From a virus: a DNA stretch of 58,518 bases. Positions within the stretch are counted from its first letter, which is position 1. The number at the start of each line of letters is the position of its first letter. The notes under the pieces were generated by a model. The model worked only from the letters and a program-made list of their open reading frames with translations, was not told the DNA's origin and searched no databases. Below, in pieces: positions 1-58,518 of this stretch. The DNA is taken from the IMG/VR virus record IMGVR_UViG_3300047472_000128, positions 1-58,518 of that record. One strand, written 5' to 3'. The translations under genes were made by a program, and so were the position numbers.

Positions 1-127
1 GGGGAGTTCGGCGAGGGGCGGCATGTCGAGCTGGTCGGCGAGTTTTTCGATGGGGCCGCAGTCGGGGCACTCGATGAACTCCCAGAGTTTGGCGTTCTCG
101 CCGGTCAGCTTGCCGAGGGCGGCGGCG
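1..127. repeat. 127-bp exact direct terminal repeat (left copy)
   Basis: The first 127 bases are identical to 58392-58518. A gene on the minus strand crosses the repeat in the same frame at both ends, so joining the ends restores one open gene. An exact 127-base overlap is the usual signature of a circular contig closed by an assembler with k-mer 127. It need not be a physical phage terminus. The molecule could be circularly permuted or have cohesive ends elsewhere. Confidence 0.95.
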
Positions 128-453
128 AGCCGGTCGTTTTCGTCGGTGATGGTGAAGGTGCGGGCGATGACGGCGTCGAGGGTGCCGAGGACTGTCCAGA
201 GGACCTGTGCGGCGTTGTGTGCGCGGGCTGGGGTGGGGTTGGCCTGGTAGTCGGTGGCGAGGGTGCGTGCTCGGGCGATGGGGTCGGGCCTGGCCGGCTG
301 GGTCATGGTGCGGCGGTGGAAGGGGCAGCCGGGTCCGCAGTCCTGTTCGGTTCGGCCTTCGGCGGCGCTGCGGCCTTTCCAGTTCTGGCAGCAACCGGTG
401 TGGCGGTGTTCGGGGTCTCCGCAGACGGGGAGCAGGGGCGGTGGCTGGGTCAT
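1..453 (-). CDS. Junction-spanning Cys/His-rich protein, N-terminal part
   Basis: ATG at 451-453 overlaps the stop of the replication gene as ATGA and has an AGGAG site about 7 nt upstream. The frame is open to base 1 and continues in frame from 58391 down to 57927, giving about 305 residues across the closed junction. This part has an N-terminal Cys/His segment (CGDPEHRHTGCCQNW), a helical middle section and a CPDC knuckle. Function is unknown. The metal-binding look is visible; a DNA- or protein-binding role is inference. It is probably the first gene after the initiator in a leftward operon. Confidence 0.8.
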   Translation of the reverse strand, partial: MTQPPPLLPVCGDPEHRHTGCCQNWKGRSAAEGRTEQDCGPGCPFHRRTMTQPARPDPIARARTLATDYQANPTPARAHNAAQVLWTVLGTLDAVIARTFTITDENDRLAAALGKLTGENAKLWEFIECPDCGPIEKLADQLDMPPLAELP

Positions 454-1298
454 GTCGGGTCTCCTGTTGTTGTAAGTCCTCGGCGACAGAGCGAGCATTG
501 ACGGAGTTTGCTGTTTTCGAGGCCGTGTTCGCACCGGTTTTTTGATCTTCCTAAGGGCTCGCGCTTACCCCCTAGATTTCCCCCTAGGTTTTGGGGAGCG
601 CCCCCTGTGGAGTGTTCAAGGGATATGGGTACTCCCCTAGGGAGTACTGATTCGGCTTTCAGTACTCCCCTGGGGAGTACTGATCCGTCTTTAAGTACTC
701 CCCTAGGGAGTACTGATTCTTCGCCATGATCGGGCTCTGTAAGCACGTCCGTCGATGGTTTCAGTACTCCCGTGGGGAGTACTGATTCGCCTCGCTTCTT
801 GGCTTCCTCGGCGGCCTTCTTCTTCGCGTAGACGCGGGCGTTCGCGGCCTTCTTCTTCTCCCGCTCGCTCAACACCTTCGATCGCTGGGCGTCCGGGTCA
901 AGGATCTCGGCGCGTTCCTGGATGTCGGGGTGGATGATCAGCCAGTACTCGTTCGTCGTGTCCGGCTCCCCCGGGTGGCGACCCCGGCGCCCCTCATGCG
1001 CAACGAACAGCAGGCCCAGCTCACGAGCGCGACGCAGCGCCTCCCCGACCTTCGCGGGCCCCGTGTCCGCTTCGACGGCGAGCCACGCCAGACCTCGGCG
1101 GGCACCCATGCCGTTCTTGCGGGCCGTGTCGGATAGGACGTGGAGGATGTACCGCTGGCCCTGGGTCAGCCCCTCGACACGCCGCACGAAAGCACGCCAC
1201 GCCCACGGTGCCGCCAAATATTCGCGATACTCCGCGTGAGCAGGCGTTGCAGGTGGGAGATCAGTTTCGTCATCCCAAGGTGCTGCGCTAGAATCCAT
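450..1298 (-). CDS. Replication-initiator-like winged-helix protein with an internal iteron array
   Basis: 282 residues. Residues about 35-120 look like a winged-helix DNA-binding domain (GLTQGQRYILHVL, then a recognition-helix-like stretch and EYWLIIHPD). A basic coiled segment follows (KKKAANARVYAKKKAAEEAKKR). Residues about 170-225 contain repeated SVLPRGVLK-type peptides, which are simply the translation of palindromic DNA iterons at 629-782. The C-terminus carries CEHG...C..C. An initiator gene containing its own binding sites is the arrangement of lambda O, so an origin-binding role is inferred. No polymerase or helicase gene accompanies it. A transcriptional regulator is the main alternative. 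Start ATG 1298 has a rather distant AAGG. Confidence 0.7.
   Translation of the reverse strand: MDSSAAPWDDETDLPPATPAHAEYREYLAAPWAWRAFVRRVEGLTQGQRYILHVLSDTARKNGMGARRGLAWLAVEADTGPAKVGEALRRARELGLLFVAHEGRRGRHPGEPDTTNEYWLIIHPDIQERAEILDPDAQRSKVLSEREKKKAANARVYAKKKAAEEAKKRGESVLPTGVLKPSTDVLTEPDHGEESVLPRGVLKDGSVLPRGVLKAESVLPRGVPISLEHSTGGAPQNLGGNLGGKREPLGRSKNRCEHGLENSKLRQCSLCRRGLTTTGDPT
629..782. repeat. Four palindromic iterons, probable origin of replication
   Basis: Four 19-bp near-perfect palindromes of the form GTACTCCC-NNN-GGGAGTAC lie at 629-647, 662-680, 695-713 and 764-782. Each is followed by CTGAT. Start-to-start spacing is 33, 33 and 69 bp, all multiples of three, so the repeats stay in frame inside the initiator-like gene. 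The 33-bp period is close to three helical turns, as expected for initiator binding on one face. A T-rich stretch (GTTTTTTGATCTT near 537-549) lies nearby. Origin function is inferred. Confidence 0.65.
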
Positions 1299-1385
1299 AT
1301 GCGTTACGCCTTCTTCGTCGTCGTCGTGCGCCCCGTTTTACCCGGCTCGCCTGGAGTCCGACCTCCTGAGCCAGTTCTGATCATA

Positions 1386-1426
1386 CGAGCGCGAGGCCTC
1401 CCGAACCAACCGGGGGGCCTCGCTCG
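1386..1426 (-). terminator. Stem-loop after the 101-residue Cys protein gene
   Basis: The arms around CGAGC-GCGAGGCC and GGCCTC-GCTCG fold into a long GC-rich hairpin with a short loop. It lies just beyond the stop at 1432 of the minus-strand gene. There is no good U-tract on the minus side, as is common in actinobacterial terminators. It separates that gene from the initiator gene. Confidence 0.5.
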
Positions 1427-1431
1427 TTTCA

Positions 1432-1737
1432 TTATCCCACGCCTGCTGCCTGCCGTTTCAGGGCGGTGCACCTCGCGTCCCAGGCGCCGGCTGGCATGCG
1501 GCTGCGGGTGGCGGTTTTGGGGACGGTGTGCCCGTTGGGTGCGATGGTTTCGTGGGTGCAGGATCCGCAGCGGGCGGTGTACCAGGTGACGCGGCCGGTG
1601 GTGTGGGTGGGTGTGGGGAACAGGTACCCACCGCATCCGCACCCGCCTACGGGCGCTTTCTGGTCGAGCGCGGTCGCCCATTCGGTGGCATTGATTGTGC
1701 CGTTGTGGTCGAGGATTCTGGGGTACAGGGCTGTCAT
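1432..1737 (-). CDS. Small Cys-rich protein of unknown function
   Basis: 101 residues from ATG 1735-1737. An upstream in-frame ATG at 1758 exists, but AAAGGA sits 7 nt before 1737 and decides the start. The protein has GGCGCGGYLF near residue 35 and CGSCTHETIAPNG near residue 65, a four-cysteine layout typical of a small zinc ribbon. It is the first leftward gene before the initiator and faces the divergent gene at 1787. No family recognised. Confidence 0.65.
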   Translation of the reverse strand: MTALYPRILDHNGTINATEWATALDQKAPVGGCGCGGYLFPTPTHTTGRVTWYTARCGSCTHETIAPNGHTVPKTATRSRMPAGAWDARCTALKRQAAGVG

Positions 1738-1786
1738 GTTCGGTCCTTTCATTGACATTGCCCAATGATCTTGTCACCCTTTCGGC
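1738..1786. promoter_or_regulatory. Divergent intergenic region with small dyad
   Basis: A 49-bp gap separates divergent genes starting at 1737 and 1787. It contains CATTG-CC-CAATG at 1756-1767 and TTGACA at 1752-1757. No convincing -10 box follows at normal spacing on either strand. It is a candidate operator/promoter region only. Confidence 0.35.
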
Positions 1787-2026
1787 ATGACCGCCATCAT
1801 TATCCCCGCACTCTTCTTCACCATCGGACTCGCCACCGAAGGCCGCACCGTCTACCGCCAGGTGCGCTCCCTGCGCGCCATGTACACGCTCCGGCGCACC
1901 ACCACCAGCAAACGACTGCGCAAGCAGATCCGCCAGCAGCATGCCGCACAAGAGCAGGTCCGCCGCGCCACCACCGTAGATCCATGGCTCGGGCGCGGCG
2001 GAACCCACCTGTTTATCGACGCCTAA
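1787..2026 (+). CDS. Small membrane-anchored basic protein
   Basis: 79 residues. Residues 2-16 (TAIIIPALFFTIGLA) form a short hydrophobic N-terminal helix. The rest is very basic (RQVRSLRAMYTLRR, KRLRKQIRQQ), so it would be a type II anchored protein with a cytoplasmic nucleic-acid- or lipid-binding tail. No clear ribosome site precedes the ATG. Its stop overlaps the stop of the convergent gene at 2023. Function unknown. The opposite-strand frame is less protein-like. Confidence 0.55.
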   Translation: MTAIIIPALFFTIGLATEGRTVYRQVRSLRAMYTLRRTTTSKRLRKQIRQQHAAQEQVRRATTVDPWLGRGGTHLFIDA

Positions 2027-2637
2027 CCCGGCATCAACGGGTCCGGCGGCATCTCCGCCAGCATCTTGCCGAGCACGTGCCGGATCTCCGTGATGTCGGC
2101 GCGGCGCAGGCGCAACGGGCCACCCCGCATCATCTCGATGTCGACGACCGGGATCTCCCACCGCTGATCCTGCTCCACCCAATCGCCCATGATGCCGTGG
2201 CTCAACCGCAGGACACCACTGATCGTCCGCATGTCGTGGTTCGTGAGGACCGGCACCAACCAGTCGCGGTGCGCGGCCAGGAAGCCGCCCTCGGTGCCGG
2301 CCGCTGGGTCGATCAGCCACACCCAGTCCTCGGCCAGCTCGACACCGGCGAGAAAGGTCGATGACACGATGACGACCGATGGGCCTTCTCCTCGGATCCG
2401 GTAACGCGGGGCACCGGGTGCGATCTCGTTCCGGGCTTTTGCCATCAGTCCTCCTGCCATGTGCGGGGAGTACGGGCCGAGCCCCCCGAAGTTGTGGACC
2501 AACGGCACCCCATCCGGGCCTCTCCCCACCGGCGCATGGCCTTCCTCCAACACGCACTGGATCGCGAACCCCGAGCTCGAACGCACAGGGCACTGCGGGC
2601 GCGTCGGCGGCGGACCGTTCTGGAACGGCTCATCCAT
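2023..2637 (-). CDS. Hypothetical protein with a C-x4-GH motif
   Basis: 204 residues. The start at 2637 is chosen for its AGGAAGGA site and because it overlaps the upstream stop by 8 nt. The N-terminus carries CPVRSSSGFAIQC followed by VLEEGH and, later, HNF, a stretched version of a Cys/His motif seen in several genes here. The remainder is a mixed alpha/beta domain with no recognised family. It is the last gene of the leftward string 5038-2023. Confidence 0.7.
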   Translation of the reverse strand: MDEPFQNGPPPTRPQCPVRSSSGFAIQCVLEEGHAPVGRGPDGVPLVHNFGGLGPYSPHMAGGLMAKARNEIAPGAPRYRIRGEGPSVVIVSSTFLAGVELAEDWVWLIDPAAGTEGGFLAAHRDWLVPVLTNHDMRTISGVLRLSHGIMGDWVEQDQRWEIPVVDIEMMRGGPLRLRRADITEIRHVLGKMLAEMPPDPLMPG

Positions 2638-3100
2638 CGGTTCGGTCCTTCCTGGTTGCTTCGTACATCTGCTCGTCCAACTCCATGACGAGCGCAGCCC
2701 GCGCCGGATCCCAGCCGATGACCTGGTACCACACCAGACCACCGTTCGCGTGCCGGCCCATGGAAATAGCCCCATCGCGTCCGACAGAGATCCCGGCGAA
2801 GCGCTCCCGAGAGAGGATTTCGAGGTCGAGCAGGATCACCAACGGGACCTCGCCCGTGACCTCGGGTTCCGTTGTCTGGTACGTAAGGCATTTGTACCCG
2901 GTCAGCAGCTCACCGCGGGCCCATACCGCGCCGCATTTGCAGGCGTGTACCCCTGCGTGACCCGGGTTCCGGTCGCAGCGGTGCGTCTTGTCCGCCTCCG
3001 CCAACCCCGGCGTCGACCGGTACACGCAGTAATCGAACCGGTCCGGCGGACACGTACCCTCCTCGGGCGGCGTCACATCAGCGCACTTCTGGTCACTCAT
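2630..3100 (-). CDS. Hypothetical Cys/His zinc-knuckle protein
   Basis: 156 residues. HRCDRNPGHAGVHACKCGAVW near residues 41-61 combines C-x4-GH-x-G-x-H with a CKC pair, likely one bound metal. The second half (EVPLVILLDLEILSR, HANGGLVWYQVIGWD) looks like a small beta-rich domain. Start ATG 3098-3100 has GAGG upstream and overlaps the preceding gene by 8 nt. Function unknown. Confidence 0.7.
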   Translation of the reverse strand: MSDQKCADVTPPEEGTCPPDRFDYCVYRSTPGLAEADKTHRCDRNPGHAGVHACKCGAVWARGELLTGYKCLTYQTTEPEVTGEVPLVILLDLEILSRERFAGISVGRDGAISMGRHANGGLVWYQVIGWDPARAALVMELDEQMYEATRKDRTDG

Positions 3101-3437
3101 TCGGGGCCTCGCTGGGTTCGATGGCGCCGAGGATGACGAGCATGGCCCGCACGTAGTCCACGCCGTGGTCGGGGAGCGGCACGGTGACCGTGGTCCCCAT
3201 CAGTGGCATGACGACCGTGACAACCGGCTGGTAGCCAATGTCGCGGTAGTTGAGGGTGAGGTGCCACACGCCGCGCGCGTTGGTCCAGGTCGCGGTTGCC
3301 GGGCCGGCAGAGAAGAACCGGTGCTCCGGGGTGAGGGCCATGATCGATTCGGCGTGCGCTTCACGCTGGTTCGAGTCGGTCACCTCGGTCAGCGACTCGC
3401 GGATCTCGTCGGCAGTGCGGGGGACGGGGAGGATCAT
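3093..3437 (-). CDS. Hypothetical protein
   Basis: 114 residues. The N-terminal 45 residues look helical (TADEIRESLTEVTDSNQREAHAES). They are followed by a beta-rich part that ends in DHGVDYVRAMLVILG. ATG at 3437 follows GGAG and overlaps the stop of the upstream gene as ATGA. No family recognised. Confidence 0.7.
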   Translation of the reverse strand: MILPVPRTADEIRESLTEVTDSNQREAHAESIMALTPEHRFFSAGPATATWTNARGVWHLTLNYRDIGYQPVVTVVMPLMGTTVTVPLPDHGVDYVRAMLVILGAIEPSEAPNE

Positions 3438-3847
3438 TCGGTGGTCTCCATGTCTGGGTAGTCGAAGGCGTCCGGGCCGAGCAGCGACTCAACGTGCTCG
3501 GCGTAGCCCTCCTGGTCCTTGCCCATGCTGAGGATCTCGCGGACGCATTGCCCCTGGTCTGCGTTGTATCGGCCGGGATGGCGGGCGTCGTCCTCGGCCA
3601 TCCCGAACAGGGTCACGATGACGACAGCGGCTTCGCGGAGGGTCAGGGGATGGCTTGTGCCTCGGTGCATCCGGCACGGGATCTCGACGGTGGCCAGCGC
3701 ATTGACCGCATCGACGACAGCCTGAGCGGCGGCGTTGAGGTCCACGACGAGTTCGCGACCAGCGGGGCGCCCTTCGATGCGTTCGGCTGATGTTGCGAGG
3801 TCGTGGATGATGGCCCGGATCTCGGCGGGTAGGACATCGAGGGTCAT
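3434..3847 (-). CDS. Hypothetical helical protein
   Basis: 137 residues from ATG 3845-3847, which overlaps the upstream stop as ATGA and has GGAGG upstream. Mostly helical: LPAEIRAIIHDLATSAERI, DLNAAAQAVVDAVNAL and HPLTLREAAVVIVTLFGMAEDDARH. It is likely a compact cytoplasmic protein of the early operon. Function unknown. Confidence 0.7.
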   Translation of the reverse strand: MTLDVLPAEIRAIIHDLATSAERIEGRPAGRELVVDLNAAAQAVVDAVNALATVEIPCRMHRGTSHPLTLREAAVVIVTLFGMAEDDARHPGRYNADQGQCVREILSMGKDQEGYAEHVESLLGPDAFDYPDMETTE

Positions 3848-4125
3848 TCGGGCACCTCCGTGAAGTCGCGGCGGAATTCTTCGTCGTCCATGATCGTGTA
3901 CGCGTCCTCGGCCCAGCGGACCACCCACATGCCGGGGAGCAGGGTTTCCCACGACCGGTGCGTGCACGTGAGGACCGCCGCCAAGTCTTCGTCGTTCTCG
4001 GCAGCGAGGTTGTAGTCGAACGAGCCCGGAGGGACGAACGTGTCCAGGATTTCGATGGACTCCCGGATCTTCCCCGGCACAAGCTGTTCGGCGTGGACGG
4101 TGGCAGGGTTACGCTCGTACTTCAT
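3844..4125 (-). CDS. Small hypothetical protein (MKYERNPATVHAEQL)
   Basis: 93 residues. The start at 4123-4125 has GGAG six nt upstream. Longer in-frame extensions are arginine-rich shadow sequence. It contains WETLLPGMWVVRWAEDAYTIMDDEEFRRDFTEV. The opening residues K-Y-x-R-x-P and a short G-W-V-V stretch are common in small phage proteins of unknown role. Coupled to both neighbours. Confidence 0.65.
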   Translation of the reverse strand: MKYERNPATVHAEQLVPGKIRESIEILDTFVPPGSFDYNLAAENDEDLAAVLTCTHRSWETLLPGMWVVRWAEDAYTIMDDEEFRRDFTEVPE

Positions 4126-4127
4126 GA

Positions 4128-4550
4128 TCACTCCATTTCGGCGAGGTACTTTGCCCACATGTTGCGAATGACCTGCTCGCCGACCTGGCCGACGGTGCGG
4201 GCCGCGTCGCGCTCGATGCACGTCTCGATCGGCACGTCGGTGAAGTCCTGTACCACTACGCGGCAGCTAGCCTCATAGCTGAGTCGCAGAAAGCGCCCTC
4301 GATGCTCCGCGCGCATGTTCGTGTCATCCACGATCAGGTCTTGGCCTGCGTCGAGAAGCGCGGCGATCCCGGCGAACTGGACCTTGGTGACCGCGTCTTC
4401 GTGCTCGCGACGCCCGGTGTAACCGCCGAACATGATCTCCCGCAGCCCGTCACGGTTCAACCGCGCCGCGCCAGTCCGGCCAGCTTCCGCTTTGGCCCAC
4501 GTCGTTTTCCCCGACCCGGGCAGGCCCACGGTGATGGTAAGCAGGCTCAC
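4128..4550 (-). CDS. Polynucleotide-kinase-like P-loop protein
   Basis: 140 residues. Walker A GLPGSGKTTWAK lies at residues 9-20. DDTNMRAEHR near 74-83 matches the DxTN segment of T4-Pnk-type kinase domains. R-rich lid residues and the Q..F..V helix also fit. It would phosphorylate 5'-OH nucleic acid ends or a small substrate, using ATP. No phosphatase domain is present, so it is the kinase half only. A role in end repair after host restriction or RNA cleavage is inference. The gene overlaps the upstream stop by 4 nt. Confidence 0.8.
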   Translation of the reverse strand: MSLLTITVGLPGSGKTTWAKAEAGRTGAARLNRDGLREIMFGGYTGRREHEDAVTKVQFAGIAALLDAGQDLIVDDTNMRAEHRGRFLRLSYEASCRVVVQDFTDVPIETCIERDAARTVGQVGEQVIRNMWAKYLAEME

Positions 4551-5038
4551 AGGTCCACCTCGGTTGGCTGATAGGTGATGCCGAAGACATGCCTGAGGTT
4601 CACGAAGTCCGCATCGTTGTTGGCGTTGACGAGTTCGATGAACCCGTGCCCGTGGCGGATGGTGTCCCGGATTTCCTCGGCGTCGTCTGCGTTCTTGGCG
4701 CGCAGTGTCTCGGTGTCACCGTTGGACCAGACGATCCGGAAGTCGTGCCGGATGCGCTTCAGCTCGGCGGTCCATGCCGGTCTGTCGTGGTGCTCGTCGT
4801 CCTCGATCCACCGAACCACGGTGTAGGGGGAGTGCTCGGCGACCTTCTCGGTTGCCCACCTCTGGGCCCAGTCCGAGTGAGCTAGATCGTTGATATTGCC
4901 TTCGCTGCTGTTCAACGGCGTCCATGACGGATCGTCGGACTCGATGAGCCATCGTGCGCGCGGGACGAAGGAGAGGGCGCGCCCGTGAAATTCCTTTATC
5001 GGGACGTTGGCGAGGCGGAGGGTGAATGTGGGTGCCAT
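4547..5038 (-). CDS. Hypothetical protein, first gene of the leftward early operon
   Basis: 163 residues from ATG 5036-5038, immediately after a perfect AAGGAG site. It contains a basic N-terminal beta segment (APTFTLRLANVPIKEF), an acidic middle with WIEDDEHHDRPAW, and IRHDFRIVWSNGDTETLRAKNADDAEEIRDTI, a fold-like beta-hairpin plus helix. Transcription probably starts at the TATGGT box at 5068-5073, within the shared operator. Function unknown. Confidence 0.7.
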   Translation of the reverse strand: MAPTFTLRLANVPIKEFHGRALSFVPRARWLIESDDPSWTPLNSSEGNINDLAHSDWAQRWATEKVAEHSPYTVVRWIEDDEHHDRPAWTAELKRIRHDFRIVWSNGDTETLRAKNADDAEEIRDTIRHGHGFIELVNANNDADFVNLRHVFGITYQPTEVDL

Positions 5039-5059
5039 GGGGCTCCTTCGGTGGCGTTG

Positions 5060-5095
5060 TTGTGTCCACCATATCATGCGTGATACGGTCGACAA
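5060..5095. promoter_or_regulatory. Bidirectional promoter with one operator covering both -10 boxes
   Basis: Plus strand: TTGTGT (5060-5065), 18 bp, TACGGT (5084-5089), then ATG at 5097. Minus strand: TTGTCG (5095-5090), 16 bp, TATGGT (5073-5068), then the gene starting at 5038. Between them lies a dyad, ACC-N-TATCA-N4-TGATA-N-GGT, at 5068-5089, whose ends are the two -10 boxes. A dimer bound there would block both promoters. The Cro-sized HTH protein encoded at 5097 is the obvious candidate ligand (inference). Confidence 0.65.
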
Positions 5096-5096
5096 C

Positions 5097-5306
5097 ATGC
5101 AAGCCGTACTCGACACCCTACGAGCCGAACTCGCCGAGAAACAGATCAGCCAACGCGTCCTCGGCGACAGGATCGACCGCACCCAGCAATGGGTACTACA
5201 CCACCTCGCCGGGAACTACGTCCTCAGCATGGAAGACTTCATGCTCTTCTGCGCCGGCATCGACATCGACCCCATCACCACCCTCGCCAAAGCCCTCAAA
5301 CAGTGA
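5097..5306 (+). CDS. Small Cro/XRE-like HTH regulator
   Basis: 69 residues. AELAEKQISQRVLGDRIDRTQQWVLHHLAGN is a helix-turn-helix of the XRE/Cro type, followed by a short helical C-terminus (MEDFMLFCAGIDIDPITTLAKAL). The ATG lies 7 nt after a TACGGT -10 box and has no ribosome site, so the transcript is probably leaderless. It borders a dyad operator, suggesting autoregulation and control of the divergent operon. It could be the lytic/lysogenic switch repressor or a Cro-type early repressor; without an integrase, the latter seems likelier. Confidence 0.75.
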   Translation: MQAVLDTLRAELAEKQISQRVLGDRIDRTQQWVLHHLAGNYVLSMEDFMLFCAGIDIDPITTLAKALKQ

Positions 5307-5331
5307 AAGCCACACCGAAGTGTGGCTTTCA
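5304..5331 (+). terminator. Perfect 12-bp stem-loop directly after the HTH gene
   Basis: Arms TGAAAGCCACAC and GTGTGGCTTTCA with a CGAA tetraloop begin at the stop codon itself. No U-tract follows. The ribosome site of the next gene (GAAGGAG at 5335-5341) comes just after the stem. It may partially terminate, or shield the 3' end of the regulator message, setting the ratio between the regulator and the operon downstream. Confidence 0.6.
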
Positions 5332-5346
5332 CCCGAAGGAGCACCA

Positions 5347-5658
5347 ATGCCAGCGAACCCGCATCGCTCCGCTGAACCAGGTACGCCCACCATCGTAACC
5401 CCCCTCTGCGCATGGTGTCGAATGCACCCCGCAGAAAACGGCGACTACTGCTGCGAACTGCACCAGGAAGCCCACGCGAAGGGCTGGCCCCACCCGAAAC
5501 CGGCGCCCTACACCTACGATGACGGGTTCGGCTGCTGCGTCTGGTGCGGCATCCAGCTCCGACACCCAGACTGCTGCGGCGGCAACCACCCCGACGCACA
5601 CTCACTCTCCGCCCAACTCAACCGCGCACCCGCCTTCTCCTTCGGAGGAAACCGATGA
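5347..5658 (+). CDS. Cys/His-rich small protein
   Basis: 103 residues, with a perfect GAAGGAG site before ATG 5347. Two clusters, CAWCRMHPAENGDYCCELH and CCVWCGIQLRHPDCCGGNH, give eight or more Cys/His ligands, probably two zinc sites. The role is unknown. Nucleic-acid or protein binding would fit. It heads the rightward operon after the HTH gene, and its stop overlaps the next start as ATGA. Confidence 0.7.
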   Translation: MPANPHRSAEPGTPTIVTPLCAWCRMHPAENGDYCCELHQEAHAKGWPHPKPAPYTYDDGFGCCVWCGIQLRHPDCCGGNHPDAHSLSAQLNRAPAFSFGGNR

Positions 5659-6308
5659 ACCTCACCGACACGTACGTTGCCGAGCCCACGTCCTATCTCG
5701 GACTCACCGTCACCGCAGGGTTCAACCCCGACGCCATGGCCGCCGAGGTCGAGAACGCCCTCAGGTTCGTGTGGCCTGATCCGGAACCGGTCCACATCAT
5801 CACCGCCGAAACGTGGGCCACCAAGACGCCGGCTGAGATCCTCCGCATGATCGAGGAGAACACGGCGGCGGAGATGGCCCGTGAGGCTGCCGCCGGCGAC
5901 CGTGGGCACCTCGCCGGGTTGCGGTTCATCAACGGCCTCGTCTACGCCGAGGTGGCGTGTGAGCGGTGCGGGCACGTCCGCCTGATGCCGGACCGGGCCA
6001 CCCTGTGCATCCCGTGCTCGGCGGCGGCGAACGTCGAGGACCCGACGTGCGGTGACTGGATTGATGCGATCTTCGAGCCCACGGCCGCGCTGCCGGTCAT
6101 CGACGAGGACGACCACGACGAACACCCTGCACTGCTCGCGGTCGACCCGGACATCACCACCGACCAGCTCGCCGCCCTGATCGTCGAGCAGCCGATGGTC
6201 GACGTGTGGCGCGGCCTCGTCGCAGCCACAGACCCGACCCGTGCCGCCCTGCTCTGGGACTTCGCCATGCTCGCCGCCGACAACCTCACCGCACCGGTGC
6301 TGGCATGA
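5655..6308 (+). CDS. Hypothetical protein with central CxxC pair
   Basis: 217 residues. ACERCGHVRLMPDRATLCIPC near residues 98-118 is a four-cysteine ribbon. Before it lies a helical region (TPAEILRMIEENTAAEMAREAAAG). After it comes an acidic part (DEDDHDEHPALLAVDPD) and a helical tail. GGAGGAA precedes the ATG. Coupled to neighbours by ATGA overlaps. No family recognised. Confidence 0.7.
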   Translation: MNLTDTYVAEPTSYLGLTVTAGFNPDAMAAEVENALRFVWPDPEPVHIITAETWATKTPAEILRMIEENTAAEMAREAAAGDRGHLAGLRFINGLVYAEVACERCGHVRLMPDRATLCIPCSAAANVEDPTCGDWIDAIFEPTAALPVIDEDDHDEHPALLAVDPDITTDQLAALIVEQPMVDVWRGLVAATDPTRAALLWDFAMLAADNLTAPVLA

Positions 6309-6646
6309 CCGACAACTACCTCAGCCTCGGGGGAATCATCGCCGCCCTCGAAGCCGAGAACCCTGACCGGGTTTTGCCCTTCGGCTTCGACAACCCGCAC
6401 AGCTATCGCGGCTACTACGAGCAGCTCGCCTTCGAGCCCGCTACAGACATCCGCATCGGCGACATGCTTGCCGCCGCCCGTTTCGCACTCGGCACCACCT
6501 TCCAGGGATGGAAGGGTGGCGACTACACGATGCCCGCCGATACCGATTGCTGGATCGCGAACCGAGGCGACACCAGCGACAACAAGATCGGTCCGCTTCT
6601 ACTCCGCATGCTGCTCGCCCAGCCCTCCGCTGAGCAGGCGTCGTGA
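6305..6646 (+). CDS. Hypothetical protein (SLGGIIAALEAENPDRVL)
   Basis: 113 residues. It opens with LSLGGIIAALEAENPDRVLPFGFDNPHSYRGYYEQLAFEP, a conserved-looking block I have seen only as uncharacterised phage protein. RIGDMLAAARFALG and GGDYTMPADTDCWIANRG follow. Start ATG 6305 overlaps the upstream stop as ATGA. No motif indicates an enzymatic role. Confidence 0.7.
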   Translation: MTDNYLSLGGIIAALEAENPDRVLPFGFDNPHSYRGYYEQLAFEPATDIRIGDMLAAARFALGTTFQGWKGGDYTMPADTDCWIANRGDTSDNKIGPLLLRMLLAQPSAEQAS

Positions 6647-7299
6647 CGGATTGGGGTCCGTTTCTGCGGGCGGCGCGTGCCGAGCGTGGTTGGTCGCAGA
6701 CTCGGGGGTGTGAGGAGTTGCGGAAGGCGGCACCGATCAACCTGCCGGAGAACATGAGCTTGCTCCGGTCGTGGAAGCGGTGGGAGAAGGGGACGAGTCC
6801 GGACACGTTCTATGAGGAGATCTTGTGCCGGGTGTTCGGGGTGCGTCCCCCGTACCTGCGTCCGACGTTGCTGGTGACGGGGTCACGGATGTGGGATGAC
6901 GTGCTGGCGGTGCACCGGGTGTTGTTCATGGAGTTCCTGGACTGGTCGTTGACGCGGACCGTTCGGACCGCTGTGCATGACGGGTTCGAGGTCCTTCACG
7001 GCGGTGCGGACGGCGCGGACACCATCACCGAGGACTGGGTGACCGGGATGAAAGCCCGGTTCCCGCATGTGACATCCCGGATCGTGCGCCCCGACTACGA
7101 GCAGTACGCGCGGTGGGAAGCACCGAAGTTCCGGAATCAGGTCATGGTCGATGCCCGGCCGCATCGGGTCATCGCGTTCCACCGCGCATCGTCGGGCGGG
7201 ACACAGGACTGCATCGACCGGGCCGCGCGGGCTGGTATCCCGATCCACATCTACCGGCCCGGTGACCCCGACCCCGAAATCATCACCACCCTGTTCTAG
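6643..7299 (+). CDS. HTH domain fused to a YspA-type SLOG domain
   Basis: 218 residues, GTG start overlapping the upstream stop. Residues about 1-70 resemble an XRE helix-turn-helix (FLRAARAERGWSQTRGCEELRK ... RSWKRWEKGTSPDTFYEEILCRVFGV). Residues about 75-205 form a Rossmann-like SLOG fold of the YspA/DUF2493 kind: LLVTGSRMWDD, then VLHGGADGADTITEDW, a PDYEQYARWEAPKFRNQVMVD block and IAFHRASSGGTQDCIDRAARAGIPI. SLOG domains bind nucleotide-derived ligands, so a ligand-sensing regulator is a reasonable reading. The fusion itself is the unusual point. Confidence 0.7.
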   Translation: MTDWGPFLRAARAERGWSQTRGCEELRKAAPINLPENMSLLRSWKRWEKGTSPDTFYEEILCRVFGVRPPYLRPTLLVTGSRMWDDVLAVHRVLFMEFLDWSLTRTVRTAVHDGFEVLHGGADGADTITEDWVTGMKARFPHVTSRIVRPDYEQYARWEAPKFRNQVMVDARPHRVIAFHRASSGGTQDCIDRAARAGIPIHIYRPGDPDPEIITTLF

Positions 7300-7323
7300 A
7301 ATGAGCATGACCGAAGGAGCACA

Positions 7324-7539
7324 ATGACCACCGTATTCGACCAGGCACCGCCCGCAATGTTCGCCACTGTGGCGCTTGAGACCATCATCAACGGGGACGA
7401 GTGCCGGGACTGCCGAACCCCCCGCCACACCTGGAACCGCCTGCACTGGTTGTACCGGGAATGGTCCGGGAAATGCCCCGACTGCCACGCCGCTGACATC
7501 CGGCTGGACTTCCACCAGCAGAACGCCGACGAGTCATGA
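7324..7539 (+). CDS. Small zinc-ribbon protein
   Basis: 71 residues with a strong GAAGGAG site. CRDCRTPRHTW and CPDCHAADIR provide a CxxC...CxxC ribbon. Preceded by a 24-nt gap after the SLOG gene, so it may be independently translated. The stop overlaps the next start as ATGA. Function unknown. Confidence 0.7.
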   Translation: MTTVFDQAPPAMFATVALETIINGDECRDCRTPRHTWNRLHWLYREWSGKCPDCHAADIRLDFHQQNADES

Positions 7540-7829
7540 TCGTCTACGCGCTCGTCAACGCGAACACGTGGGAACTCGAACCCGGCGAGTTCCACACCGA
7601 CATCCAGATAGCCGGACCACGCTCCGAGAAAAAGCGCCTCGTCCTCGTAGCCATCGAGATCCCCGACGACGGACGCCCCAGCCGTTCGCTGTGGTCAGGG
7701 ATGCGGAAAACGGACCAGTTCGGCGCACGCTGGGAATGGTTCGGCCCCACCGGGAAGATGCTCGACGCAGCGCCGATCACCTGGAATAGCCTCGTTGAGC
7801 GTGTCGAAGTCCAGGAAGGTGGCATCTGA
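7536..7829 (+). CDS. Hypothetical protein, paralog of the gene at 8559
   Basis: 97 residues beginning MIVYALVNANTWELEPGEF. Its first two-thirds align by eye without gaps to the product of 8559-8831: both share YALV-x2-NTWEL-x-P-x-EF-x-TDI, then SE-x-VLVAI-x-IPDDG and LWSGM. Their C-termini diverge. A duplication followed by insertion of the two genes between them is the simplest history. Function unknown. Confidence 0.7.
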   Translation: MIVYALVNANTWELEPGEFHTDIQIAGPRSEKKRLVLVAIEIPDDGRPSRSLWSGMRKTDQFGARWEWFGPTGKMLDAAPITWNSLVERVEVQEGGI

Positions 7830-8047
7830 TGATCTCGGAGATCGAAGCCACCGAACAGGGCTGGGCAAGCCTTGCCCTGATCGGCGACGATGGCCAGGCA
7901 TCCGCTGGCATTCACGTCCACGAAGGTTGGCTGTGGGTGCATATCAGCTCGGCGTACGGCTACACGGTCGAAGACCTGGCTGCCCTCGGGCGCACCTTTA
8001 CCCGGTTGTCCGAGCAGCTAGCCGCGAGCGGAGAGGCCTACCTCTGA
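7829..8047 (+). CDS. Small hypothetical protein
   Basis: 72 residues, TGATG overlap with the previous stop. It has a beta-strand-rich start (WASLALIGDDGQASAGIHVHEGWLWVHI) and a helical end (LAALGRTFTRLSEQLAASG). It resembles short single-domain phage proteins of unknown role that sit between paralogous genes. Confidence 0.65.
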   Translation: MISEIEATEQGWASLALIGDDGQASAGIHVHEGWLWVHISSAYGYTVEDLAALGRTFTRLSEQLAASGEAYL

Positions 8048-8562
8048 TGAAGTCCGTTCTTGGCACAACTGCGCGTGTTGACGGTGGCCCGTTGATGCCG
8101 TGTCAGTTGGAGATCGACCAGGAGTCGCAGGTGTTCACCGACGACTCCCCGCGCCTTAATCCCGGGTGGACATACCGCGACGGGAAAGGCCACGAGCACT
8201 ACGCCAGCGGCGACGAACTACCCACCCTGTTCCGCTGGACCGAGGAAGTGCCCTGCGACGGTTCCTGCTCCAACTGGGACTGCGAGGGGTACTCCGTAAC
8301 CTCCCTGTGGTGCCCGCTCTGCGGCGAGCACATCACCCCCACGTACAGCCGCATGCCCCGGAAGATCGTCATCCCGGGCCCCGAACGGTGGACCGTCAGA
8401 CTGTTCGGCCCCGTCAACACCCAAGAGTTCGACGTGCTCATCACCACCGACGACGCCTACTTTCACGGGCGCGCAACCGTCACCGAGGCGACCACCGGCC
8501 CATACCAGCAGCAGGTAACCGCCGTGGGCATCACCGAGCTGGAAAGGACAAGTGCGCCGTGA
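8047..8562 (+). CDS. Zinc-ribbon protein of unknown function
   Basis: 171 residues from ATG 8047 (TGATG overlap). The middle has PCDGSCSNWDCEGYSVTSLWCPLCGEH, at least five cysteines forming a ribbon. The rest is beta-rich (RKIVIPGPERWTVRLFGPVNTQEFDVLITTDDAYFHGRATV). No family recognised. It sits between the two paralogous NTWEL-type genes. Confidence 0.65.
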   Translation: MKSVLGTTARVDGGPLMPCQLEIDQESQVFTDDSPRLNPGWTYRDGKGHEHYASGDELPTLFRWTEEVPCDGSCSNWDCEGYSVTSLWCPLCGEHITPTYSRMPRKIVIPGPERWTVRLFGPVNTQEFDVLITTDDAYFHGRATVTEATTGPYQQQVTAVGITELERTSAP

Positions 8563-8831
8563 TCCTCTACGCTTTGGTGGAAAGCAACACTTGGGAACTC
8601 GACCCCGAAGAGTTCTACACCGACATCAACGTTGCCAAGGCGCGATCCGAGGAGCTTAGCTACGTCCTCGTCGCCATCAACATCCCCGACGACGGTGGAC
8701 CCAGCGCAAAGCTTTGGTCCGGCATGCGCGGGCATCCTCGGCTCGGGGGTGCGGAGTGGACATGGCACGGGCCCATAGTTGATTTCGACGAGAAGCAGCT
8801 TGACGCTCCACCGGCCGGTTGGCCGACTTGA
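8559..8831 (+). CDS. Hypothetical protein, paralog of the gene at 7536
   Basis: 90 residues. GTG 8559 overlaps the upstream stop as GTGA and has GGAAAGGA about 9 nt upstream. Sequence MILYALVESNTWELDPEEF and SYVLVAINIPDDG is clearly homologous to the 97-residue product of 7536-7829. The downstream exonuclease gene starts within its stop codon (TGATG). Confidence 0.7.
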   Translation: MILYALVESNTWELDPEEFYTDINVAKARSEELSYVLVAINIPDDGGPSAKLWSGMRGHPRLGGAEWTWHGPIVDFDEKQLDAPPAGWPT

Positions 8832-9694
8832 TGCCCGTTCCTCTCCTCGGGTGGAACGCGCCCCGCGCCGAGTGGCTTGCTGCCCGGCGCGGGGGCCTCG
8901 GCGCCTCGGATGTCGCCGCAGCCCTCGGGTTCTCCACCCACCGCACCCCCTGGCAAGTCGCAGCGGAGAAGACGAACCTGCTACTCCCCCCCGACGACGC
9001 AGGCCCAGCCGCCCAGTTGGGCACCGACCTTGAGCCGTGGATCATCGAGCAGGCCCCGAAGCTGCTCGGCCAGACAGTCGCCCGCACCCCCCACATGCTG
9101 TACGCCCACAACGAACACGCCTGGCGGCGCTGCTCCCCTGATGCATTCTCAGCCGACGGATGGTGCGTCCAAGCCAAAACCTCCGGGCTCGCAACCCCCG
9201 GATACCCCCACCAATGGGCAGACGGAGCCATCCCCCTCGACTACGAGTTGCAAGTCCGGTGGGAAATCCACGTCATGGACGCCCCCGGCTGCCACCTCGT
9301 CGCGCTCGTCGCTGGCCAAGGACTCATCCACCGGCCCGTGGCCCGGGACATGGGCATCGAACACGCGTTGATCGCCCAAGTCGCCCCGTGGTGGAAAGAC
9401 CACGTCATCGACCGGAAAGAACCCGCGTTGATGGGCCCCGACAGCGAGATGATGAAGTACCTGTACCCCCGCGCGGTCAAACCCGAGGTCGATCTCACCG
9501 ACAGCCCGATCGAACACTGGGTAGCCGAATACGCATCCGCCCGCGACGACGAGAAGACCGCCAAAGCCCGGAAAGATGAAGCCGGGGCAAACGTCAAACG
9601 GTTGATCGGAGATGCTACAGTCGCCAAGTCGAACGGCCGCAAAGTCGCCACCTGGTCATCACCGGCCAGCGGCAAACGCGCCCTCTACATCTGA
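8831..9694 (+). CDS. YqaJ-like recombination exonuclease
   Basis: 287 residues. GLGASDVAAALGFSTHRTPW (22-41), LGTDLEPWIIEQ (63-74), SPDAF with D104, and the CVQAK segment (112-116) align with the YqaJ/lambda-exonuclease fold. PLDYELQVRWEIHVMDAPGCHLVALV is the following conserved helix/strand pair. Family members degrade one strand of dsDNA from an end to feed the annealing protein. RecT follows directly. Oddity: the usual D-x9-E-x-K triad reads D104-x9-Q114-x-K116, with glutamine replacing the metal-binding glutamate. ATG 8831 is preferred over TTG 8819 because it overlaps the upstream stop. Confidence 0.85.
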   Translation: MPVPLLGWNAPRAEWLAARRGGLGASDVAAALGFSTHRTPWQVAAEKTNLLLPPDDAGPAAQLGTDLEPWIIEQAPKLLGQTVARTPHMLYAHNEHAWRRCSPDAFSADGWCVQAKTSGLATPGYPHQWADGAIPLDYELQVRWEIHVMDAPGCHLVALVAGQGLIHRPVARDMGIEHALIAQVAPWWKDHVIDRKEPALMGPDSEMMKYLYPRAVKPEVDLTDSPIEHWVAEYASARDDEKTAKARKDEAGANVKRLIGDATVAKSNGRKVATWSSPASGKRALYI

Positions 9695-9711
9695 CTTCGA
9701 AGGAGTCACCC

Positions 9712-10746
9712 ATGGCATCACCCAACGCAGCCGACGCCCTCGCCAACCGCAAAGAGCCCGGCAAAGAAGTCTCCACCATCGTCAACGACATCCGCCGCAT
9801 GGAAGGCGAATTCGCGAAAGCCATGCCGCGCGGTGAGGAAGCCGTTCAGTTGGTGCGCGACGCCATCACGGTCCTCAACAAGACCCCGCTCCTCCACCGG
9901 TGCGACTCGACGTCGGTCCTCGGGTCGCTGATGACCTGCGCCCAGCTCGGGTTGCGGCCATCCGTGCTCGGCGAGGCGTTCGTGCTCCCGTTCTGGGACT
10001 CGAAGAGCAGCGGCTACCAAGCCCAACTCATCATCGGCTACCCCGGTTACATCCGACTCGCCCTCGAATCCCAGTTGGTCGACTCCCTCATGCCCCGCAC
10101 CGTCCGCGAAGCCGACGAATTCGACGTCGATTACGGGGTCGCAGACACCCTCGTCCACAGGCCGGCACGAGGACGCACGCGGGGCGACGTCACCGACTAC
10201 TACTCGATCGCGAAGTTCCGCAGCGGCGGCCACGCGTTCTTCACCATGAACCGTCCCGAGATGCTCGAATACCGGGACCGGTTCGCGACGACGAAGACGA
10301 AGGCCGGGAAGGTCTTCGGGCCGTGGGTCGACCACTTCGACGCCATGGGGCAGAAAACGACCATCAGGCAGCTCGTCAAGTACCTCCCGAAGACCCCGCG
10401 TCTCGCGATCGCCCGCTACGTGGACGGCTCACTCAGGCTGGACCTGAACCCGAAGGCCGACGCCACCGATGTCAGCGAACACCCCACCGTCGATGGCGCG
10501 GTCGTGCCCCCCGACGAGCCCAATGACGGGACGCTCGACCCGAACGCGCCGATCACCGACGACATGCGGATCCGGCTCATGGCCCTCGCCACCGACATGG
10601 GCCAGGACCGGCCCGAGCGGATCGCCTACTACCAGCAGGTCACCGGCCGCAACAGTGTGGAGTCCGTCAAAAATCTGAAGGTCGGCGAAGCAGCCAAACT
10701 CATCCAGGCCTACGAGTCCTGGAAGCGGCAGAGCGAGCCTGCGTGA
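9712..10746 (+). CDS. recT: RecT-like single-strand annealing protein
   Basis: 344 residues. Residues about 20-245 carry RecT landmarks: LVRDAITVLNKTPLLHRCDSTSVLGSLMTCAQLGLRP, EAFVLPF, LIIGYPGYIRLA and, near the end of the domain, FDAMGQKTTIRQLVKYLP. The protein anneals ssDNA exposed by the partner exonuclease upstream. A linker (PPDEPNDGTLDPNAP) precedes a C-terminal helical region of about 65 residues (ITDDMRIRLMALATDMG...), possibly for protein contacts. Strong GAAGGAG ribosome site. The stop overlaps the next start as GTGA. Confidence 0.9.
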   Translation: MASPNAADALANRKEPGKEVSTIVNDIRRMEGEFAKAMPRGEEAVQLVRDAITVLNKTPLLHRCDSTSVLGSLMTCAQLGLRPSVLGEAFVLPFWDSKSSGYQAQLIIGYPGYIRLALESQLVDSLMPRTVREADEFDVDYGVADTLVHRPARGRTRGDVTDYYSIAKFRSGGHAFFTMNRPEMLEYRDRFATTKTKAGKVFGPWVDHFDAMGQKTTIRQLVKYLPKTPRLAIARYVDGSLRLDLNPKADATDVSEHPTVDGAVVPPDEPNDGTLDPNAPITDDMRIRLMALATDMGQDRPERIAYYQQVTGRNSVESVKNLKVGEAAKLIQAYESWKRQSEPA

Positions 10747-11117
10747 GCGCGGTCCCCGACTGGATGGACCGGGCCGCGTGCCGCGGTGTCGACATCAGCG
10801 TGTTCTACCCCGAACCCCCACCAGGGCGGAAGAACCCGCCACGAGGAATCGGGGTAGCAGCCGCCCGCGTCTGCTCCCCGTGCCCCGTCCGTGACGAATG
10901 CCTCGAATGGGCCCTCGGCAAAGAAAAGTTCGGGACATGGGGCGGCACCACCGAACTCGACCGCGACGCCATGCGCAAAGGCATCCGCCGGAAACAGTGC
11001 CCCGTCTGCGGATCAACCCGCCACCAAGACACCTCCGCCGGGCAGGCCTGCATGTCCTGCGGGGTGTCCTGGCCAACCCGTCAACCCCGCGAGAAAGCCC
11101 CCGCACCAGCACGCTGA
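10743..11117 (+). CDS. WhiB-like iron-sulfur regulator with a C-terminal zinc ribbon
   Basis: 124 residues, GTG start. WMDRAACRG with C13, then C44, C47 and C53 in VCSPCPVRDEC, is the four-cysteine Fe-S set of WhiB-like proteins. GTWGG at 64-68 is the family turn. After a basic stretch (MRKGIRRKQ), CPVCG...CMSCG (86-107) adds a four-cysteine ribbon not found in standard WhiB proteins. WhiB-like proteins bind the primary sigma factor and alter promoter choice; phage copies can interfere with host regulators. Its 3' end overlaps the convergent glycosyltransferase gene by 37 bp. Confidence 0.9.
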   Translation: MSAVPDWMDRAACRGVDISVFYPEPPPGRKNPPRGIGVAAARVCSPCPVRDECLEWALGKEKFGTWGGTTELDRDAMRKGIRRKQCPVCGSTRHQDTSAGQACMSCGVSWPTRQPREKAPAPAR

Positions 11118-12148
11118 ACCCGGAACGCCTCAGTCCAAGCCTCCATCCACTTCCACGCATGCCGCTCCACCGTCCACTCCGCTGCGCCGGCCCGCGACCG
11201 TTCCGACACCTCAGCCCGCCAGGTGTCATCGGTCGCGAGCCGTCGCAGCTCCCGATACCACTGCGACGGTTTCCCGGCCAGCACACCCACACCGCTCTCC
11301 TGGTGGAGGCGCTCGTACTCAGGCAGCGGCGACACCACCGGTGGTACACCCACCGCGGCGTATTCGAGCATCTTAAGGTGGGATTTGCTTGTATTAAATC
11401 TAGTAATAGCTAGTGGGGCGATGCCGATCCCGAGGCGGGCGATGTTGACCGCCCAGTCCCCGATCTCGATATTCCCCGTCGACAGCGGCTCACGCGGCAA
11501 GCGGAGCGCGTCCTGAACACCCTCGCCGGGGCCGACGACCTGGAACATGTGGCCCTCGGTCATGAGCCGCTGGACCGCGGTTCCGGTGACCTGAAGATCA
11601 TCCGGGTGGGAGTGGATCGACCCGCCCCACCCGATCACCGGCGAGTCCTGCCGGTCCAACTTCAGGAACAGCTCAGGGACGCAGTTCGGGAGAACCACCC
11701 CGCGGCCGTGCCCGGCGTACCGGCGCAGCAGTGCCGGCGTCGACACCGTAACCAGGGTGGCGCGCTGGCAGGCGAGCGCGGCGGTGGCCCAATCGTGCTG
11801 CGTGTTCGACTGCGGGTGCAGGGCCGCCCATGCCGGGTTGGTGGGGTTGATGGCGTCGAGGTCGTCGTCGATGTCGATGACCACCGCGACGCCCTTCGCT
11901 CGGAGCATGGGGATCGCGTCGGCTACGGGGCCGTGGGTGACGCGCTGCAACACCATGACGTCGACACCTTCGGGGGCTTGGACGTCGATGAGCTTCCCGC
12001 CGTCCATGGTGCCGGTCAGGCCGTGGTGGCGTTGGGCCGGGGGGATGATCTGGATGTGGTGACCTTGTGACTGCAAGTATCTGGCAGCGAACAGCAGTCG
12101 ATACCAGCCACAGCCCTGGAGATCCGCCGGAAAAACCGCAACCCTCAT
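11081..12148 (-). CDS. GT-B type glycosyltransferase
   Basis: 355 residues from ATG 12146-12148 (ATGA overlap). The N-terminal domain has VFPADLQGCGWYRLLFAARYL and VVIDIDDDLDAINPTN. The C-terminal domain has VIGWGGSIHSHPDDL, then LGIGIAPLAITRFNTSKSHLKMLEYAAVGVPPVVS, a GT4-like donor-sugar-binding block. It probably transfers a nucleotide-activated sugar to a phage or host surface acceptor. It ends a six-gene set of sugar and methyl transferases next to minor tail genes, so virion decoration is a reasonable inference. Confidence 0.85.
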   Translation of the reverse strand: MRVAVFPADLQGCGWYRLLFAARYLQSQGHHIQIIPPAQRHHGLTGTMDGGKLIDVQAPEGVDVMVLQRVTHGPVADAIPMLRAKGVAVVIDIDDDLDAINPTNPAWAALHPQSNTQHDWATAALACQRATLVTVSTPALLRRYAGHGRGVVLPNCVPELFLKLDRQDSPVIGWGGSIHSHPDDLQVTGTAVQRLMTEGHMFQVVGPGEGVQDALRLPREPLSTGNIEIGDWAVNIARLGIGIAPLAITRFNTSKSHLKMLEYAAVGVPPVVSPLPEYERLHQESGVGVLAGKPSQWYRELRRLATDDTWRAEVSERSRAGAAEWTVERHAWKWMEAWTEAFRVQRAGAGAFSRG

Positions 12149-12777
12149 GACATCTCCGCGATCCCACGGCCACCGACGTTCCCACCATGGATCCGATACC
12201 GCCACGTCCTCACCGGAACATGCGCGAACATCGCGCCGGCATCCAGCATGCGCAGCAACAGCCCGTAGTCCTCTTCCTGCGCGAACTCCTCCGAGCGGGG
12301 CTTCGGGAACCCACCAGCGGCGATTGCCAGGCCCGTCCGCATCAGGTTCGTCACCGGGATGAAGTTCCCCACGGTGCGGAGGTGATGCGCCTGCTCCGGC
12401 CCGAACGGCACCCCGAACGGGTCACGCAGCACCCCGTTCACCGGTGTGGCGAGGGGATCGCGCCCACCTTCGACGATCATCCCCGGGTAGACGAGGTCCG
12501 CACCGGTCTCCCGCGCAGCCTGCTCGCAGACCTCCAGGTGGTTCGGCAACAGGATGTCGTCATCGTCGAGCCATGCCACCCACTCGGTGGTGATCTGCGA
12601 CAGGGCGACGTTCCGGGCCCAGTGGGCGCCGATGCGGGCCCAGTCCATGATGATGACGATCGCGTCCGGCGGTCGGGTCTGCATGGCTGCGGACTCGACC
12701 GCCTTCGCGAGGCTGTACGACCTGCCGGGTATCGACGGGATCGCCACGGTGATGGTTTCGTCGCCTGGGACCCTCAT
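12145..12777 (-). CDS. GT2-family glycosyltransferase
   Basis: 210 residues from ATG 12775-12777 (ATGA overlap with the BldC-like gene). GT-A landmarks are ITVAIPSIPGRSYSLAKAVESAAMQTRPPDAIV at the start and AWLDDDDILLPNHLEV, whose DDD coordinates the divalent metal and nucleotide-sugar. EEFAQEEDYGLLLRML carries the ED acid/base pair typical of the family. Soluble, no membrane segment. Co-transcribed with the GT-B enzyme below it. Confidence 0.85.
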   Translation of the reverse strand: MRVPGDETITVAIPSIPGRSYSLAKAVESAAMQTRPPDAIVIIMDWARIGAHWARNVALSQITTEWVAWLDDDDILLPNHLEVCEQAARETGADLVYPGMIVEGGRDPLATPVNGVLRDPFGVPFGPEQAHHLRTVGNFIPVTNLMRTGLAIAAGGFPKPRSEEFAQEEDYGLLLRMLDAGAMFAHVPVRTWRYRIHGGNVGGRGIAEMS

Positions 12778-12959
12778 GACTCGCCTGCCAGCAGCCGACG
12801 GATCTCGGACTCGCGGTATCGGCGGTGACCGCCCGGGGTGCGGAGCGAGCTCACCCGGCCAGCCTGGGCCCACCGGGTCACGGTCTTCGGGTCGACCCGG
12901 AACATGGCCGCGACCTCGGCGGGGGTGAGCAGGTCTTCGTGTTCAGGTACGTCTCTCAT
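12774..12959 (-). CDS. BldC-like MerR-type HTH regulator
   Basis: 61 residues: a short N-terminus, then LLTPAEVAAMFRVDPKTVTR, WAQAG and TPGGHRRYRESEIRRLL. From memory this is close to residue-for-residue with Streptomyces BldC, which binds DNA cooperatively as head-to-tail oligomers and delays development. Lacks any effector domain. In this position, between glycosyltransferase genes, it may control the cassette or act on host promoters. Upstream it has a 15-bp spacer containing GGGTACGTTTCACCCC, possibly a binding site. Confidence 0.85.
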   Translation of the reverse strand: MRDVPEHEDLLTPAEVAAMFRVDPKTVTRWAQAGRVSSLRTPGGHRRYRESEIRRLLAGES

Positions 12960-12974
12960 GGGGTGAAACGTACC

Positions 12975-13565
12975 CTATGGGGCGGCATCTCCGCGATCAG
13001 GTAGACCAGACGTATTCCCGGAATGTATGTTCCAGCGCCATGTTACTAGAGGTAGGTGGACGATCTTCGCGCCCAACTCGATACACCGCAGCACCAGCCG
13101 GAAATCCTCACCACCGTTATGCAGACGCTCCGGCAACGGCTCGATCCGAGCTTCCTGCGCGAGCGCGGTCCGAACCACCACAGTCGAAGTCGTCTCCACA
13201 GGATTCGCCGGATCGAAGGGCTTCCCGAAGTTCGTCGGGAACGGATCAAACCCGTTCGTCCCCTCAAACCACGAGTAGCAGAAATCCGCCCCAGTCTCCT
13301 CCAGATGCCCGATCAGCCGCTCAAGGTGCTGAGGCAGGAACTCATCATCCGAGTCGAGGAACGCCACCCACGGCGTAAGCACGCCCTCCAACGCCCGCTG
13401 CCGAGTAGCCGCCGCACCCTCACGCCCCGTGTCGACCGCGACCGACACCGCAGCCGGAGACCACGTTTGCGCAGTCACCGACTGCATCGCCCGCAGCAGC
13501 ATCCCGTTGTTCAGCCGGGCCTGATGCGCGGGAATCGCCACCGTCACATCATTGGGAAAGAGCAC
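12975..13565 (-). CDS. GT2-family glycosyltransferase
   Basis: About 196 residues from GTG 13563-13565, which overlaps the epimerase stop by 17 nt. Later starts would cut into the first strand. It has VTVAIPAHQARLNNGMLLRAMQSVTAQTW, AFLDSDDEFLPQHLERL (DSDD metal site) and GGEDFRLVLRCIELG (ED pair). It resembles the 12145 enzyme in length and layout, suggesting an old duplication. Start not certain. Confidence 0.8.
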   Translation of the reverse strand: MLFPNDVTVAIPAHQARLNNGMLLRAMQSVTAQTWSPAAVSVAVDTGREGAAATRQRALEGVLTPWVAFLDSDDEFLPQHLERLIGHLEETGADFCYSWFEGTNGFDPFPTNFGKPFDPANPVETTSTVVVRTALAQEARIEPLPERLHNGGEDFRLVLRCIELGAKIVHLPLVTWRWNIHSGNTSGLPDRGDAAP

Positions 13566-14457
13566 GGCGCACCCCGTCTTCCAGGCTGATTTTCGGCGTG
13601 TAGATGGTGTGGAAGATGCTGGGATCACCGACGCGATTGAGGACACCCGTGGGCTTGCCGACCAGGTAGGTCACGTCATCCGAGTCGAGGCGGCCACCGG
13701 CGGCAAGGTTGACTACGACCGCGAGTTCGCCCATTTCCGTGCCGATCCCTGTGCATAGGTTCACGGGAGCCTGGTAGTCCTGGTCCACGACGGCGAGCGC
13801 ACCCGCCACCACGTCGGAAATGTGAATCCAGTCTCGGCGCTGTCCGCGTGGACCCCATACACTGAGGTCCCCTTCGCGGGCTCGCTTAACGATGGAAGGG
13901 AACGGGTAATCCAGGGATTGATCTTCCCCGTATCCGGAAAATGGCCGAACGATATGAACGTTCAACCCCTCGTCCTGCGCGTTGTACGCCAGCTTCTCCC
14001 CCGCCATCTTCGCGAACCCGTAATCCGCATCAGGCTTCCCCGCATGGTCGCGGGGCATCAGCGCCTCGGGCAACCGATGAGTCCCGTAGTTCCGCATGAG
14101 CAGCTTCCGGGATTGGTCGCTGCCATCCTGGAATCCGACCGGGTAGACCGCCGACGACGAGAAGTACAGCACCCGCTTCTGTCGGGTGCGTACCGCCCAT
14201 CCGAACATGGCTGCGTCCAGTTCGAGGTTCTTCGCGAGCGCGCGACGGTCGGAGTCGATCGCGGCGCGGCCCCCGACGTGGAAAGCGCAGTGGATCACGA
14301 GATCGTAGGCAGTGAAATGGCGTTCGGCTGCGAAGAGGATGCGGGCGTCCGATCCGTCGGCGATGTCCCAACCTTCCACATCCCAACCGCGCGAAATCAG
14401 CTCGGCGCTGATGTGGCGGCCCACAAATCCGGCCGAGCCGGTGACGAGGGCTCTCAC
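13549..14457 (-). CDS. NAD-dependent epimerase/dehydratase (extended SDR)
   Basis: 302 residues, GTG 14455-14457 overlapping the methyltransferase stop as GTGA. TGSAGFVGRHISAEL is the glycine-rich NAD site, LYFSSSAVYP holds the catalytic serine, and YGFAK is the YxxxK pair. RPFSGYGEDQS and RDWIHISDVVAGAL are the usual sugar-binding segments. Members epimerise, dehydrate or reduce nucleotide-sugars. It probably supplies a modified sugar to the neighbouring glycosyltransferases. Confidence 0.88.
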   Translation of the reverse strand: MRALVTGSAGFVGRHISAELISRGWDVEGWDIADGSDARILFAAERHFTAYDLVIHCAFHVGGRAAIDSDRRALAKNLELDAAMFGWAVRTRQKRVLYFSSSAVYPVGFQDGSDQSRKLLMRNYGTHRLPEALMPRDHAGKPDADYGFAKMAGEKLAYNAQDEGLNVHIVRPFSGYGEDQSLDYPFPSIVKRAREGDLSVWGPRGQRRDWIHISDVVAGALAVVDQDYQAPVNLCTGIGTEMGELAVVVNLAAGGRLDSDDVTYLVGKPTGVLNRVGDPSIFHTIYTPKISLEDGVRRALSQ

Positions 14458-15017
14458 ATCGCCCCCCAGATGCCCCAGCGGTACGGGAAGCGCTCCGAGC
14501 GCGGGTCTACGTCCATGTAGACGTATGTGGTGAACCCGGCCTCTTCCAACATGCCCGTCACGTCCGGTGCCGACCATGCCCAAACGTGCTCGGGGTTGTC
14601 GTCGCCCCAGGCGTCGATCGGGGTGGACAGCAGCAGCCGGTCTGTGACCTGGCGGATGCCGCGTAGGACCGCGTCGGGGTCGCCCAGGTGTTCGAGGGTT
14701 TCGCAGTTGATGAAGATGTCCGCACGCGGGCCGCCCTTCATCAACTCCAGCGCTTCCTCGATCGGGCCGACGAGGTCTATGTGATCGCCGTGCGCGTAGT
14801 CGCCGAGGGTGACGTGATGCGCGCCCAAGCTGCGGGCGATCATCCCGTCGCCGCAGGACAGGTCGACAGCGGTGAACTCGCCGAGGTCGCGGACCATCCA
14901 CTTACCGAGGGCCTGCGTGGCGGCGACCCGCAGCAGGTGATCAGGGAAGTGGTGGTGCTCGTGAGGCTTCGGGTACGTGGTCGCGAGATCAGGCATCTCA
15001 CGGAGCCGGCTACGCAT
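14454..15017 (-). CDS. Class I SAM-dependent methyltransferase
   Basis: 187 residues. FTAVDLSCGDGMIARSLG is motif I binding S-adenosylmethionine, and INCETLEHLGDPDAVLRGIRQV is motif IV and the following helix. WSAPDVTGMLEEAGFTTYVY ends the fold. The genetic context points to methylation of a sugar or carboxyl group rather than DNA. It overlaps the upstream gene by 8 nt. Confidence 0.82.
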   Translation of the reverse strand: MRSRLREMPDLATTYPKPHEHHHFPDHLLRVAATQALGKWMVRDLGEFTAVDLSCGDGMIARSLGAHHVTLGDYAHGDHIDLVGPIEEALELMKGGPRADIFINCETLEHLGDPDAVLRGIRQVTDRLLLSTPIDAWGDDNPEHVWAWSAPDVTGMLEEAGFTTYVYMDVDPRSERFPYRWGIWGAM

Positions 15018-15738
15018 GGGTGCTCCTCAGGGTTCGGATCTTCTCGGCGTCGCCGGGGAGTTGGTTGAGCATGTACTCCTGGTAGACACCGAAGTCGTAT
15101 TCGGCGATGGCTTGCGCGTTGACGCGAGCATACCCGTCGTCCATCGCGCTCTTCCCCGCCGCCGGGTGCATGTGCTCGACGATCACGTCAGGCATGTACC
15201 GGATGCAGTCGGTGGCCTCACCCAACGCTTTCCACATGTTGTCCACGTACAGGTGATGGAACTTGGGCCACACCATGTAACCCAGTGCGCGGATGATGTC
15301 CGAGGTCATCGCGATCTGGGTGGGAATGTTCGGGCCCTGGAACAAGTCGTTGCCGTACACCATCCCGCTGCCGAGCCGCTTCAGTTCCGCCACATACGCG
15401 TGGTCCCACGGCACCGCCGACGGACGCGGCCGGTGGTCGTCGCCGCAGAACCCGATCGCGAACACGCTCCCGATCCCGGCCTGGTATTCGGCGATCACGT
15501 TGAGGGACTGGACCATGCCCGGGATGCGCTCATCGACCGGGCCGAGCCGCACGCCGAGGATGCGTATGTCGCCGATCTTCTCGACCGACGCCGCGTAGTC
15601 CAACCAGGTTTCGTCGTCGTCGTCCACGACGAACATCATGGTCGCGATCGTGGTGTCAGCTTCGACGACAGCGGCATACATCTCCTCCACCGCTTGCGGT
15701 CGCCCTCGGGATGGGACGATCATCAACAGTTCAGTCAT
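15010..15738 (-). CDS. Glycosyltransferase-like protein (GT-A fold)
   Basis: 242 residues. LLMIVPSRGRPQAVEEMYAAVV starts the fold; MMFVVDDDDETWLDY gives the acidic metal site; FAIGFCGDDHRPRP and HHLYVDNMWKALGEA are further recognisable blocks of phage GT2-like proteins. Likely the first gene of the decoration cassette, 12 nt after the minor tail gene ends. Acceptor unknown. Confidence 0.75.
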   Translation of the reverse strand: MTELLMIVPSRGRPQAVEEMYAAVVEADTTIATMMFVVDDDDETWLDYAASVEKIGDIRILGVRLGPVDERIPGMVQSLNVIAEYQAGIGSVFAIGFCGDDHRPRPSAVPWDHAYVAELKRLGSGMVYGNDLFQGPNIPTQIAMTSDIIRALGYMVWPKFHHLYVDNMWKALGEATDCIRYMPDVIVEHMHPAAGKSAMDDGYARVNAQAIAEYDFGVYQEYMLNQLPGDAEKIRTLRSTHA

Positions 15739-15750
15739 GACCGGACTTTA

Positions 15751-16410
15751 TCAGGTCAATTCCTTGACCGAGATGGAGAGCCAGTCCTCCGTGTTCCGGG
15801 TGATCGACCCCGCACCGGCAGCACGCCGCCACCTGCCCTGCACCGTGTACGCGCCCGCAGCCACACCGCTCAGGTAGGAGAACCCGCTGACGTTGGTATG
15901 CGCGTTGATCGTGTTAATCGTCTGCGACACCACATCGTAATCCGTCGCACCCAGCAGCACCCCGTACATGGGTTTCGTCCCCGCCACCGACACGAACCCC
16001 CCCGCGTGGATCGTCACCTTCAGCCGACTCGCAGCGTCCTGCTTCGTGAACGCAAACGACGACGTACCCAGCAGGTTCGCGTACGCAGCCGACGACGTCG
16101 CATCCGCTACGCCCGCCGCGCCGACACCGTTCTCGTTCACAATCGACGCACGCCCGGACCGGCCCACAATGTAGTTGCCCTGCGGGGGCACCACCATCAC
16201 GAACACCCTGGCTCCCTGAGGCAGCAACCCCAGCAGGCTGATCCCCCGAGTCGGTTCCGTATCCCCGTCAATGGTGATCTGAGTCGACGACGGGGTGTTC
16301 GTGTCCGCCGCGAACACCGTCGCAGGCAGGAGCCGCCACATCAACCCCATGCGCCGGAACGTGTCCACCAGGGCCTCGATACCGACCCCGATCTCCTCAG
16401 CCTCGCTCAC
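15751..16410 (-). CDS. Probable minor tail protein
   Basis: 219 residues from GTG 16408-16410 (GTGA overlap). Composition is rich in Gly, Ala, Ser and Thr with beta-strand periodicity (GVADATSSAAYANLLG, HAGGFVSVAGTKPMYGVLLGATDYD, VSGFSYLSGVAAGAYTVQGRWRRAAG), like fibre or receptor-contact modules. It sits last in the tail module, adjacent to the glycosyltransferase cassette, and could be a target of it. Confidence 0.6.
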   Translation of the reverse strand: MSEAEEIGVGIEALVDTFRRMGLMWRLLPATVFAADTNTPSSTQITIDGDTEPTRGISLLGLLPQGARVFVMVVPPQGNYIVGRSGRASIVNENGVGAAGVADATSSAAYANLLGTSSFAFTKQDAASRLKVTIHAGGFVSVAGTKPMYGVLLGATDYDVVSQTINTINAHTNVSGFSYLSGVAAGAYTVQGRWRRAAGAGSITRNTEDWLSISVKELT

Positions 16411-17507
16411 AGGTACGCCCGCCTCAGGTTGTGGGTCATCGCGGAACCCTCCAGCAGCGGCAGCGACCACCCGAGTTCCAACCACCGCTCGCCCTGCCAC
16501 ACGATCACGTCGTACCCGTCATGCCGCGGGTCGGGTGCGGTCGACAGGACGGTGCGCTCGAACACGGTCTGCCGCTGCCCCAGGTTCGCGGCGGCGGCGG
16601 TCACCTGCGCCTGCGTGTCGATCTGCCGCTCGGTCACCGACGGGACCACGAACCCCCGGTTCAGGATCGAATGCGGTGCCGAGTTCGGCACGTCGTACCG
16701 GCCCACAAGCGGTACCGCAGCCGACGACGACGACGCGGCCCCGTTGGAGATCACAATGAACCGGTTCGGTGCGGTCAACAGGTCGTTCGTGCGGGCGATC
16801 GACGACCGGATCACCTGGTTCCCGCTGTCGAAGTCGAACGTGGGGACCACCGTCGCGGGGTCGAACGTGCGGACGAACCGCATGACCCCCGCGTTGTCGA
16901 ACCACGGCGACCACCAGTCGCCCTCGATGCTGAGATCGTCGAGCGGCTGCCCCCGGTTCGTTCCCGCAGCCCACGACCCGATGGTGTAGAACGGGGACGT
17001 CTCCGCCGTGTATGCGATGGGGAGACCCGCGAGGAGCGCGGCTATCGCCTGCTGGCACGTCGTGGACGTCGATGTGTTCCCTGCCGCGTCCTGTACGACC
17101 CGCGCCGAGTAGGTGGTCTCCAACTGCTGGTCGACGATGTTCATCTCGTCGAAGAGCAGCGCGTTGGACAGGACCCCGGAGATGAAGAGCCGTTCGGTGT
17201 TGTCGGCGAACATGTACCGGCCGAGGGGGTATTCGACGCCGCCGACGACCATGTAGATCAGGACGCGGTCGGTGATGACGTTGATCCGGGCACTGTCGTA
17301 CGCGCCCAAATTCAGCCCTTGGACCTGGCGTTTGATGGTGCGGGTCGTGTCGTGGGTCAGGATCGGCGGGGTGTTCCGGATCGGCTTCAGATCGGGCAGC
17401 ACGTCACCGGTGACGTTGGTGAGCGCGAACCGGTACGTGGCCTGCCTCTGCCCGATCCCCGGATCCAGGTCCAGCGCCGGGATGTGCGTGGCGGTTGTCA
17501 GGGTCAT
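16407..17507 (-). CDS. Minor tail protein, possible baseplate hub
   Basis: 366 residues. Beta-rich, no signal peptide. IPALDLDPGIGQRQATYRFALTNVTGDVLPDLKPIRN opens it, then VGGVEYPLGRYMFADNTERLF and FDEMNIVDQQLETTY resemble the tail-hub-like proteins found downstream of the large distal tail gene in actinobacterial siphoviruses. It overlaps the 999-residue tail gene by 4 nt. Specific role inferred from position. Confidence 0.65.
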   Translation of the reverse strand: MTLTTATHIPALDLDPGIGQRQATYRFALTNVTGDVLPDLKPIRNTPPILTHDTTRTIKRQVQGLNLGAYDSARINVITDRVLIYMVVGGVEYPLGRYMFADNTERLFISGVLSNALLFDEMNIVDQQLETTYSARVVQDAAGNTSTSTTCQQAIAALLAGLPIAYTAETSPFYTIGSWAAGTNRGQPLDDLSIEGDWWSPWFDNAGVMRFVRTFDPATVVPTFDFDSGNQVIRSSIARTNDLLTAPNRFIVISNGAASSSSAAVPLVGRYDVPNSAPHSILNRGFVVPSVTERQIDTQAQVTAAAANLGQRQTVFERTVLSTAPDPRHDGYDVIVWQGERWLELGWSLPLLEGSAMTHNLRRAYL

Positions 17508-20503
17508 GGCAGCGCCACCGGGTACGCGGTGTCGGTGGTCTCCACCACATCCACCTGAGCGAAATACAGGGTCCTGTTCCTACGCACGTTGCCTCCCGGT
17601 ACCATCACCGTCGCGTACCACCGGTCCCCGAGTTCATCCCGGACCGCGATGTACGGCAGGTCCGCCCACGCCATGTCCCGCAGCGACCGGAAATCCGCCA
17701 ACCGTTCCGGGGCGATCGCAGCGGCCTGCACGAGCAGGGTGCGGGAGAACTGCTCGCCGCCGCGTTCCAGCTGCTTGAATGCTGTCGGGAAGTCCTTGCC
17801 GTACATGTCCTGGAACACCACCGTGCTGGCTTCGGGGAACGCGAACTCCTCCCGCGCGGTGCCCTCCCACTGCATGCAGTAGGCGAGGTTGTAGGCGCCG
17901 GACTGGTTCGCGTTGCTCGTGAAGATCAGAACACCGGCGCCGGCTCCGGGCGTGATGCCGGGCGCCGGGACGGTGGCGGATCCGGTGGTCCACGGCCCGC
18001 AGAAGTCGAGGGCGTCGCAGACCCGGATCCGGTAGCTCGACAGGACTCCGACCCGTGCTTCGTAGTCGTTGAATCGGATGGTGCACAGGTTCTCCGTGTT
18101 CATGATCGTCTGCCACTCGTTGTCGAGCGAGTCGAACCGCTGCAACTCATACGAGCTGTCGACCAAACCACCGGGCACCGCCTGGAAGCCGTCGAAGGCG
18201 AACACAGTCGGGGACACGTTGCCGCCGTCGCGTCGCGCGAACGGCCCGGCCAGGTTCCCCGTGGTCAGGGATGCGTCCGTCACCGCCGCATTCCACAGGC
18301 CCGGCTCCGGTTGATCCGCCGGCCATATCTTCAGCTGGATGCCCGACCCGACGACCCGGAACCGCAGCCATGCGTCCGCGCCATTGGTGTACGTGGTGGG
18401 AATGGTCGCCAGGACCGCCCCGACCCCAGCGACGCGCCTGCTGATCTGAGCGGAAATGACCCCCGACGTACTGACCAGCGCCGCGCCCAAATAGTAGTTG
18501 GAGCCGTTGGTGTCGCGGGCCAGGACCCCTTGCTGCACGGTGCCGCCGACGGGAATCGCGTTGGCCTTCAGGAGCACGGTGACGTCCTGGTCGGGGCTTC
18601 CCACCGAATACATCATCCCTATATCCGAACCGGTCGCGGTAACCGCGATCGTCCCCGTGCCACCCGTGACATCGAAATCGGCGGCAACACCGCCCTGCTG
18701 CACCGGCACCTGCCCCGTATCGGCGTTGCCCCACCCGTTGACCACGTCCGTGCCGAACGCGTAGCAGACCACGCCCATGTTCCAGCCGACCTGGACATAC
18801 GAGATGCCCGTCGGGATACACCTCGGCGGGGTGCCGCACTTCAGGCCGATCCCGCTCACCGCCTGGATGGAAGGGGTCAGCGTGAACCCGGTCACCGTCG
18901 GCGGGTCCACCGCGAGGATGATCACCGCATCGGCCAGGGGGTCGGCGGCGACACCGGTGATCAGCGGCGACATCCACTGCAACAGATCCGTGGCCCCAGC
19001 CGGCGCCTGGTAGGTGGCCGCCGCGTAGGACTGCGGGGCCGCAGGGCTCGGCCCGTCAGCACCGAGGATCTGCCATTGGTTGCCTGCGGTTTCCCCGACG
19101 GCGGACCATTGGTAGTTGGGGTTGACCGATACCCCGGGGAAGACCGGCGGGGATGCGAACCTGAGGGTGACTTCTTTCCACCCGTCCACGATCTCGGGGA
19201 GCGCATCGAAATCGGCGACCGTGATGGAAACGGTCATGCCGCCCTGGTCGACGGCGGTGAGCGTCAACGGGACCGTGGTGTCGCCGAAGCGGCGTGCGTA
19301 GAACCGGACCTGGGGGAACGGCGCGGCGGGGACAAGGTCGTCTTCGTGGATGTCCTGGTTGGCGATGGCGGCCCCGTAGACGGGTGCGCCGATCTGGTTG
19401 CCGTAGACGTGGCTGCCGGTGACGACACCGCTGGCGGTGTGGAGTGCGAGCTGGGGGATGATGTCGGACCGGGTTTTGGTGAACGTGTCGCCGACCGTCA
19501 GCGATTCGTTGACGGTGACGCCGGAGAAGGTGGGGAGTTCGTACAGGTGCCGGATGGCGTGGTCCGTGGTCGGGAATGCGGGGAGCCGCGCGACCGAGGT
19601 CAGGGTGTACGCCCCGGCGGCCAGCGATGGCTGCGTGAATGCGGTGTCGCGCATGCGGACGAGTTGGCTTCCGGGCCCTGTGAACTGGGACCGGGCCCCG
19701 TATCGGACGCGCGTCTCCTCACAGTAGGTGATCTTCAACGCGACGTACCCGAACTGGACGCTCCGCGTCTGGTCGCCGACGGTGATCTGGAAGTCGCCGA
19801 TCAGCCGGAACGCGCCTGCGGTGGTGGCGAACAGTGCGAGTTCCTGCGACCGCCACGGGTACGTTTCGATGGTACTGATCGGGTTGAGGCTGGTGGAGTC
19901 CCAGAAGAAGTTCAGATCCCCGATCGAGAACTCGGCGACCTGGGAGCTGTTGAGGGTGAGGCCGCCGCTGATGGGGGGGAAGAACGCCACGGACGTGCTC
20001 GGTGCGGCACGGCGCAGATTGAAGACCACCGACGCCAGGTTGGTGGGGGTGGAGGCGATCTGGTAGACGAGCTCCACGTCGAGGATCCGTTTGCCGTTCA
20101 GTTGGGCCGCATAGGGGGCCATGTCGAACGACACCCCGATGTCCGCGGTGAGCGCGGACGAGAAGTCGACGTAGGTGCTGTCGAAGGGGCTCGTGAGGGC
20201 CAGGGTCGCAGTGGCCGCGCCGACCACGCTGCTGCCGGACCCGGTGACGACCGCGCCGGAAACGGGGATGACGACTTCTTCGATGGGCCCCGTCAGGTCC
20301 TCCTGGCCCGCAGGGTACAGGGCGAGGAGGTGTCGCATGTTGCCCTGGACCGCAATGTTGTACGACCCGGAGACGGGGGTGACGGCGTGGGCGATGTTGA
20401 ACGTGTACCCGCGTTCGGTGACCGTGTCCGGGACGAAGTTGGCCTGCTTGATCGGCACCCATTCCTGGCCGAGGGTCCTAGGGGCATGCGGGTTGTAGTC
20501 CAC
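17504..20503 (-). CDS. Large minor tail protein
   Basis: 999 residues from GTG 20501-20503, one nucleotide overlap (TAGTG) with the tape measure stop. The long beta-rich body has several Ig/fibronectin-like or jelly-roll-like stretches (VVIPVSGAVVTGSGSSVVGAATATL; VTGGTGTIAVTATGSD; LVDSSYELQRFDSLDNEW). The C-terminal 150 residues (PGGNVRRNRTLYFAQVDVVETTD) end in a small beta domain. Position directly after the tape measure is that of the distal tail/tip protein. Which domain contacts the host is not visible. Confidence 0.75.
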   Translation of the reverse strand: MDYNPHAPRTLGQEWVPIKQANFVPDTVTERGYTFNIAHAVTPVSGSYNIAVQGNMRHLLALYPAGQEDLTGPIEEVVIPVSGAVVTGSGSSVVGAATATLALTSPFDSTYVDFSSALTADIGVSFDMAPYAAQLNGKRILDVELVYQIASTPTNLASVVFNLRRAAPSTSVAFFPPISGGLTLNSSQVAEFSIGDLNFFWDSTSLNPISTIETYPWRSQELALFATTAGAFRLIGDFQITVGDQTRSVQFGYVALKITYCEETRVRYGARSQFTGPGSQLVRMRDTAFTQPSLAAGAYTLTSVARLPAFPTTDHAIRHLYELPTFSGVTVNESLTVGDTFTKTRSDIIPQLALHTASGVVTGSHVYGNQIGAPVYGAAIANQDIHEDDLVPAAPFPQVRFYARRFGDTTVPLTLTAVDQGGMTVSITVADFDALPEIVDGWKEVTLRFASPPVFPGVSVNPNYQWSAVGETAGNQWQILGADGPSPAAPQSYAAATYQAPAGATDLLQWMSPLITGVAADPLADAVIILAVDPPTVTGFTLTPSIQAVSGIGLKCGTPPRCIPTGISYVQVGWNMGVVCYAFGTDVVNGWGNADTGQVPVQQGGVAADFDVTGGTGTIAVTATGSDIGMMYSVGSPDQDVTVLLKANAIPVGGTVQQGVLARDTNGSNYYLGAALVSTSGVISAQISRRVAGVGAVLATIPTTYTNGADAWLRFRVVGSGIQLKIWPADQPEPGLWNAAVTDASLTTGNLAGPFARRDGGNVSPTVFAFDGFQAVPGGLVDSSYELQRFDSLDNEWQTIMNTENLCTIRFNDYEARVGVLSSYRIRVCDALDFCGPWTTGSATVPAPGITPGAGAGVLIFTSNANQSGAYNLAYCMQWEGTAREEFAFPEASTVVFQDMYGKDFPTAFKQLERGGEQFSRTLLVQAAAIAPERLADFRSLRDMAWADLPYIAVRDELGDRWYATVMVPGGNVRRNRTLYFAQVDVVETTDTAYPVALP

Positions 20504-22800
20504 TAGATCGTCCTTACCTGGGCTCGGGTGTTGCGCCGCATGAGGGTGGTGGAGATCCCGTCGCCGATGGACTGCCCGATCCCGAACGCCTGCTGGGAGG
20601 TGGGGACCGCCCCGTCGAACTGCACGCTGATGGCCCCGGGCGCGAACGTGATACCGCCACCGCCGACCGCTGCTTGGATCATGCCCATCAGCTTGTCGAG
20701 GGGGGCGATCGCTTCGGCCTGGCCGGCTTCGGCGACGCGGACGATCCTGCCGCCGGGGGTGGCTGAGGCGATGCCTCCGTCGGCGAGGGACGGGATGCGG
20801 GGGAGGCTGCCGGGTAGGACGGAGTCGACGCGGGCGATGCCCTCGTTGATCTTCGAGATGGCCCTGTTCAGGGCGCGGGTGATGACCCCGGCGATGTCGT
20901 TGCCGACGTCCTTGACGAACCTGCCGAGGTTAGGGCCGAGGTTCCGGAAGAACCCGACTACAGCGTCAATGCCCGACTTTGCTTTGGCTTTGCCTGTTTC
21001 GAACACGTTCGTGAAGAACGCTCCGATGGTCGCAGCGAGACTTGCCCCCGCAGCAACCAGCCGAGGGCCGAGGCCCTTGAAGAACCCCACGAGTTCCTGG
21101 AATTTCGCGTCCGCGAAGTTGACGACGTTTTCCCACACCCCGGCAAAGAACGGGCCGATCTGCGGGCCCAGCGCCGCGAGCGCGGAAATGATGCGCCCCG
21201 GGAGTTCCGTCACGGCGAAGATGACAGCCCCGATGCCCACCCCGATCGTGATCAGAGCTGCGTCGAATGCGTTGTTCAGCCACGTCATGAAAAGTCCGGG
21301 TAGCGACGAAAGCCATTCGCCGATCTTCGCCGGAAGGGAGCCGATGAAGTCCAGCGCGTCTGTGACGAATGTACTGACCGCGTCGCCCGCCCCGTCGAAT
21401 CCGTCCGCGATATCCGACCCGAGGTCGGAGAAGAAATCGCCGACGCCTTTCCAGAATTCCTGTACCTGAATTCCGGCCTTCTCAAGATCGATGAACACAT
21501 CGGAGATGAATTCCAGTGCGTCACCGAAATTCTCCACCGTCTTGATAGCGTCCTGAATCGCTTTCTGACCCTCGGCGGATTCGAAGAATTCAGTCCACTT
21601 GTCCACGATATCGGTCAACGTGCCGATCAGCCCGCGCCCCGAATCGTCGAGGTCGCCGAACACCGCACCCAGCAGCCGCCCAACCGCCTTACCCAGTCCG
21701 ACCAGCTCTTTCAGCGTATCTACCGCGTCATCGAAGAACTCGGCGAGCTTCCCCGAATTCGCGGCCTCTGTCAGCCAGTCCGCGAAATCACCGATCAGCC
21801 CTTGGACGGCGAATGCCATGTCGTCGAGTCGCGGGAGAATAGCCTGCGCGGCTGCTTCGAAAGCGCCGAACAGTTTGATCACCACGGGGGTGAGAGTATT
21901 CACCAGCCCCTTGGTTATCTCGAACGTGTCATTGATAAGCTTCAGCCGCGCCGGTGCGGAAAGGAACTTAGCGACCTCCGAACCGAGATTGCCGAACGCC
22001 CCCGAAACCCCCTGTACACCCTTATTCAAAGCCGGGAACAGGTTATTCGTAATCGCCGTCAAATCACCGCGCAACGGTGCGAAAAAAGCCTGCTGCGCGT
22101 TTCTTTGCAAAGACTTCAACGACGGAAGAAGGACACCGATCTCCCGCGCCACCGACCGAGCCGACGGGGCCAGCTTCTTCATCGCCTCGTCGATCTTCTC
22201 CAGATCACCCGAAGCGACCGCCGACACCGCCTCCCCGAAGTTCTGGAACGCCAGCGTCAGCGGGATGATGGAAGCCGCCGCCACACCCATCGCCGCCGGC
22301 AACACCACCGCGAACCCAGCCAGGTCCGCCAGGGCCGAACCCAACGCCGCCAACGGTGCCGCAGCGATCGCAGCAGCAGCAGCCAGCGCCAGGATCCCCG
22401 GAACCCCACCTTTCGCCCCCAGGCCGGCGAGGGCCTGCCCCAAGGTGCGGGCGCTCCCGCCCACGTCGTCGAGGGAATCGCCAGCCTGCTTGCCCATGGC
22501 GAGGAACCGGCCGCGGCTGTCGCGGAGTCGCCCGTTGACATCGACGATGGCTTTCTCGCTGCGCTTGGCGCCGTCTTCGATGTCGTCGAAAGCCTTCTCA
22601 GCCTCCTTGCCGATCCCTTGGAACGACTTCTCAGCTTCGCGCCCGCTCTCGCGGAACGAGGCTTCTACCTGGTCGCCAGCCTTCTCGGCTTCGCGCCCGA
22701 CGCTGCGGAGTTCGTTGGCGATCTGCTTCTTCGCAGAAGCCTCAAACTCGTCAAAGTCGGGCAGAATTTCTACGTACGCGCGATCGATCGGCTGGCTCAT
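20503..22800 (-). CDS. Tape measure protein
   Basis: 765 residues from ATG 22798-22800, which follows GGGGGTG; GTG at 22806 is a less likely start. The charged coiled coil at 15-110 (KKQIANELRSVGREAEKAGDQVEAS...) is followed by hydrophobic segments near 130-195, then repeated amphipathic helices with FFK, FFS and GWE-like motifs, and a Gly-rich tail with LADGGIASATPGGRIVRVAEAGQAEAIAPL, typical of siphovirus tape measures. It sets tail length and passes into the cell at injection. About 765 residues suggests a tail near 115 nm using 0.15 nm per residue. Confidence 0.9.
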   Translation of the reverse strand: MSQPIDRAYVEILPDFDEFEASAKKQIANELRSVGREAEKAGDQVEASFRESGREAEKSFQGIGKEAEKAFDDIEDGAKRSEKAIVDVNGRLRDSRGRFLAMGKQAGDSLDDVGGSARTLGQALAGLGAKGGVPGILALAAAAAIAAAPLAALGSALADLAGFAVVLPAAMGVAAASIIPLTLAFQNFGEAVSAVASGDLEKIDEAMKKLAPSARSVAREIGVLLPSLKSLQRNAQQAFFAPLRGDLTAITNNLFPALNKGVQGVSGAFGNLGSEVAKFLSAPARLKLINDTFEITKGLVNTLTPVVIKLFGAFEAAAQAILPRLDDMAFAVQGLIGDFADWLTEAANSGKLAEFFDDAVDTLKELVGLGKAVGRLLGAVFGDLDDSGRGLIGTLTDIVDKWTEFFESAEGQKAIQDAIKTVENFGDALEFISDVFIDLEKAGIQVQEFWKGVGDFFSDLGSDIADGFDGAGDAVSTFVTDALDFIGSLPAKIGEWLSSLPGLFMTWLNNAFDAALITIGVGIGAVIFAVTELPGRIISALAALGPQIGPFFAGVWENVVNFADAKFQELVGFFKGLGPRLVAAGASLAATIGAFFTNVFETGKAKAKSGIDAVVGFFRNLGPNLGRFVKDVGNDIAGVITRALNRAISKINEGIARVDSVLPGSLPRIPSLADGGIASATPGGRIVRVAEAGQAEAIAPLDKLMGMIQAAVGGGGITFAPGAISVQFDGAVPTSQQAFGIGQSIGDGISTTLMRRNTRAQVRTI

Positions 22801-22815
22801 GCGCACCCCCGTGCG

Positions 22816-23501
22816 TTAGATCCGTACGTGCAGCCCGCTCAACGCGGCTTCCTCGTCTCCCTGCCACCACGGCGGCGGCTCCAACCCGTCCACCGTCCAC
22901 TCATCCGGCTCATCCACCGGCGCCCGCTTGGACTGGCCGAGCGTGGTCAGCGGCCCGATCAGGTCCCGGTCGAGGTCCGCTTTCGTGTACGTCCCCACGT
23001 CTTTATCGGGCATCTCCGGGAGCGTCATCCGCCACACGTAGTGGACGAGGTTCAGGAACCGGCTGAGGGGGAGTCCCCAGGGGTCGATTCCTCGATGGGC
23101 GCAGTATCCGTCGAAGTCCCACCAGCGTCCGATGACCCATTCGTAGAGTCGCCAGACGCTCGTGTAGGGCGGACCGCGTACAGCTCCATCAGGTGGTTGA
23201 GGATCGGGATGACCTGCCGAGTGAGGTCGAGGGGTTCCGTGGTCGAGAACAGGCGCTCCCGGAACCGGGTCTTGCCGTCGCCGGTGAGCAGAACATCGGT
23301 GAACGTCGCGATCCGTTCCAGGGCGGCGGCGATCTCTTCCCTGTTGCCCATGGTGAACCCGCCGAGCCCTCGGGCGGCTTCCATGAGGTCGCCCCACAGG
23401 ACCGGGGCGAGAACGGCCGGACCCTCGAAGGTGTCGGCCCCGATGGTGAATCCCTTCGGCGCACTCTCCTCGGCGGAGAGAGAGAAGTCACGTAACGTCA
23501 T
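22816..23501 (-). CDS. Tail assembly chaperone, -1 frameshift product
   Basis: The frame ending at 22816 contains YEWVIGRWWDFDGYCAHRGI and FLNLVHYVWRM, clearly protein-like, but lacks its own start and ribosome site. It lies -1 relative to the frame of 23052-23501. A ribosome slipping back one base would make about 228 residues. This gpG/gpG-T arrangement directly before the tape measure gene is nearly universal in siphoviruses. No classical heptamer is obvious; weak candidates are the runs of C near 23066-23072 and near 23166-23171. Confidence 0.75.
23052..23501 (-). CDS. Tail assembly chaperone, unshifted product
   Basis: 149 residues. Opens MTLRDFSLSAEESAPKGFTIG, followed by a helical core (GDLMEAARGLGGFTMGNREEIAAALERI) and a low-complexity Ser/Thr tail that coincides with the overlapping second frame. 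The ATG has no ribosome site but sits 6 nt after TACGCT, consistent with a leaderless transcript. It binds the tape measure during tail assembly together with the longer frameshifted form. Confidence 0.8.
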   Translation of the reverse strand: MTLRDFSLSAEESAPKGFTIGADTFEGPAVLAPVLWGDLMEAARGLGGFTMGNREEIAAALERIATFTDVLLTGDGKTRFRERLFSTTEPLDLTRQVIPILNHLMELYAVRPTRASGDSTNGSSDAGGTSTDTAPIEESTPGDSPSAGS

Positions 23502-23540
23502 GCGATCAGCGTACCGGCGATCTCAGGACCGTGACGCTGG

Positions 23541-23969
23541 TCAATCTTTGGCGGCCTTGAGGCCTGTCGTCAGGAACGGGTTCGGCTTCATACCCGCGAC
23601 CGAGCGCCGGAAGAGTGGAGTGTTGCCGCCCTTCGGGGTGAACTTCAGCGCCTTCTTCGTCTTCGGGACGATGCGATGGCGCTTAGGCCCGAACAGGCCA
23701 GTGCCAGTCTGAACCCAGTACATGTAATAGACGTTCGTCCCTACTCGGGCGCCCGGCTTGCCATCCCGGAAAATCTGCGTCGTGCCGATCGTCGAACGAC
23801 CCCGCCCTGAGTCGATCCGCCGAGGCGGCTCACTCAGCGCCTGCTTCGCCCTCGTCTCCACGTTCAAACCCCGGCGGAGCATGTCCCGCGCCACACCACC
23901 GGTCGGGTTCGTCAAAAACCGGATCAGCGCGGTGTGATTCCACTCCTGCCGAACCCGGACCTTCGCCAT
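23541..23969 (-). CDS. Tail-joining protein (HK97 gp10-like)
   Basis: 142 residues from ATG 23967-23969 (TGATG overlap). Sequence MLRRGLNVETRAKQALSEPPRRIDSGRGRSTIGTT, then VYYMYWVQTGTGLFGPKRHRIVPKTKKALKF and HPFL-like PNPFLTTGLKAAKD, matches the gp10-type pattern of siphovirus head-tail joining proteins. It is basic, as usual for the family. Position before the tail chaperone supports this. Confidence 0.75.
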   Translation of the reverse strand: MAKVRVRQEWNHTALIRFLTNPTGGVARDMLRRGLNVETRAKQALSEPPRRIDSGRGRSTIGTTQIFRDGKPGARVGTNVYYMYWVQTGTGLFGPKRHRIVPKTKKALKFTPKGGNTPLFRRSVAGMKPNPFLTTGLKAAKD

Positions 23970-24514
23970 CAGCAGTCCACGCACAACGGCAGGTACACCC
24001 GAACCACCGTGTCCGAACCGATACACCCACCACCCGCACCGGCCGAGGTTGTCGGGAGGATCTGGAACCCCATGATCTCCCCCGAGTCGAGCAGCGCACC
24101 AAGGCAGCACGCGAGAGCGCTTCGGACCGCGTACCGGTCCAACATCACCTGAGCACCGACCGCGTCCACGATCTCGCAGGCGGGTGCGGTCCCGTCCGGC
24201 TCGATCGCCGGTGAGCACCGCATCACGTTCACCACGAACTCGGACCCGAGCATCTCCGGCGAGCAGTCGTTGTCATCGCCGAACCACGGCACCTCACCGC
24301 GGCCATCGTTCGAGTAGAAGTCACGCTGCCACGACAGCACAAGCTGACCGCCCGGTCCGCCCTCCACCGAGGGGCAGCACCCGTTCCAGCCGACGATCCC
24401 AGCCGCCCCGAGGCAGTACCGTGCGGGCTTCGGGTCGAGGGCGGCATACACGCAGGCACCGACCGCGAGTTGCACATCACGGGGCGCAGTGGGGGCCGCA
24501 GGGTTGATCGGCAT
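23969..24514 (-). CDS. Head-tail joining/tail completion protein
   Basis: 181 residues, coupled to both neighbours. It has an N-terminal helix-like block (RDVQLAVGACVYAAL), a long Cys-containing middle (WNGCCPSVEGGPGGQLVLSWQ, DDNDCSPEML) and a C-terminus with DRYAVRSALACCLGALLDSG. Eleven cysteines is unusual for a virion protein. Family not recognised; assigned by place between the adaptor and the gp10-like protein. Confidence 0.6.
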   Translation of the reverse strand: MPINPAAPTAPRDVQLAVGACVYAALDPKPARYCLGAAGIVGWNGCCPSVEGGPGGQLVLSWQRDFYSNDGRGEVPWFGDDNDCSPEMLGSEFVVNVMRCSPAIEPDGTAPACEIVDAVGAQVMLDRYAVRSALACCLGALLDSGEIMGFQILPTTSAGAGGGCIGSDTVVRVYLPLCVDC

Positions 24515-25308
24515 CAGGTACCCGTCCTACGCCATGGTGCCGGGCCGTCCATGTCGTACACGGTCGGTACCGAGTCGTAGTTGTGCGGGTTGTATCGGCG
24601 CAGGAACCGGTCAGTCAACGTCAGACCGGTAAGGCCCGCGTTCATGACCTGCGTGAAGTCCGGGAAGTTGATCGACACATCAGCCCGGTTGACCGTCGTC
24701 GCCCACCTCGGGAACTCGCACCCCAACCCCAGGCAGTGCTTCATGTAGTCGATCGCGAGCTCACCGACTGCGAACCGGCCCGCTGCGGGCACCACCTCCC
24801 CGACAGTGAGGGTGACCGACCACGTGTTGTCCTCGGTATCCGCCAACGACAGGTCTTGGCAGGTCGGCCACGCGAACCCGTCCGTCCGAACCAGGTACCG
24901 GTTGTCGTCGATGCGGTACGAACCGGTCGGCATCACCGACCCGTCCAGCCTCACCTCGATGATCTGCTGAGCCGGCACAGGGAGAAGTGCCTCTTGCAGG
25001 TTCGTGCATGAGCACGTGTCCGGGCATGACCCGCACGTGATGTTGTACCAGGCCCCCGCGTACAGGACGGGTTGCGGGTAGGTGCCGAACTGCCACCACG
25101 AACTCGTGAACGGCCACGAATCGCCGTAGCACGACCGGCGGCACGGGCGGATGGTGGTGGTGCACAGCCCGAACTGCTGCCGGGATCCTTTCCACAGGAT
25201 CTCCGTGGCCGCTTCCAATGCGAACCCCGATACGGCCTCGCTCCCCGTGGGGAGCGAGGCGCACCAGATCGGTTCCCACGGCTCGCATGGGCCGAAGTCT
25301 GTGGTCAT
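24514..25308 (-). CDS. Head-to-tail adaptor, Cys-rich
   Basis: 264 residues. CEPWEPIWCASLPTGSEAVSGFALEAATEILWKGSRQQFG opens it: the helix after a CxxC-type start is similar to adaptor proteins of actinobacteriophages. WYNITCGSCPDTCSCTNLQEALLPVPAQQIIEVRLDGSVM and LVRTDGFAWPTCQDLSL follow. About 13 cysteines. ATG 25306-25308 has no ribosome site; TACGCT lies 6 nt before it, so it may have its own leaderless promoter. Confidence 0.6.
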   Translation of the reverse strand: MTTDFGPCEPWEPIWCASLPTGSEAVSGFALEAATEILWKGSRQQFGLCTTTIRPCRRSCYGDSWPFTSSWWQFGTYPQPVLYAGAWYNITCGSCPDTCSCTNLQEALLPVPAQQIIEVRLDGSVMPTGSYRIDDNRYLVRTDGFAWPTCQDLSLADTEDNTWSVTLTVGEVVPAAGRFAVGELAIDYMKHCLGLGCEFPRWATTVNRADVSINFPDFTQVMNAGLTGLTLTDRFLRRYNPHNYDSVPTVYDMDGPAPWRRTGT

Positions 25309-25324
25309 ACGGTCAGCGTACCCG

Positions 25325-25783
25325 TCACACTATTCGCGTGATATAGAAGACGCCGACCTGCCCGACGTTGTACTGCACGATCGGCCCCGAAGCGGTCGTC
25401 ACCGCACCCAGAGACCCGCACGCTGTCGCGGTGGCAAAATAGGTGAACCGGTCGCCGGTGTTGAACACATCGACCGCGTACCAGTCCAGCTCCTCACCGG
25501 ACCCGATGACCGCGTACTGGCCCTGCGCCACGACCGGCGGCGAAAGGTCGGTGTGCGTGGTCACCGCGAGCTGGCCGGCGCGGGTGAGAACGAGCGCGAA
25601 GTTGGCGGGGTCCCCGTTGATGAACCCTTCGCCGTACCAGGCGGACGCGGCGAGCAGGGGAACCCAGTCGCCGACAGTATCGCCGCAGCCCACGGAGGCC
25701 GCAGCGGGGGAGGGATTGACGGTGATACCGCCAACGACGAGAGCGAACGCCAGCATGACCCCGGCGATGAAACGACGGAACAT
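25325..25783 (-). CDS. Secreted protein inside the head-tail module
   Basis: 152 residues. MFRRFIAGVMLAFALVVGG plus ITVNPSPAAAS is a textbook Sec signal peptide with cleavage likely after AAA or AAS near residue 29. The mature part has two cysteines (VGCGDTVGDWV, TACGSLG) that could form a disulfide, and beta-rich sequence. A secreted product is odd among virion genes; surface masking or superinfection exclusion are possible but unproven. Its ribosome site GGGG sits in the loop of a 7-bp hairpin. Confidence 0.7.
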   Translation of the reverse strand: MFRRFIAGVMLAFALVVGGITVNPSPAAASVGCGDTVGDWVPLLAASAWYGEGFINGDPANFALVLTRAGQLAVTTHTDLSPPVVAQGQYAVIGSGEELDWYAVDVFNTGDRFTYFATATACGSLGAVTTASGPIVQYNVGQVGVFYITRIV

Positions 25784-25801
25784 AACCCAACCCCTTGGGT
25801 T
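25784..25801 (-). promoter_or_regulatory. Hairpin presenting the ribosome site of the secreted-protein gene
   Basis: On the minus strand AACCCAA-GGGG-TTGGGTT forms seven perfect base pairs with the GGGG ribosome site in the loop, ending at the base before ATG 25783. Pairing would affect initiation, so this may be a structural control of translation. Effect not testable from sequence alone. Confidence 0.5.
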
Positions 25802-25805
25802 TGTC

Positions 25806-25844
25806 CGGAGCCCGCCTGCCCCCGTAGATATCAGGCGGACTCCG
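25806..25844 (-). terminator. Stem-loop between major tail gene and secreted-protein gene
   Basis: CGGAG-C-CCGCCTG pairs with CAGGCGG-A-CTCCG around a 13-nt loop, 12 pairs with one opposed mismatch. It lies 6 nt after the stop at 25851. No U-tract. Probably ends or processes the abundant major tail message. Confidence 0.55.
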
Positions 25845-25850
25845 ACGATC

Positions 25851-26522
25851 TTATGCGGGGGTCTGGATACCGCACGCAGCGGTAGGGGGGGTGGCTGTCG
25901 TCAGGTTCTGGAACCAGTGGTCAGGGACCACCGACACCGCGCCCGCGCCGAGCCACGCATTGCCGATCGTCCACAGCGGCGACACGGCGAGACTGTTCGC
26001 CTGGATCTCCAGCACCGATGGCGCAGATGAGATCAGGTAGTCGCCGATCTTCCCGTCGGACAGGTGCGGCCAGGCGTTGTACACGTACTGCGGCAGACCA
26101 CCGGTGGTGCACGCGGCGCGGCCGGAGACGCGCTGCCACACTTCCAGGGACCAGTGGGTGGTCGCCGCGCCCTCCGCCATCGCGAACCCGGTACCGGTCG
26201 GGCTCTCCGAAGCGGTGAGGAGCCGCGCCGGGCTGATCGTGTTCGCCACAAGACCTGGATCGAACAGACAGAACATCATGTCCAACTCGAAGTTCGTCAG
26301 GATGTCCGGTGCCTTGTCGTTGACGCACAGGGCGTCGTCGGCGGTGCGGGTGATGGTCCGGTCGCCGGTGTCGTACTGCGCGGAGCTCGAAACCTGGGTG
26401 AACCCGGACGCGACGATCTGTGCACCGCTGGCACCGGTGACGACCGCCCCGCAGGTGTCGAGGAGCGTGACCCGGAGCACGCGGCCCTTGATCGGGGTGT
26501 AGCACTTGGTGAAGGTGGCCAT
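25851..26522 (-). CDS. Probable major tail tube protein
   Basis: 223 residues, strong GGGGGA site before ATG 26520-26522. Beta-rich: KGRVLRVTLLDTCGAVVTGASGAQIV, FELDMMFCLFDPGLVANTI, HWSLEVWQRVSG and a polar C-terminus. Tail tube proteins of this size and fold normally precede the chaperone genes. Only four virion genes separate it from the chaperone. No other candidate of suitable size exists here, but the assignment is positional. Confidence 0.6.
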   Translation of the reverse strand: MATFTKCYTPIKGRVLRVTLLDTCGAVVTGASGAQIVASGFTQVSSSAQYDTGDRTITRTADDALCVNDKAPDILTNFELDMMFCLFDPGLVANTISPARLLTASESPTGTGFAMAEGAATTHWSLEVWQRVSGRAACTTGGLPQYVYNAWPHLSDGKIGDYLISSAPSVLEIQANSLAVSPLWTIGNAWLGAGAVSVVPDHWFQNLTTATPPTAACGIQTPA

Positions 26523-26534
26523 GGTATCCCCCGA

Positions 26535-27500
26535 TTAGAAAGCGCTGAGCGGTTGGCCGGTGACGATGCCGCCAAGCGACACGTTGACGCTGAAGTGGCA
26601 ACAATCAAAGCCGAGTAGATACGTGCGCTCGGCCTGGACTTTCATGGTGTTCTCGGACCGGTCCAGCCAATCGCTGATCCGGTACTGGTCCGTCAACTCG
26701 CTGTCCGGGCCCGGTTCCATACCGCGGTACCCGAACACGGGGCCGGTGCCGTAGATCCACGCCGCGTTCGGGGTGATCGTCCCGTCCGGGCCGGTACCGG
26801 GGTAGCCGGCGCCGATCGCGACGAGGTTCCCTTTCCAGGTCCGGAGCTGGGGCCCGTTGACGCCACCAACCTGTACCAGCTGGTAGCTGTTCACCAGCGC
26901 CGGGTACAGGATCTCGGGGACATGGATGGTCCCCTGCCCCCCGTAGCAGGCGTTCAACCTGGATTCCAGGTACCCCATGGCTTCGACGATGTCTAAGACC
27001 GTCGAACCGGTAACCGTGGTCGCCGCAGTCTGCATCAGGATGCGGTCGCTGTTGGTGAACGCGGCATTCGCGGCGAGGTGCGGGAGCACCACGTTGCGGC
27101 CCCCGGCGACACCTGTCCAGAACGCCGCTTCGACCTGGATCAACTCGGTCTGGGTCAGTGCGACCCGTGCGGCATTGCGGGCGTTGGTGCGCTCGTCGGG
27201 GTCGTTGACGTACCCGACCGGCGAGCAGTCGACCTGCGCGACGACCGTGAACGGCTGCGCGCCCCTCGCGGCGAGGGTGTGCGTCGCTGCTTTCGCGGCC
27301 GGCGGGGGCGGTGGTCCGCCGGTGCCGGTGACGGTGAGGCATTCGTCGTAGGTCGTGACGGCGGTGCCGCAGATGGGCTGCCAGACGACGCCGGACCGCC
27401 ACCGGTCGGCGGTTGCGGATCGGTCTTGGACGACGGACCACAGCCCGTATTGGAGGGGTGTGTAGTCGGGTCCCTGAACGCGTGCTAGCGGTGAAGGCAT
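26535..27500 (-). CDS. Second capsid-type protein (possible HK97-fold minor capsid subunit)
   Basis: 321 residues, strong GGAGGGG site. After a variable N-terminus with a proline run, residues about 95-300 read like an HK97-type capsid: long helix VALTQTELIQVEAAFWTGVAGG, GYLESRLNACYGGQGTIHVPEILYPALVNS, then WKGNLVAIGAGYPG, AAWIYGTGPVFGYRG and QAERTYLLGFDCCHFSVNVSLGG. It could be a pentamer-type subunit or a decoration protein. It lies just after the major capsid gene, separated by a hairpin. Confidence 0.5.
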   Translation of the reverse strand: MPSPLARVQGPDYTPLQYGLWSVVQDRSATADRWRSGVVWQPICGTAVTTYDECLTVTGTGGPPPPPAAKAATHTLAARGAQPFTVVAQVDCSPVGYVNDPDERTNARNAARVALTQTELIQVEAAFWTGVAGGRNVVLPHLAANAAFTNSDRILMQTAATTVTGSTVLDIVEAMGYLESRLNACYGGQGTIHVPEILYPALVNSYQLVQVGGVNGPQLRTWKGNLVAIGAGYPGTGPDGTITPNAAWIYGTGPVFGYRGMEPGPDSELTDQYRISDWLDRSENTMKVQAERTYLLGFDCCHFSVNVSLGGIVTGQPLSAF

Positions 27501-27531
27501 CGGTCACACCCCTCCAATCGTTGATCGGGTC

Positions 27532-27551
27532 ACAGTTGAATCGTCAACTGT
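27532..27551 (-). terminator. 8-bp stem-loop at the end of the major capsid gene
   Basis: ACAGTTGA-ATCG-TCAACTGT is a perfect inverted repeat whose edge is the first base of the capsid gene stop codon. It has no U-tract, so it may stabilise the upstream message 3' end rather than fully terminate. Confidence 0.5.
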
Positions 27552-29257
27552 TAGCGGCACAGAATCAGGTCAGCCGCGCCGGTCGTGCCGTCGGCGCAGA
27601 GGATGATCGAGCCGCGCTTGATCTCGTGGCCCACCTTCGCGATCAGGTGGCACTCCTCGGTCCACAGCGCGGTGTGGTCGTTCTCCGCGTTCAGGACCGA
27701 GTCGCGCACGACGCCGAGGGTCAGCGACATGCCGTTGCCCCGGACAACCGTGCCGGCCGCGTACATGAGGAACTCGACGCTCGTCGGCCATGCGGTCGGC
27801 GACGTCGCGGAGAACCCGGGAAGGCCCGTGGTGCGGACCTGCCAGTCGGAGACGAACTGCACCCGGAGGAACCGCTCATCGAACCGGTCCGCGAGCCACG
27901 AGTTCGTGACGCTGATCAGCTCCACGCCGGTACGGGCGGACAGGTCGGCGCGAGCGCCACCAAGCCACCAGTGCGGCAGAACGACCTCAAGCACGTCGGT
28001 CGAGCACATGCCGTACCGGGTGCGGTAGTCCTCCGCCCACAGCTCCAGCATGGACAGGGTCGGCGTGACCCAGCCCGACCCGGCGGTACCGCCGGTGACG
28101 AGGGTCGACGCGAGCGTGACCATCTGCTGGATGTAGCGGGCGTTCGTCGCGTGGAACATCGCCGACATGAGCAGGCGGATGTGGTTCCGGGTTGCCTCGG
28201 GGTACGCCGAGTCGGTGAGGTTGCCGGCCGTGAGGCAGATGCCGTAGCACTCAAGCCTGACGTCCGTAAACGACGGGCACAAAACTCGCACACAGGGCTT
28301 ATTGGGCGAACCGGTCACCGTGGCGATGTCGTCGGTTTCCGTCCACAGCCATGGGTTCGTACCCGACGTGAACGTGCCCGTGTAGACGTCCGACAGGCTC
28401 GGCGAGATCGGGAACGTCGTACCGCCCCGCTCGACGCCGAACGTGGGGAGGTCGATCCCGCCGTCCTCGCAGGTGAGATTGAAGAAGTCGTACCGGCGCA
28501 GCGACGGGGAACAGAACCCGCCACCGGCGGTGTCGATCTCGCCATCGCTGTTCATCGAGAACAGCTGCTTCGGGTCGGTGAGGACCTTCAGCGCGTCCTC
28601 AACTTCCTGCTGCGTGCTGTTCGGGCCGAGGACGTGCGTGAACTGGTTCTTGATCGTCGCGACCGGCCGGTAGTCGGCGCCGGCACCGGCGCGGGACACG
28701 CCCATGTTGCGGGCGGTGTCGTGCATGGCGTCGGCGAGCATGTTCCGGTCGGAGAACTGGGTTCCCATCGGGATCTGGAGGTTCGCCGACGCGGTGATGA
28801 TGAACTCGTCCTCGCGGGCGCGCTGCGCTTCGAGGGCCTGGGCGCGCTGCCCGGCCTGGCGGAGCGACACGTTCAGCGACGGCTTCCCGAGGAGATCCTC
28901 AGCCGGGGTCTTGCCCCGGGCGCTGGCGGTAACCAGCTCGGCTGCGGGTGCGGCCTCGGCGGGTGCGGCCGGTGCGGCTGCGGGTGCCTCAGGCGCGGCG
29001 GGCGGTGCGACGGTGGCCTTGAAGGCTTCGATCTCGGCTGCCATCTCGGCTTGGTGCTGGGCGATGGCGGCGGTCTGGGTGTCGACGGCGGTGAGGTGGC
29101 CCCTCAGTGTTGCGAGGGCCTTCAGGTCGTCGGCGGTGTGGTTGTCCTTGTTGACCACTGCGGCGCCCTGCTGCTCCAGCTGGGTCCGCAGCGCGGCCAG
29201 CTCATCAGCGGAGAGGCCTGTGAGGTCATCCGGCATGGAAAAGGGCGAGTCGGCCAC
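27551..29257 (-). CDS. Major capsid protein with N-terminal scaffold domain
   Basis: 568 residues from GTG 29255-29257, after GGGGGA. Residues about 10-95 are coiled coil (TGLSADELAALRTQLEQQGAAV; AVDTQTAAIAQHQAEMAAEIEAF), a delta/scaffold-type domain followed by an Ala-Pro linker (about 86-108) where a protease would cut. From about 150 on the HK97 fold: EATRNHIRLLMSAMFHATNARYIQQMVTLAS, DVLEVVLPHWWLGGARADL, DRFDERFLRVQFVSDWQ and C-terminal strands. Cleavage by the upstream protease is expected. Confidence 0.85.
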   Translation of the reverse strand: MADSPFSMPDDLTGLSADELAALRTQLEQQGAAVVNKDNHTADDLKALATLRGHLTAVDTQTAAIAQHQAEMAAEIEAFKATVAPPAAPEAPAAAPAAPAEAAPAAELVTASARGKTPAEDLLGKPSLNVSLRQAGQRAQALEAQRAREDEFIITASANLQIPMGTQFSDRNMLADAMHDTARNMGVSRAGAGADYRPVATIKNQFTHVLGPNSTQQEVEDALKVLTDPKQLFSMNSDGEIDTAGGGFCSPSLRRYDFFNLTCEDGGIDLPTFGVERGGTTFPISPSLSDVYTGTFTSGTNPWLWTETDDIATVTGSPNKPCVRVLCPSFTDVRLECYGICLTAGNLTDSAYPEATRNHIRLLMSAMFHATNARYIQQMVTLASTLVTGGTAGSGWVTPTLSMLELWAEDYRTRYGMCSTDVLEVVLPHWWLGGARADLSARTGVELISVTNSWLADRFDERFLRVQFVSDWQVRTTGLPGFSATSPTAWPTSVEFLMYAAGTVVRGNGMSLTLGVVRDSVLNAENDHTALWTEECHLIAKVGHEIKRGSIILCADGTTGAADLILCR

Positions 29258-29451
29258 AGCAATCCCCCGTGGATTGGTTGGGTTGCGGCTGCGAATCGGC
29301 CTTTATCGCAGTGATCAGGTACAGGCTAACGGTACATGTGGTAATCGTCCAGCGCCCCACGCGGGGGCAGCTGGACGGAAAGGTCAGGCGCCCTCGACTG
29401 GCGGGGGCGGCGGCGGAGGCGGGGCTGGTCTGCCACAGCTACACATGGAAG
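29258..29451 (-). promoter_or_regulatory. Intergenic region before the capsid gene: hairpin and possible promoter
   Basis: A 194-bp gene-free stretch. GTCCAGC-G-CCCC at 29347 pairs with GGGG-GCA-GCTGGAC ending at 29376, a terminator-like stem just after the protease gene. Further on the minus strand, TTAGCC, 16 bp and GATAAA near 29300 is a weak promoter candidate for the capsid gene. I see no open frame worth reporting. Confidence 0.45.
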
Positions 29452-30255
29452 TCACTTCCCTCCGAAGAGTGTGCGGTATCCGGCCATCTGGGACCGGGTG
29501 TCTAACCCCATCGTAGACGCAAAGATCTCGATCAACTCACGGTCCACCGGGAGCGGCGCTTTCGGGCGCTCCGGGGCGTACCGGGTGATCGGGACCGCCG
29601 ACGCCACGAGGATGCCCTCCTCGGTCGTCGTCACCGACGCGAGGGGTTCACCGTCCGGGCCGGCCGATGCGACGTCGATCGACGCGGCGGTGTATCCGGG
29701 GTTAGGGACGACGAGGGCGGCGATCATCTCCCGCCATCCCTGCTTCTCCTGGTGGGGCTGCCAGTCGCCGGAGAGCCGGGACACGTACAGGCGCGACAAC
29801 TGGGCGGGGGTGGTGTCGGGTTCGAGCGCGCCCGCGACCCACACCCCGTACTTGTTGTGGCCGATCGCGAGCTTCCCGACGATGGAGCAGCTGTTTTCGT
29901 AGTGGTCGATGCGGTCGTCGAGGGACCGGTATCCGGTGGTGGGTGCGTGTCCGCAGCCCATCGTCATCGGCCCGGCGGTGACCCACCCATCATCCGTCAG
30001 GGCGCCACGGGTTTTGGTCCACTTCGAGTAGTCGACGTTGTCCATGCGAACCCGCCGGTTCTGCCCGCGGTACCCGGCCGCGCGGTGGGGGGCGTCCTTG
30101 GGCGCGAGGTACCCGAAGAGCTGCCCTTCGTCGGTGACGATCAACTGGTACGAGGGGTCCACGTCGGGTTCGTTGAACCACGACCTCGGGGGTACCTCGG
30201 GCAGGGTGATGGTGTAACCGCTGGCCACCACCGGGAAATCGGTTGTTTCGGTCAT
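29452..30255 (-). CDS. Prohead protease-like capsid maturation protein
   Basis: 267 residues from ATG 30253-30255 after GGGGGTG. LPEVPPRSWFNEPDVDPSYQLIVTDEGQLFGYLAP, then GCGHAPTTGYRSLDDRIDHYENSCSIVGKLAIGHNKYGVWVAGAL and SRLSGDWQPH match the conserved blocks of a capsid maturation protease family of actinobacteriophages (GHA..., HYxN, GIWVAGALxP, SGDWR). Such proteins cleave the scaffold from the capsid precursor. The catalytic residues are not assigned. It directly precedes the capsid gene, as expected. Confidence 0.7.
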   Translation of the reverse strand: MTETTDFPVVASGYTITLPEVPPRSWFNEPDVDPSYQLIVTDEGQLFGYLAPKDAPHRAAGYRGQNRRVRMDNVDYSKWTKTRGALTDDGWVTAGPMTMGCGHAPTTGYRSLDDRIDHYENSCSIVGKLAIGHNKYGVWVAGALEPDTTPAQLSRLYVSRLSGDWQPHQEKQGWREMIAALVVPNPGYTAASIDVASAGPDGEPLASVTTTEEGILVASAVPITRYAPERPKAPLPVDRELIEIFASTMGLDTRSQMAGYRTLFGGK

Positions 30256-30279
30256 GTGCACCCCCGTGCGTTGATCAAG

Positions 30280-33200
30280 TCAGGATACGGCAGAACAACC
30301 CCAGTCGTCACCAGCACCCGCAGTCTCCGCAGGCTGCTCCCGAGGTCGCTTCTTCGGGCGCGGCTTCGGCAGTCGCGGCGGGGTGTCCGCTGCCGCCACC
30401 TCGATACCCCGTTCGGCCAACGCCTCGATCAGCGCGGGCAGCGGCTCCACGTACGCGCTTGCCTGTGCCATACCGTCCGAGGATGTGGCCTCGTAGATGT
30501 TCCCCGAGTGGTAAACCTCTTGGATCACCTGGTCAGGGTCGTTAGGCGAGTACACGTACTCGACCTGCATGGGCTGCTCGTCGGCGCCAACGCTCACCCC
30601 GCCTATCCACCCCTGCGCGAGTTTCCGCGCATATTCGAGCCCGCTGGGATCGTCGAGGTCGATCATGCCCCAACCGTGGATCTCACGGCCCATCCGGGCA
30701 ATCTCGGTGATCAGACCAACCGTGACGACCTCGGGCACACCCCCGTGCATTCCTGTGTGCTTGTCCCAGTTGAACGGGATCGGCGGCGTGCGCCACGTCC
30801 ACGACCCGAGCATCTGCACCCGGCGGCCCGTCGACACACCCTCCGTGTGCATCAGGGTGTGGAAGTGCGCACCGGGGACAGCGGTGGCCATCTCCTCTTC
30901 GTAGGCGAGTGCGGCACCCAACTGCTCGGGGCTCGGCATGTCTTCGCCAGCGGCGGCGGTAACGATGTGGCCTTCGCCGGGCCATTTCCCGGTAGCGCGG
31001 TGGTGCATCGTCGCGCACAGGCCTTCAGGGTCGGCCACACCCGGTTCGTCACGCAGCCGCTTCACGCACCGTCGGAACCCGCCAGGCTGCCCAAGACGGA
31101 GCTTGCCGGCATTGCCCGCAGCCCACCCCTGGACATCGAAGTCATTGCCGCTGTCGCCGCCGGTAAGCGGGTAGTCGGTGACCTCGTCACCCATCGCGAC
31201 CCGTAGCCGGTCAAACGTGACCGGGCCCAGCTTCTCGACGAGGGCGGGGATTTCCCCGAGGTCATCGCTGTACTTAAAAGTAATATGAGGCACCCACGGT
31301 GCGTGGTTGTCGGGCGGGGTCATCAGCTTCCCGACGCGACCGCTCACACCCGCATGGAGGTCGGCGAGCGGTTGCCCGCCCACGCCCATGACCAGCGCCG
31401 TCTCACGGTCCTCGGCGTGCGGGTTGAACGCGTTGACCGCGAAACCGTCCCCCTCGATCGGAGGTGTTGTCGCAGCGTAACCGGCCACCACGTCGTAAAC
31501 AGCGCCCCGAATGTCCTCAGGAATGTCCGCAGCCTCACCGAGGTACATCACCGTCAGGTGCAGCTCCTCAGCCGGCTCGCCACCATCGACCGCGAGTCGG
31601 TCGACATGCTCAGCGGACGGAACCAGGGCGATCATCGCACCAGTGTGACCGGACCCGGCGGCAGCGACCTCGGGTGCCGAGGACGCCTTCGCAGCAAGGT
31701 CATTGAGCTGCTTCAGGAACCGGCGCATGTCCGAGGAATCCATGTCGGCCGTGCCCAACTCGTTGGAGGGGAACGCCCACCCGGCGGCACTGGAGGAAGG
31801 GCGCACCGCAAGCTTGAAACCCCAATCGGCTTCCGAGCCGTCGCGGCCCCACACCTGGTATGCCAAGTCGCCCCACTCGCCAGCAGGAATTACCCCTTCG
31901 CCAATCATGTCGTCGGCCACCAGGTCCCGGTTCCACGCTTCGAGTTCAGCTCGTCGCTTCTCCCCGGCGGCGTCGAGGCGCCCCTCATCGCGAGCGTCGT
32001 CTAGGCGGTCCAGTTCGGCGAACTTCTTACGCAGCTCAACCGACCGAGCCTTCGCCGCAGTGTTTTCAGCCTCCAGCGACGCGACGACCCGCTCGACGTC
32101 GCCAGCCCGGAGCTTCAGCGTGCCGCCGAGGTTCGCCGCCGACCACTTCTCCTCGTCGCCACCTCCGACGATACCGAGGCGCACTTCGGGACCGCCGAGG
32201 GTGGAGATCGCCGCGCCGACGGGCACGGCATCCGACGTGCCGTTGACGTCGAACGCGCGCGATCCACGCAACTCCTCGCCGTCGCCGAGCTGGATCCGCT
32301 TCGCAAGTCCGAGTTTGTCGCCAGGGAGGCTGGGGGCCTTCCCGCCACCACCGATCTTGTCGGCGAACTGCCCATCGCCATCGCGTGGGTGCTGGCCCTC
32401 CACGAAATGGATGACCGCAGCGGAGATCTCTACATCCACGTCGTCCTCATCGTCTTCGTACTGGGCTTCGTCGATCAGCCGCTCTGCTTCCCTCAGGGTT
32501 TCGAGGAGCGATTCGGTTTCATCGCCATCAAGCCAAATGTCGAAGTTCCCTTTGCCTTGGTCAACCATGTAAATGTTGATCAGGCCGTCTTTGTCGTACC
32601 CGACCCCGATATCCCCGTTACGGCCCGTACCGAGCCCGTCGAGCAACTGCCGTTCGTCCTCGCCCTCGGCATCTTCCGGGTCCGCGTCCTCCCACATACC
32701 CTGCACGCGTTCGATACGATCCGCAAGCTCAGTCCACGCCGACGAATCCGACCCATCCAGGATCACCCGCGCTTCATCGCGGTCCTCCGAATAGATGGAC
32801 AGCGCCGAATCGCCATTCTCATGGACCGTCAACCAGCCATACACCGGATCGGCGCTCCCGCTGGTCTGATCCCCCCACTCCAACTCCTCCTCGATCGGCC
32901 CATACAAATCCGCCACCGACGCCAGCACGCCAAGGTCCTCCCCAGCCTGCTCCGCGAACTTGCCCTCACCATCACGCGGATGCTCAGCTTCATCGAACAC
33001 GGCGGCAACGACAGGCACTTCAGCCCTCCGGCGGATATTCACCGCAGTCCACGCACAACGGCACTGGATTGTTTCATCGGCTTCCCCCAATGGATCAGCG
33101 GGGAAATCGAGCAGCGCATCGCCGACAACGAACTTGTCGTTCAGGTCCACCGTTTGCCCATGCGCAGCGATGTGCGTCGGGCGCGTCCGCCCGTCCGTGG

Positions 33201-34035
33201 GGAACGTTGCTTCCCACTGCTTGTCCATGTCCAGACCGAGCGCACGCGCCTGCGTGATCGATCCGCCGTTCGCTGCGCTCGCCACCTCGGTCCGGGCGGT
33301 CTTCACCGCGCGGGTCGCCGCGAACCCCGCAGCCTGCTCGACGCGGGCCGCGAGTTCCTTGATCCCGTCACCGGCCTTGATACCCTCAACGAGCTGCTCC
33401 CGGATCTCCTCCCACGTGATATCCCCCACGTTTTTCAGCCGGTTCGACGCAGCAGCCATCCACGCAGCGGCTGGTTCGTCAAGCGGGGCAATGCTGTTGT
33501 CCAGGTCATAAGCCAGGATGATCCGCACGTCACGTTCGGCGCGTTCTCTTTCGGCGCGGCGGCTTTCGGGTGCCGGCTCGGCATCGGGAGGAATACCGGG
33601 GGCGCCCAGCTCCGAGGGTTCGCGCGGTTCGGCCTCTGGCGTTGGGCCTTGCCCTGCTTCCTCCGGTTCCACGGGAAGCTCAGCCCGGGTGAGGAGATTT
33701 TCGATCTCCTCCCTCCGCGCCGGGTCCTCCACGGACTCCAACAGCCGGTCGATCACCTGCTGACCGGCGAGGGTATCGAGGAACATCTCACCGGAGCCGA
33801 GGTACACGCGGGTGAGCTCAGGAATGAGGACTTCGGCGGTGTACGCGTTCCACAGGGTGAAGATCGGGGCGAAGGTCGCGTCGGTGACCGTGGACGGGAT
33901 CGGTTCGGCGAGGATCGCAGCGACAGCGGCGGCTACCGCTGCGGTGATACCTGCGTTGATGAGGGCGTCGAACTGCTCTTCGGCGGCGACGATCTCGGGT
34001 TCGGTGTACCCGTGGACCGGTTCGGGTTGGGTCAT
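30280..34035 (-). CDS. MuF-like head polyprotein with 2H phosphoesterase and protease-like domains
   Basis: 1251 residues. 170-335: MuF-type minor head domain (THIAAHGQTVDLNDKFV ... ETIQCRCAW). EHPRDGEGKFAE (351-362) and QHPRDGDGQFAD (548-559) are repeated linkers marking domain borders; between and after them lie acidic domains of unknown fold. About 795-955: 2H phosphoesterase with HLT (826-828) and HIT (917-919). About 968-1022: small Cys/basic module. About 1058-1165: RTPPIPFNWD, HGGVPEVVTVGLI, GWGMIDL and GGVSVGA, like the start of a prohead protease. Combining an RNA-end-processing fold with head proteins is unusual. Packaged delivery is possible (inference). Confidence 0.75.
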   Translation of the reverse strand: MTQPEPVHGYTEPEIVAAEEQFDALINAGITAAVAAAVAAILAEPIPSTVTDATFAPIFTLWNAYTAEVLIPELTRVYLGSGEMFLDTLAGQQVIDRLLESVEDPARREEIENLLTRAELPVEPEEAGQGPTPEAEPREPSELGAPGIPPDAEPAPESRRAERERAERDVRIILAYDLDNSIAPLDEPAAAWMAAASNRLKNVGDITWEEIREQLVEGIKAGDGIKELAARVEQAAGFAATRAVKTARTEVASAANGGSITQARALGLDMDKQWEATFPTDGRTRPTHIAAHGQTVDLNDKFVVGDALLDFPADPLGEADETIQCRCAWTAVNIRRRAEVPVVAAVFDEAEHPRDGEGKFAEQAGEDLGVLASVADLYGPIEEELEWGDQTSGSADPVYGWLTVHENGDSALSIYSEDRDEARVILDGSDSSAWTELADRIERVQGMWEDADPEDAEGEDERQLLDGLGTGRNGDIGVGYDKDGLINIYMVDQGKGNFDIWLDGDETESLLETLREAERLIDEAQYEDDEDDVDVEISAAVIHFVEGQHPRDGDGQFADKIGGGGKAPSLPGDKLGLAKRIQLGDGEELRGSRAFDVNGTSDAVPVGAAISTLGGPEVRLGIVGGGDEEKWSAANLGGTLKLRAGDVERVVASLEAENTAAKARSVELRKKFAELDRLDDARDEGRLDAAGEKRRAELEAWNRDLVADDMIGEGVIPAGEWGDLAYQVWGRDGSEADWGFKLAVRPSSSAAGWAFPSNELGTADMDSSDMRRFLKQLNDLAAKASSAPEVAAAGSGHTGAMIALVPSAEHVDRLAVDGGEPAEELHLTVMYLGEAADIPEDIRGAVYDVVAGYAATTPPIEGDGFAVNAFNPHAEDRETALVMGVGGQPLADLHAGVSGRVGKLMTPPDNHAPWVPHITFKYSDDLGEIPALVEKLGPVTFDRLRVAMGDEVTDYPLTGGDSGNDFDVQGWAAGNAGKLRLGQPGGFRRCVKRLRDEPGVADPEGLCATMHHRATGKWPGEGHIVTAAAGEDMPSPEQLGAALAYEEEMATAVPGAHFHTLMHTEGVSTGRRVQMLGSWTWRTPPIPFNWDKHTGMHGGVPEVVTVGLITEIARMGREIHGWGMIDLDDPSGLEYARKLAQGWIGGVSVGADEQPMQVEYVYSPNDPDQVIQEVYHSGNIYEATSSDGMAQASAYVEPLPALIEALAERGIEVAAADTPPRLPKPRPKKRPREQPAETAGAGDDWGCSAVS

Positions 34036-34036
34036 G

Positions 34037-34630
34037 TCAGGCTGCCGTGGCGGCGAGTACCTGGAAGATCCCTACCTGTACGTGGTGGGTGACCTGCCAC
34101 CCGGCTTTGGTGACCATGGCCGCATAGGCTTCCATGTCCCACCCCCACACATGGGCTTCGTCGTGGGACTCGGGGGTTTCACCGATCGGCGACGAGCAGA
34201 TCAGCCACCGACCGCCCTCCCACCGGATCCGCTCAACCTGCCCGTGGGGGTCGTCGAGGTGCTCAAGAACCTCGGTGATGACCGCGATGTCGCCCCACTC
34301 CAGTTCCTGCGTGAGGAAGTTGGCCTGGTGGACGGTGACACCGCGTTCGCGGGCACCTTCGAGGTTCGCAGGGGTGAACTCATACCCCCACGCAGCGAGC
34401 TGGGGCAACTGCTCAGCGACCATCGACAGGAACCCGCCATCACCGGCGCCGAGGTCGACAAGCGACGCAGCCCCGTCCTCCGCAGCGAGGCGCGCGAAGT
34501 CGAGGGCCTGGGACATGCGTCCGCCGTGGGGTTCTTCCTCACGGTGCCGGGCTCGTGCCCGCGGTGCGTGCCATTCGGCGGTGGACACGATCGGGGTCTC
34601 ACCGATGGGGTAGAACCGGTGTTCGATCAT
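34037..34630 (-). CDS. SAM-dependent methyltransferase between portal and MuF genes
   Basis: 197 residues, ATGA overlap with the portal stop. ASLVDLGAGDGGFLSMVAEQL is motif I, GDIAVITEVLEHLDDPHGQVERI is motif IV with the following helix, and MVTKAGWQVTHHVQVG closes the fold. It resembles the methyltransferase of the glycosyl cassette (EVLEHL versus ETLEHL; both followed by WGWDMEAYAAM- or WAWSAPDVTGM-type text). Substrate unknown. Not a DNA methylase by motif. Confidence 0.8.
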   Translation of the reverse strand: MIEHRFYPIGETPIVSTAEWHAPRARARHREEEPHGGRMSQALDFARLAAEDGAASLVDLGAGDGGFLSMVAEQLPQLAAWGYEFTPANLEGARERGVTVHQANFLTQELEWGDIAVITEVLEHLDDPHGQVERIRWEGGRWLICSSPIGETPESHDEAHVWGWDMEAYAAMVTKAGWQVTHHVQVGIFQVLAATAA

Positions 34631-37239
34631 CGGCGTACTCCGACCATTTCGCGGGTCTCGGCGGGTGCGCCGAGCTGGCGGCGGACTGCTGCGCCGATGC
34701 TGGCCGTGACCGGGCTCGTCTCGGCGGGGCGGCTCGCGCCCTGCGTGGTTGGTGTCCCGGCAGCCGGCGAGGGCCCGCTAGTAACAGCGGGTGTTCCCTC
34801 CGGCCGATTGGTGGTATCGCCGACTGCCGAAGTCTGTGTGCCCGCTGGTGGTTCCCATCCGGTGAGGGATGTGAGGGCCATGGGGCCGTTGGTGGTGTCT
34901 TTGGACATGCCCTTGAGGACCATGTCCTGTAGTTCTTCGTCGTCGGGGCGGTCGTCTTCGTCGAACCCGTTCGCGGCGCGCATCGACTTACCAGAGAGTT
35001 CGCGGCGGTCGTACAGCTCGCGGGCTTCTGCGGATTTGTCGGGGCGGGCGATGAGGTCGGAGGCGTCGTACCAGAAGCACAGCTGGCCACCGCGCGGGCC
35101 GACGAGGTCCAAGCCCATAGCTTGCAGGATCGGGTGCATGACACCCTTGGTGAACCCGGTGACGAGAAGTTCCGCTTTGGGCGAGATGTAAAGCTTGATG
35201 CCGGTTTCGTTGGTGAGCCAGCCCGAGTTCCCCGTGAAGTACACATGGCCGTTGCGGCGAGCCAACCAGCTGTGGTTGGGCGTCGTCGGGCACCAGACCA
35301 CCCCCGTGTACGTCTCCATGGACGCGGTCTTGCGGATCGCGACGTGCCGGTAGCGGCTGTTCACCGAGAGGAACGTCTGCGGCTTCCGGTCGAATCCGCC
35401 CGTGGTGTGGACGTGGGTACGCACCGGGCGCCCGGCGAGGATCGCGGCGAGTTCGATCGGCGCGAGACGCGCCGGGTCGCGCTGGTCGATGGTGAGGCCA
35501 CCGGTGGCGTTGATGCTTCCGTCGCCAAGGGCGAAGACGTTGAGGAAGAGCTCCAACTGGGCGCGCGTCAGGGAGTAGATGAAATCCCTGGTCACGGTCT
35601 TCGAGTGCCAGGATTCCATCTCGTTGAGCAGGGGCGCGTATGCCGCCTTGTTGAGGTGGAACAGGGTCATCCCCCGTTCCTCGGCGACCTCGCGCCAGCG
35701 GGGGACCACGGAGGTGCGGCCTTCGCCGGCGACCTTCATGGTTTCCGAGGCTGGGCCGAAGAGGCGTGCGAGGACTCCGCGGATCCGGGCGACCATCGCC
35801 GGGTTGGCCTGGTGGGACTGGCCGATGCGGACCTGGGAGTGTGTGGGGGTCGGCCACGTGCAGGTGCCCTCGGTGATGAACCACCCGACGAGCTCGACGA
35901 AGTCGTCGGTGTACTTCGCCTCGGTGGGCAGGTCTGCGGCGGGGGCGGCCCGGATGATCTGGTCGAGGGGCTGGAGTTCGGCGGCGGTGGTCCAGGTGGG
36001 GACACCGTTGCGGATGACGGGCCAGCGGTGGGCCATGGTCGACAGGGAGTCGTGGAACTTCCCGGCGATCCTCATCATGGGCTCGTCGGTCACGTCGGCC
36101 CGGTAGATGTCCTGAACGGGCTGCCACTCGGATTGGCCTGTCTCGTGGTTCAGGGTCATGACGATGTCACCCACGTTGATCTGGTCGTGGGTGCGCCAGC
36201 CGCTACGGGTGAGGATCTCCGTGTCTTCGGGCTGGCACCAGTGGTTCATGTCACCATAACCTAGTAGAGCTTCTATCGGCATCGTGAGGGTGACCGCGAG
36301 CCGTTTGGTTTCGGCTTCGCGTTCCTCGATCAGCTCTTTCGTGATGCCGTCGGAGATGATGATGTGTTTGATCTTGTCGATCTGCTCGGCAGGGAAGTCG
36401 ATGATCTGCGGCAGCGCCGCACCAGCGGATCCGGGGTTCCGGATGTTGTTCATCGCCGCGTCGATCAACTTCTGAACGAACCAGTTCGGGTTGCCTTTGT
36501 ACTGCTCAGGGACCTTCACCAGGGCTTCTTGCGGGATCGCGAGGAGCCCGTTCATCCCGATCCGGGACACCAGCGTGCTGATGATCCGCCGGTTCAACAG
36601 GTCCATCGTCCGCATGATCGGCAACGCGGGCCGGGCCGCTGAGTGCGACCGCCACGGGAACTGGGCGTCGGGCTCCATGATCCGCGTCGGGAGGGCTTCC
36701 TCCGCCATGGGCCGCCACGTCGTGTCACCGGTGCGGATCTCCCACCACGGCTGACCGTTGACCGTCGAGGTGCGGACAGCGTCCTTGGAGAGGATCTGCC
36801 AGTCCGCAAACGCCAACGGGATCTGCTCCGAAGCCCGCTCAACGACGAGGATCCCCTCACCAGGCACCCCGAGCTGAACCGCACCCGCCGACATGATCTG
36901 CGACTGGCCGGCGGTTCCTCCGGCGAAGACCTGGGCGAGGGCGAGCGCCGCGGTTGCGCTGCGGTTGCCGCGGACGTCTTCGGGGGACAGGAACGCGGGG
37001 TCTTTCTGGCCGGGGACCATTTCGGCGGCGACGAGGCGTACCCGGCTCATGCTGGATTTGAGCCAGTCGATGCCGGAGGAGAATTCGCCGAGGTTGCGCC
37101 AGAAGTCCCAGGCCTCGCCTTGCCAGGTCTCATAGTTCCAGAGGCTGCGGGTCTGCTGGGGGTCGGTGAGGACGTGTGCTCCGGCTGTGGTGATGTCGGC
37201 TGTGCGGCGCAGGGAGAGCCCGCGTGTGCTGTCCGGCAT
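34627..37239 (-). CDS. Portal protein interrupted by an intein
   Basis: 870 residues as translated from ATG 37237-37239 (GGGGGTG upstream); 533 after splicing. Portal text: LWNYETWQGEAWDFWRNLGEFSSGIDWLKSS, ILSKDAVRTSTVNGQPWWEIRTGD, FVQKLIDAAMNNIRNPGSAGAALPQIIDFPAEQ, and GYGDMNHW / SGWLTNETGIKLYISP flanking the intein. GDxNHW is the strongly conserved motif of this portal family, so the element sits in an invariant site. C-terminal about 120 residues are low complexity. It forms the dodecameric DNA gate of the capsid. Confidence 0.9.
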   Translation of the reverse strand: MPDSTRGLSLRRTADITTAGAHVLTDPQQTRSLWNYETWQGEAWDFWRNLGEFSSGIDWLKSSMSRVRLVAAEMVPGQKDPAFLSPEDVRGNRSATAALALAQVFAGGTAGQSQIMSAGAVQLGVPGEGILVVERASEQIPLAFADWQILSKDAVRTSTVNGQPWWEIRTGDTTWRPMAEEALPTRIMEPDAQFPWRSHSAARPALPIMRTMDLLNRRIISTLVSRIGMNGLLAIPQEALVKVPEQYKGNPNWFVQKLIDAAMNNIRNPGSAGAALPQIIDFPAEQIDKIKHIIISDGITKELIEEREAETKRLAVTLTMPIEALLGYGDMNHWCQPEDTEILTRSGWRTHDQINVGDIVMTLNHETGQSEWQPVQDIYRADVTDEPMMRIAGKFHDSLSTMAHRWPVIRNGVPTWTTAAELQPLDQIIRAAPAADLPTEAKYTDDFVELVGWFITEGTCTWPTPTHSQVRIGQSHQANPAMVARIRGVLARLFGPASETMKVAGEGRTSVVPRWREVAEERGMTLFHLNKAAYAPLLNEMESWHSKTVTRDFIYSLTRAQLELFLNVFALGDGSINATGGLTIDQRDPARLAPIELAAILAGRPVRTHVHTTGGFDRKPQTFLSVNSRYRHVAIRKTASMETYTGVVWCPTTPNHSWLARRNGHVYFTGNSGWLTNETGIKLYISPKAELLVTGFTKGVMHPILQAMGLDLVGPRGGQLCFWYDASDLIARPDKSAEARELYDRRELSGKSMRAANGFDEDDRPDDEELQDMVLKGMSKDTTNGPMALTSLTGWEPPAGTQTSAVGDTTNRPEGTPAVTSGPSPAAGTPTTQGASRPAETSPVTASIGAAVRRQLGAPAETREMVGVRR
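35227..36237 (-). mobile_element. Intein with LAGLIDADG-type homing endonuclease, inside the portal gene
   Basis: Residues C335-N671 (337 aa). Block A: CQPEDTEILTRSGW. Block B-like: STMAHRWPVI. Endonuclease: LVGWFITEG (450-458, E457) and FALGDGS (569-575, D573), the two DOD motifs with both acids present, so cleavage activity is plausible. Block F/G: NHSWLARRNGHVYFTGN followed by Ser+1. The penultimate residue is Gly instead of the usual His. Spliced portal would read MNHW-SGWL. Confidence 0.88.
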
Positions 37240-37312
37240 GCTCACCCCCGTGTGTCCGGCTATCGCTGATGGTAGCGGACATCGGTCGGGGTGGCGATCA
37301 TGCCTACAGAAA

Positions 37313-37337
37313 CGGCCCCGCTTGAGACGCGGGGCCG
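37313..37337 (-). terminator. Intrinsic terminator upstream of the portal gene
   Basis: CGGCCCCGC pairs with GCGGGGCCG around TTGAGAC, nine GC-rich pairs. On the minus strand it is followed by TTTCTGT. It ends the leftward unit that includes terminase and the small membrane genes. Portal transcription would restart after it; TACCAT at 37277-37272 is a possible -10. Confidence 0.7.
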
Positions 37338-37406
37338 GTCCTGACCGACAACCTGGGGAGGTCAACGTGGTGCTACGCGCGGGCCTGCAAGAGCCCTGAG
37401 GCTAGG

Positions 37407-37511
37407 TTACCGCATGCGTCCGGCGGACGATGCCATCATGCGTCGGCGTGCCGCTTGGCGGTGGACGCGGCCCATCTTGTTGATGACTACCATGCGTAGT
37501 ACTTGATTCAT
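37407..37511 (-). CDS. Possible 34-residue basic peptide
   Basis: MNQVLRMVVINKMGRVHRQA then AARRRMMASSAGRMR. Start lies 14 nt after the stop of the upstream gene. There is no ribosome site and no family resemblance, but the frame fills an otherwise empty 285-bp gap. The high Arg and Met content may be chance. Low confidence. Confidence 0.3.
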   Translation of the reverse strand: MNQVLRMVVINKMGRVHRQAARRRMMASSAGRMR

Positions 37512-37524
37512 GTAAGCAGCAGCA

Positions 37525-37776
37525 TCAGGACTCACGGGGCACCTCGGGTGCGGACTCGTTCGGGGAGGCCTTCAGGAACACGGTCCTCGTCGAACGTCCG
37601 AGCATGGCCAACCACTCCTCCCGAGTTGCGCACGGCGGCTGGTTCATCCGCAGATAGGCGTAAGACGTCGGAGCATCAACACAATCCGAGTGGGGAGGAA
37701 CCGGGGTCCAGATCTCGACCATCGGCGTCGGCACCCCCTCGAAATACGTGAGCGCCACAACCTCAGAGCTGGTCAT
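37525..37776 (-). CDS. Small hypothetical protein
   Basis: 83 residues, overlapping the membrane protein gene by 14 nt. MTSSEVVALTYFEGVPTPMVEIWTPV opens it, and CVDAPTSYAYLRMNQPPCATREEWLAMLGRS follows. No domain recognised. Last gene before the terminator at 37313. Confidence 0.6.
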   Translation of the reverse strand: MTSSEVVALTYFEGVPTPMVEIWTPVPPHSDCVDAPTSYAYLRMNQPPCATREEWLAMLGRSTRTVFLKASPNESAPEVPRES

Positions 37777-38062
37777 CTGCCATCGCCTCCTTCGCCTCGG
37801 CAGCGAACTGCTCCCGCCTCAACTGGTCCTGTAGCTGGTGCCGTTGCGCGAGCCGCTTCGAGCTGAGCGCTTGGCATCCCGCAAGCTGCTGCGCAAGCAA
37901 CCGAATGACACCCCGCAACCGCTCTGACTCGTCCGTGTAGATCGGCCGCGAATCGTAAGGCCGCGCCGAACGCCGACCGTACCAGCAGCCGAGCAGAAAG
38001 AGACCAAACGCCACGACGATGCCGACGAGCGCGACAATCATGCCCACCACGTCAGGACTCAT
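37763..38062 (-). CDS. Membrane-anchored coiled-coil protein
   Basis: 99 residues. One membrane segment at 6-27 (VGMIVALVGIVVAFGLFLLGCW), then a basic stop-transfer (YGRRSARPYD) and a long amphipathic helix (ESERLRGVIRLLAQQLAGCQ, KRLAQRHQLQDQLRREQFAAEAKEAMADD). The layout fits spanin-like or holin-accessory proteins, but it is far from the endolysin gene. Function unresolved. Confidence 0.65.
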   Translation of the reverse strand: MSPDVVGMIVALVGIVVAFGLFLLGCWYGRRSARPYDSRPIYTDESERLRGVIRLLAQQLAGCQALSSKRLAQRHQLQDQLRREQFAAEAKEAMADDQL

Positions 38063-38249
38063 CGGGCACCGCCGCTTGGCATGCCCGGATCTTCCCGCCG
38101 ACGACCTCGGAGTAACTGAGCCCGCAGCCGTTGCGACACATCACCGATTCATCCTGCCAGTCGTCTTCGTAGGTGAACCCATGCGCGATGCGATCGTAAT
38201 AGTCGCCTGGGTCTTCGTCGCCTATCTCATGGGTGACGATGTAGCCCAT
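38052..38249 (-). CDS. Small hypothetical protein with two cysteines
   Basis: 65 residues from ATG 38247-38249 (TGATG overlap). GYIVTHEIGDEDPGDYYDRIAHGFTYEDDW opens it, and CRNGCGLSYSEVVGGKIRAC ends it. It overlaps the next membrane gene by 11 nt. The CxxxC...C ending suggests a small metal or disulfide site. Function unknown. Confidence 0.6.
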   Translation of the reverse strand: MGYIVTHEIGDEDPGDYYDRIAHGFTYEDDWQDESVMCRNGCGLSYSEVVGGKIRACQAAVPDES

Positions 38250-38707
38250 CAGAGTTCGCTTTCGTCTTGGAGCGGGAACCCGAGGTTCTTCCGGACTTCG
38301 TAGCGCCGGTTCTTCGTCAGCCGCCACCATTCTTCGGCCCATCCTTCGATCGCGGACAGCCATCCGGCGGCGCCCCAGACTGCACCGACCGCGAGCCATG
38401 GTGCGGGGACGCTGTACCAGTTGGTGGTGACCCACACGGTGCCGAGCGCCATCCAGAACGACATGCACCACGGGCAGGTGAGCAGGTACGCCACACCACG
38501 CCCGAACCCACCCAGCGGCGGTTCCTTCCCACCCGTCTGGGTCTTCGCGCCGTTCTCATCACGCGGGTCGAGCCAGTTCACCACCAGATCACGCGGCACC
38601 CGAACAAACGGCAGATAATCCGCCACCACGAACCGCGTCAACCGCCACGCCGTGAACACCATGAGCACATGCAGATGAACCAACCACAGTACTTGCGCAA
38701 CAGTCAC
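38249..38707 (-). CDS. DUF1360-like membrane protein
   Basis: 152 residues. Membrane segments near 8-24, 72-93 and 99-115 (AQVLWLVHLHVLMVFTAW; VAYLLTCPWCMSFWMALGTVW; PAPWLAVGAVWGAAGWL). LLTCPWCMSFW is the hallmark of DUF1360, found in phages and bacteria next to terminase or lysis genes, with no established role. Two nt downstream of the terminase gene. Confidence 0.75.
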   Translation of the reverse strand: MTVAQVLWLVHLHVLMVFTAWRLTRFVVADYLPFVRVPRDLVVNWLDPRDENGAKTQTGGKEPPLGGFGRGVAYLLTCPWCMSFWMALGTVWVTTNWYSVPAPWLAVGAVWGAAGWLSAIEGWAEEWWRLTKNRRYEVRKNLGFPLQDESEL

Positions 38708-38709
38708 AA

Positions 38710-40350
38710 CTACCTCCAGTCGCCGACGCCCCCGTACCCGCCCATCATGCCATCCGACGGCGACAACGCACGCGTCAGGTCCACGGCCATATCCGGGGAC
38801 TCCTGGAACTGGGTTTCCCCCGACGCCGGCATGGGCAGCAGGTCATAGCCGAGGTAAACGCACGCGTCCAAGTTGCCTGGTGAGTCTTTCGACGTGGGGA
38901 GGAACGTCTGCCACTGATGCTCGATACCCGGCAGGTACGCGGCGAACCGAACCCGGTCCATGACGATCTGCTGCGCGATCGGCTCAGCCCGCAGGATCTT
39001 GTTCTTCCGGGCGGTGACTTCGACCACGCGGGGGATGAGGGGCCCGTACTTCAGCTCACCGGGGTCGCGGCCTTCAGCGACAGCGGCAGCACGTTCAACC
39101 TGCTCCTCGGCGGCGAGTTGCACCCACGCTGTGCGTACCGCGAGCTGGCACAGGTCCCCGCCGTAGTTCTTCTCGATGACGAACCGGTCCGCCTTCGTCA
39201 ACACCGCGAGTTCGCAGGCCTTCCGCGACCAGACCTCAGACTTCATCCGCGCGGACCAGTCATGGGTGACGTACAGGCGTTGGTCGTCACCGAGGTAACC
39301 AGCGACCACACCCGCGGTGTCCCTGCCGCCGCCGGACGGGTCGATCGCAACCGCGTGGGTGATGCCCTCCGCGCACGGCCGCTCGGTCCCGAACTCGTAA
39401 CACCTGCGCTGCCTCAGGACGTCACCCGACACCATGGCGCCCTCAACCGGCCGCGGGTCTGCCTGGTACATGCTGAACCAGTCGCGGGGGACGTTCGTGT
39501 TGCGGGCGTTCTCCCAGTGCGCGAGTGCCCCGGCCCGGTCGTGTTCCTGAATCTTCGGGTGCGGAAGCGGGTCGCCGATGGACCGGCCTAGCGGGTCGTC
39601 GAGTTCGGTGGCGATGGCTGGCATGTGGAGCAGCTCCCACCGGCCCCCGTTGGACCGTACGCCTTCCTGTGCCATGACTCTGCCGGCGAGGTCGTCGGGG
39701 TGCCAGCGGGTCATGACGATGGCGAGGGGTGCCCGGGGTGCGAGTCGGGTGAGGATGTCGGCGCTGTAGGAGTCGTGGACTTTGTTGCGGTAGGTGGGCG
39801 ATTCGGCTTCTTCGCGGTTTTTGTGGGGGTCGTCAATGAGGACAAAGTCACCCGGTTCGCCCGTGATACCCGATCCGATACCAACTGACCGAATTCCACC
39901 ACCTGTGGTCAACGACCAGTTATGCGCAGCCTGCGACGCCGGATCAAGGGCCAGCCCGTACCGCGCCCCGAACTCCTCCACCAGCCGCCGAGTCGACAGA
40001 CCCCGCTTCACCGCGAGGCTATCGCCGTAGCAGACGATGATGACCCGGTGGGTGGGGTGCAAGATCAGGTACCAGAACGCAGCCCACACCACGGCGGTCA
40101 CCGTCTTACCGACCTGCGGCGGTGTGTTCAACACGATTCGGTCTATTTCGCCGCGTTCCATGCGGACGTACGCGTCGCCGATCACGGTGAGGTGCGCGCG
40201 GATCCGGTATGAGCGTTGCAGATGCGCGGCCAGTGTGACCGGCGTCGCAAGGGCAGCCTCATCCTCGGGGCTGATCTTGCGACGCCGGGCACCGGTCGGG
40301 TCCAGGAAATCCGCGGTGGAGTCCCAGATCTCACGCTCGAAGGGGTTCAC
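38710..40350 (-). CDS. terL: Terminase large subunit
   Basis: 546 residues. ATPase: TPPQVGKT (Walker A, about 75-82), FVLIDDPHK (Walker B), MTRWHPDDLAGR (coupling motif). Nuclease: AIDPSGGGRDTAG with the first metal-binding Asp, IEKNYGGD with a second acid cluster. Pumps DNA through the portal and cuts the concatemer. Standard length. This fixes the virion module direction as leftward. No small subunit is adjacent; a candidate lies at 55891. Confidence 0.93.
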   Translation of the reverse strand: MNPFEREIWDSTADFLDPTGARRRKISPEDEAALATPVTLAAHLQRSYRIRAHLTVIGDAYVRMERGEIDRIVLNTPPQVGKTVTAVVWAAFWYLILHPTHRVIIVCYGDSLAVKRGLSTRRLVEEFGARYGLALDPASQAAHNWSLTTGGGIRSVGIGSGITGEPGDFVLIDDPHKNREEAESPTYRNKVHDSYSADILTRLAPRAPLAIVMTRWHPDDLAGRVMAQEGVRSNGGRWELLHMPAIATELDDPLGRSIGDPLPHPKIQEHDRAGALAHWENARNTNVPRDWFSMYQADPRPVEGAMVSGDVLRQRRCYEFGTERPCAEGITHAVAIDPSGGGRDTAGVVAGYLGDDQRLYVTHDWSARMKSEVWSRKACELAVLTKADRFVIEKNYGGDLCQLAVRTAWVQLAAEEQVERAAAVAEGRDPGELKYGPLIPRVVEVTARKNKILRAEPIAQQIVMDRVRFAAYLPGIEHQWQTFLPTSKDSPGNLDACVYLGYDLLPMPASGETQFQESPDMAVDLTRALSPSDGMMGGYGGVGDWR

Positions 40351-40359
40351 CCCACGAGA

Positions 40360-41565
40360 CTAAACCCTCGTGAACGGGCCGAACTCGTGCAGACCGTCGT
40401 GGCGGTACTCGCGGGTGCATCGTGCACCGTTGCTCGCGGCCACGCACAGGCGAACCTCGTCGGGGCCGAGCGGCGACGAACCGAACGGCTCGAACGCCTG
40501 CTCCGCGAGAACAGCGGAGACCTCGGTGCCGTACTCCTTCTCGGTGACCTCCACCGGTCCGGCAAGCGGGTAGTCCTTGGCTTCGCCGATCGGCTCACCG
40601 TCCGCGCCGAGCGGCTGGACGCGCGCGGTACCGCCGCGACGCACCGAACCCGGCTCGGCATCCGCACCCGGGACCTCCGGCGCGGACAGGAACGGGAAAG
40701 AAGCGGCCGGAGCCACCAGGCCGCTGCGGGCGTAGACATCCTCGATGTTCGCGCGCACCGCGTCCATGGCGCCCCCTGCGGTCGCGGGCGGTGCGGTGAC
40801 CGGCGTCGGGTCGTCGTTGATGAACCTCCCGACCTCGTCGCGGTTCTGCTTCGCGAGCCGGTCGGGCCATTCGGGGCTGATGCCCGGCTCATCCTTCACC
40901 CCGAGGAGCAGGGTTCCGCGCGGCAGCCGGGTGTTCGCGAGGTCGCTCACCACGATCGAGAAGTCCGCGACGGGGGCGCAGGGGCATCCGTCGCAGAGGT
41001 GCGGGGTGTCGAACCCACCCAGGTACTCCTCAGGTGTCGGGTGGCTGATGCCGTGGTCGCAGATCCGGACGATCGTCGGGCCGATGTCCGCCGGGTTGGC
41101 CGCGAAGAACGGCCACTCAGCCCACGGGCCATCCAGGATCGGCGCGTGCATCGGGCACCCCAACGCCTCGTTGTTCACCGCCGCGCACGAGGCGGCGGGG
41201 TGGGTGCTGATCTTCGGCGACTCGGGGTCGAGGTTGGCCGGCGCCCACGGCTCCCATGCGGCTGCGTGTGCGGCCTGGACCATGCTGACGAGGTCGAGTG
41301 GGGTGATGACGCGGGGTCCGCAGCACTGCTCGGCAGGCCCATAGCCGACCGGCTCATCGTCGTCGGGGGTCCATCCGTCGCTGATCTCGGGGTCGATGTC
41401 GATGGTGTCGGCGGTGAACATGATGTCGAGGGCGCCGCACTTCTCGGCGAACGACTGCCATGCGGCAACGGCGGCCTCGTGCATGGGGGTTGCCTGGTCG
41501 AGGATGAACGCGAACCGCTCCCCGAACTGGTCGGTGGGGAGATGCAGGATGTGGAGGCGGGGCAT
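40360..41565 (-). CDS. Hypothetical protein upstream of terminase
   Basis: 401 residues. N-terminal ferritin-like or helical region (DQFGERFAFILDQATPMHEAAVAAWQSFAEKCG) is followed by several Cys/His groups (CCGPRVITPLDLVSMVQAAHAAAWEPW; HLCDGCPCAPVADFSIVVSDLANTRLPRGTLLLGVKDEPG). The ending contains C-x4-RH-x-G-x-H (CTREYRHDGLH). A linker-rich 240-330 region separates them. No family recognised; packaging or head function is possible from context. Confidence 0.65.
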   Translation of the reverse strand: MPRLHILHLPTDQFGERFAFILDQATPMHEAAVAAWQSFAEKCGALDIMFTADTIDIDPEISDGWTPDDDEPVGYGPAEQCCGPRVITPLDLVSMVQAAHAAAWEPWAPANLDPESPKISTHPAASCAAVNNEALGCPMHAPILDGPWAEWPFFAANPADIGPTIVRICDHGISHPTPEEYLGGFDTPHLCDGCPCAPVADFSIVVSDLANTRLPRGTLLLGVKDEPGISPEWPDRLAKQNRDEVGRFINDDPTPVTAPPATAGGAMDAVRANIEDVYARSGLVAPAASFPFLSAPEVPGADAEPGSVRRGGTARVQPLGADGEPIGEAKDYPLAGPVEVTEKEYGTEVSAVLAEQAFEPFGSSPLGPDEVRLCVAASNGARCTREYRHDGLHEFGPFTRV

Positions 41566-41582
41566 GGGACTCCTTCAGTTGG

Positions 41583-41906
41583 CTAGCAGAGGTGCCAGCG
41601 GGCGGATGGATCGGTGGGTGGTGCGGGCTTCTCGGCCCAGTAGCAGTACGAGCCCCATGAGGCGTCTCGGGGGCGTGCGTGGTCGCCGAACAGCCATTCG
41701 CATGATGTGTTGTGGACCACGTCGGACGCGTCTTCGATCCGGTATTCGCCGAGTTCGCGATGGATCACGCCATGCTGGTGGTCGTTGGTGACGAACTGCC
41801 AGATGCGGTGATCGTGGCCGTTGTTGACGAGTGCGCGGAGAACGTAGAGCCCGGTCTGCCGTTCAATCCAGTGGATCTTCCGGAGGTTCAAACCTTGAAC
41901 GCCCAT
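41583..41906 (-). CDS. Hypothetical protein
   Basis: 107 residues from ATG 41904-41906, chosen for spacing from AAGGGAG; ATG 41912 would overlap the upstream stop as ATGA and is an alternative. Contents: LRKIHWIERQTGLYVLRALVNNGHDHRIWQFV, RELGEYRIEDASDVVHNTSCEWL and DASWGSYCYWAEKP. Compact alpha/beta protein of unknown function. Confidence 0.6.
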   Translation of the reverse strand: MGVQGLNLRKIHWIERQTGLYVLRALVNNGHDHRIWQFVTNDHQHGVIHRELGEYRIEDASDVVHNTSCEWLFGDHARPRDASWGSYCYWAEKPAPPTDPSARWHLC

Positions 41907-41908
41907 CC

Positions 41909-42208
41909 TCATTCTCCCTTCGGTGCTGGGGTGCGCCGTTCCCATCGGGCAGTGTACCCACTGCCGCATTCGTTGCTGTCGGGGCGGGCGGTCCATGTCC
42001 ATTCGGTGCGGCCGAGCATGCATCCGCACATGAGGATCCACCCGATCACGGCGGGCGGGATGCTGGCGAGGATCTGATCGGTGTAGCTGATCAGGGGGTT
42101 GCGGCGGTAGACGACCGTCATCGACGCATGGCCGAACCCGCACAGCGGGCAGCGCATGCTGTCGGGTATCGGCTGGTCGACCAGCTCGAAATCAGGATGG
42201 GTGCTCAT
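41909..42208 (-). CDS. Small membrane protein with zinc-ribbon start
   Basis: 99 residues from ATG 42206-42208. CPLCGFGH near residue 20 is a CxxC knuckle. ISYTDQILASIPPAVIGWILMCGCMLG is a candidate membrane helix. ATGA overlap with the upstream gene. Function unknown. Confidence 0.6.
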   Translation of the reverse strand: MSTHPDFELVDQPIPDSMRCPLCGFGHASMTVVYRRNPLISYTDQILASIPPAVIGWILMCGCMLGRTEWTWTARPDSNECGSGYTARWERRTPAPKGE

Positions 42209-42633
42209 CGCCGTTTCGGCCTTCCCCTTGGTGGCCCGCTTGCCGGTCGCATGCCGAGTGCGGATGCGAGGGTGTTGCGGCGTACGTCTTCGGATGCGTC
42301 GTCTACGTACCACCCGCAGGCGCATTCCCACACGCCGCGCAACGGGCCGTCGAGGATGACCCCGTGTTCGGGGCGCCACCCTCCGGGGGTTGCCCACCGG
42401 CAGGCTTTCGCGTTCGGGTCCACCCGCCGTTTGAGCATGTACGCGGTCACAGCCGGCAGGCCCGTCGCGTACACCCGCCACCGCTGCTGCGGGCCGAGAA
42501 TCCCTGGGCCCATGTGCCGCATGTGCCTGATCCGCAACGTCAGGTACGGCAACGGGCGAGTGCCCTCACGGCACGCCACCTGCCTGCACATGGGGCGGCT
42601 TTCGCCCGGCGCCCACACCGAATTAACCAACAT
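42205..42633 (-). CDS. Hypothetical Cys-rich protein
   Basis: 142 residues from ATG 42631-42633, overlapping the previous stop by 11 nt. RRVDPNAKACRWATPGGWRPEHGVILDGPLRGVWECACGWYVDDASEDV shows C-x...CACGW, the kind of C-rich domain seen in small phage proteins. Arg-rich throughout. No identifiable family. Confidence 0.6.
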   Translation of the reverse strand: MLVNSVWAPGESRPMCRQVACREGTRPLPYLTLRIRHMRHMGPGILGPQQRWRVYATGLPAVTAYMLKRRVDPNAKACRWATPGGWRPEHGVILDGPLRGVWECACGWYVDDASEDVRRNTLASALGMRPASGPPRGRPKRR

Positions 42634-42832
42634 CAGATCTCTTCCCCGGCAGCGAATGCGTGTACACGATGCGCAGCCTATCCCCTGACATCCACAGTCT
42701 GCATCCGGGTATGTCGCAGTTCTCCTCATGCCAGTCCCCGACCGCCATCCCCATCCGCAACGCCAACTTCAGGTCGAGCGGGAGGAGGATTGTGGCGAGC
42801 ACATCAGGCCCGGTGATCGGTTCGTCAGACAT
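42623..42832 (-). CDS. Small hypothetical protein
   Basis: 69 residues from ATG 42830-42832. A longer frame starting at GTG 42985 would overlap a better gene, so it was not used. GPDVLATILLPLDLKLALRMGMAVGDWHEENCDIPGC is followed by a short beta end. The start overlaps the upstream stop by 8 nt. Function unknown. Confidence 0.6.
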   Translation of the reverse strand: MSDEPITGPDVLATILLPLDLKLALRMGMAVGDWHEENCDIPGCRLWMSGDRLRIVYTHSLPGKRSDVG

Positions 42833-43055
42833 CGGAACGTACCGCAGGGTTATGACGCGGGCAGTGATCCGGGTGGGTTCGGCTACCTCGGCCCGATGGC
42901 GGGCGGGTGCTCCATCCTGCCCGTCGGGCCTCCGCACGAAGAGGGCGATCACCGATTCGGTCAGTGAACCCACCGGGATCAGCACGGTAGGTTTCAGTAC
43001 ACCCGATGGTGTCGCAGGCGAGTTGATAGGCAGGGGCGGTTATTTCGTGAATCAT
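42825..43055 (-). CDS. Small zinc-finger-like protein
   Basis: 76 residues with a strong GAGGAG site. LACDTIGCTETYRAD, then a helix ending ARRAGWSTRP and HPDHCPRH, is a C-x4-C...C-x-H arrangement common in small actinobacteriophage proteins (CD-GC start, GW turn, HCP end). One metal site likely. Role unknown. Confidence 0.65.
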   Translation of the reverse strand: MIHEITAPAYQLACDTIGCTETYRADPGGFTDRIGDRPLRAEARRAGWSTRPPSGRGSRTHPDHCPRHNPAVRSDV

Positions 43056-43432
43056 GGTCTCTCCTCAGGGGTGAGGTCGAATAGGGGTTTGATGCCTGCG
43101 GCGAGCAGGGCGGCGGCTTTCGTGGCTTTACGGGTTTCGGCGTGGTGGTCGGCGTCGTAGTTCAAATGGCATTTCTGACACATGGCTTTCAGGTTCTCGT
43201 CCCGGCAATCACGCGGATCATGGTTGAGATGCGCGACGGTGAGCACAACCACGGAACGCGTGATCGGATGCGGTTTACCGTTCGTCGCCGGGCACGGAGC
43301 CCACGCGATGGCGTGCGTCCCGCACTCCCCCGTGCACTCACACCGCCCCTTCGCCCGCTCGTTCCGGATGCGCAGCGAGATGAGCGGCCAGTCCGCCGGG
43401 TAGAGTGCTTTCATCTCAGGGCGGATCGGCAT
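43052..43432 (-). CDS. HNH endonuclease
   Basis: 126 residues. GRCECTGECG provides the zinc cysteines; TVAHLNHDPRDCRDENLKAMCQKCHLNYD is the HNH core (H of AHLNH, N of DENL, H of CHLNYD) with the second CxxC. HNH nucleases near terminase genes often aid genome packaging in long-tailed phages; a homing role is the alternative. It stands alone, with no sign of insertion into another gene. Confidence 0.88.
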   Translation of the reverse strand: MPIRPEMKALYPADWPLISLRIRNERAKGRCECTGECGTHAIAWAPCPATNGKPHPITRSVVVLTVAHLNHDPRDCRDENLKAMCQKCHLNYDADHHAETRKATKAAALLAAGIKPLFDLTPEERP

Positions 43433-43433
43433 G

Positions 43434-43847
43434 TCAGCTCGGTTCCTTCGAGACGCTGATCTGATGGTTCTGTGCGATGCCGATTCCTTCGGCGAGGTAT
43501 CGGAACTTCAACGCTTCTTGGACGTTGAGCGCGTTCGACGCCCATATCTGGGCAGCGAGTCCCTCGTACGTGAGCTTCGATGCCTGGTTGCGGCGGGCGA
43601 GTTCCATCCACCGTTCTTGCGCCCAGGTGTTCTGTTCGCCGACGAGTTCACCGATTGTGGTTCCGAAGACTTTGCTGAGCGCGACCAGTTGGAAAGCGCT
43701 GACGCCCTGGGCCCCGGCTTCGACGTTGCTGACGCTCGGCCGGCTGAGGCCGATCGCTTCGGAGAGCGCCGCTTGTGTGAGGCCCATGGCTTTACGCCGG
43801 ACAGCGATCTGGTGCCCCAGGTGGGCGAGGAATTCGGTTTCATCCAT
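43434..43847 (-). CDS. XRE-family HTH regulator
   Basis: 137 residues from ATG 43845-43847. LGHQIAVRRKAMGLTQAALSEAIGLSRPSVSNVEAGAQGVSAFQLVALSKVFGT is a full XRE helix-turn-helix (about 8-62). The C-terminal half (ERWMELARRNQASKLTYEGLAAQIWASNALNVQEALKFR) is helical and may dimerise. A possible ligand of the TGTTGA-N5-TCAACA operators near 46.3 and 46.8 kb (inference). Overlaps a micro-protein gene by 8 nt. Confidence 0.82.
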   Translation of the reverse strand: MDETEFLAHLGHQIAVRRKAMGLTQAALSEAIGLSRPSVSNVEAGAQGVSAFQLVALSKVFGTTIGELVGEQNTWAQERWMELARRNQASKLTYEGLAAQIWASNALNVQEALKFRYLAEGIGIAQNHQISVSKEPS

Positions 43848-43938
43848 TGACGATCCAATCTGAGATGAGGAGTACGAGCCCGAACCATGCGGCGAGCCCG
43901 ATGGTGGCGGCGAGGAGCCACCACCCGTCACGTCCCAC
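43840..43938 (-). CDS. 32-residue single-pass membrane micro-protein
   Basis: GTG 43936-43938 has AGGTGA four nt upstream and overlaps the stop of the gene before it; its stop overlaps the start of the XRE gene (ATGGATGA). Product: MGRDGWWLLAATIGLAAWFG then LVLLISDWIVNG, essentially one membrane helix. The overlaps on both sides and the ribosome site argue it is real. Function unknown. Confidence 0.55.
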   Translation of the reverse strand: MGRDGWWLLAATIGLAAWFGLVLLISDWIVNG

Positions 43939-44224
43939 GGATCACCTGCTGGTGAATGCCGGGGCAGCGAACGACGGGAGTCACGCCGGGAACATCGTGG
44001 TAGACGGGCAGCCCACTGTTTTTGATCGCCGAGCTCTTGCCGCAGAACGCGCACGTACCGCGTTCCCGGATCTTGGACCCGAAGTGGGCGTGCGACGGGC
44101 AGAAATCTATACCCAGGCGGGTGTCACAGTTCCACCCCGCAGCACGCGCAGCCGGACGCTGGACCTCGATCGTTTCCTTACACCCGCCCCGGTAATCACA
44201 CCGAATCGTGTACGTGATACGCAT
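43928..44224 (-). CDS. Cys-rich zinc-binding protein
   Basis: 98 residues from ATG 44222-44224 (TGATG overlap). YTIRCDYRGGCKETIEVQRPAARAAGWNCD, then DFCPSHA and GTCAFCGKSS, gives a CD..GC...GW...FCPSH layout like the 76-residue protein at 42825, plus an extra CxxC. Both probably descend from the same small zinc-finger family. Role unknown. Confidence 0.65.
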   Translation of the reverse strand: MRITYTIRCDYRGGCKETIEVQRPAARAAGWNCDTRLGIDFCPSHAHFGSKIRERGTCAFCGKSSAIKNSGLPVYHDVPGVTPVVRCPGIHQQVIRGT

Positions 44225-44337
44225 CACGGTGTCACAGCCCCCAACCCCGGCACCCACCCGGCCAGCATCCCCACACACCCAACCACGATCAACACCAGCA
44301 ACGCCACCGACACGACGACCGGCCACGCCCTACTCAC
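44224..44337 (-). CDS. 37-residue membrane micro-protein
   Basis: GTG 44335-44337 overlaps the stop of the 136-residue gene (GTGAGTAG). Product MSRAWPVVVSVALLVLIVVG then CVGMLAGWVPGLGAVTP: one strong membrane helix. Its stop overlaps the next start (TGATG). Longer upstream frames conflict with the 44330 gene. Function unknown. Confidence 0.55.
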   Translation of the reverse strand: MSRAWPVVVSVALLVLIVVGCVGMLAGWVPGLGAVTP

Positions 44338-44740
44338 CGTAACCCCGCAACTCCGCCAGCTTCGCGCGGTTTTGGACGCACGAGTCGAGGACGCAATCGG
44401 CGAACCCGGCATCGGGGTGGTGGCCAGATTCGGACGGCTCCCGCAGATGCTCCGCAACCATGAACATCTCCAGCTCGTCAACCGCATCCCCGAGCTTCCG
44501 GCTGAGCAGGTCGATCACGCCACGCAGCGAATCCCCGGCGGAAGGCGTGGCGTACTTCAGCACATCTTCCACCGCGACCCAGTCCACCCCGGTTCCCGCC
44601 GGTATCGGCTTGTCCTCGTTCATGCGCTCAACGATCGCTGCGGCGATGGCCGGCGAACCGAAGACCACCCCCACATACTCACCCCCTCGGTACAGGTTGA
44701 TCGGCTGGGAGCGGCCAACACGCCACAACGGCTCAGACAT
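44330..44740 (-). CDS. Hypothetical protein
   Basis: 136 residues with GAGGAG upstream. EPLWRVGRSQPINLYRGGEYVGVVFGSPAIAAAIVERMNED opens it, then DSLRGVIDLLSRKLGDAVDELEMFMVAEHL and CVLDSCVQNRAKLAEL. Mixed alpha/beta. An 8-codon reading frame ends inside its start (44733-44759), so translation may be coupled. Confidence 0.65.
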   Translation of the reverse strand: MSEPLWRVGRSQPINLYRGGEYVGVVFGSPAIAAAIVERMNEDKPIPAGTGVDWVAVEDVLKYATPSAGDSLRGVIDLLSRKLGDAVDELEMFMVAEHLREPSESGHHPDAGFADCVLDSCVQNRAKLAELRGYGE

Positions 44741-44759
44741 CAGCGTTCTCCTCGGTCAT
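44733..44759 (-). CDS. 8-residue upstream reading frame (MTEENADV)
   Basis: A strong GAAGGA site precedes ATG 44757-44759. The stop TGA at 44735-44733 overlaps the ATG of the 136-residue gene by 8 nt. Such a micro-frame would deliver ribosomes to the main start. It may equally be a by-product of the second ribosome site, GAGGAG, inside it. Confidence 0.35.
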   Translation of the reverse strand: MTEENADV

Positions 44760-44793
44760 CTTGGTGCTTCCTTCGGGTTGAGGGGCGAACCGT

Positions 44794-45468
44794 TCACACG
44801 GTCACCGCCAGATGGGCGAGCAGGTGTTCCCCGATGTACTTGGTGAAGTTCGGCGGGATCGACTCGGCCAGCTCGGACCGGGTCATCCAATCGATGCCCA
44901 TGACCTCGCGGGCTAGCGCGATCGGTGAACAGTTGCCCGCCACGGAGATCACGCTTCCCGGCACCCAGTGCCCCGCTGCCGACGCGGGGATCAGGTGGCG
45001 CGGGTGGTCGGGTGCCGCGATCGGGATCGACGATTCGAAGAGCCTGTGCCGGTAGAGTGCCGCGCCGAACATAGCCCCGCAGAGCAGGAGCCCGTTCGCC
45101 CCGAAGAGGTCTCCGTGCTCGGCAAGCCCGGACCCTTGTACGTTTTCGATGACCCACGGGCGCCCCCACTCGGTGAGTAGGTTCCTAGTAACGGCCACGA
45201 GGTCAGGGTAAGAGTCGGCGAGGCCCGGTCTGCATCCGGACATGGCCGAGTATTTCTGACAAGGCGGCGAGCCGTGGGCCGCCGCGAACTGGTCCATGAA
45301 GGCGTGATCAGCCATCAACTCCAGTGCGTCGCCTTGAATGAACTCATCTCCTGCATACCGTGGCTGCGGGTTGATATCGACTCCCGTCACGTGGAACCCA
45401 GCGAGCTGGTAGCCACGGCCGGCCCCGCCGGCCCCGCCGAAGAAGTCGACCATGCGGGGTTTGGTCAC
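44794..45468 (-). CDS. Cytosine-5 DNA methyltransferase
   Basis: 224 residues from GTG 45466-45468 (GTGA overlap). MVDFFGGAGGAGRGYQLAGF is motif I, VTGVDINP motif II, GSPPCQKYSAMSG motif IV with the catalytic PCQ, and VIENVQG motif VI. ALYRHRLFESS is motif VIII. It is short for the family: a target-recognition region of only about 50 residues remains before the closing motifs. It probably protects phage DNA against host restriction. No partner nuclease is present. Confidence 0.82.
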   Translation of the reverse strand: MTKPRMVDFFGGAGGAGRGYQLAGFHVTGVDINPQPRYAGDEFIQGDALELMADHAFMDQFAAAHGSPPCQKYSAMSGCRPGLADSYPDLVAVTRNLLTEWGRPWVIENVQGSGLAEHGDLFGANGLLLCGAMFGAALYRHRLFESSIPIAAPDHPRHLIPASAAGHWVPGSVISVAGNCSPIALAREVMGIDWMTRSELAESIPPNFTKYIGEHLLAHLAVTV

Positions 45469-45748
45469 TGCTCGCTCGTTTCGGTTCGGCATCCGGCGGT
45501 GTAGGTGACAGTCCAGGTGTGGTACCGGTCCCAGTATCCTTTGGTGCGGGTGGCGGTGAGCACTTGCATACGCTTGTTGGCGTGGGGGTAGACGACGCGT
45601 ACCGTCCGGTTGGCCCGCCAAACGGCAACCCATCTGGGGGTGACCAGCGGGCGCGCATGACTTCGGACACGGTGACGCAGGGGGTGGATGGGCCGGGTTT
45701 CGGGTGGGTGATGATCCGATGCCGGTCAAGGAAATGGACAAGGCTCAT
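45465..45748 (-). pseudogene. Gene with a -1 frameshift at a C5 tract
   Basis: ATG 45748 (ATGA overlap) begins MSLVHFLDRHRIITH ... SEVMRARWSP. After the CCCCC run at 45640-45636 the sensible text moves to the -1 frame: RWVAVWRANRTVRVVYP, then KGYWDRYHTWTVTYTAGC, ending at TGA 45465, which overlaps the methylase start. A 94-residue product needs either programmed slippage or repair of a one-base error. The start-frame text beyond the run is Pro/Arg-rich shadow. Function unknown. Confidence 0.55.
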
Positions 45749-46005
45749 GTGGTGGGCACCCGCATCCGGCCTTTACGCATTTGAACGCATGCGTTGCGGA
45801 GGCAGGTCTTGAGCGGCCCGGGGTGCTCGGCGTGCAGCAGGACGGTGGCGGTCTCGATCAGGTTCAGGGCTTTCGCCAGGGACCGGCTTTTGTCCTGCAC
45901 GATGACGGACAGTTCGTTGTTCTCGTGTTCGGCCGAGGCGAGTTCGTCGACAAGCCGTTCGAGGGTGGGTTTCGGGCTGGACTTGAGGAGATCGAGGAGG
46001 CTCAC
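45745..46005 (-). CDS. Small helical protein
   Basis: 86 residues from GTG 46003-46005 (GTGA overlap). LLDLLKSSPKPTLERLVDELASAEHENNELSVIVQDKSRSLAKALNLIE is one long coiled-coil-like helix, ending with CLRNACVQMRKGRMRV. Basic tail. Function unknown; perhaps a dimerising partner of the HTH protein encoded just before it. Confidence 0.6.
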   Translation of the reverse strand: MSLLDLLKSSPKPTLERLVDELASAEHENNELSVIVQDKSRSLAKALNLIETATVLLHAEHPGPLKTCLRNACVQMRKGRMRVPTT

Positions 46006-46268
46006 GCTTTGGCCTTTCCGGATTTGATGGCCCAGTCGCGGACGGTGGGCCAGTGCCAGAATTCGACGCCGTCGATGGTGAGGGCTGGGGTGGGGAAGGG
46101 GGTGGGGGTGAGGGTGGGGTGGCCGCGTAGGTAGGTGGGGGTGCGGGTGATCCAGTTGCCCACGGCCTGGTTGGCTACGCCGAGTTTGCGTGCGATGGTG
46201 GCTTGGATGACGAGGGCGTTGACTTGGATGGGAGGGTCGTCGGGGTTGGTGGTGCGGATGGATCGCAT
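46002..46268 (-). CDS. Small HTH DNA-binding protein
   Basis: 88 residues. The start ATG 46266-46268 lies 6 nt after the TACGCT -10 box, so the message is leaderless. VNALVIQATIARKLGVANQAVGNWITRTPTYLRGHP is a helix-turn-helix resembling a DNA-binding excisionase/AlpA-like domain; VEFWHWPTVRDWAIKSGKAKA closes it. First gene of the leftward operon 46268-40360. A regulator of the divergent promoters beside it is plausible. Confidence 0.7.
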   Translation of the reverse strand: MRSIRTTNPDDPPIQVNALVIQATIARKLGVANQAVGNWITRTPTYLRGHPTLTPTPFPTPALTIDGVEFWHWPTVRDWAIKSGKAKA

Positions 46269-46274
46269 GGGGTG

Positions 46275-46303
46275 AGCGTACATGATGGGGTTGCCCAGCG
46301 CAA
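46275..46303 (-). promoter_or_regulatory. Leaderless promoter for the leftward operon
   Basis: On the minus strand TTGCGC (46303-46298), 17 bp, TACGCT (46280-46275), then 6 nt to ATG 46268. This matches the TTGNNN/TANNNT pattern of actinobacterial primary-sigma promoters. It is back-to-back with a plus promoter, with the operator 46305-46321 between them. Confidence 0.7.
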
Positions 46304-46304
46304 C

Positions 46305-46335
46305 TGTTGACACCTTCAACACGGGAGGTTAAGCT
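46305..46335 (+). promoter_or_regulatory. Strong promoter with operator TGTTGA-N5-TCAACA
   Basis: TTGACA (46307-46312), 17 bp, TAAGCT (46330-46335): a near-consensus primary-sigma promoter reading into 46365. The dyad TGTTGA-CACCT-TCAACA at 46305-46321 covers the -35 box. The same half-sites and 5-nt spacing recur at 46815-46831. Confidence 0.75.
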
Positions 46336-46364
46336 ATCCACAGGAGCTAACGAAGGAGCCCCCA

Positions 46365-46781
46365 ATGATCACCACCGGCCGCATCTCGACCCGCCACAAC
46401 GCCCGCACCCACATCGCCATCAACGGCAACACGATGTGCGGCACCAAGTCCCACGCCCCCATCGCCTACCCGTCGAAGACGTACGCTGGCATCGACCGGT
46501 CGCGGCTGTGCAAGCTGTGCTTCACCCCCGCACACCTCACCATCCTCCAGCGCGAGGTGACCAGCGCCCCCAGGTGGAACGCGGCGCTTGACAACTTCCT
46601 GTGCGACGTGCGCCTGATCGTGGGCCGCGAGCCGGAGACGGTGGAGGTGCGCACGGTGTTCCGGGTGGTGGCTCCGGTGGCTCCCAGGGTTCGGGAGATG
46701 GTGAAGCCGGCGCCTGGTACGTGGGGTGCGATGGCTGCGGGGTTCCGGAAGACGCATCCGCAGATGGCTGCGGCGGCTTAG
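46365..46781 (+). CDS. Hypothetical basic Cys protein
   Basis: 138 residues with GAAGGAG upstream. NTMCGTKSHAPIAYPSKTYAGIDRSRLCKLCFTPAHLTIL provides C...CxxC and H ligands. EPETVEVRTVFRVVAPVAPRVREMVKP follows. The first gene of the rightward 46.3-48.8 kb operon, driven by the strong promoter at 46307. Function unknown. Confidence 0.7.
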   Translation: MITTGRISTRHNARTHIAINGNTMCGTKSHAPIAYPSKTYAGIDRSRLCKLCFTPAHLTILQREVTSAPRWNAALDNFLCDVRLIVGREPETVEVRTVFRVVAPVAPRVREMVKPAPGTWGAMAAGFRKTHPQMAAAA

Positions 46782-46800
46782 TTGCGGGTGTGTCGTGTAC

Positions 46801-46845
46801 TTGACACATGGCAGTGTTGACTCTATCAACACTGCCATGTAAGAT
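46801..46845 (+). promoter_or_regulatory. Strong promoter overlaid by a 35-bp perfect palindrome
   Basis: TTGACT (46817-46822), 17 bp, TAAGAT (46840-46845). Arms of 15 bp, ACATGGCAGTGTTGA (46806-46820) and its exact complement (46826-46840), flank CTCTA. The core TGTTGA-N5-TCAACA equals the operator at 46305. A second TTGACA at 46801 with TATCAA at 46824 may be an overlapping promoter. The dyad lies upstream of the start point, so it acts as DNA, not as an RNA hairpin. Confidence 0.8.
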
Positions 46846-46873
46846 AAAGATACACCGAGGGAGAGGAACCCCA

Positions 46874-47176
46874 ATGAACACCAAGACCGCGAAGCCCACC
46901 ACCACCGAAATCGCCCGCACCCTCCACGCCGCCACCACCACCCGCGACGAAGCTGTCGCCCTGGTCGCCACCCTCACCGCCACGCAGCGCACCGAACTCG
47001 CCCGGCTCTACCTCGACCCCGCAGACCGCAAAGGACGCGTCGCGCGGATCCGCGAAGACCTCGTCGACGCCACCTGGGGCGACCGGGTCCGCATGGCCAA
47101 CCGGCTCGCCTACCTCCGCGCCTACAACGGCGACGAGACAACCCTCGCCTGCCTCCGCGCCGTGGGCGCCCGCTGA
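46874..47176 (+). CDS. Small helical protein
   Basis: 100 residues from ATG 46874 after GAGAGGAA. EIARTLHAATTTRDEAVALVATLTATQRTELARLYLD then GRVARIREDLVDATWGDRVRMANRLAYLRAYNGD. The first gene after the palindromic promoter, therefore likely expressed early and strongly. Possibly a small regulator or anti-host protein (inference from promoter strength only). Confidence 0.65.
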   Translation: MNTKTAKPTTTEIARTLHAATTTRDEAVALVATLTATQRTELARLYLDPADRKGRVARIREDLVDATWGDRVRMANRLAYLRAYNGDETTLACLRAVGAR

Positions 47177-47180
47177 ACCT

Positions 47181-47216
47181 GACGGTCGCACCGTCCCGCC
47201 CTCCACGGAGGGCGGG
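47181..47216 (+). terminator. Two tandem stem-loops
   Basis: GACGGT-CGC-ACCGTC (47181-47195) is followed by CCCGCCCTCC / GGAGGGCGGG (47195-47216, ten GC pairs). No U-tract. They start a few bases after the stop at 47176 and would attenuate transcription into 47257. Confidence 0.55.
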
Positions 47217-47256
47217 AGCGGGAGACACTCAGTCTCACCCAACGAAGGAGCACCCC

Positions 47257-47763
47257 ATGCACGCCAGCCAGCTCGCCGACGTTAAGGCCCTCCTCCGCAT
47301 CGTCGACACCGCGCCGCAGATCCTGCGCGACGAGATGATCGGCCAGTACTCCGGCATCATCGCCGTCTGCCGCTTCATCATCTCCGAGGAGGTCACCGCG
47401 ATCAGCGACGCGTTCGCCGCCGACCTCGCCCAGTTGCGGGCCGACTTCCACACCCTCGTCATCTACCAGACCTGGCAGGCGCCGGGTGAGGACATCCCCT
47501 GCGTCGTCACCACCGACGAAGACGGCTTCATCACCTCCGACTCCACCCTGACGGTCGGTGGTATCCACGTCGCCACGTTCTCGCGCCGGGGCAGCGGGCG
47601 CCTCGCCACCCTGAGCCTCGCCACGATTTCCGGGCGGATCATCGGGCTGATGCTCAACGTGGCCGCCGACTTCAGCAAGGGTGCCGCTGCGCTCACCGAG
47701 ATGCGCGACGACGAGGGCATGATCACCGGCTACAGCTTCAACGTCCGGCACCGCACGGTCTGA
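47257..47763 (+). CDS. Hypothetical protein
   Basis: 168 residues with GAAGGAG upstream. Helical first half (ADVKALLRIVDTAPQILRDEMIGQYSGIIAVCRFIISEEVTAISDAF). The second half is beta-rich with SDSTLTVGGIHVATFSRRGSGRLATLSLATISGRIIGLML. No motifs recognised. Sits between attenuating hairpins and the sigma factor genes. Confidence 0.65.
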   Translation: MHASQLADVKALLRIVDTAPQILRDEMIGQYSGIIAVCRFIISEEVTAISDAFAADLAQLRADFHTLVIYQTWQAPGEDIPCVVTTDEDGFITSDSTLTVGGIHVATFSRRGSGRLATLSLATISGRIIGLMLNVAADFSKGAAALTEMRDDEGMITGYSFNVRHRTV

Positions 47764-47841
47764 CAGTCGCGCCGGCACACACGGGCTCGTACCGTGGGCG
47801 TCCGGGAGGCGATCAGCCCACCCCCATCCCTGAGGAGTGCC

Positions 47842-48006
47842 ATGAGCAAGCAGCCCAAGTCCGAGCCGCTCGGCGACCGCACGCAGCGCCCCCACGACCC
47901 GGACGGTTGGCGGGTCGAACGTGACCACACCGAACCGACCGGCATCCAGCAGGACGACCGCAACGGCTGGCCCGCCGGTGACCCGAACCGGGGGCGCAGG
48001 GCATGA
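47842..48006 (+). CDS. Small polar protein
   Basis: 54 residues from ATG 47842 after GAGGAG. Very hydrophilic: SKQPKSEPLGDRTQRPHDPD then WRVERDHTEPTGIQQDDRNG. Probably disordered. Overlaps the sigma factor start as ATGA; being that small and coupled it might be an anti-sigma-like partner, but nothing in the sequence shows it. Confidence 0.55.
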   Translation: MSKQPKSEPLGDRTQRPHDPDGWRVERDHTEPTGIQQDDRNGWPAGDPNRGRRA

Positions 48007-48578
48007 CCACCACCGTTGACACCGAAGCGCCGGCGGTTGTGACCCGGGCGCAGGCTGGCGACCCTGCCGCGATCGCCGAGCTGTATGAGCAGTACTGGGG
48101 GTTGGTGTTCCGGTTCTGTTATCGGCGGACGAGTAACACGCACATGGCGGAGGATCTGGCCACGGACGTGTTCGTTCGCCTGATCAAAAAGGTCGACACG
48201 TTCGAATGGCGGGGGACTGCGCTCGGGGCGTGGCTTCTCATCGTGGCCCGGAACCTCATCGCTGACCGGTATAAGTCGAAGCCGTATCAGAAAGAAGTCC
48301 ATTCCGGGGTGGGTGTCGACTACGCCAGCGAATACCCGGCAGTCGGCCCCAGCCCGGAAGACGTGGCGACCGATCTCATCACCCATGAGACGGTCATCCG
48401 CATGATGGACCAGCTCAGCCCAGATCAGCGGGAGGTGCTGCGTCTGCGGTTCCTGTGTGAGATGTCGATGGAGGAAGCCGCCGCCGCCATGGGCAAAGAG
48501 GTCAGCTCCATCAAGGCGTTGCAGTTCCGGGCGGTACGGTCGATGCGGCGCCTGTTCCCGGACGGGAGCCCTCTGTGA
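48003..48578 (+). CDS. ECF-type RNA polymerase sigma factor
   Basis: 191 residues. Region 2: AIAELYEQYWGLVFRFCYRRTSNTHMAEDLATDVFVRLIKKVDTFEWRG (about 24-75), including the -10-recognising helix. Region 4: MMDQLSPDQREVLRLRFLCEMSMEEAAAAMGKEVSSIKALQFRAVRSMRRLF (about 130-185). Linker lacks extra domains. Redirects RNA polymerase, probably to a set of phage promoters, such as late genes. No anti-sigma protein recognised nearby. Confidence 0.9.
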   Translation: MTTTVDTEAPAVVTRAQAGDPAAIAELYEQYWGLVFRFCYRRTSNTHMAEDLATDVFVRLIKKVDTFEWRGTALGAWLLIVARNLIADRYKSKPYQKEVHSGVGVDYASEYPAVGPSPEDVATDLITHETVIRMMDQLSPDQREVLRLRFLCEMSMEEAAAAMGKEVSSIKALQFRAVRSMRRLFPDGSPL

Positions 48579-48808
48579 GCCCGCGTAAGAAGCTGTGGCG
48601 GGTGACGTCGGGGTGGACGTACGGGCGGAAAATCGACCCGGACAGTGTCCATCGTCCCGAGTCCAGGGCGAAGGCGTACCGCATCCACGTCGAGAACGCG
48701 CACCAGGCGAGAACCCACTCGTTCGTTCAGGTCTGGTACGACGCCCGCGACGGGCACGGGTGGCAGTTGTACGAAACCCTCCCGATCGAAGGCGGCCCGA
48801 AAGGGTGA
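48575..48808 (+). CDS. Small hypothetical protein
   Basis: 77 residues, GTG start overlapping the sigma stop as GTGA. RKKLWRVTSGWTYGRKIDPDSVHRPESRAKAYRIHVENAHQARTHSFVQVWYDARDGHGWQLYE: basic, with a small beta fold. Last gene of the rightward operon. Function unknown. Confidence 0.65.
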   Translation: MSPRKKLWRVTSGWTYGRKIDPDSVHRPESRAKAYRIHVENAHQARTHSFVQVWYDARDGHGWQLYETLPIEGGPKG

Positions 48809-48816
48809 CGGTACGA

Positions 48817-48857
48817 GCGAAGGCCCCCACCGGGAGACATTCGGTGGGGGCCTTCGC
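48817..48857. terminator. Bidirectional terminator between convergent units
   Basis: A 16-bp perfect stem, GCGAAGGCCCCCACCG with its complement, closes a 9-nt loop. TGTTGG follows on the plus side. It lies between the operon ending at 48808 and the convergent gene ending at 48884. Confidence 0.85.
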
Positions 48858-48883
48858 TGTTGGAGCATCCCGCGGTGAGGGTA

Positions 48884-49225
48884 TCAGGCGGTCACGGGGG
48901 AGCCGGCGGCGACCCAGGCTTCGCGGGCGGCGCGGGAGACGCGGCCGGATGCCTTGAGGGGGGTGCCCTGCGCGGTGTGCCAGGCCCGGATGGTGGTGTC
49001 GCGGGCCTTGTCCTCGGCGGACGGGGAACGCTTGGCGCGGGCGCCCTTGCCGAGCTTCCGGCCGGCGTCGAGGTACGGGGACACGGCGGCCATGAAGAGC
49101 TGGAAGTTGATGTCGCCGAGGTCGACTTCGGTCGCGACGCTGTCGATGACGATGGTGTGCGGCTTGGCGTCGGGGGTGCGGTCGAGGTCGTCGACTCGGA
49201 TGGGCTGGGCGTTGATGACGGCCAT
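48884..49225 (-). CDS. Lsr2-like nucleoid-associated protein
   Basis: 113 residues, AAAGGA site. N-terminal oligomerisation domain: VATEVDLGDINFQLFMAAVSPYLDAGRKLG (about 30-59), matching Lsr2 EIDLS...LRxxLxPYVxAGRRVG. C-terminal DNA-binding domain: ARDTTIRAWHTAQGTPLKASGRVSRAAREAWVAAG (about 74-108). The RGR minor-groove hook is SGR here. Lsr2 silences AT-rich, foreign DNA; a phage copy could compete with host Lsr2 or organise phage DNA. Confidence 0.82.
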   Translation of the reverse strand: MAVINAQPIRVDDLDRTPDAKPHTIVIDSVATEVDLGDINFQLFMAAVSPYLDAGRKLGKGARAKRSPSAEDKARDTTIRAWHTAQGTPLKASGRVSRAAREAWVAAGSPVTA

Positions 49226-49237
49226 GGTGGTCCTTTG

Positions 49238-49573
49238 CTATGTGGTGGGGCGATTGGTTTCGCCCATCATAGCGGTGCCATCCTGTTTTTGTTGCGTGAG
49301 GGTGGTGAGGTGCTTGTTCGTTTCGGTTTGCTGGTCGCGGATCATTGCCAGCATTTCGGTGGTGTTGCCGTTGACGTGGTTCTTCACGGCCTGGATTTCG
49401 CGGGTCTGTTCCTGGATTTTCGCTACGCCGAGGGTGGCGATGACGGGGATCACAACGAGCGACACCACGGTCAAGATGACCGTGGTGTCGACTTTCATCG
49501 CGGCGAGGACCGTCACGCACCCCACCACGAAGCAGGCAACGAAGGTTAGGGCTATGACAACAGCGCGGTCCAC
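49238..49573 (-). CDS. Holin-like membrane protein
   Basis: 111 residues from GTG 49571-49573 (GAGAGG upstream); ATG 49630 would add 19 residues. Two membrane helices at about 4-26 (AVVIALTFVACFVVGCVTVLAAM) and 31-50 (VILTVVSLVVIPVIATLGVA). A polar helix follows (KIQEQTREIQAVKNHVNGNTTEMLAMIRDQQTETNKHL). Charged C-terminus and closeness to the endolysin gene fit a class II holin. Confidence 0.65.
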   Translation of the reverse strand: MDRAVVIALTFVACFVVGCVTVLAAMKVDTTVILTVVSLVVIPVIATLGVAKIQEQTREIQAVKNHVNGNTTEMLAMIRDQQTETNKHLTTLTQQKQDGTAMMGETNRPTT

Positions 49574-49631
49574 GGGAACCCTCTCGATTGGTTCCGAGGA
49601 TCGTACTCCCTGCCGCGCTTCTCGTGTCATG

Positions 49632-49736
49632 TCAGCCGTTCAGCCTGTGCTTCCCCGCGTACGGTCCGCCCTGCCGGCGTTCCCACCGGTGCTGGAGTTT
49701 AGCGGCGATGGCCCCGCCGATCAGCATGAGGGTCAT
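49632..49736 (-). CDS. 34-residue small protein
   Basis: ATG 49734-49736 overlaps the previous stop as ATGA. MTLMLIGGAIAAKLQHRWER then RQGGPYAGKHRLNG: short hydrophobic start, basic tail. Lies next to the holin-like gene, so it may be a lysis accessory. Included because of coupling and because no other gene fills the space. Confidence 0.45.
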   Translation of the reverse strand: MTLMLIGGAIAAKLQHRWERRQGGPYAGKHRLNG

Positions 49737-49885
49737 CGGGTGGGCCTCCAGCTCCACATGCGGACGGTGCGCTGCCCGGCGATGAGCTCGGCGAGGGGCT
49801 TCTCTTGCCCTGGGGCGCGGAAGGTCTCTCCGTCGGCGAGGGGCTGGTACGCGGTGCGGGTGTCGCGGTGCTTCCTGCGGATCAT
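49733..49885 (-). CDS. 50-residue basic protein
   Basis: ATG 49883-49885 follows a strong CGAAGGAG site. MIRRKHRDTRTAYQPLADGE then TFRAPGQEKPLAELIAGQRT. The rest ends in VRMWSWRPTR. Single small domain at best. Lies between holin-like and endolysin-side genes. Function unknown. Confidence 0.6.
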   Translation of the reverse strand: MIRRKHRDTRTAYQPLADGETFRAPGQEKPLAELIAGQRTVRMWSWRPTR

Positions 49886-49907
49886 GGGATGCTCCTTCGG
49901 ATAGAAC

Positions 49908-49935
49908 GCGACCCTACCAACCGTGGTAGGGCCGC
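49908..49935 (-). terminator. Stem-loop between small lysis-region genes
   Basis: GCG-A-CCCTACCA pairs with TGGTAGGG-C-CGC around ACCG. On the minus strand GTTCTAT follows the stem. It separates the endolysin operon (ending at 49959) from the holin-side genes, which then need their own start site or read-through. Confidence 0.65.
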
Positions 49936-49958
49936 GTCCATAGACGGAGTGTGCCGGT

Positions 49959-50186
49959 CTACGCGGTCGGCTCTTCGGTGAACGTGAGCGTGTACGCCTT
50001 GCCCTGCTCGAACCGGTCAGCAACCGGCCCGTTGAGCGTCATGGTGAGGCTGAGCGCGGGCGTCCACTTCGCCCATTCCTTGTTCCGGTCGTCGTTGTAG
50101 TCGGCCCCGAACACGACAACCGCCTGACGGTTGTCGCCTTCGCCGGTCTCGGTCTTGCTGCCGCAGAAAATCTTCGCTGTGATCAT
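49959..50186 (-). CDS. Small hypothetical protein
   Basis: 75 residues, coupled by ATGA to the gene before. MITAKIFCGSKTETGEGDNRQAVVVFGADYNDDRNKEWAKWTPALSLTMTLNGPVADRFEQGKAYTLTF: a beta-rich fold like small virion or cell-wall-contact modules. Seen as unassigned protein next to lysins in related phages (from memory). Confidence 0.65.
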   Translation of the reverse strand: MITAKIFCGSKTETGEGDNRQAVVVFGADYNDDRNKEWAKWTPALSLTMTLNGPVADRFEQGKAYTLTFTEEPTA

Positions 50187-50413
50187 GTCTCGGATCCTAC
50201 CGTGGGCGCCCCGAACACCTCGGCCAGCTTCTCGGCGATGAACTCGTCACGCTGGTGGGGCTTCTCGTGGAAGAGGTAGTACTGGGCGCCATCGATCGGC
50301 CACCGACGGATGACGTGGGTCTTCCAGAGCAGGTTGAGTTCCCACGCGTTGTCCTGGGCCTTGTCGTCCCAGGTGGTGAGGAAACGGACCTCGAAGTTGA
50401 GGATCTCCCGCAT
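50183..50413 (-). CDS. Small hypothetical protein
   Basis: 76 residues, TGATG overlap with the endolysin stop. MREILNFEVRFLTTWDDKAQDNAWELNLLWKTHVIRRWPIDGAQYYLFHEK: small alpha/beta protein. Function unknown, co-expressed with the endolysin. Confidence 0.65.
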   Translation of the reverse strand: MREILNFEVRFLTTWDDKAQDNAWELNLLWKTHVIRRWPIDGAQYYLFHEKPHQRDEFIAEKLAEVFGAPTVGSET

Positions 50414-51048
50414 CAGGATCGCCAGAGCGCCGCGCGGGTCGCGGGACCAGCTTGTCCGTCGCCGACCTTCCGCCCGTTGACGATCTTGACGGACTTCGCG
50501 ACGTTGAACCGAACCTGGAACGCCGACAGAGCAGCGACCGTCTTCGCCCCCATGTCGCCGTCGATGGCGAGGGGGTACCAGTAGCCGTTCAGGTACGCCT
50601 GCAACTGCTTCACCTGCTCGCCCTCAGATCCCTCACGCAGCAGCGACCACACCGGCATCGACGGGATGAACAGCCACGGCACCTTCGACCCCTCGGCCGC
50701 GGAGGTGAGTTCGATTTCCTCGTGGATGTGCGTGAGGTGCTTGTTCTTCCCGTCGTACTCGTGCGGGGCCGCGCTGTCGACGTGCTTGTTCCAGATCCGC
50801 CCGTTGTGGATGACCAACCGGGTGGACGGGTGGTGGAGGCGGGTGGCGAGCATCGTCGGTTTGTGCCGGCGCGCTACCCCGCTGTCCCGGGCGTGGACGC
50901 AGCCCTTCGAGTCGGGGCAGTGCTTCGAGCTGCGGGGGTGGTTGTCGTCGCAGATCCACCCGTCCAAGCTCGTTTCGGTGCCGGGCCAACGCGCCATCTC
51001 GCCCTGGTGGAGACGGACCAGCGACGGCGCCTCGTACGCCTTAGGCAT
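50413..51048 (-). CDS. Endolysin: metallopeptidase-like plus peptidoglycan-binding domain
   Basis: 211 residues. GCVHARDSGVARRHK, RLVIHNGRIWN and YDGKNKHLTHIHEEIE (H52 and H107/H109 as candidate zinc ligands) resemble the VanY/M15-type lysin domain of actinobacteriophages (VIWNRRIWS ... YTGxNPHTxHVH). The C-terminal about 75 residues (LLREGSEGEQVKQLQAYLNG, LAIDGDMGAKTVAALSAFQ) form a classic PG_binding_1 domain. It would cut peptide cross-bridges of the cell wall. Confidence 0.8.
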   Translation of the reverse strand: MPKAYEAPSLVRLHQGEMARWPGTETSLDGWICDDNHPRSSKHCPDSKGCVHARDSGVARRHKPTMLATRLHHPSTRLVIHNGRIWNKHVDSAAPHEYDGKNKHLTHIHEEIELTSAAEGSKVPWLFIPSMPVWSLLREGSEGEQVKQLQAYLNGYWYPLAIDGDMGAKTVAALSAFQVRFNVAKSVKIVNGRKVGDGQAGPATRAALWRS

Positions 51049-51178
51049 TGGCGGGTTCCTCGCCGTTGGCCGGCTGGTCGCCGCTTTCCGTGTCGGGGAT
51101 GCGGTTGCCGGTGTGCTGTTCGGGGTTGTCGTCTTCGTCGACCACGGCGTTGGTGGTGTTGATCTCAGGGTCGGTCAT
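51041..51178 (-). CDS. 45-residue acidic protein
   Basis: ATG 51176-51178 (ATGA overlap). MTDPEINTTNAVVDEDDNPE then QHTGNRIPDTESGDQPANGE; highly acidic and probably unstructured. It overlaps the endolysin start by 8 nt, which suggests that its main effect may be translational coupling of the lysin. Confidence 0.55.
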   Translation of the reverse strand: MTDPEINTTNAVVDEDDNPEQHTGNRIPDTESGDQPANGEEPANA

Positions 51179-51510
51179 GACGGGGAGTCTACCAGCGGCG
51201 GGGTGATCAGTTCGGTGGCGGATTCGTTCCAGGCGATCGAGTCCTGCTCGTACTGCTCGGCGAGTTCGCTGAGCCACCCACGCAGCCGGTTGCGGTAGCC
51301 GTCGTCGATGACCAGGAATGCCCATCCGGCGTTCTGGTACGGGGATGTGGAGGGGGACACCCACGCGCCGTGGATCTCGCTGGCGGCGGATTCGATGGCT
51401 CGGTGGGTGTCGTGGTGGAAGTTGAACCATTGGCGCTGGGTCAGCTTGTTATCGCTGTTGCCGATGGCGACGTGGACGATGAGGGGTTCGGGGGTTTCGT
51501 TTTCGGCCAT
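51175..51510 (-). CDS. Hypothetical protein, first gene of the lysis operon
   Basis: 111 residues from ATG 51508-51510, six nt after TACCAT and without a ribosome site, so probably leaderless. PLIVHVAIGNSDNKLTQRQWFNFHHDTHRAIESAASEIHGAWVS then YQNAGWAFLVIDDGYRNRLRGWLSELAEQYEQDSIAW. An alpha/beta protein seen only as uncharacterised phage gene. Longer in-frame start at 51543 lacks signals. Confidence 0.65.
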   Translation of the reverse strand: MAENETPEPLIVHVAIGNSDNKLTQRQWFNFHHDTHRAIESAASEIHGAWVSPSTSPYQNAGWAFLVIDDGYRNRLRGWLSELAEQYEQDSIAWNESATELITPPLVDSPS

Positions 51511-51602
51511 GCGTGGATGGTACACGTTTTGCATCGGGCGCACGATTGAGGTAACCTCCGTGTAGCTCCGTCGCTCCTCTCCTGGTGACGATGTCCGGGG
51601 CT

Positions 51603-51684
51603 CGGGATGAACGCAAGCATCGGTTGCCTAGCTAAATGCGGGCGTAGGCGTGTCCGCGCCGGGAGTTCGATCCTCCCCATCCCA
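51603..51684 (+). tRNA. tRNA-like element, degenerate (class II length)
   Basis: T-arm GGGAG-TTCGATC-CTCCC (51661-51677) and acceptor CGGGATG (51603-51609) against CATCCCA (51678-51684) are intact apart from C1-A72. A D-arm-like GCAA-N7-TTGC follows, but no normal 5+7+5 anticodon arm can be drawn. Total 82 nt. It could be a decayed class II tRNA or a tRNA mimic; no amino acid is assigned. Confidence 0.35.
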
Positions 51685-51798
51685 CGCAGCACAGCGCCAG
51701 CCTATGCCGAACATGGAAACGGGAGTGTTGACCCAGTAATGGGGAAACCCCCATGGCGCAGAGGCGCTGCCGTCCCTTTCGGCAGGGACGGGGATGTG

Positions 51799-51863
51799 CG
51801 GGATGAGGGGCGGCTCTGTCGCTGCTCTGGCCGCATCCGTGGGGTTCGAGTCCCCCCATCCCA
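51799..51863 (+). tRNA. tRNA-like element, truncated (65 nt)
   Basis: The same acceptor pair, CGGGATG (51799-51805) and CATCCCA (51857-51863), and a T-arm GGGG-TTCGAGT-CCCC. Only 34 nt lie between acceptor and T-stem, too short for both D- and anticodon arms. Likely a remnant or mimic derived from the same ancestor as the element at 51603. Confidence 0.3.
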
Positions 51864-52031
51864 CGGGTTGGAACATTAGATCGGCGGAACAAGCACCGGC
51901 CGAGGCAGGGATTGCTGCCAGACCCGGAAATGGCCACGCAGCCGCCTCATTGTCACCCGGCACGCGGCCATTAAACGCTGACAGCCCGGAAAGACGGGCA
52001 CCCAGCGCCCCGTGAGTGGGGAATGCGAGCG

Positions 52032-52412
52032 TCACCCGGCACCGGGGTACGCGACGCGCACAACACAGGTGCCCCCGCCGGCGAGTGATGCCAAAGGGCT
52101 CGGGGTTGACCGCATCCACGACGGTACCGCCGGAATGTGGAGGCCCAGCGCCAGCGGGCCGTGCACCTCCCATTCCGCGATGGCGTGTTCGGGGCGGACT
52201 TCGTACCAGTTCCGATCGGCCGAGCCCTTCGGCGCGCGGTAGCGGAGTCGTTCGCCGAACCATCGGATCTCGCGGTCGGCGAAGCCGGGATATTGGCGGA
52301 CGTTGGCGATGGCGCCCTCACGGGCCAGTTCCTCCGTGGTGTAAACCCCGATGACCCCGTTGTCGCACTCGTCGTTGGTGTTGTAGTAGGTGACCACCCA
52401 CACCGTGGCCAT
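52032..52412 (-). CDS. Hypothetical protein
   Basis: 126 residues. MATVWVVTYYNTNDECDNGVIGVYTTEELAREGAIANVRQYPG is typical of a small phage protein fold with a VVTYY strand and a helix; DREIRWFGERLRYRAPKG and a C-terminal part with VVRVAYPGAG follow. Coupled to the upstream gene by one base. No function known. Confidence 0.65.
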   Translation of the reverse strand: MATVWVVTYYNTNDECDNGVIGVYTTEELAREGAIANVRQYPGFADREIRWFGERLRYRAPKGSADRNWYEVRPEHAIAEWEVHGPLALGLHIPAVPSWMRSTPSPLASLAGGGTCVVRVAYPGAG

Positions 52413-52846
52413 CAGTGCCGCCTGCGCTTGCGCCTCTTGGCCGGCGTGACGTGGCTGGGCTTGTAGGGTCCGCCTGTGAACCGCCTGCGGGTGTGGTCGG
52501 TGCCCTCAGGGTCGACGCGGTAGGCGAGGCCGAGGAGGGCGCGGCCCTGCGTGGGTTCGAGGACCCCGACCGGCTTGGGCTTCGGCGGGTGGTTGAGCCG
52601 GTACGTCGCGATCCGGTACGCAGCGAACCAGCGCCGGTATTCCTCGCGCTCGTGGACACCAGCCCGATTGCGGAACGCGGCCCTGGTCTTCGGGATGGAA
52701 CCGGTACCGACACCGAGGCGCGCTCCGTGGTCGCGGGCCCATTCGCTGCCGGGCCAGCGGGCGCAGTTCTCGGTGTGGTCCCAGCCGGGACCCCAGAACG
52801 AGCCGCATTCGCAAGTACGCATACCTGTCCTCTTGTCGTGGTTCAT
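52412..52846 (-). CDS. Zinc-ribbon protein of unknown function
   Basis: 144 residues from ATG 52844-52846 (ATGA overlap); ATG 52822 with its own GAGGA site is an alternative. RTCECGSFWGPGWDHTENC is a Cys/His knuckle; the remainder is very basic, ending KPSHVTPAKRRKRRRH, which suggests nucleic-acid binding. Function unknown. Confidence 0.6.
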   Translation of the reverse strand: MNHDKRTGMRTCECGSFWGPGWDHTENCARWPGSEWARDHGARLGVGTGSIPKTRAAFRNRAGVHEREEYRRWFAAYRIATYRLNHPPKPKPVGVLEPTQGRALLGLAYRVDPEGTDHTRRRFTGGPYKPSHVTPAKRRKRRRH

Positions 52847-53196
52847 GCGGGTGATCCTACCGGTACGACGGTGAGCTTCCCGCCCGCGGCCTCCACCTTC
52901 TCGGCGACCTTTCGGCGGCGTCGCTTCCACCGGTCGTCGTCGTCTTTTACCTGCCAGATCACCCAGGCGAGAGCGAATCCTAGGACCGCGTTGAACCAGT
53001 CTGGGGAGCCGTGTGCGAGCTGGTAGGCGACGACGATGACGTGTGCGGGCAGGTACAGGGGGCGGAGTTCGAAGAACGCGTGACTGATGACGCGCGGCAC
53101 TTCGCCTGTTACCAGCTTGCTCACCATGCGCAGGATGATGACGGACGGCATCAGCCAGTCGATCGCGTCGGCTACCCGATAGATCACGTTGACCAT
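52843..53196 (-). CDS. Membrane protein
   Basis: 117 residues. The start at 53196 overlaps the preceding stop. Hydrophobic segments near 10-26 (AIDWLMPSVIILRMV), 44-62 (YLPAHVIVVAYQLAH) and 68-82 (FNAVLGFALAWVIW), then a basic coiled tail (RWKRRRRKVAEKVEAAGGK). Role unknown. A second holin candidate in principle, but far from the endolysin. Confidence 0.6.
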   Translation of the reverse strand: MVNVIYRVADAIDWLMPSVIILRMVSKLVTGEVPRVISHAFFELRPLYLPAHVIVVAYQLAHGSPDWFNAVLGFALAWVIWQVKDDDDRWKRRRRKVAEKVEAAGGKLTVVPVGSPA

Positions 53197-53390
53197 GTCT
53201 GCCCGCATCCCGTGCACGTCCAGATCTTGCGCGCCCCGCTGTCGACCAGCTCGGACTTGAGCCACGTCTCACCGGTGTTGCGCCCGTGGTGGACGCATCC
53301 CCGCTGCTGGATTTGGCGGCGTATGTTCTGGCCGACCCAGACCCCGGCGATGCAGACCACAATGATCACGATCCAGTGCGCCGGGTTCAC
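53184..53390 (-). CDS. Membrane-anchored zinc-ribbon protein
   Basis: 68 residues. Membrane helix 5-20 (HWIVIIVVCIAGVWVG), then CVHHGRNTGETW and WTCTGCGQTW, a C-H...CxxC ribbon. ATGA overlap with the MerR gene. Unknown function. Confidence 0.6.
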   Translation of the reverse strand: MNPAHWIVIIVVCIAGVWVGQNIRRQIQQRGCVHHGRNTGETWLKSELVDSGARKIWTCTGCGQTWST

Positions 53391-53956
53391 CGCTGCGCCT
53401 CCTGTGCGAGGATCCGGAACGCGGCGAACAGTTGGTTGCCGACGAGGGTACCGATGAGGACCTGCTCCATGCGCTCGTCCGGGTTGTCGGCGGCGTACAG
53501 GGTGTTGTCGGTGGCCGCGACCGACTCGGCGGCCTGGGCGTACCGGCTGATCTGGAACCGGTGGATCGGCACCCCGTGGTCGAGGAGCGTGGTGAGCGCG
53601 GCCACCGCGGCGGCCCGCGCCGGGTGGTCCGGATCCCAGCCCATCTGCTTCGCGATGAAGTCGACCTCACCGGCGGCAATGGTGCTCGGCGGCCCGGTGA
53701 CGGTCATGTCGTGGAGAACATCACCCATCATCTCCGTCGAGGCCTTCGCATGGAAGAGCCGCTTGACGAGGTCGACGGGGACCTTGACCACATGGACGAG
53801 GGTTTGAACCACCCGAACGCGGGTGACGTGACCCTCGCCGTACCGGTGCTGGTTGGGTGAGCTGGCGGTGCCGGCGGGGAGGACACCTTCGCGGAGGTAG
53901 TACTTCACGGTGGCGACGCTGGCCCCGGCGCGGTCGGCGAGTTCGGCGATTCTCAT
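53387..53956 (-). CDS. MerR-family regulator
   Basis: 189 residues from ATG 53954-53956 (ATGA overlap). MRIAELADRAGASVATVKYYLREGVLPAG, HRYGEGHVTRVRVVQTLVHV and VPVDLVKRLFHA is a complete MerR winged helix. The C-terminal 110 residues are helical and could bind a ligand or protein; no metal-binding cysteines. Likely controls this leftward small-gene block or host genes. Confidence 0.82.
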   Translation of the reverse strand: MRIAELADRAGASVATVKYYLREGVLPAGTASSPNQHRYGEGHVTRVRVVQTLVHVVKVPVDLVKRLFHAKASTEMMGDVLHDMTVTGPPSTIAAGEVDFIAKQMGWDPDHPARAAAVAALTTLLDHGVPIHRFQISRYAQAAESVAATDNTLYAADNPDERMEQVLIGTLVGNQLFAAFRILAQEAQR

Positions 53957-54426
53957 CGACGGCACCCGTCTGCGCAGTCGGGGGTGCAGGGGTTGCCGTT
54001 GGCCATGTTGGTGAGGTCTTGGCGTTCGGGCCAGGTGTAGCCGATGGTGTCGGCGAACGCTTTGATCTTGGGTGCGCCGTACTGGACGTAGTCGACCGCG
54101 TCCATCGCCTCGGCCACGTCATCACGGCCAGCGAGCCATGCGAGTTCGCGGAGCTTGTCCACGGATCGGCCAGCGCTGATCCCCCGGTGGTCTTCGATCT
54201 TCCCGAGCGCGAACTGGTAGTAGTCCGCGGTCTCCCCGTCGAGGTCCCGGGGCGGGTTGTTCCACTCGTCGGCGGTCGTCCCCTCCTTCAGGAACGGCTT
54301 CGCCTGGTCGAACGGCAGGAACATGAACAGGGCCTCGCGGCGGAACCCGAAGAAGTCGTTCGCGTCGTCGGCCAGGATCTCCTCAACGCGGGCGAGGATC
54401 TCTTCGGGTGTGCGGGTGAGCGGCAT
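53953..54426 (-). CDS. Hypothetical protein
   Basis: 157 residues, GAAGGG site. TPEEILARVEEILADDANDFFGFRREALFMFLPFDQAKPFLKEG and GETADYYQFALGKIEDHRGISAGRSVDKLRELAWLAGRDDVAEAMDAVDYVQYGAPKIKAFADTIG look like one helical domain. It ends in a Cys cluster, CTPDCADGC. The pattern is known to me from uncharacterised actinobacteriophage genes only. Confidence 0.68.
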   Translation of the reverse strand: MPLTRTPEEILARVEEILADDANDFFGFRREALFMFLPFDQAKPFLKEGTTADEWNNPPRDLDGETADYYQFALGKIEDHRGISAGRSVDKLRELAWLAGRDDVAEAMDAVDYVQYGAPKIKAFADTIGYTWPERQDLTNMANGNPCTPDCADGCRR

Positions 54427-54440
54427 GGGATGCCCTTCGG

Positions 54441-54902
54441 TTAGTTGTGGTCTGCGGTTTCGTGGTTGAGGGCTTGGTGGGCGAGTTCGGCGAGGGTGAC
54501 GCCGTCCTGGTTGCCGTCGAGGTCGCGGGCGGTGACGAGGACGGTGGTGGTTCCGTCCATGCCGCAGGCTCGGTCGCAGTGGAGGAACACGATGGCTTTG
54601 GGCCGTTCCTCGCTGGCGGGCATGGTCCCGATCTTGAACCGGTCGAGGATGCCTTCCTGATCACCGTCTTCGTCGCCGAGGATGCGGACCCGTTCGGCTT
54701 CGATGGCGGCACCGATGGGGTCGCGGTCGGTTGTCGGGTATTTGACATCGTTCGCCCATTCGCCGGTGGTGAGGGCGACGGTGACGGCTTGGACGATGGC
54801 TTGCGCAACCCAAGGGCGTTGGTCGCGGTCGCCCATCGAGTAGGAGTGGAGCAGGAACGTGGCCGCGTCGGTCGCGACCTGCTTCGGGGTTTTGTCGCTC
54901 AT
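54441..54902 (-). CDS. Hypothetical protein
   Basis: 153 residues from ATG 54900-54902 at a CCGAATGA junction. TPKQVATDAATFLLHSYSMGDRDQRPWVAQAIVQAVTVALTTG is helical; ERPKAIVFLHCDRACGMDGTTTVLVTARDLDGNQDGVTLAELAHQALNHE contains two Cys. Probably a small alpha/beta domain. Function unknown. Confidence 0.65.
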   Translation of the reverse strand: MSDKTPKQVATDAATFLLHSYSMGDRDQRPWVAQAIVQAVTVALTTGEWANDVKYPTTDRDPIGAAIEAERVRILGDEDGDQEGILDRFKIGTMPASEERPKAIVFLHCDRACGMDGTTTVLVTARDLDGNQDGVTLAELAHQALNHETADHN

Positions 54903-55144
54903 TCGGTTGGCTCCGGGAGTAGCGGGAACGGGCATGGGGGGATCTTCGTCACCCGGTAGCCAGCGGCAGCGAGTTCTTCGAGGAACGACCCGACGTGATG
55001 GGACAGCGGGTGCGCCCCAGCGCGCATGGCCTTCCACGATTCGAGGGCGTCGAGCAGCGTCGCGTACATGTCGTCATGCTCGCCTAGGTCGTCTGCCCGG
55101 ATGTCGTCGAGGTCCGGGTCTGGGGGGTCGATCGGGTAGCTCAT
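54899..55144 (-). CDS. Small acidic protein
   Basis: 81 residues at a CCGAATGA junction. IDPPDPDLDDIRADDLGEHDDMYATLLDALESWKAMRAG, then VGSFLEELAAAGYRVTKIP. Acidic start, helical end. Unknown function. Confidence 0.62.
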   Translation of the reverse strand: MSYPIDPPDPDLDDIRADDLGEHDDMYATLLDALESWKAMRAGAHPLSHHVGSFLEELAAAGYRVTKIPPCPFPLLPEPTE

Positions 55145-55347
55145 TCGGCGCCTCGGGTTTCTAGGGATTGGATGAGGTTCCGCATGCGGTGCTCGTACGC
55201 CATCTGCATGCCGGGGTCGGGGAACGCGGGATCGGTATCGCTGGTGAGGTGATCGGTGAGGAGAAGCGCGGCGGTGGTGAACACCTTCCGGTCGACCTCG
55301 CGCAGCCCAGCCAACGCGGCTTCACGACCACCGATGATCGCGCTCAT
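55141..55347 (-). CDS. Small helical protein
   Basis: 68 residues from ATG 55345-55347. GGREAALAGLREVDRKVFTTAALLLTDHL then MQMAYEHRMRNLIQSLETRGAE. Two helices. Shares the stop-start junction type with its neighbours. Unknown function. Confidence 0.62.
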   Translation of the reverse strand: MSAIIGGREAALAGLREVDRKVFTTAALLLTDHLTSDTDPAFPDPGMQMAYEHRMRNLIQSLETRGAE

Positions 55348-55634
55348 TCGGAGGCTGCCCGGAGGCGGAGCATCTCCGCGATCAGGGCCGGTTCGTTGTC
55401 CACTCTCCACGGGATGAGGTCGTGCGCGGCCCGCAACGACTCGTACGTGTCGTGGCGCTCCCCGGCGTACAGCGGGCTGAACATGTTCTGATCAGAGTAC
55501 GCGCATGTCTCCGCAGTGGAGTAGGTCCGCCACCTACTGCCCCCAGGGTCCGGGTGGCAGCGGCACTCCCACTCGGTGATGACCCAGCCATCGCCGCTTG
55601 GTGCGCCTTTCATGTTCTTTGTGGCTTCGTTCAT
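55344..55634 (-). CDS. Hypothetical protein
   Basis: 96 residues from ATG 55632-55634. GWVITEWECRCHPDPGGSRWRTYSTAETCAYSDQNMFSPLYAGERHDTYESLRAAHDLIPWRVD: a CxC plus further Cys, then a helix. Typical small phage protein, unknown function. Confidence 0.62.
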   Translation of the reverse strand: MNEATKNMKGAPSGDGWVITEWECRCHPDPGGSRWRTYSTAETCAYSDQNMFSPLYAGERHDTYESLRAAHDLIPWRVDNEPALIAEMLRLRAASE

Positions 55635-55894
55635 TCGGTGCTCCCTTCGAGGATCGCCCGGTTTGCCTGGTCCTTCTCGGCGCGCCATTTCTGGTAGAGC
55701 AGATCTTCGGCTTTGGCCTTGGCTTTGGCCTTTTTCTGGGCTTCGGTACGCACCTGGTGGCGGCGCAGCAGTTCCTGTTGCACGGACTCTTCCCATGCGA
55801 GTTTGAACGCTGCGAGCGCCTCGGTGGCCTTTTCGATCGCATACCGGAACTCGAACGACCGGAGTTGCGCCTCGGTGAGCTGGGTGTCGCTCAT
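55631..55894 (-). CDS. Coiled-coil protein
   Basis: 87 residues. Nearly the whole chain is a charged helix (EAQLRSFEFRYAIEKATEALAAFKLAWEESVQQELLRRHQVRTEAQKKAKAKAKAEDLL). Ends AILEGSTE, where the codons also provide the ribosome site of the next gene. Probably a structural or adaptor helix. Confidence 0.65.
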   Translation of the reverse strand: MSDTQLTEAQLRSFEFRYAIEKATEALAAFKLAWEESVQQELLRRHQVRTEAQKKAKAKAKAEDLLYQKWRAEKDQANRAILEGSTE

Positions 55895-56655
55895 TCGGTG
55901 GTGCTCCCTTCGAGGATGTTGCCTTCATTAAACATGGCCGTCATGGCGCGTCGGAAAGCGGGGCCTGCCGCTGCTAGTTGTTGTTCCGACAGGTTCAACT
56001 CGTCGAGCATCCTGCGCACCACGGACGCGAGTTTGCCGCCTTGCTCTTGGGCTGCGGTGATCCGCCGTTCCTCAATGTTCAACTTCGCTGCGTCGATGCA
56101 CAGTTTCGACAGCCGGTCCCGTTCGTGACCGTCCAACGTGATGATCGCCCGGTGGTCTTCCCGGCTGATGTACAGCTCGCCACCCTTGCTCATCTCGTAC
56201 ACGTTGCCGATCACCGTCTTGTACAAAGCGAGCTGCCCCGGCGTGAGCCCGATCCTGAGCGCCATGTCCTCGTGCGGCTCCTCCTCGCCGCCGGGTTCGC
56301 CCTCGGCGCGCCACATCACATCGCCGGCTATACCGCGGTGCTGGATGGCGTTGAGGAGTTCGGCGTACATGGCGACGCGCCGGGCTGAGAGGCTGATGAG
56401 GTTGAGGATGGTTTGGATGGGGTCGACCCATTGGTCAGGTATTAACCCCCAGGCGTTGAGGGCTTGGGTGGCGATTTTGGTTTCTTGGGCGGTTTTGGTG
56501 TGTTCGTCCAACGTTTTGCCGGCGTGTGCTCGGCAGGCGTGGGTTCCTGGTGTTACCCAGTTGGAGCAGGGTTTGCCGTCTTTTCGGTGGTATCCGTAGT
56601 CGCCGCATATTTTTGAGGGTTTGTGGGCTGGTTTGATATAGTTAGTTCTGGACAT
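55891..56655 (-). CDS. Possible terminase small subunit with N-terminal zinc knuckle
   Basis: 254 residues, AAGGA site. ICGDYGYHRKDGKPCSNWVTPGTHACRAHAG (about 17-47) is a C...C.NW...GT..CRxH knuckle found at the start of several phage small-terminase-type proteins. The remainder is helical (DQWVDPIQTILNLISLSARRVAMYAELLNAIQ; IGLTPGQLALYKTVIGNVYEMSKGGEL; SKLCIDAAKLNIEERRITAAQEQGGKLASVVRRMLDEL), fitting an oligomeric DNA-binding protein. Distance from terL is a weakness. It has its own palindromic promoter upstream. Confidence 0.5.
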   Translation of the reverse strand: MSRTNYIKPAHKPSKICGDYGYHRKDGKPCSNWVTPGTHACRAHAGKTLDEHTKTAQETKIATQALNAWGLIPDQWVDPIQTILNLISLSARRVAMYAELLNAIQHRGIAGDVMWRAEGEPGGEEEPHEDMALRIGLTPGQLALYKTVIGNVYEMSKGGELYISREDHRAIITLDGHERDRLSKLCIDAAKLNIEERRITAAQEQGGKLASVVRRMLDELNLSEQQLAAAGPAFRRAMTAMFNEGNILEGSTTE

Positions 56656-56710
56656 GGGGTGTCCTTCTTATGGCTTGGTGTCATAGGTTGTTCACGTCCG
56701 CCCGGGAATG

Positions 56711-56741
56711 GTCCTATATAGGACTGTACCCCTCATTTCAA
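56711..56741 (-). promoter_or_regulatory. Promoter with 14-bp perfect palindrome over the -10 box
   Basis: On the minus strand TTGAAA (56741-56736), 17 bp, TATAGG (56718-56713). GTCCTATATAGGAC (56711-56724) is a perfect palindrome around TATATA covering the -10, hence a candidate operator. It drives the gene at 56655 and the block behind it. Confidence 0.6.
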
Positions 56742-57034
56742 CGCGATGAACCTTGCCCGGGCTTCGTCGCTCATCGGGACGCGCCAGATGCCCTTGATGG
56801 AACTCATGCCGAGGTCGGAGGGGTTGAGGCATGCTCCGTCTCGGCGGTGCTTGTCGAATCCGTGGACTCCGCCGAAGGTGCGGTGGCATCCCGAGGCAGC
56901 GCAGTGGGCCTCTGCGAGGGTGTGGGCCGCTGGCATGTTCCGTCGCACGGCCTGGATGCCCCGTGCCGCTGCGGCCTGAGGCCAGGGGCGGCCTTGCGGG
57001 TGTTGTTGGTGGGGTTGGATGCGTTGGCCTTCAT
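56733..57034 (-). pseudogene. Cys/His protein gene with a -1 frameshift
   Basis: ATG 57032-57034 with AGGAGG begins MKANASNPTNNTRKAAPGL with high GC at third codon positions; good coding text then moves to the -1 frame: AHCAASGCHRTFGG and VHGFDKHRRDGACLNP, ending at 56733. The result would be about 100 residues with a C...C...H...C finger, a type common in actinobacteriophages (FGG, FDxHR, GxCLNP). Either a natural slip or a one-base error. A frame from GTG 57128 avoids the shift but has poor codon use. Confidence 0.5.
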
Positions 57035-57124
57035 CGTGCCTCCTGGTTGATCTGAGCCTGTTTTGATCTTGAAGGGAAGCCCCTGAGAACGCCTGAGAGC
57101 TTCCAGGCGCCCCAGGGGTAGCGC

Positions 57125-57661
57125 TCACCCCTCAGGAACCGGTCCTGAGCCCGCTACGGCCCTCCCAACGGTCGCTGCGACCACGTCGGGCGGGAACTCC
57201 CAGACCAGCGGCGGCGCGTCAAACTCGGGCACGTGGAACCGCAGCGTCGTCGCCTCGAACGGCACCGGGTTGTCCCACATGCAGAAGAACCGGGGTGTGT
57301 TGCCGGTCAACTCGGCGAGCGCGACCAGCTGCTCCCACGTCGGGTACAGGGCGCCGCGCTCCCACATGTCCACGTCGGGCTCAGCGGCGAGGCAGGCCGT
57401 GTCGACCTCCGGGCCGTAGAGCCCTTTGGCGTCGAGGGCGAAGCTGATCGCGGCGGGACGGACGAGGCCCGCCTGCCACATGCGCTTGGCCTCGGCAAGT
57501 GACCGTTCGATTCGGGCATCGCCGGCGGCTTGGGCGAGCTTGTCGCGGTTACGGTCGGTGCGGATCTTCGCGTGGAGGGCGGTGACCTGATCGTCGGTGA
57601 GGCGAACCCCGGCTTTGCCCCAGTGTCCTCGGCGTTTGATGGGCGGCGGCGGGGTGGGCAT
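57125..57661 (-). CDS. Hypothetical protein
   Basis: 178 residues from ATG 57659-57661 (TGATG overlap). RRGHWGKAGVRLTDDQVTALHAKIRTDRNRDKLAQAAGDARIERSLAEAKRMWQAGLVRPAAISFALD looks helical; AAEPDVDMWERGALYPTWEQLVALAELTGNTPRFFCMWDNPVPFEA resembles a HTH-like helix pair followed by a W-rich strand (XRE-style LYPTWEQLVALAELTG). It could be a regulator with a partner domain; not certain. Confidence 0.62.
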   Translation of the reverse strand: MPTPPPPIKRRGHWGKAGVRLTDDQVTALHAKIRTDRNRDKLAQAAGDARIERSLAEAKRMWQAGLVRPAAISFALDAKGLYGPEVDTACLAAEPDVDMWERGALYPTWEQLVALAELTGNTPRFFCMWDNPVPFEATTLRFHVPEFDAPPLVWEFPPDVVAATVGRAVAGSGPVPEG

Positions 57662-57927
57662 CAGGCTTCCATTTCGGCGGAGCGGATCGAGGCGAGGATC
57701 TCGGCGGCCAGCCATTCCGGGCGGCCCCAGATGACGTTGGGTTCGCGGTGGGGTTGCTGGGTGATCCGGGTGACGGTGCTGTGGTCGTCGTGGTCGATGG
57801 GCAGGGCGCGCATGATCGCGGCGGTGAGCTGCTCGTCGGTGAGTGCGTGGGGCCAGTCGCATCTCTGGTCGCGGAGCATGCGGGAGACCTCGTCGCGGGC
57901 GGCGGCGATTTCGGCTTCGGTGGTCAT
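57661..57927 (-). CDS. Small hypothetical protein
   Basis: 88 residues from ATG 57925-57927 (TGATG overlap). AARDEVSRMLRDQRCDWPHALTDEQLTAAIMRALPIDHDDHSTVTRITQQ then IWGRPEWLAAEILASIRS. Helical. Function unknown. Confidence 0.62.
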   Translation of the reverse strand: MTTEAEIAAARDEVSRMLRDQRCDWPHALTDEQLTAAIMRALPIDHDDHSTVTRITQQPHREPNVIWGRPEWLAAEILASIRSAEMEA

Positions 57928-58518
57928 CACTGCTGCCTCCATCCGGGGCCGAGGTTGGCGTGGACTTTGCCGCAGGGGACGCATTGCGCTTTTCGGGTGT
58001 AGCCCTCGTCGAGGGACACGGACACCCAGCTTGTGGAGCCGCAGGCTGGGCAACGGTGCTCGGCGTCGGCGGACGGTTCGCCGGTCCGGGCGGCGTTGCC
58101 GGTGTTGACGATGCCGCCGGTGGCGAGTTTGGGCCAGGTGCGGGGGTTGGGGTGTGCGTTGGTGGAGTGGTCGCCTTCGTGGCCCTTGGCGAGGAAGCAG
58201 GTGAGGGTGTTGCTGCTGCCATGCCATCCGTCTGCCCTGCACCATTCGACGGGCGCCGTGACGATCGGGTAGCCGGGCCCGGTGGGGGGTTGGTTGTCGT
58301 GGTCGCCGGGGTGGCCTTCGGGGAGGAAGCAGGCGAGTCGGGCGAGGTGGGGTTCGGCGACGGGGAAGCCGGGGCAGAGCTTCGGGGGGGTGGGGAGTTC
58401 GGCGAGGGGCGGCATGTCGAGCTGGTCGGCGAGTTTTTCGATGGGGCCGCAGTCGGGGCACTCGATGAACTCCCAGAGTTTGGCGTTCTCGCCGGTCAGC
58501 TTGCCGAGGGCGGCGGCG
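57927..58518 (-). CDS. Junction-spanning Cys/His-rich protein, C-terminal part
   Basis: Continues in frame from the gene beginning at 453 after closure of the circle. It holds two copies of C-x4-GH-x-G-x-H (CFLPEGHPGDH and CFLAKGHEGDH) and a final ribbon, CPACGSTSW ... CVPCGKVH. Across the junction the protein has about 10 cysteines in three groups. The internal ATG at 58415 is not the likely start because the better-supported start lies across the junction. Confidence 0.8.
   Translation of the reverse strand, partial: AAALGKLTGENAKLWEFIECPDCGPIEKLADQLDMPPLAELPTPPKLCPGFPVAEPHLARLACFLPEGHPGDHDNQPPTGPGYPIVTAPVEWCRADGWHGSSNTLTCFLAKGHEGDHSTNAHPNPRTWPKLATGGIVNTGNAARTGEPSADAEHRCPACGSTSWVSVSLDEGYTRKAQCVPCGKVHANLGPGWRQQ
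58392..58518. repeat. 127-bp exact direct terminal repeat (right copy)
   Basis: Same sequence as 1-127. The non-redundant genome unit is therefore 1-58391. It lies inside the coding sequence of the junction-spanning zinc-ribbon gene. Confidence 0.95.

What the first reader, a model, noticed from the sequence alone, without database searches (positions are those of the whole stretch)
450..1298. Replication initiator gene carrying its own palindromic iterons in frame
Four 19-bp palindromes of GTACTCCC-N3-GGGAGTAC occupy 629-782 with 33/33/69-bp spacing, inside a winged-helix protein gene. Because spacings are multiples of three, the DNA sites appear as SVLPRGVLK repeats in the protein. The genome has no polymerase, helicase or primase gene, so initiator-driven recruitment of the host replisome (lambda O style) is the best reading. 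I know of no described actinobacteriophage origin of this kind.
Basis: partly seen in the sequence, partly recalled or inferred. Interest (0 to 1): 0.75.

Follow-up and report, generated by a model that had tools for sequence, protein, structure and literature searches.

The report
Phage replication gene containing its origin
A phage, probably infecting actinobacteria, carries four identical-armed DNA palindromes inside one gene; this looks like a start-of-replication gene that contains its own origin, as in phage lambda, and other actinobacterial phages turn out to share the layout, so it is a new example of a known design.

Summary
Four perfect GTACTCCC-N3-GGGAGTAC palindromes lie at 629, 662, 695 and 764, in frame in a 282-aa ORF on the minus strand (450-1298), and nowhere else in a complete 58.4-kb circular genome. 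The repeats exceed what protein and codon usage explain: the gene ranks first of 45 in the window (z about 15; next 3.3). Rare codons (GTA 4.4%, GGA 6.3%) are fixed in every arm. No polymerase, DnaB-type helicase, helicase loader or primase-polymerase was found. The best reading is a replication initiator with in-gene binding sites, that is, an origin inside the gene.

That design is not unique. Phage lambda O scores z 7.6 on the same test. Annotated initiator genes of Gordonia, Mycobacterium and Corynebacterium phages carry in-gene iterons too: rank 1 in five of seven genomes, rank 2 in a sixth. One related prophage (L064) has three perfect 17-bp palindromes every 63 bp. The protein itself is an orphan. 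The winged helix is only weakly supported, no strong AT-rich tract or helicase loader is seen, and nothing is tested at the bench. The GC-skew turning point at 629 is suggestive only: reversed polarity, not shared by relatives.

The parts
450..1298 (-). 282-aa ORF, putative replication initiator carrying the palindromes
   Evidence: rank 1 of 45 window genes for in-gene DNA repeats
930..1172 (-). aa 43-123, probable winged-helix DNA-binding domain (HTH_36-like, weak support)
   Evidence: 38% identity over 48 aa to the HTH_36 domain of L076, which Pfam recognises there at 4e-8; no Pfam hit for the query itself
789..875 (-). aa 142-170, Lys/Arg/Ala-rich linker before the repeats
   Evidence: translation
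764..782 (.). palindromic iteron 1 in gene order, GTACTCCCGTGGGGAGTAC (arms extend to 761-785)
695..713 (.). palindromic iteron 2 in gene order, GTACTCCCCTAGGGAGTAC (arms extend to 694-714)
662..680 (.). palindromic iteron 3 in gene order, GTACTCCCCTGGGGAGTAC (arms extend to 659-683)
629..647 (.). palindromic iteron 4 in gene order, GTACTCCCCTAGGGAGTAC
   Evidence: coincides with the maximum of detrended cumulative GC skew
568..587 (.). two direct CCCCCTAG repeats 12 bp apart (568-575, 580-587), resembling the palindrome core; role unknown
   Evidence: sequence
486..533 (-). aa 256-271, C-x-H...C-x2-C motif near the C terminus, possible zinc knuckle
   Evidence: translation; similar Cys/His C termini in EdmundFerry gp51 and prophiT48-1 gp31

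Best explanation
ORF 450-1298 encodes a phage replication initiator whose binding sites, the four 19-bp palindromes, lie inside its own gene and form the phage origin. Proposed mechanism: the N-terminal DNA-binding domain binds the palindromes as a dimer, the array nucleates a complex that opens DNA in or beside the repeat region, and host helicase and polymerase are recruited because the phage has none of its own. Shown: the sites, their DNA-level conservation beyond coding needs, their confinement to this gene, the absence of recognisable replisome genes, and the shared layout with lambda O and with annotated actinophage initiators. Inferred: protein-DNA binding, origin activity, melting position and host recruitment.
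For: Four perfect sites, all in one gene. Repeat excess over synonymous-codon shuffles is 0/200, and the gene is first of 45. Non-preferred codons are fixed in all arms: GTA x8, GGA x4. Third-position GC drops from 0.78 to 0.48 in the repeat-bearing half. Blind test on seven actinophage genomes: the annotated or homologous initiator is the top gene by the same score in five and second in one; lambda O, an established case, scores z 7.6. L064, homologous to 'RepA-like replication initiator' genes, has three in-frame 17-bp palindromes every 63 bp. Replisome gene families are absent, while a RecT/YqaJ recombination pair is present; the comparison phages likewise carry RecT, most with an exonuclease. 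The skew maximum is at 629.
Against: The protein has no detectable homologue in any collection searched. The fold is weakly supported. There is no strongly AT-rich tract: the lowest 40-bp GC nearby is 0.45, against the very AT-rich lambda tract. No helicase loader was found. The skew polarity is opposite to the usual origin (a maximum, not a minimum), and relatives show no consistent coincidence. EdmundFerry's annotated initiator ranks only eighth, and Miko repA, experimentally a replicon, shows no in-gene repeats, so the signature is neither required nor proof. The comparison initiators are annotations, mostly untested.
Confidence: 0.7

Rival explanations
1. The palindromes are operators: the protein (or another dimeric regulator) is a transcription factor that binds inside its own gene to repress it or the genes downstream.
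For: Dimeric regulators bind palindromes. A near-identical site pair, GTACTCCG..CGGAGTAC, sits just upstream of what reads as a ribbon-helix-helix antitoxin gene in a Blastocatellia contig, as an operator would. The next minus-strand gene overlaps the stop codon, 175-330 bp beyond the sites.
Against: Four sites in the 3' half of a coding region and no further site anywhere in the genome. In comparison genomes the genes with such arrays are the annotated initiators. The promoter scan finds nothing on the minus strand here, though it covers only sigma-70-type promoters.
Confidence: 0.14
2. The array is a partition or incompatibility site (centromere-like), or a packaging site, bound by another phage protein.
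For: Repeat arrays are typical of parS and inc sites; mycobacteriophage parS repeats lie beside repA. The skew extremum at 629 would also fit a terminus or a packaging start.
Against: No ParA/ParB-like gene was recognised in the proteins scanned. The location inside a putative DNA-binding protein gene is unexplained.
Confidence: 0.07
3. The palindromes act as RNA hairpins in the mRNA (attenuation, stability, or an RNA primer or regulator).
For: The 201-nt transcript folds far better than shuffles, -96 kcal/mol, z -8.6.
Against: Any perfect palindrome gives this, so it does not discriminate. The arms are identical between copies, so no compensatory change can be counted. No T-run follows the hairpins.
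Confidence: 0.04
4. A selfish or accidental in-frame palindromic repeat, duplicated within the gene, with no function.
For: The spacing is in multiples of three, so copies could be tolerated as coding repeats. Tandem duplication could explain identical arms.
Against: Arms are invariant while spacers and the central three bases vary. The repeats are not dispersed in this genome; none of the 48 paired-site viral hits has this arm sequence, and only 11 stretches in viral contigs hold a single exact copy.
Confidence: 0.05

Closest known systems
Phage lambda O gene and ori-lambda
   Same: Four 18-bp iterons with partial dyad symmetry (ATCCCTCAAAACGAGGGA) inside the initiator gene, after the DNA-binding half; in-gene repeat excess z 7.6 by the same test.
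   Different: No sequence homology was detected. Lambda spacing is 20/24/23 bp against 33/33/69 here. Lambda has a strong AT-rich tract beside the iterons and a helicase-loader gene (P) downstream; neither was found here.
Actinophage 'RepA-like replication initiator' / 'replication initiation protein' genes (L064, Walrus gp69, Twister6 gp63, prophiT48-1 gp31, Mask gp84, Eyre gp57, Bran gp48)
   Same: DNA-binding N-terminal half, in-gene iterons near the middle in many, Cys/His C terminus in several; RecT in the genomes examined; L064 has perfect in-frame palindromes.
   Different: No detectable sequence homology to the query. Most have 11-12-bp direct iterons rather than long perfect palindromes.
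Jace gp38 replication initiation protein
   Same: Iterons inside an annotated initiator gene; top gene in its genome for in-gene repeats.
   Different: Seven 11-bp direct repeats, not in frame; different protein.
Mycobacteriophage Miko RepA replicon (Wetzel et al. 2020, PMC7157519)
   Same: A RepA-like protein whose gene plus short flanks suffices for replication; the authors suggest the origin may lie upstream of or within repA.
   Different: No in-gene repeats; extrachromosomal prophage replicon with parABS.

Membership tests
Initiator genes with in-gene iterons (lambda O-like layout) | Several repeated sites inside the initiator gene, beyond coding needs | tested here: met
   lambda O positive control
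Initiator genes with in-gene iterons (lambda O-like layout) | Protein binds those sites and the segment acts as an origin | not testable with these tools
   needs gel shift and plasmid replication assay
Initiator genes with in-gene iterons (lambda O-like layout) | AT-rich unwinding tract beside the iterons | tested here: inconclusive
   40-bp GC minima 0.45-0.47 against a genome of about 0.65; much weaker than lambda
Lambda O protein family | Pfam or PHROG match, or homology to known O proteins | tested here: not met
   no relevant match
Lambda O protein family | Helicase-loader partner (P or DnaC type) | tested here: not met
   for IstB/DnaC; a P-type loader was not searched with its own model
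Actinophage RepA-like replication initiators | Sequence homology to the annotated family | tested here: not met
   no tblastn match although the phages collection holds these genomes
Actinophage RepA-like replication initiators | N-terminal winged-helix/HTH domain | tested here: inconclusive
   weak match to an HTH_36 domain; model of low confidence; no Pfam hit
Dispersed palindromic repeats (REP/RPE type) | Copies scattered in the genome, in many genes or between genes | tested here: not met
   four sites, all in one gene

The most novel reading that the evidence does not exclude
An orphan initiator family, unrelated in sequence to any known one, that has independently evolved an in-gene origin made of long perfect palindromes; with the actinophage survey, it would show that initiator genes of several unrelated families converge on carrying their own origin, so that in-gene repeat excess can be used to find phage origins.
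Probability: 0.45. Interest if true: 0.5.

Novelty: new member of a known kind. Interest (0 to 1): 0.38.

Why it matters
If true, it gives a compact candidate origin (under 900 bp) for a phage with no recognisable replication enzymes. It also points to a simple test, DNA repeats inside a gene beyond what its protein requires, that ranked the initiator first or second in six of seven actinophage genomes. Few actinobacteriophage origins have been mapped (my own knowledge, not checked), so this would make them directly testable and could yield new plasmid vectors for actinobacteria.

Tried and rejected
Homologues of the protein: none by tblastn in phages or plasmids, or by scans of viral and genome contigs, or in 40 related virus records. 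PDB by sequence: none. AlphaFold on one sequence: unusable, so no fold search was run. Relaxed pair pattern GTACT-N9-AGTAC in viral contigs: 48 hits, mostly Ser/Thr-repeat proteins whose codons create the pattern by chance; a few are initiator-like genes with in-gene arrays. Genome scan for paired palindromes: one hit, upstream of what reads as an antitoxin gene. GC skew: extremum at 629, but relatives do not place initiators at extrema, so I give it little weight. RNA folding does not discriminate. Phages sharing the terminase: no comparable array in those fetched.

Full report
What is there. The window is a whole virus record of 58,518 bases with an exact 127-bp terminal direct repeat, so it is very probably a complete, circular 58,391-bp genome. 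An ORF of 282 codons runs on the minus strand from 1298 to 450. It holds four perfect palindromes GTACTCCC-N3-GGGAGTAC at 629, 662, 695 and 764, spaced 33/33/69 bp. With up to three mismatches there is no fifth site, and shuffled genomes give 0.22 on average. Two copies extend to arms of 11 and 12 bp.

Is it more than coding repeats? Yes. When synonymous codons are shuffled within the gene, so that protein and codon usage stay fixed, repeated 8-mer pairs fall from 82 to about 9 and never reach 82 in 200 trials. Among 45 window genes this one has by far the largest excess (z 15.8; next 3.3). The arms fix codons that this genome avoids: GTA (4.4% of Val codons) eight times and GGA (6.3% of Gly codons) four times, while the three central bases and the spacers vary. 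Third-position GC is 0.78 in the N-terminal part and 0.48 in the repeat-bearing part. This is the pattern of a conserved DNA site inside a gene; recent duplication could contribute, but would not explain why the spacers differ and the arms do not.

What the protein is. It has no significant match in Pfam or PHROGs, and none in phages or plasmids, in viral or genome contigs, in 40 related virus records, or in PDB sequences. Residues 51-98 align at 38% identity with the HTH_36 domain of another phage's initiator-like protein, E 0.001 for that single comparison. The AlphaFold model from one sequence is not usable. So the winged helix is plausible, not shown. A Lys/Arg-rich linker precedes the repeats and a C-x-H...C-x2-C motif ends the protein.

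Genome context. Family scans of about 40 proteins and six-frame searches found no DnaB-type helicase, family A polymerase, DnaC/IstB-type loader, Helicase_C or Prim-Pol gene. A YqaJ exonuclease and a RecT annealing protein are present. The phage presumably relies on the host replisome, which fits an initiator-only strategy.

Comparison. Genomes sharing the RecT type led to actinophage genes annotated as 'replication initiation protein' or 'RepA-like replication initiator'. Many carry iterons inside the gene, usually near its middle: Jace seven 11-bp repeats, prophiT48-1, Mask and Eyre seven or eight 9-mer cores mostly at multiples of 12 bp, Bran eight. L064, a homologue of the Walrus and M. 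abscessus prophage initiators, has three perfect GAACCGTTAAACGGTTC palindromes every 63 bp, in frame, the closest parallel to the query. As a blind test, ORFs of at least 150 aa in seven genomes were ranked by in-gene repeat excess: the annotated initiator (in Bran and Delian the homologous gene, listed as hypothetical) is first in Eyre, Bran, prophiCCUG48898T-1, Jace and prophiT48-1, second in Delian, and eighth in EdmundFerry. Lambda O, whose annotated iterons lie inside the gene, scores z 7.6. Miko repA, shown experimentally to be a replicon (PMC7157519), scores 0.7, so in-gene iterons are common but not required.

Mechanism. I conclude, at about 0.7, that 450-1298 is a replication initiator gene containing the origin: a dimer of the protein would bind each palindrome, and the array would load host replication proteins. 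Binding, melting and recruitment are inferred. Weak points are the absence of a strong AT-rich tract and of a loader gene. The cumulative GC skew turns at 629, the first base of a palindrome, without a change of gene direction there; but it is a maximum, where the usual polarity predicts a minimum at an origin, and in seven comparison genomes initiators do not sit consistently at either extremum.

Rivals. Operators for a regulator (0.14) are the main alternative: a closely similar site pair lies upstream of what reads as a ribbon-helix-helix antitoxin gene in a Blastocatellia contig. Here, however, all sites are in the 3' half of a coding region. Partition or packaging sites, RNA hairpins and neutral repeats are less likely.

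Novelty. The layout is that of lambda O, and it is common in annotated actinophage initiators, so this is a new member of a known kind. What may be new is the orphan protein with long perfect palindromes, and the wider observation that in-gene repeat excess points to initiators across unrelated actinophage families. I found no description of that in the papers searched, but the library is partial.

Noticed in passing
window 1-127 and 58392-58518: Exact 127-bp terminal direct repeat; the record is very probably a complete circular genome of 58,391 bp.
   Followed up: yes
L064:11431-12387, L065:9359-10363, L066:14314-15447, L076:11504-12574, L078:16053-17033, L079:14859-15992: Initiator or initiator-like genes of phages and prophages, mostly actinobacterial, carry in-gene iterons, palindromic in L064. 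In-gene repeat excess ranks the initiator first or second in six of seven genomes.
   Followed up: partly
window 30280-34035 (-): A 1251-aa ORF joins a Mu F-like head protein domain and a 2'-5' RNA ligase-like domain.
   Followed up: no
window 48003-48578 (+) and 48884-49225 (-): The phage carries an ECF-type sigma factor and an Lsr2-like protein.
   Followed up: no
window 11081-15738: A block with glycosyltransferase-like and methyltransferase-like genes.
   Followed up: no
window 44794-45741 (-): By eye, this ORF contains cytosine-5 DNA methyltransferase-like motifs (FFGGAGG, SPPCQ); Pfam gave no match.
   Followed up: no
window 46806-46840, 49460-49490, 5303-5332, 25235-25260: Single long hairpins (12- to 15-bp arms) elsewhere in the genome, unlike the array; some may be terminators.
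   Followed up: no
L199:1728-1775: Two GTACTCCG..CGGAGTAC-type palindromes just upstream of what reads as a ribbon-helix-helix antitoxin gene in a Blastocatellia contig, an operator-like use of a similar site.
   Followed up: partly
L063, L047, L053, L057: Viral ORFs with in-gene GTACT..AGTAC arrays read as peptide repeats (for example STKDLSTSTS); several look like replication-organiser proteins.
   Followed up: partly

Follow-up and report, generated by a model that had tools for sequence, protein, structure and literature searches.

Two matching candidate repressor operators at the promoters of a phage operon that contains an ECF sigma factor gene, one of them within a 35-bp perfect palindrome

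The locus described here belongs to IMG/VR record IMGVR_UViG_3300047472_000128, which was analysed over its whole length (58,518 bp, hereafter the window). The window has a G+C content of 65.6% and encodes portal, major head and tape measure proteins, RecE/RecT-like proteins, an Lsr2-like protein and a large terminase with 46% identity to that of Saccharomonospora phage PIS 136 and about 42% to those of Gordonia phages. On the basis of these genes, the virus is most likely an actinobacterial siphophage. A search for tyrosine and serine integrases (Phage_integrase, Resolvase) across the record, which may be incomplete, found none; a role of the locus in lysogeny is therefore without support.

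Two gene blocks diverge at the locus, and their features are collected in Table 1. The leftward block starts with the gene of a small HTH-like protein, includes a DNA methyltransferase gene, and may run on to the gene of an XRE protein. The rightward block is preceded by one promoter, P1, and contains a second one, P2, downstream of its first gene. An earlier note on this DNA had described P1 and P2 as driving an operon that ends with an ECF sigma factor gene. A single rightward block that includes such a gene is indeed found, but the sigma gene is not the last one, as a 77-aa ORF overlaps its stop codon.

Table 1. Features of the locus, with positions given in the window
Feature	Position	Strand	Remarks
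IMG/VR record	1-58,518		whole record analysed
XRE (Cro/CI-type) HTH protein, 137 aa	43434-43847	-	candidate repressor; possibly a later gene of the leftward block
HTH-like protein, 88 aa	46002-46268	-	candidate regulator; longer GTG start at 46322 possible; weak YdaS match below the Pfam cut-off
Operator O1, TGTTGA-N5-TCAACA	46305-46321		TGTTGACACCTTCAACA; overlaps the -35 of P1
Promoter P1, TTGACA-N17-TAAGCT	46307-46335	+	followed by a leader with GAAGGAG before ATG 46365
First operon gene, 138 aa	46365-46781	+	no family match
Perfect palindrome, 35 bp	46806-46840		15-bp arms, 5-nt centre; contains O2
Operator O2, TGTTGA-N5-TCAACA	46815-46831		TGTTGACTCTATCAACA; overlaps the -35 of P2
Promoter P2, TTGACT-N17-TAAGAT	46817-46845	+	sigma70-type
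P2 leader	46851-46874	+	TACACCGAGGGAGAGGAACCCCAA; 24-nt identity to Streptomyces phage gene leaders
Second operon gene, 100 aa	46874-47176	+	no convincing family match
GC-rich hairpin, 11-bp arms	47194-47217	+	between second and third genes; possible attenuator or terminator
Third operon gene, 168 aa	47257-47763	+	no family match
54-aa ORF		+	between third operon gene and ECF sigma gene
ECF sigma factor gene	48003-48578	+	Sigma70_r2 3e-17, Sigma70_r4_2 7e-12; BldN family closest
77-aa ORF	48575-48808	+	overlaps the stop codon of the sigma gene; ends the rightward block
Hairpin, 17-bp arms	48816-48858		located where two gene blocks converge; probably a terminator for both directions, lacking a U tract

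Both 17-bp copies of the TGTTGA-N5-TCAACA site are exact, as had been claimed, and they are 510 bp apart. Each lies over a strong promoter of the sigma70 type, also in agreement with the proposal: only five sigma70-like sites in the whole record score 9/12 or better, and P1 and P2 are among them. The -35 is covered at both promoters, and the register is the same, with the end of the operator located 8 nt upstream of the -10. A scan of the 58,518 bp for the site returned O1 and O2 only, with either 0 or 1 mismatch allowed. The many matches at random places that the earlier note had named as the outcome that would speak against a shared operator are thus absent, with zero additional copies at up to one mismatch. 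When two mismatches were tolerated, four matches were found in the record, compared with a mean of 0.93 and a maximum of 3 in 100 dinucleotide shuffles, none of which reached four; the two additional matches (10656 and 25459) are both within coding ORFs. Furthermore, a 6-bp-arm dyad with at least four A/T in the arm was never repeated in 20 first-order simulations, while the TGTTGA dyad is repeated in the record.

The two halves of the site do not carry the same weight. At both operators the -35 lies partly within the left half-site (TGTTGAC), so that similarity on that side is in part derived from the promoter. For this reason, and because the element GTGTTGAC is frequent in Streptomyces phage promoters that have no dyad, most of the evidence is carried by the right half-site, TCAACA, which has a per-site probability of chance occurrence of about 8e-5 and is found at equal spacing in O1 and O2.

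At P2, the symmetry extends far beyond the operator. The 35-bp perfect palindrome reported in the earlier note was corroborated, with 15 of 15 complementary positions in its arms; contrary to that note, it does not cover the whole of P2: it spans the -35 and the spacer but only one base, the first, of the -10. At the composition of the record, the expected count of perfect 15-bp arm pairs whose loop does not exceed 10 is 0.002. As RNA, the palindrome is predicted to form a hairpin of -24.2 kcal/mol by itself; in context the value is -45.2 (z -6.1). A run of U, which would be the hallmark of an intrinsic terminator, was sought after position 46840 and none follows the hairpin. No long hairpin is found at O1.

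The XRE family assignment of the protein at 43434-43847 was borne out by a Pfam HTH_3 match (8.9e-13), and the protein falls among the PHROG transcriptional regulators. Its gene is 2.5 kb away from the operators, possibly in a leftward block that starts at O1, and in the scan of the record at up to one mismatch the XRE gene had no copy of the operator. Inspection by eye suggests a weak promoter for leftward transcription (TTGCGC-N17-TACGCT, at about 46300-46270), which might place a start near ATG 46268. The XRE protein is somewhat favored as the repressor since two-fold sites of 17 bp are typical targets of Cro/CI proteins, while the HTH-like protein is favored by its position. Structure predictions made without alignments had low confidence for both (pLDDT 45 for the HTH-like protein and 54 for the XRE protein).

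The feature is real, and its best reading is of an ordinary kind, a phage repressor operator pair, whose odd point is the location of O2 within a much longer perfect palindrome. We assign a probability of about 0.7 to the proposal that a single dimeric repressor encoded by the phage uses O1 and O2 as its operators and acts at P1 and P2. Such a repressor would be made from the leftward block beside O1, as either the XRE protein or the divergent HTH-like protein. At both promoters, the bound dimer would obstruct the host RNA polymerase and in this way shut or tune the rightward operon, presumably early, that includes the ECF sigma gene. The longer arms at P2 might either make the repressor bind more tightly or also serve to terminate the P1 transcript; the latter role is proposed because the first operon gene has its stop codon 25 nt before the palindrome.

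Repressor-operator switches of the Cro/CI type (lambda-like, XRE) are an ordinary layout in temperate phages, and the locus resembles them in several respects: operators of about 17 bp with two-fold symmetry over the -35 of early promoters, a phage-encoded XRE protein, and divergent transcription beside one operator, O1. Unlike in those switches, only two operators are present here, 510 bp from each other, the XRE gene adjoins neither of them, no integrase was found, and one operator is part of a 35-bp palindrome.

The position of the palindrome just past the stop codon of the 46365-46781 gene also admits another explanation, namely that it functions chiefly as an RNA hairpin that terminates or attenuates P1 transcripts and has P2 nested in it, and that the operator resemblance of O2 is merely its central part. 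We regard this explanation as possible but doubtful. The stability of the predicted fold is in its favor, and the lack of a U tract after the palindrome, which speaks against it, is shared by another likely terminator of this phage, the hairpin at 48816-48858. What it leaves unexplained is that the central 12 bases and the register to the -10 are shared with O1, which has no long hairpin. The two explanations overlap because terminator and operator roles could coexist. A further speculation, and a long shot, is that one palindrome serves as both: bound by the repressor, it would keep P2 silent, and as RNA it would end the P1 transcript whenever P1 is active. The two promoters would thus be coupled and would jointly time a BldN-like sigma factor that redirects developmental transcription in the host.

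Relatives of the HTH-like protein, the XRE protein, the sigma factor and the operon proteins were not found in protein searches of viral contigs. Among 29 capsid relatives, none had an exact operator copy, a sigma factor match or an HTH protein match. One of these relatives (G002) contains two copies of a different dyad, TTGCTA-N6-TAGCAA (215-232 and 5314-5331 of locus L051), followed by promoter-like sequence at promoter-like spacing; a small HTH-like ORF directly precedes one of the copies, an arrangement in line with the repressor reading. A scan of viral contigs for the core of the longer palindrome yielded four matches, all in AT-richer contigs and in a non-promoter context, which were attributed to chance. 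Literature searches for the operator sequence returned nothing relevant, and no match was found in Rfam.

Genomes were also scanned for the operator and promoter in the same register; many of the matches can be put down to chance, as AT-rich genomes would be expected to give them. Each of the GC-rich phages retrieved with this pattern has 1-6 copies, against 0 for the reversed control. The GC-rich viral records G030, G031, G033, G035, G036 and G037 contain 2-6 copies each with no more than one mismatch, G035 and G036 not being independent as the same region is present in both. Many of the copies in GC-rich phages are found over TTGAC-N16/17-TAnnnT, close upstream of a start codon, and their form is TGTTGAC-N3-GTCAACA, with one base pair more per arm than O1 and O2. 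Several uncultured GC-rich phages (L247, L249, L250, L254 and L255) have multiple promoters of this form, and the -10 is often a few bases before the start codon, which gives them a leaderless appearance. Leaving G036 aside, the records listed above are like the locus in the outer half-sites, the position over the -35 and the presence of several copies per phage; they differ in the seventh symmetric base pair and the 3-nt centre, and the compared loci contain no homologous regulator or operon genes.

The genes that accompany such sites are of various kinds. A similar site in G034 is beside a GntR-like ORF, and one on the Allosalinactinospora chromosome is beside a TetR-like ORF, both families having been read by eye rather than scanned. 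Two of the nine phages with a similar operator in which XRE proteins were searched gave a match above the family cut-off, and searches for XRE and MarR proteins in the multi-copy phages detected no common regulator. A palindrome built around the TTGAC of the -35 is thus probably a recurrent layout that unrelated regulators have reached. The regulator therefore cannot be named from the operator sequence alone; the recurrence of the layout in GC-rich phages whose regulators are probably unrelated warns against doing so.

The occurrence of similar sites over the -35 on actinobacterial chromosomes, including those of Allosalinactinospora, in the case just mentioned, and Pseudonocardia, raises the possibility that O1 and O2 bind a host regulator. 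The phage would then have borrowed a host operator, and the state of the host would set early expression. This seems unlikely: no chromosomal relative is tied to this phage, and O1 and O2 lack the seventh symmetric base pair of the common TGTTGAC-N3-GTCAACA form.

Sequence around P2 offers a further comparison. The 24-nt leader is identical to leaders of Streptomyces phage genes, e.g., in Lululemon and Jay2Jay, and Streptomyces phages account for 45 of the 63 matched records (E 0.006); in Bmoc, Anedea and Daubenski the matched leaders stand 5' of an Lsr2-like gene. The match suggests a Streptomyces-like host, for which it is weak evidence on its own. Early genes of Samistivirus Streptomyces phages (Bmoc, Lululemon and others) share with the locus the leader CACCGAGGGAGAGGAACCCC and the promoter element GTGTTGAC, but their promoters have no palindromic operator. 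The recurrence of that element around the -35 without a dyad in Bmoc, Anedea, Daubenski and Lululemon might suggest that O1 and O2 resemble each other through shared promoter sequence plus chance right halves, an extremely improbable explanation given the rarity of TCAACA, its equal spacing at both sites and the 15-bp reach of the arms at P2.

If O1 and O2 are operators of a phage repressor, as we favor, the ECF sigma factor would be part of a small regulon. The protein is intact in regions 2 and 4 and thus has the ECF architecture. Its best NCBIfam model is TIGR02952 (BldN family), with 137.8 bits, below the cut-off of 206.45, and its nearest solved relative is PDB 6DXO (2.9e-33; next best, 1.6e-18), which we take to be Streptomyces BldN. 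BldN is a developmental sigma factor of Streptomyces. The phage protein is like BldN in these two matches and unlike it in its sub-threshold score and in that no RsbN anti-sigma partner was recognized. Related sigma genes are found on Streptomyces and Micromonospora plasmids, and in two inspected cases an Lsr2 gene comes after the sigma gene.

A delay circuit made of repressor, operator and sigma factor, as proposed earlier, is possible but unproven. Scans for a repeated ECF-type promoter motif (GGAAC...CGTC) upstream of phage genes, and for a BldN-like motif, revealed no pattern near gene starts, so that sigma targets are not visible; in addition, the sigma gene is not the last of its block. 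Because the GC-rich hairpin at 47194-47217 stands between the P2-proximal gene and the rest of the operon, transcription that reaches the sigma gene would depend on read-through, which the circuit assumes.

The locus offers a testable small regulon in a phage lineage in which neither the early genes nor the regulators have recognized relatives. Should host development genes prove to be targets of the BldN-like sigma factor, its presence in an actinophage would be of more general interest.

Other symmetric sequences were observed in the record. Near its left end, an array of near-identical inverted repeats, AGTACTCCCC...GGGGAGTACTGA, occupies 629-790 with a spacing of 33 bp, and 761-785 is a further copy. 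At 5303-5332, a perfect hairpin with 13-bp arms stands directly 5' of a GAAGGAG ribosome-binding site and the start codon of a rightward reading frame.
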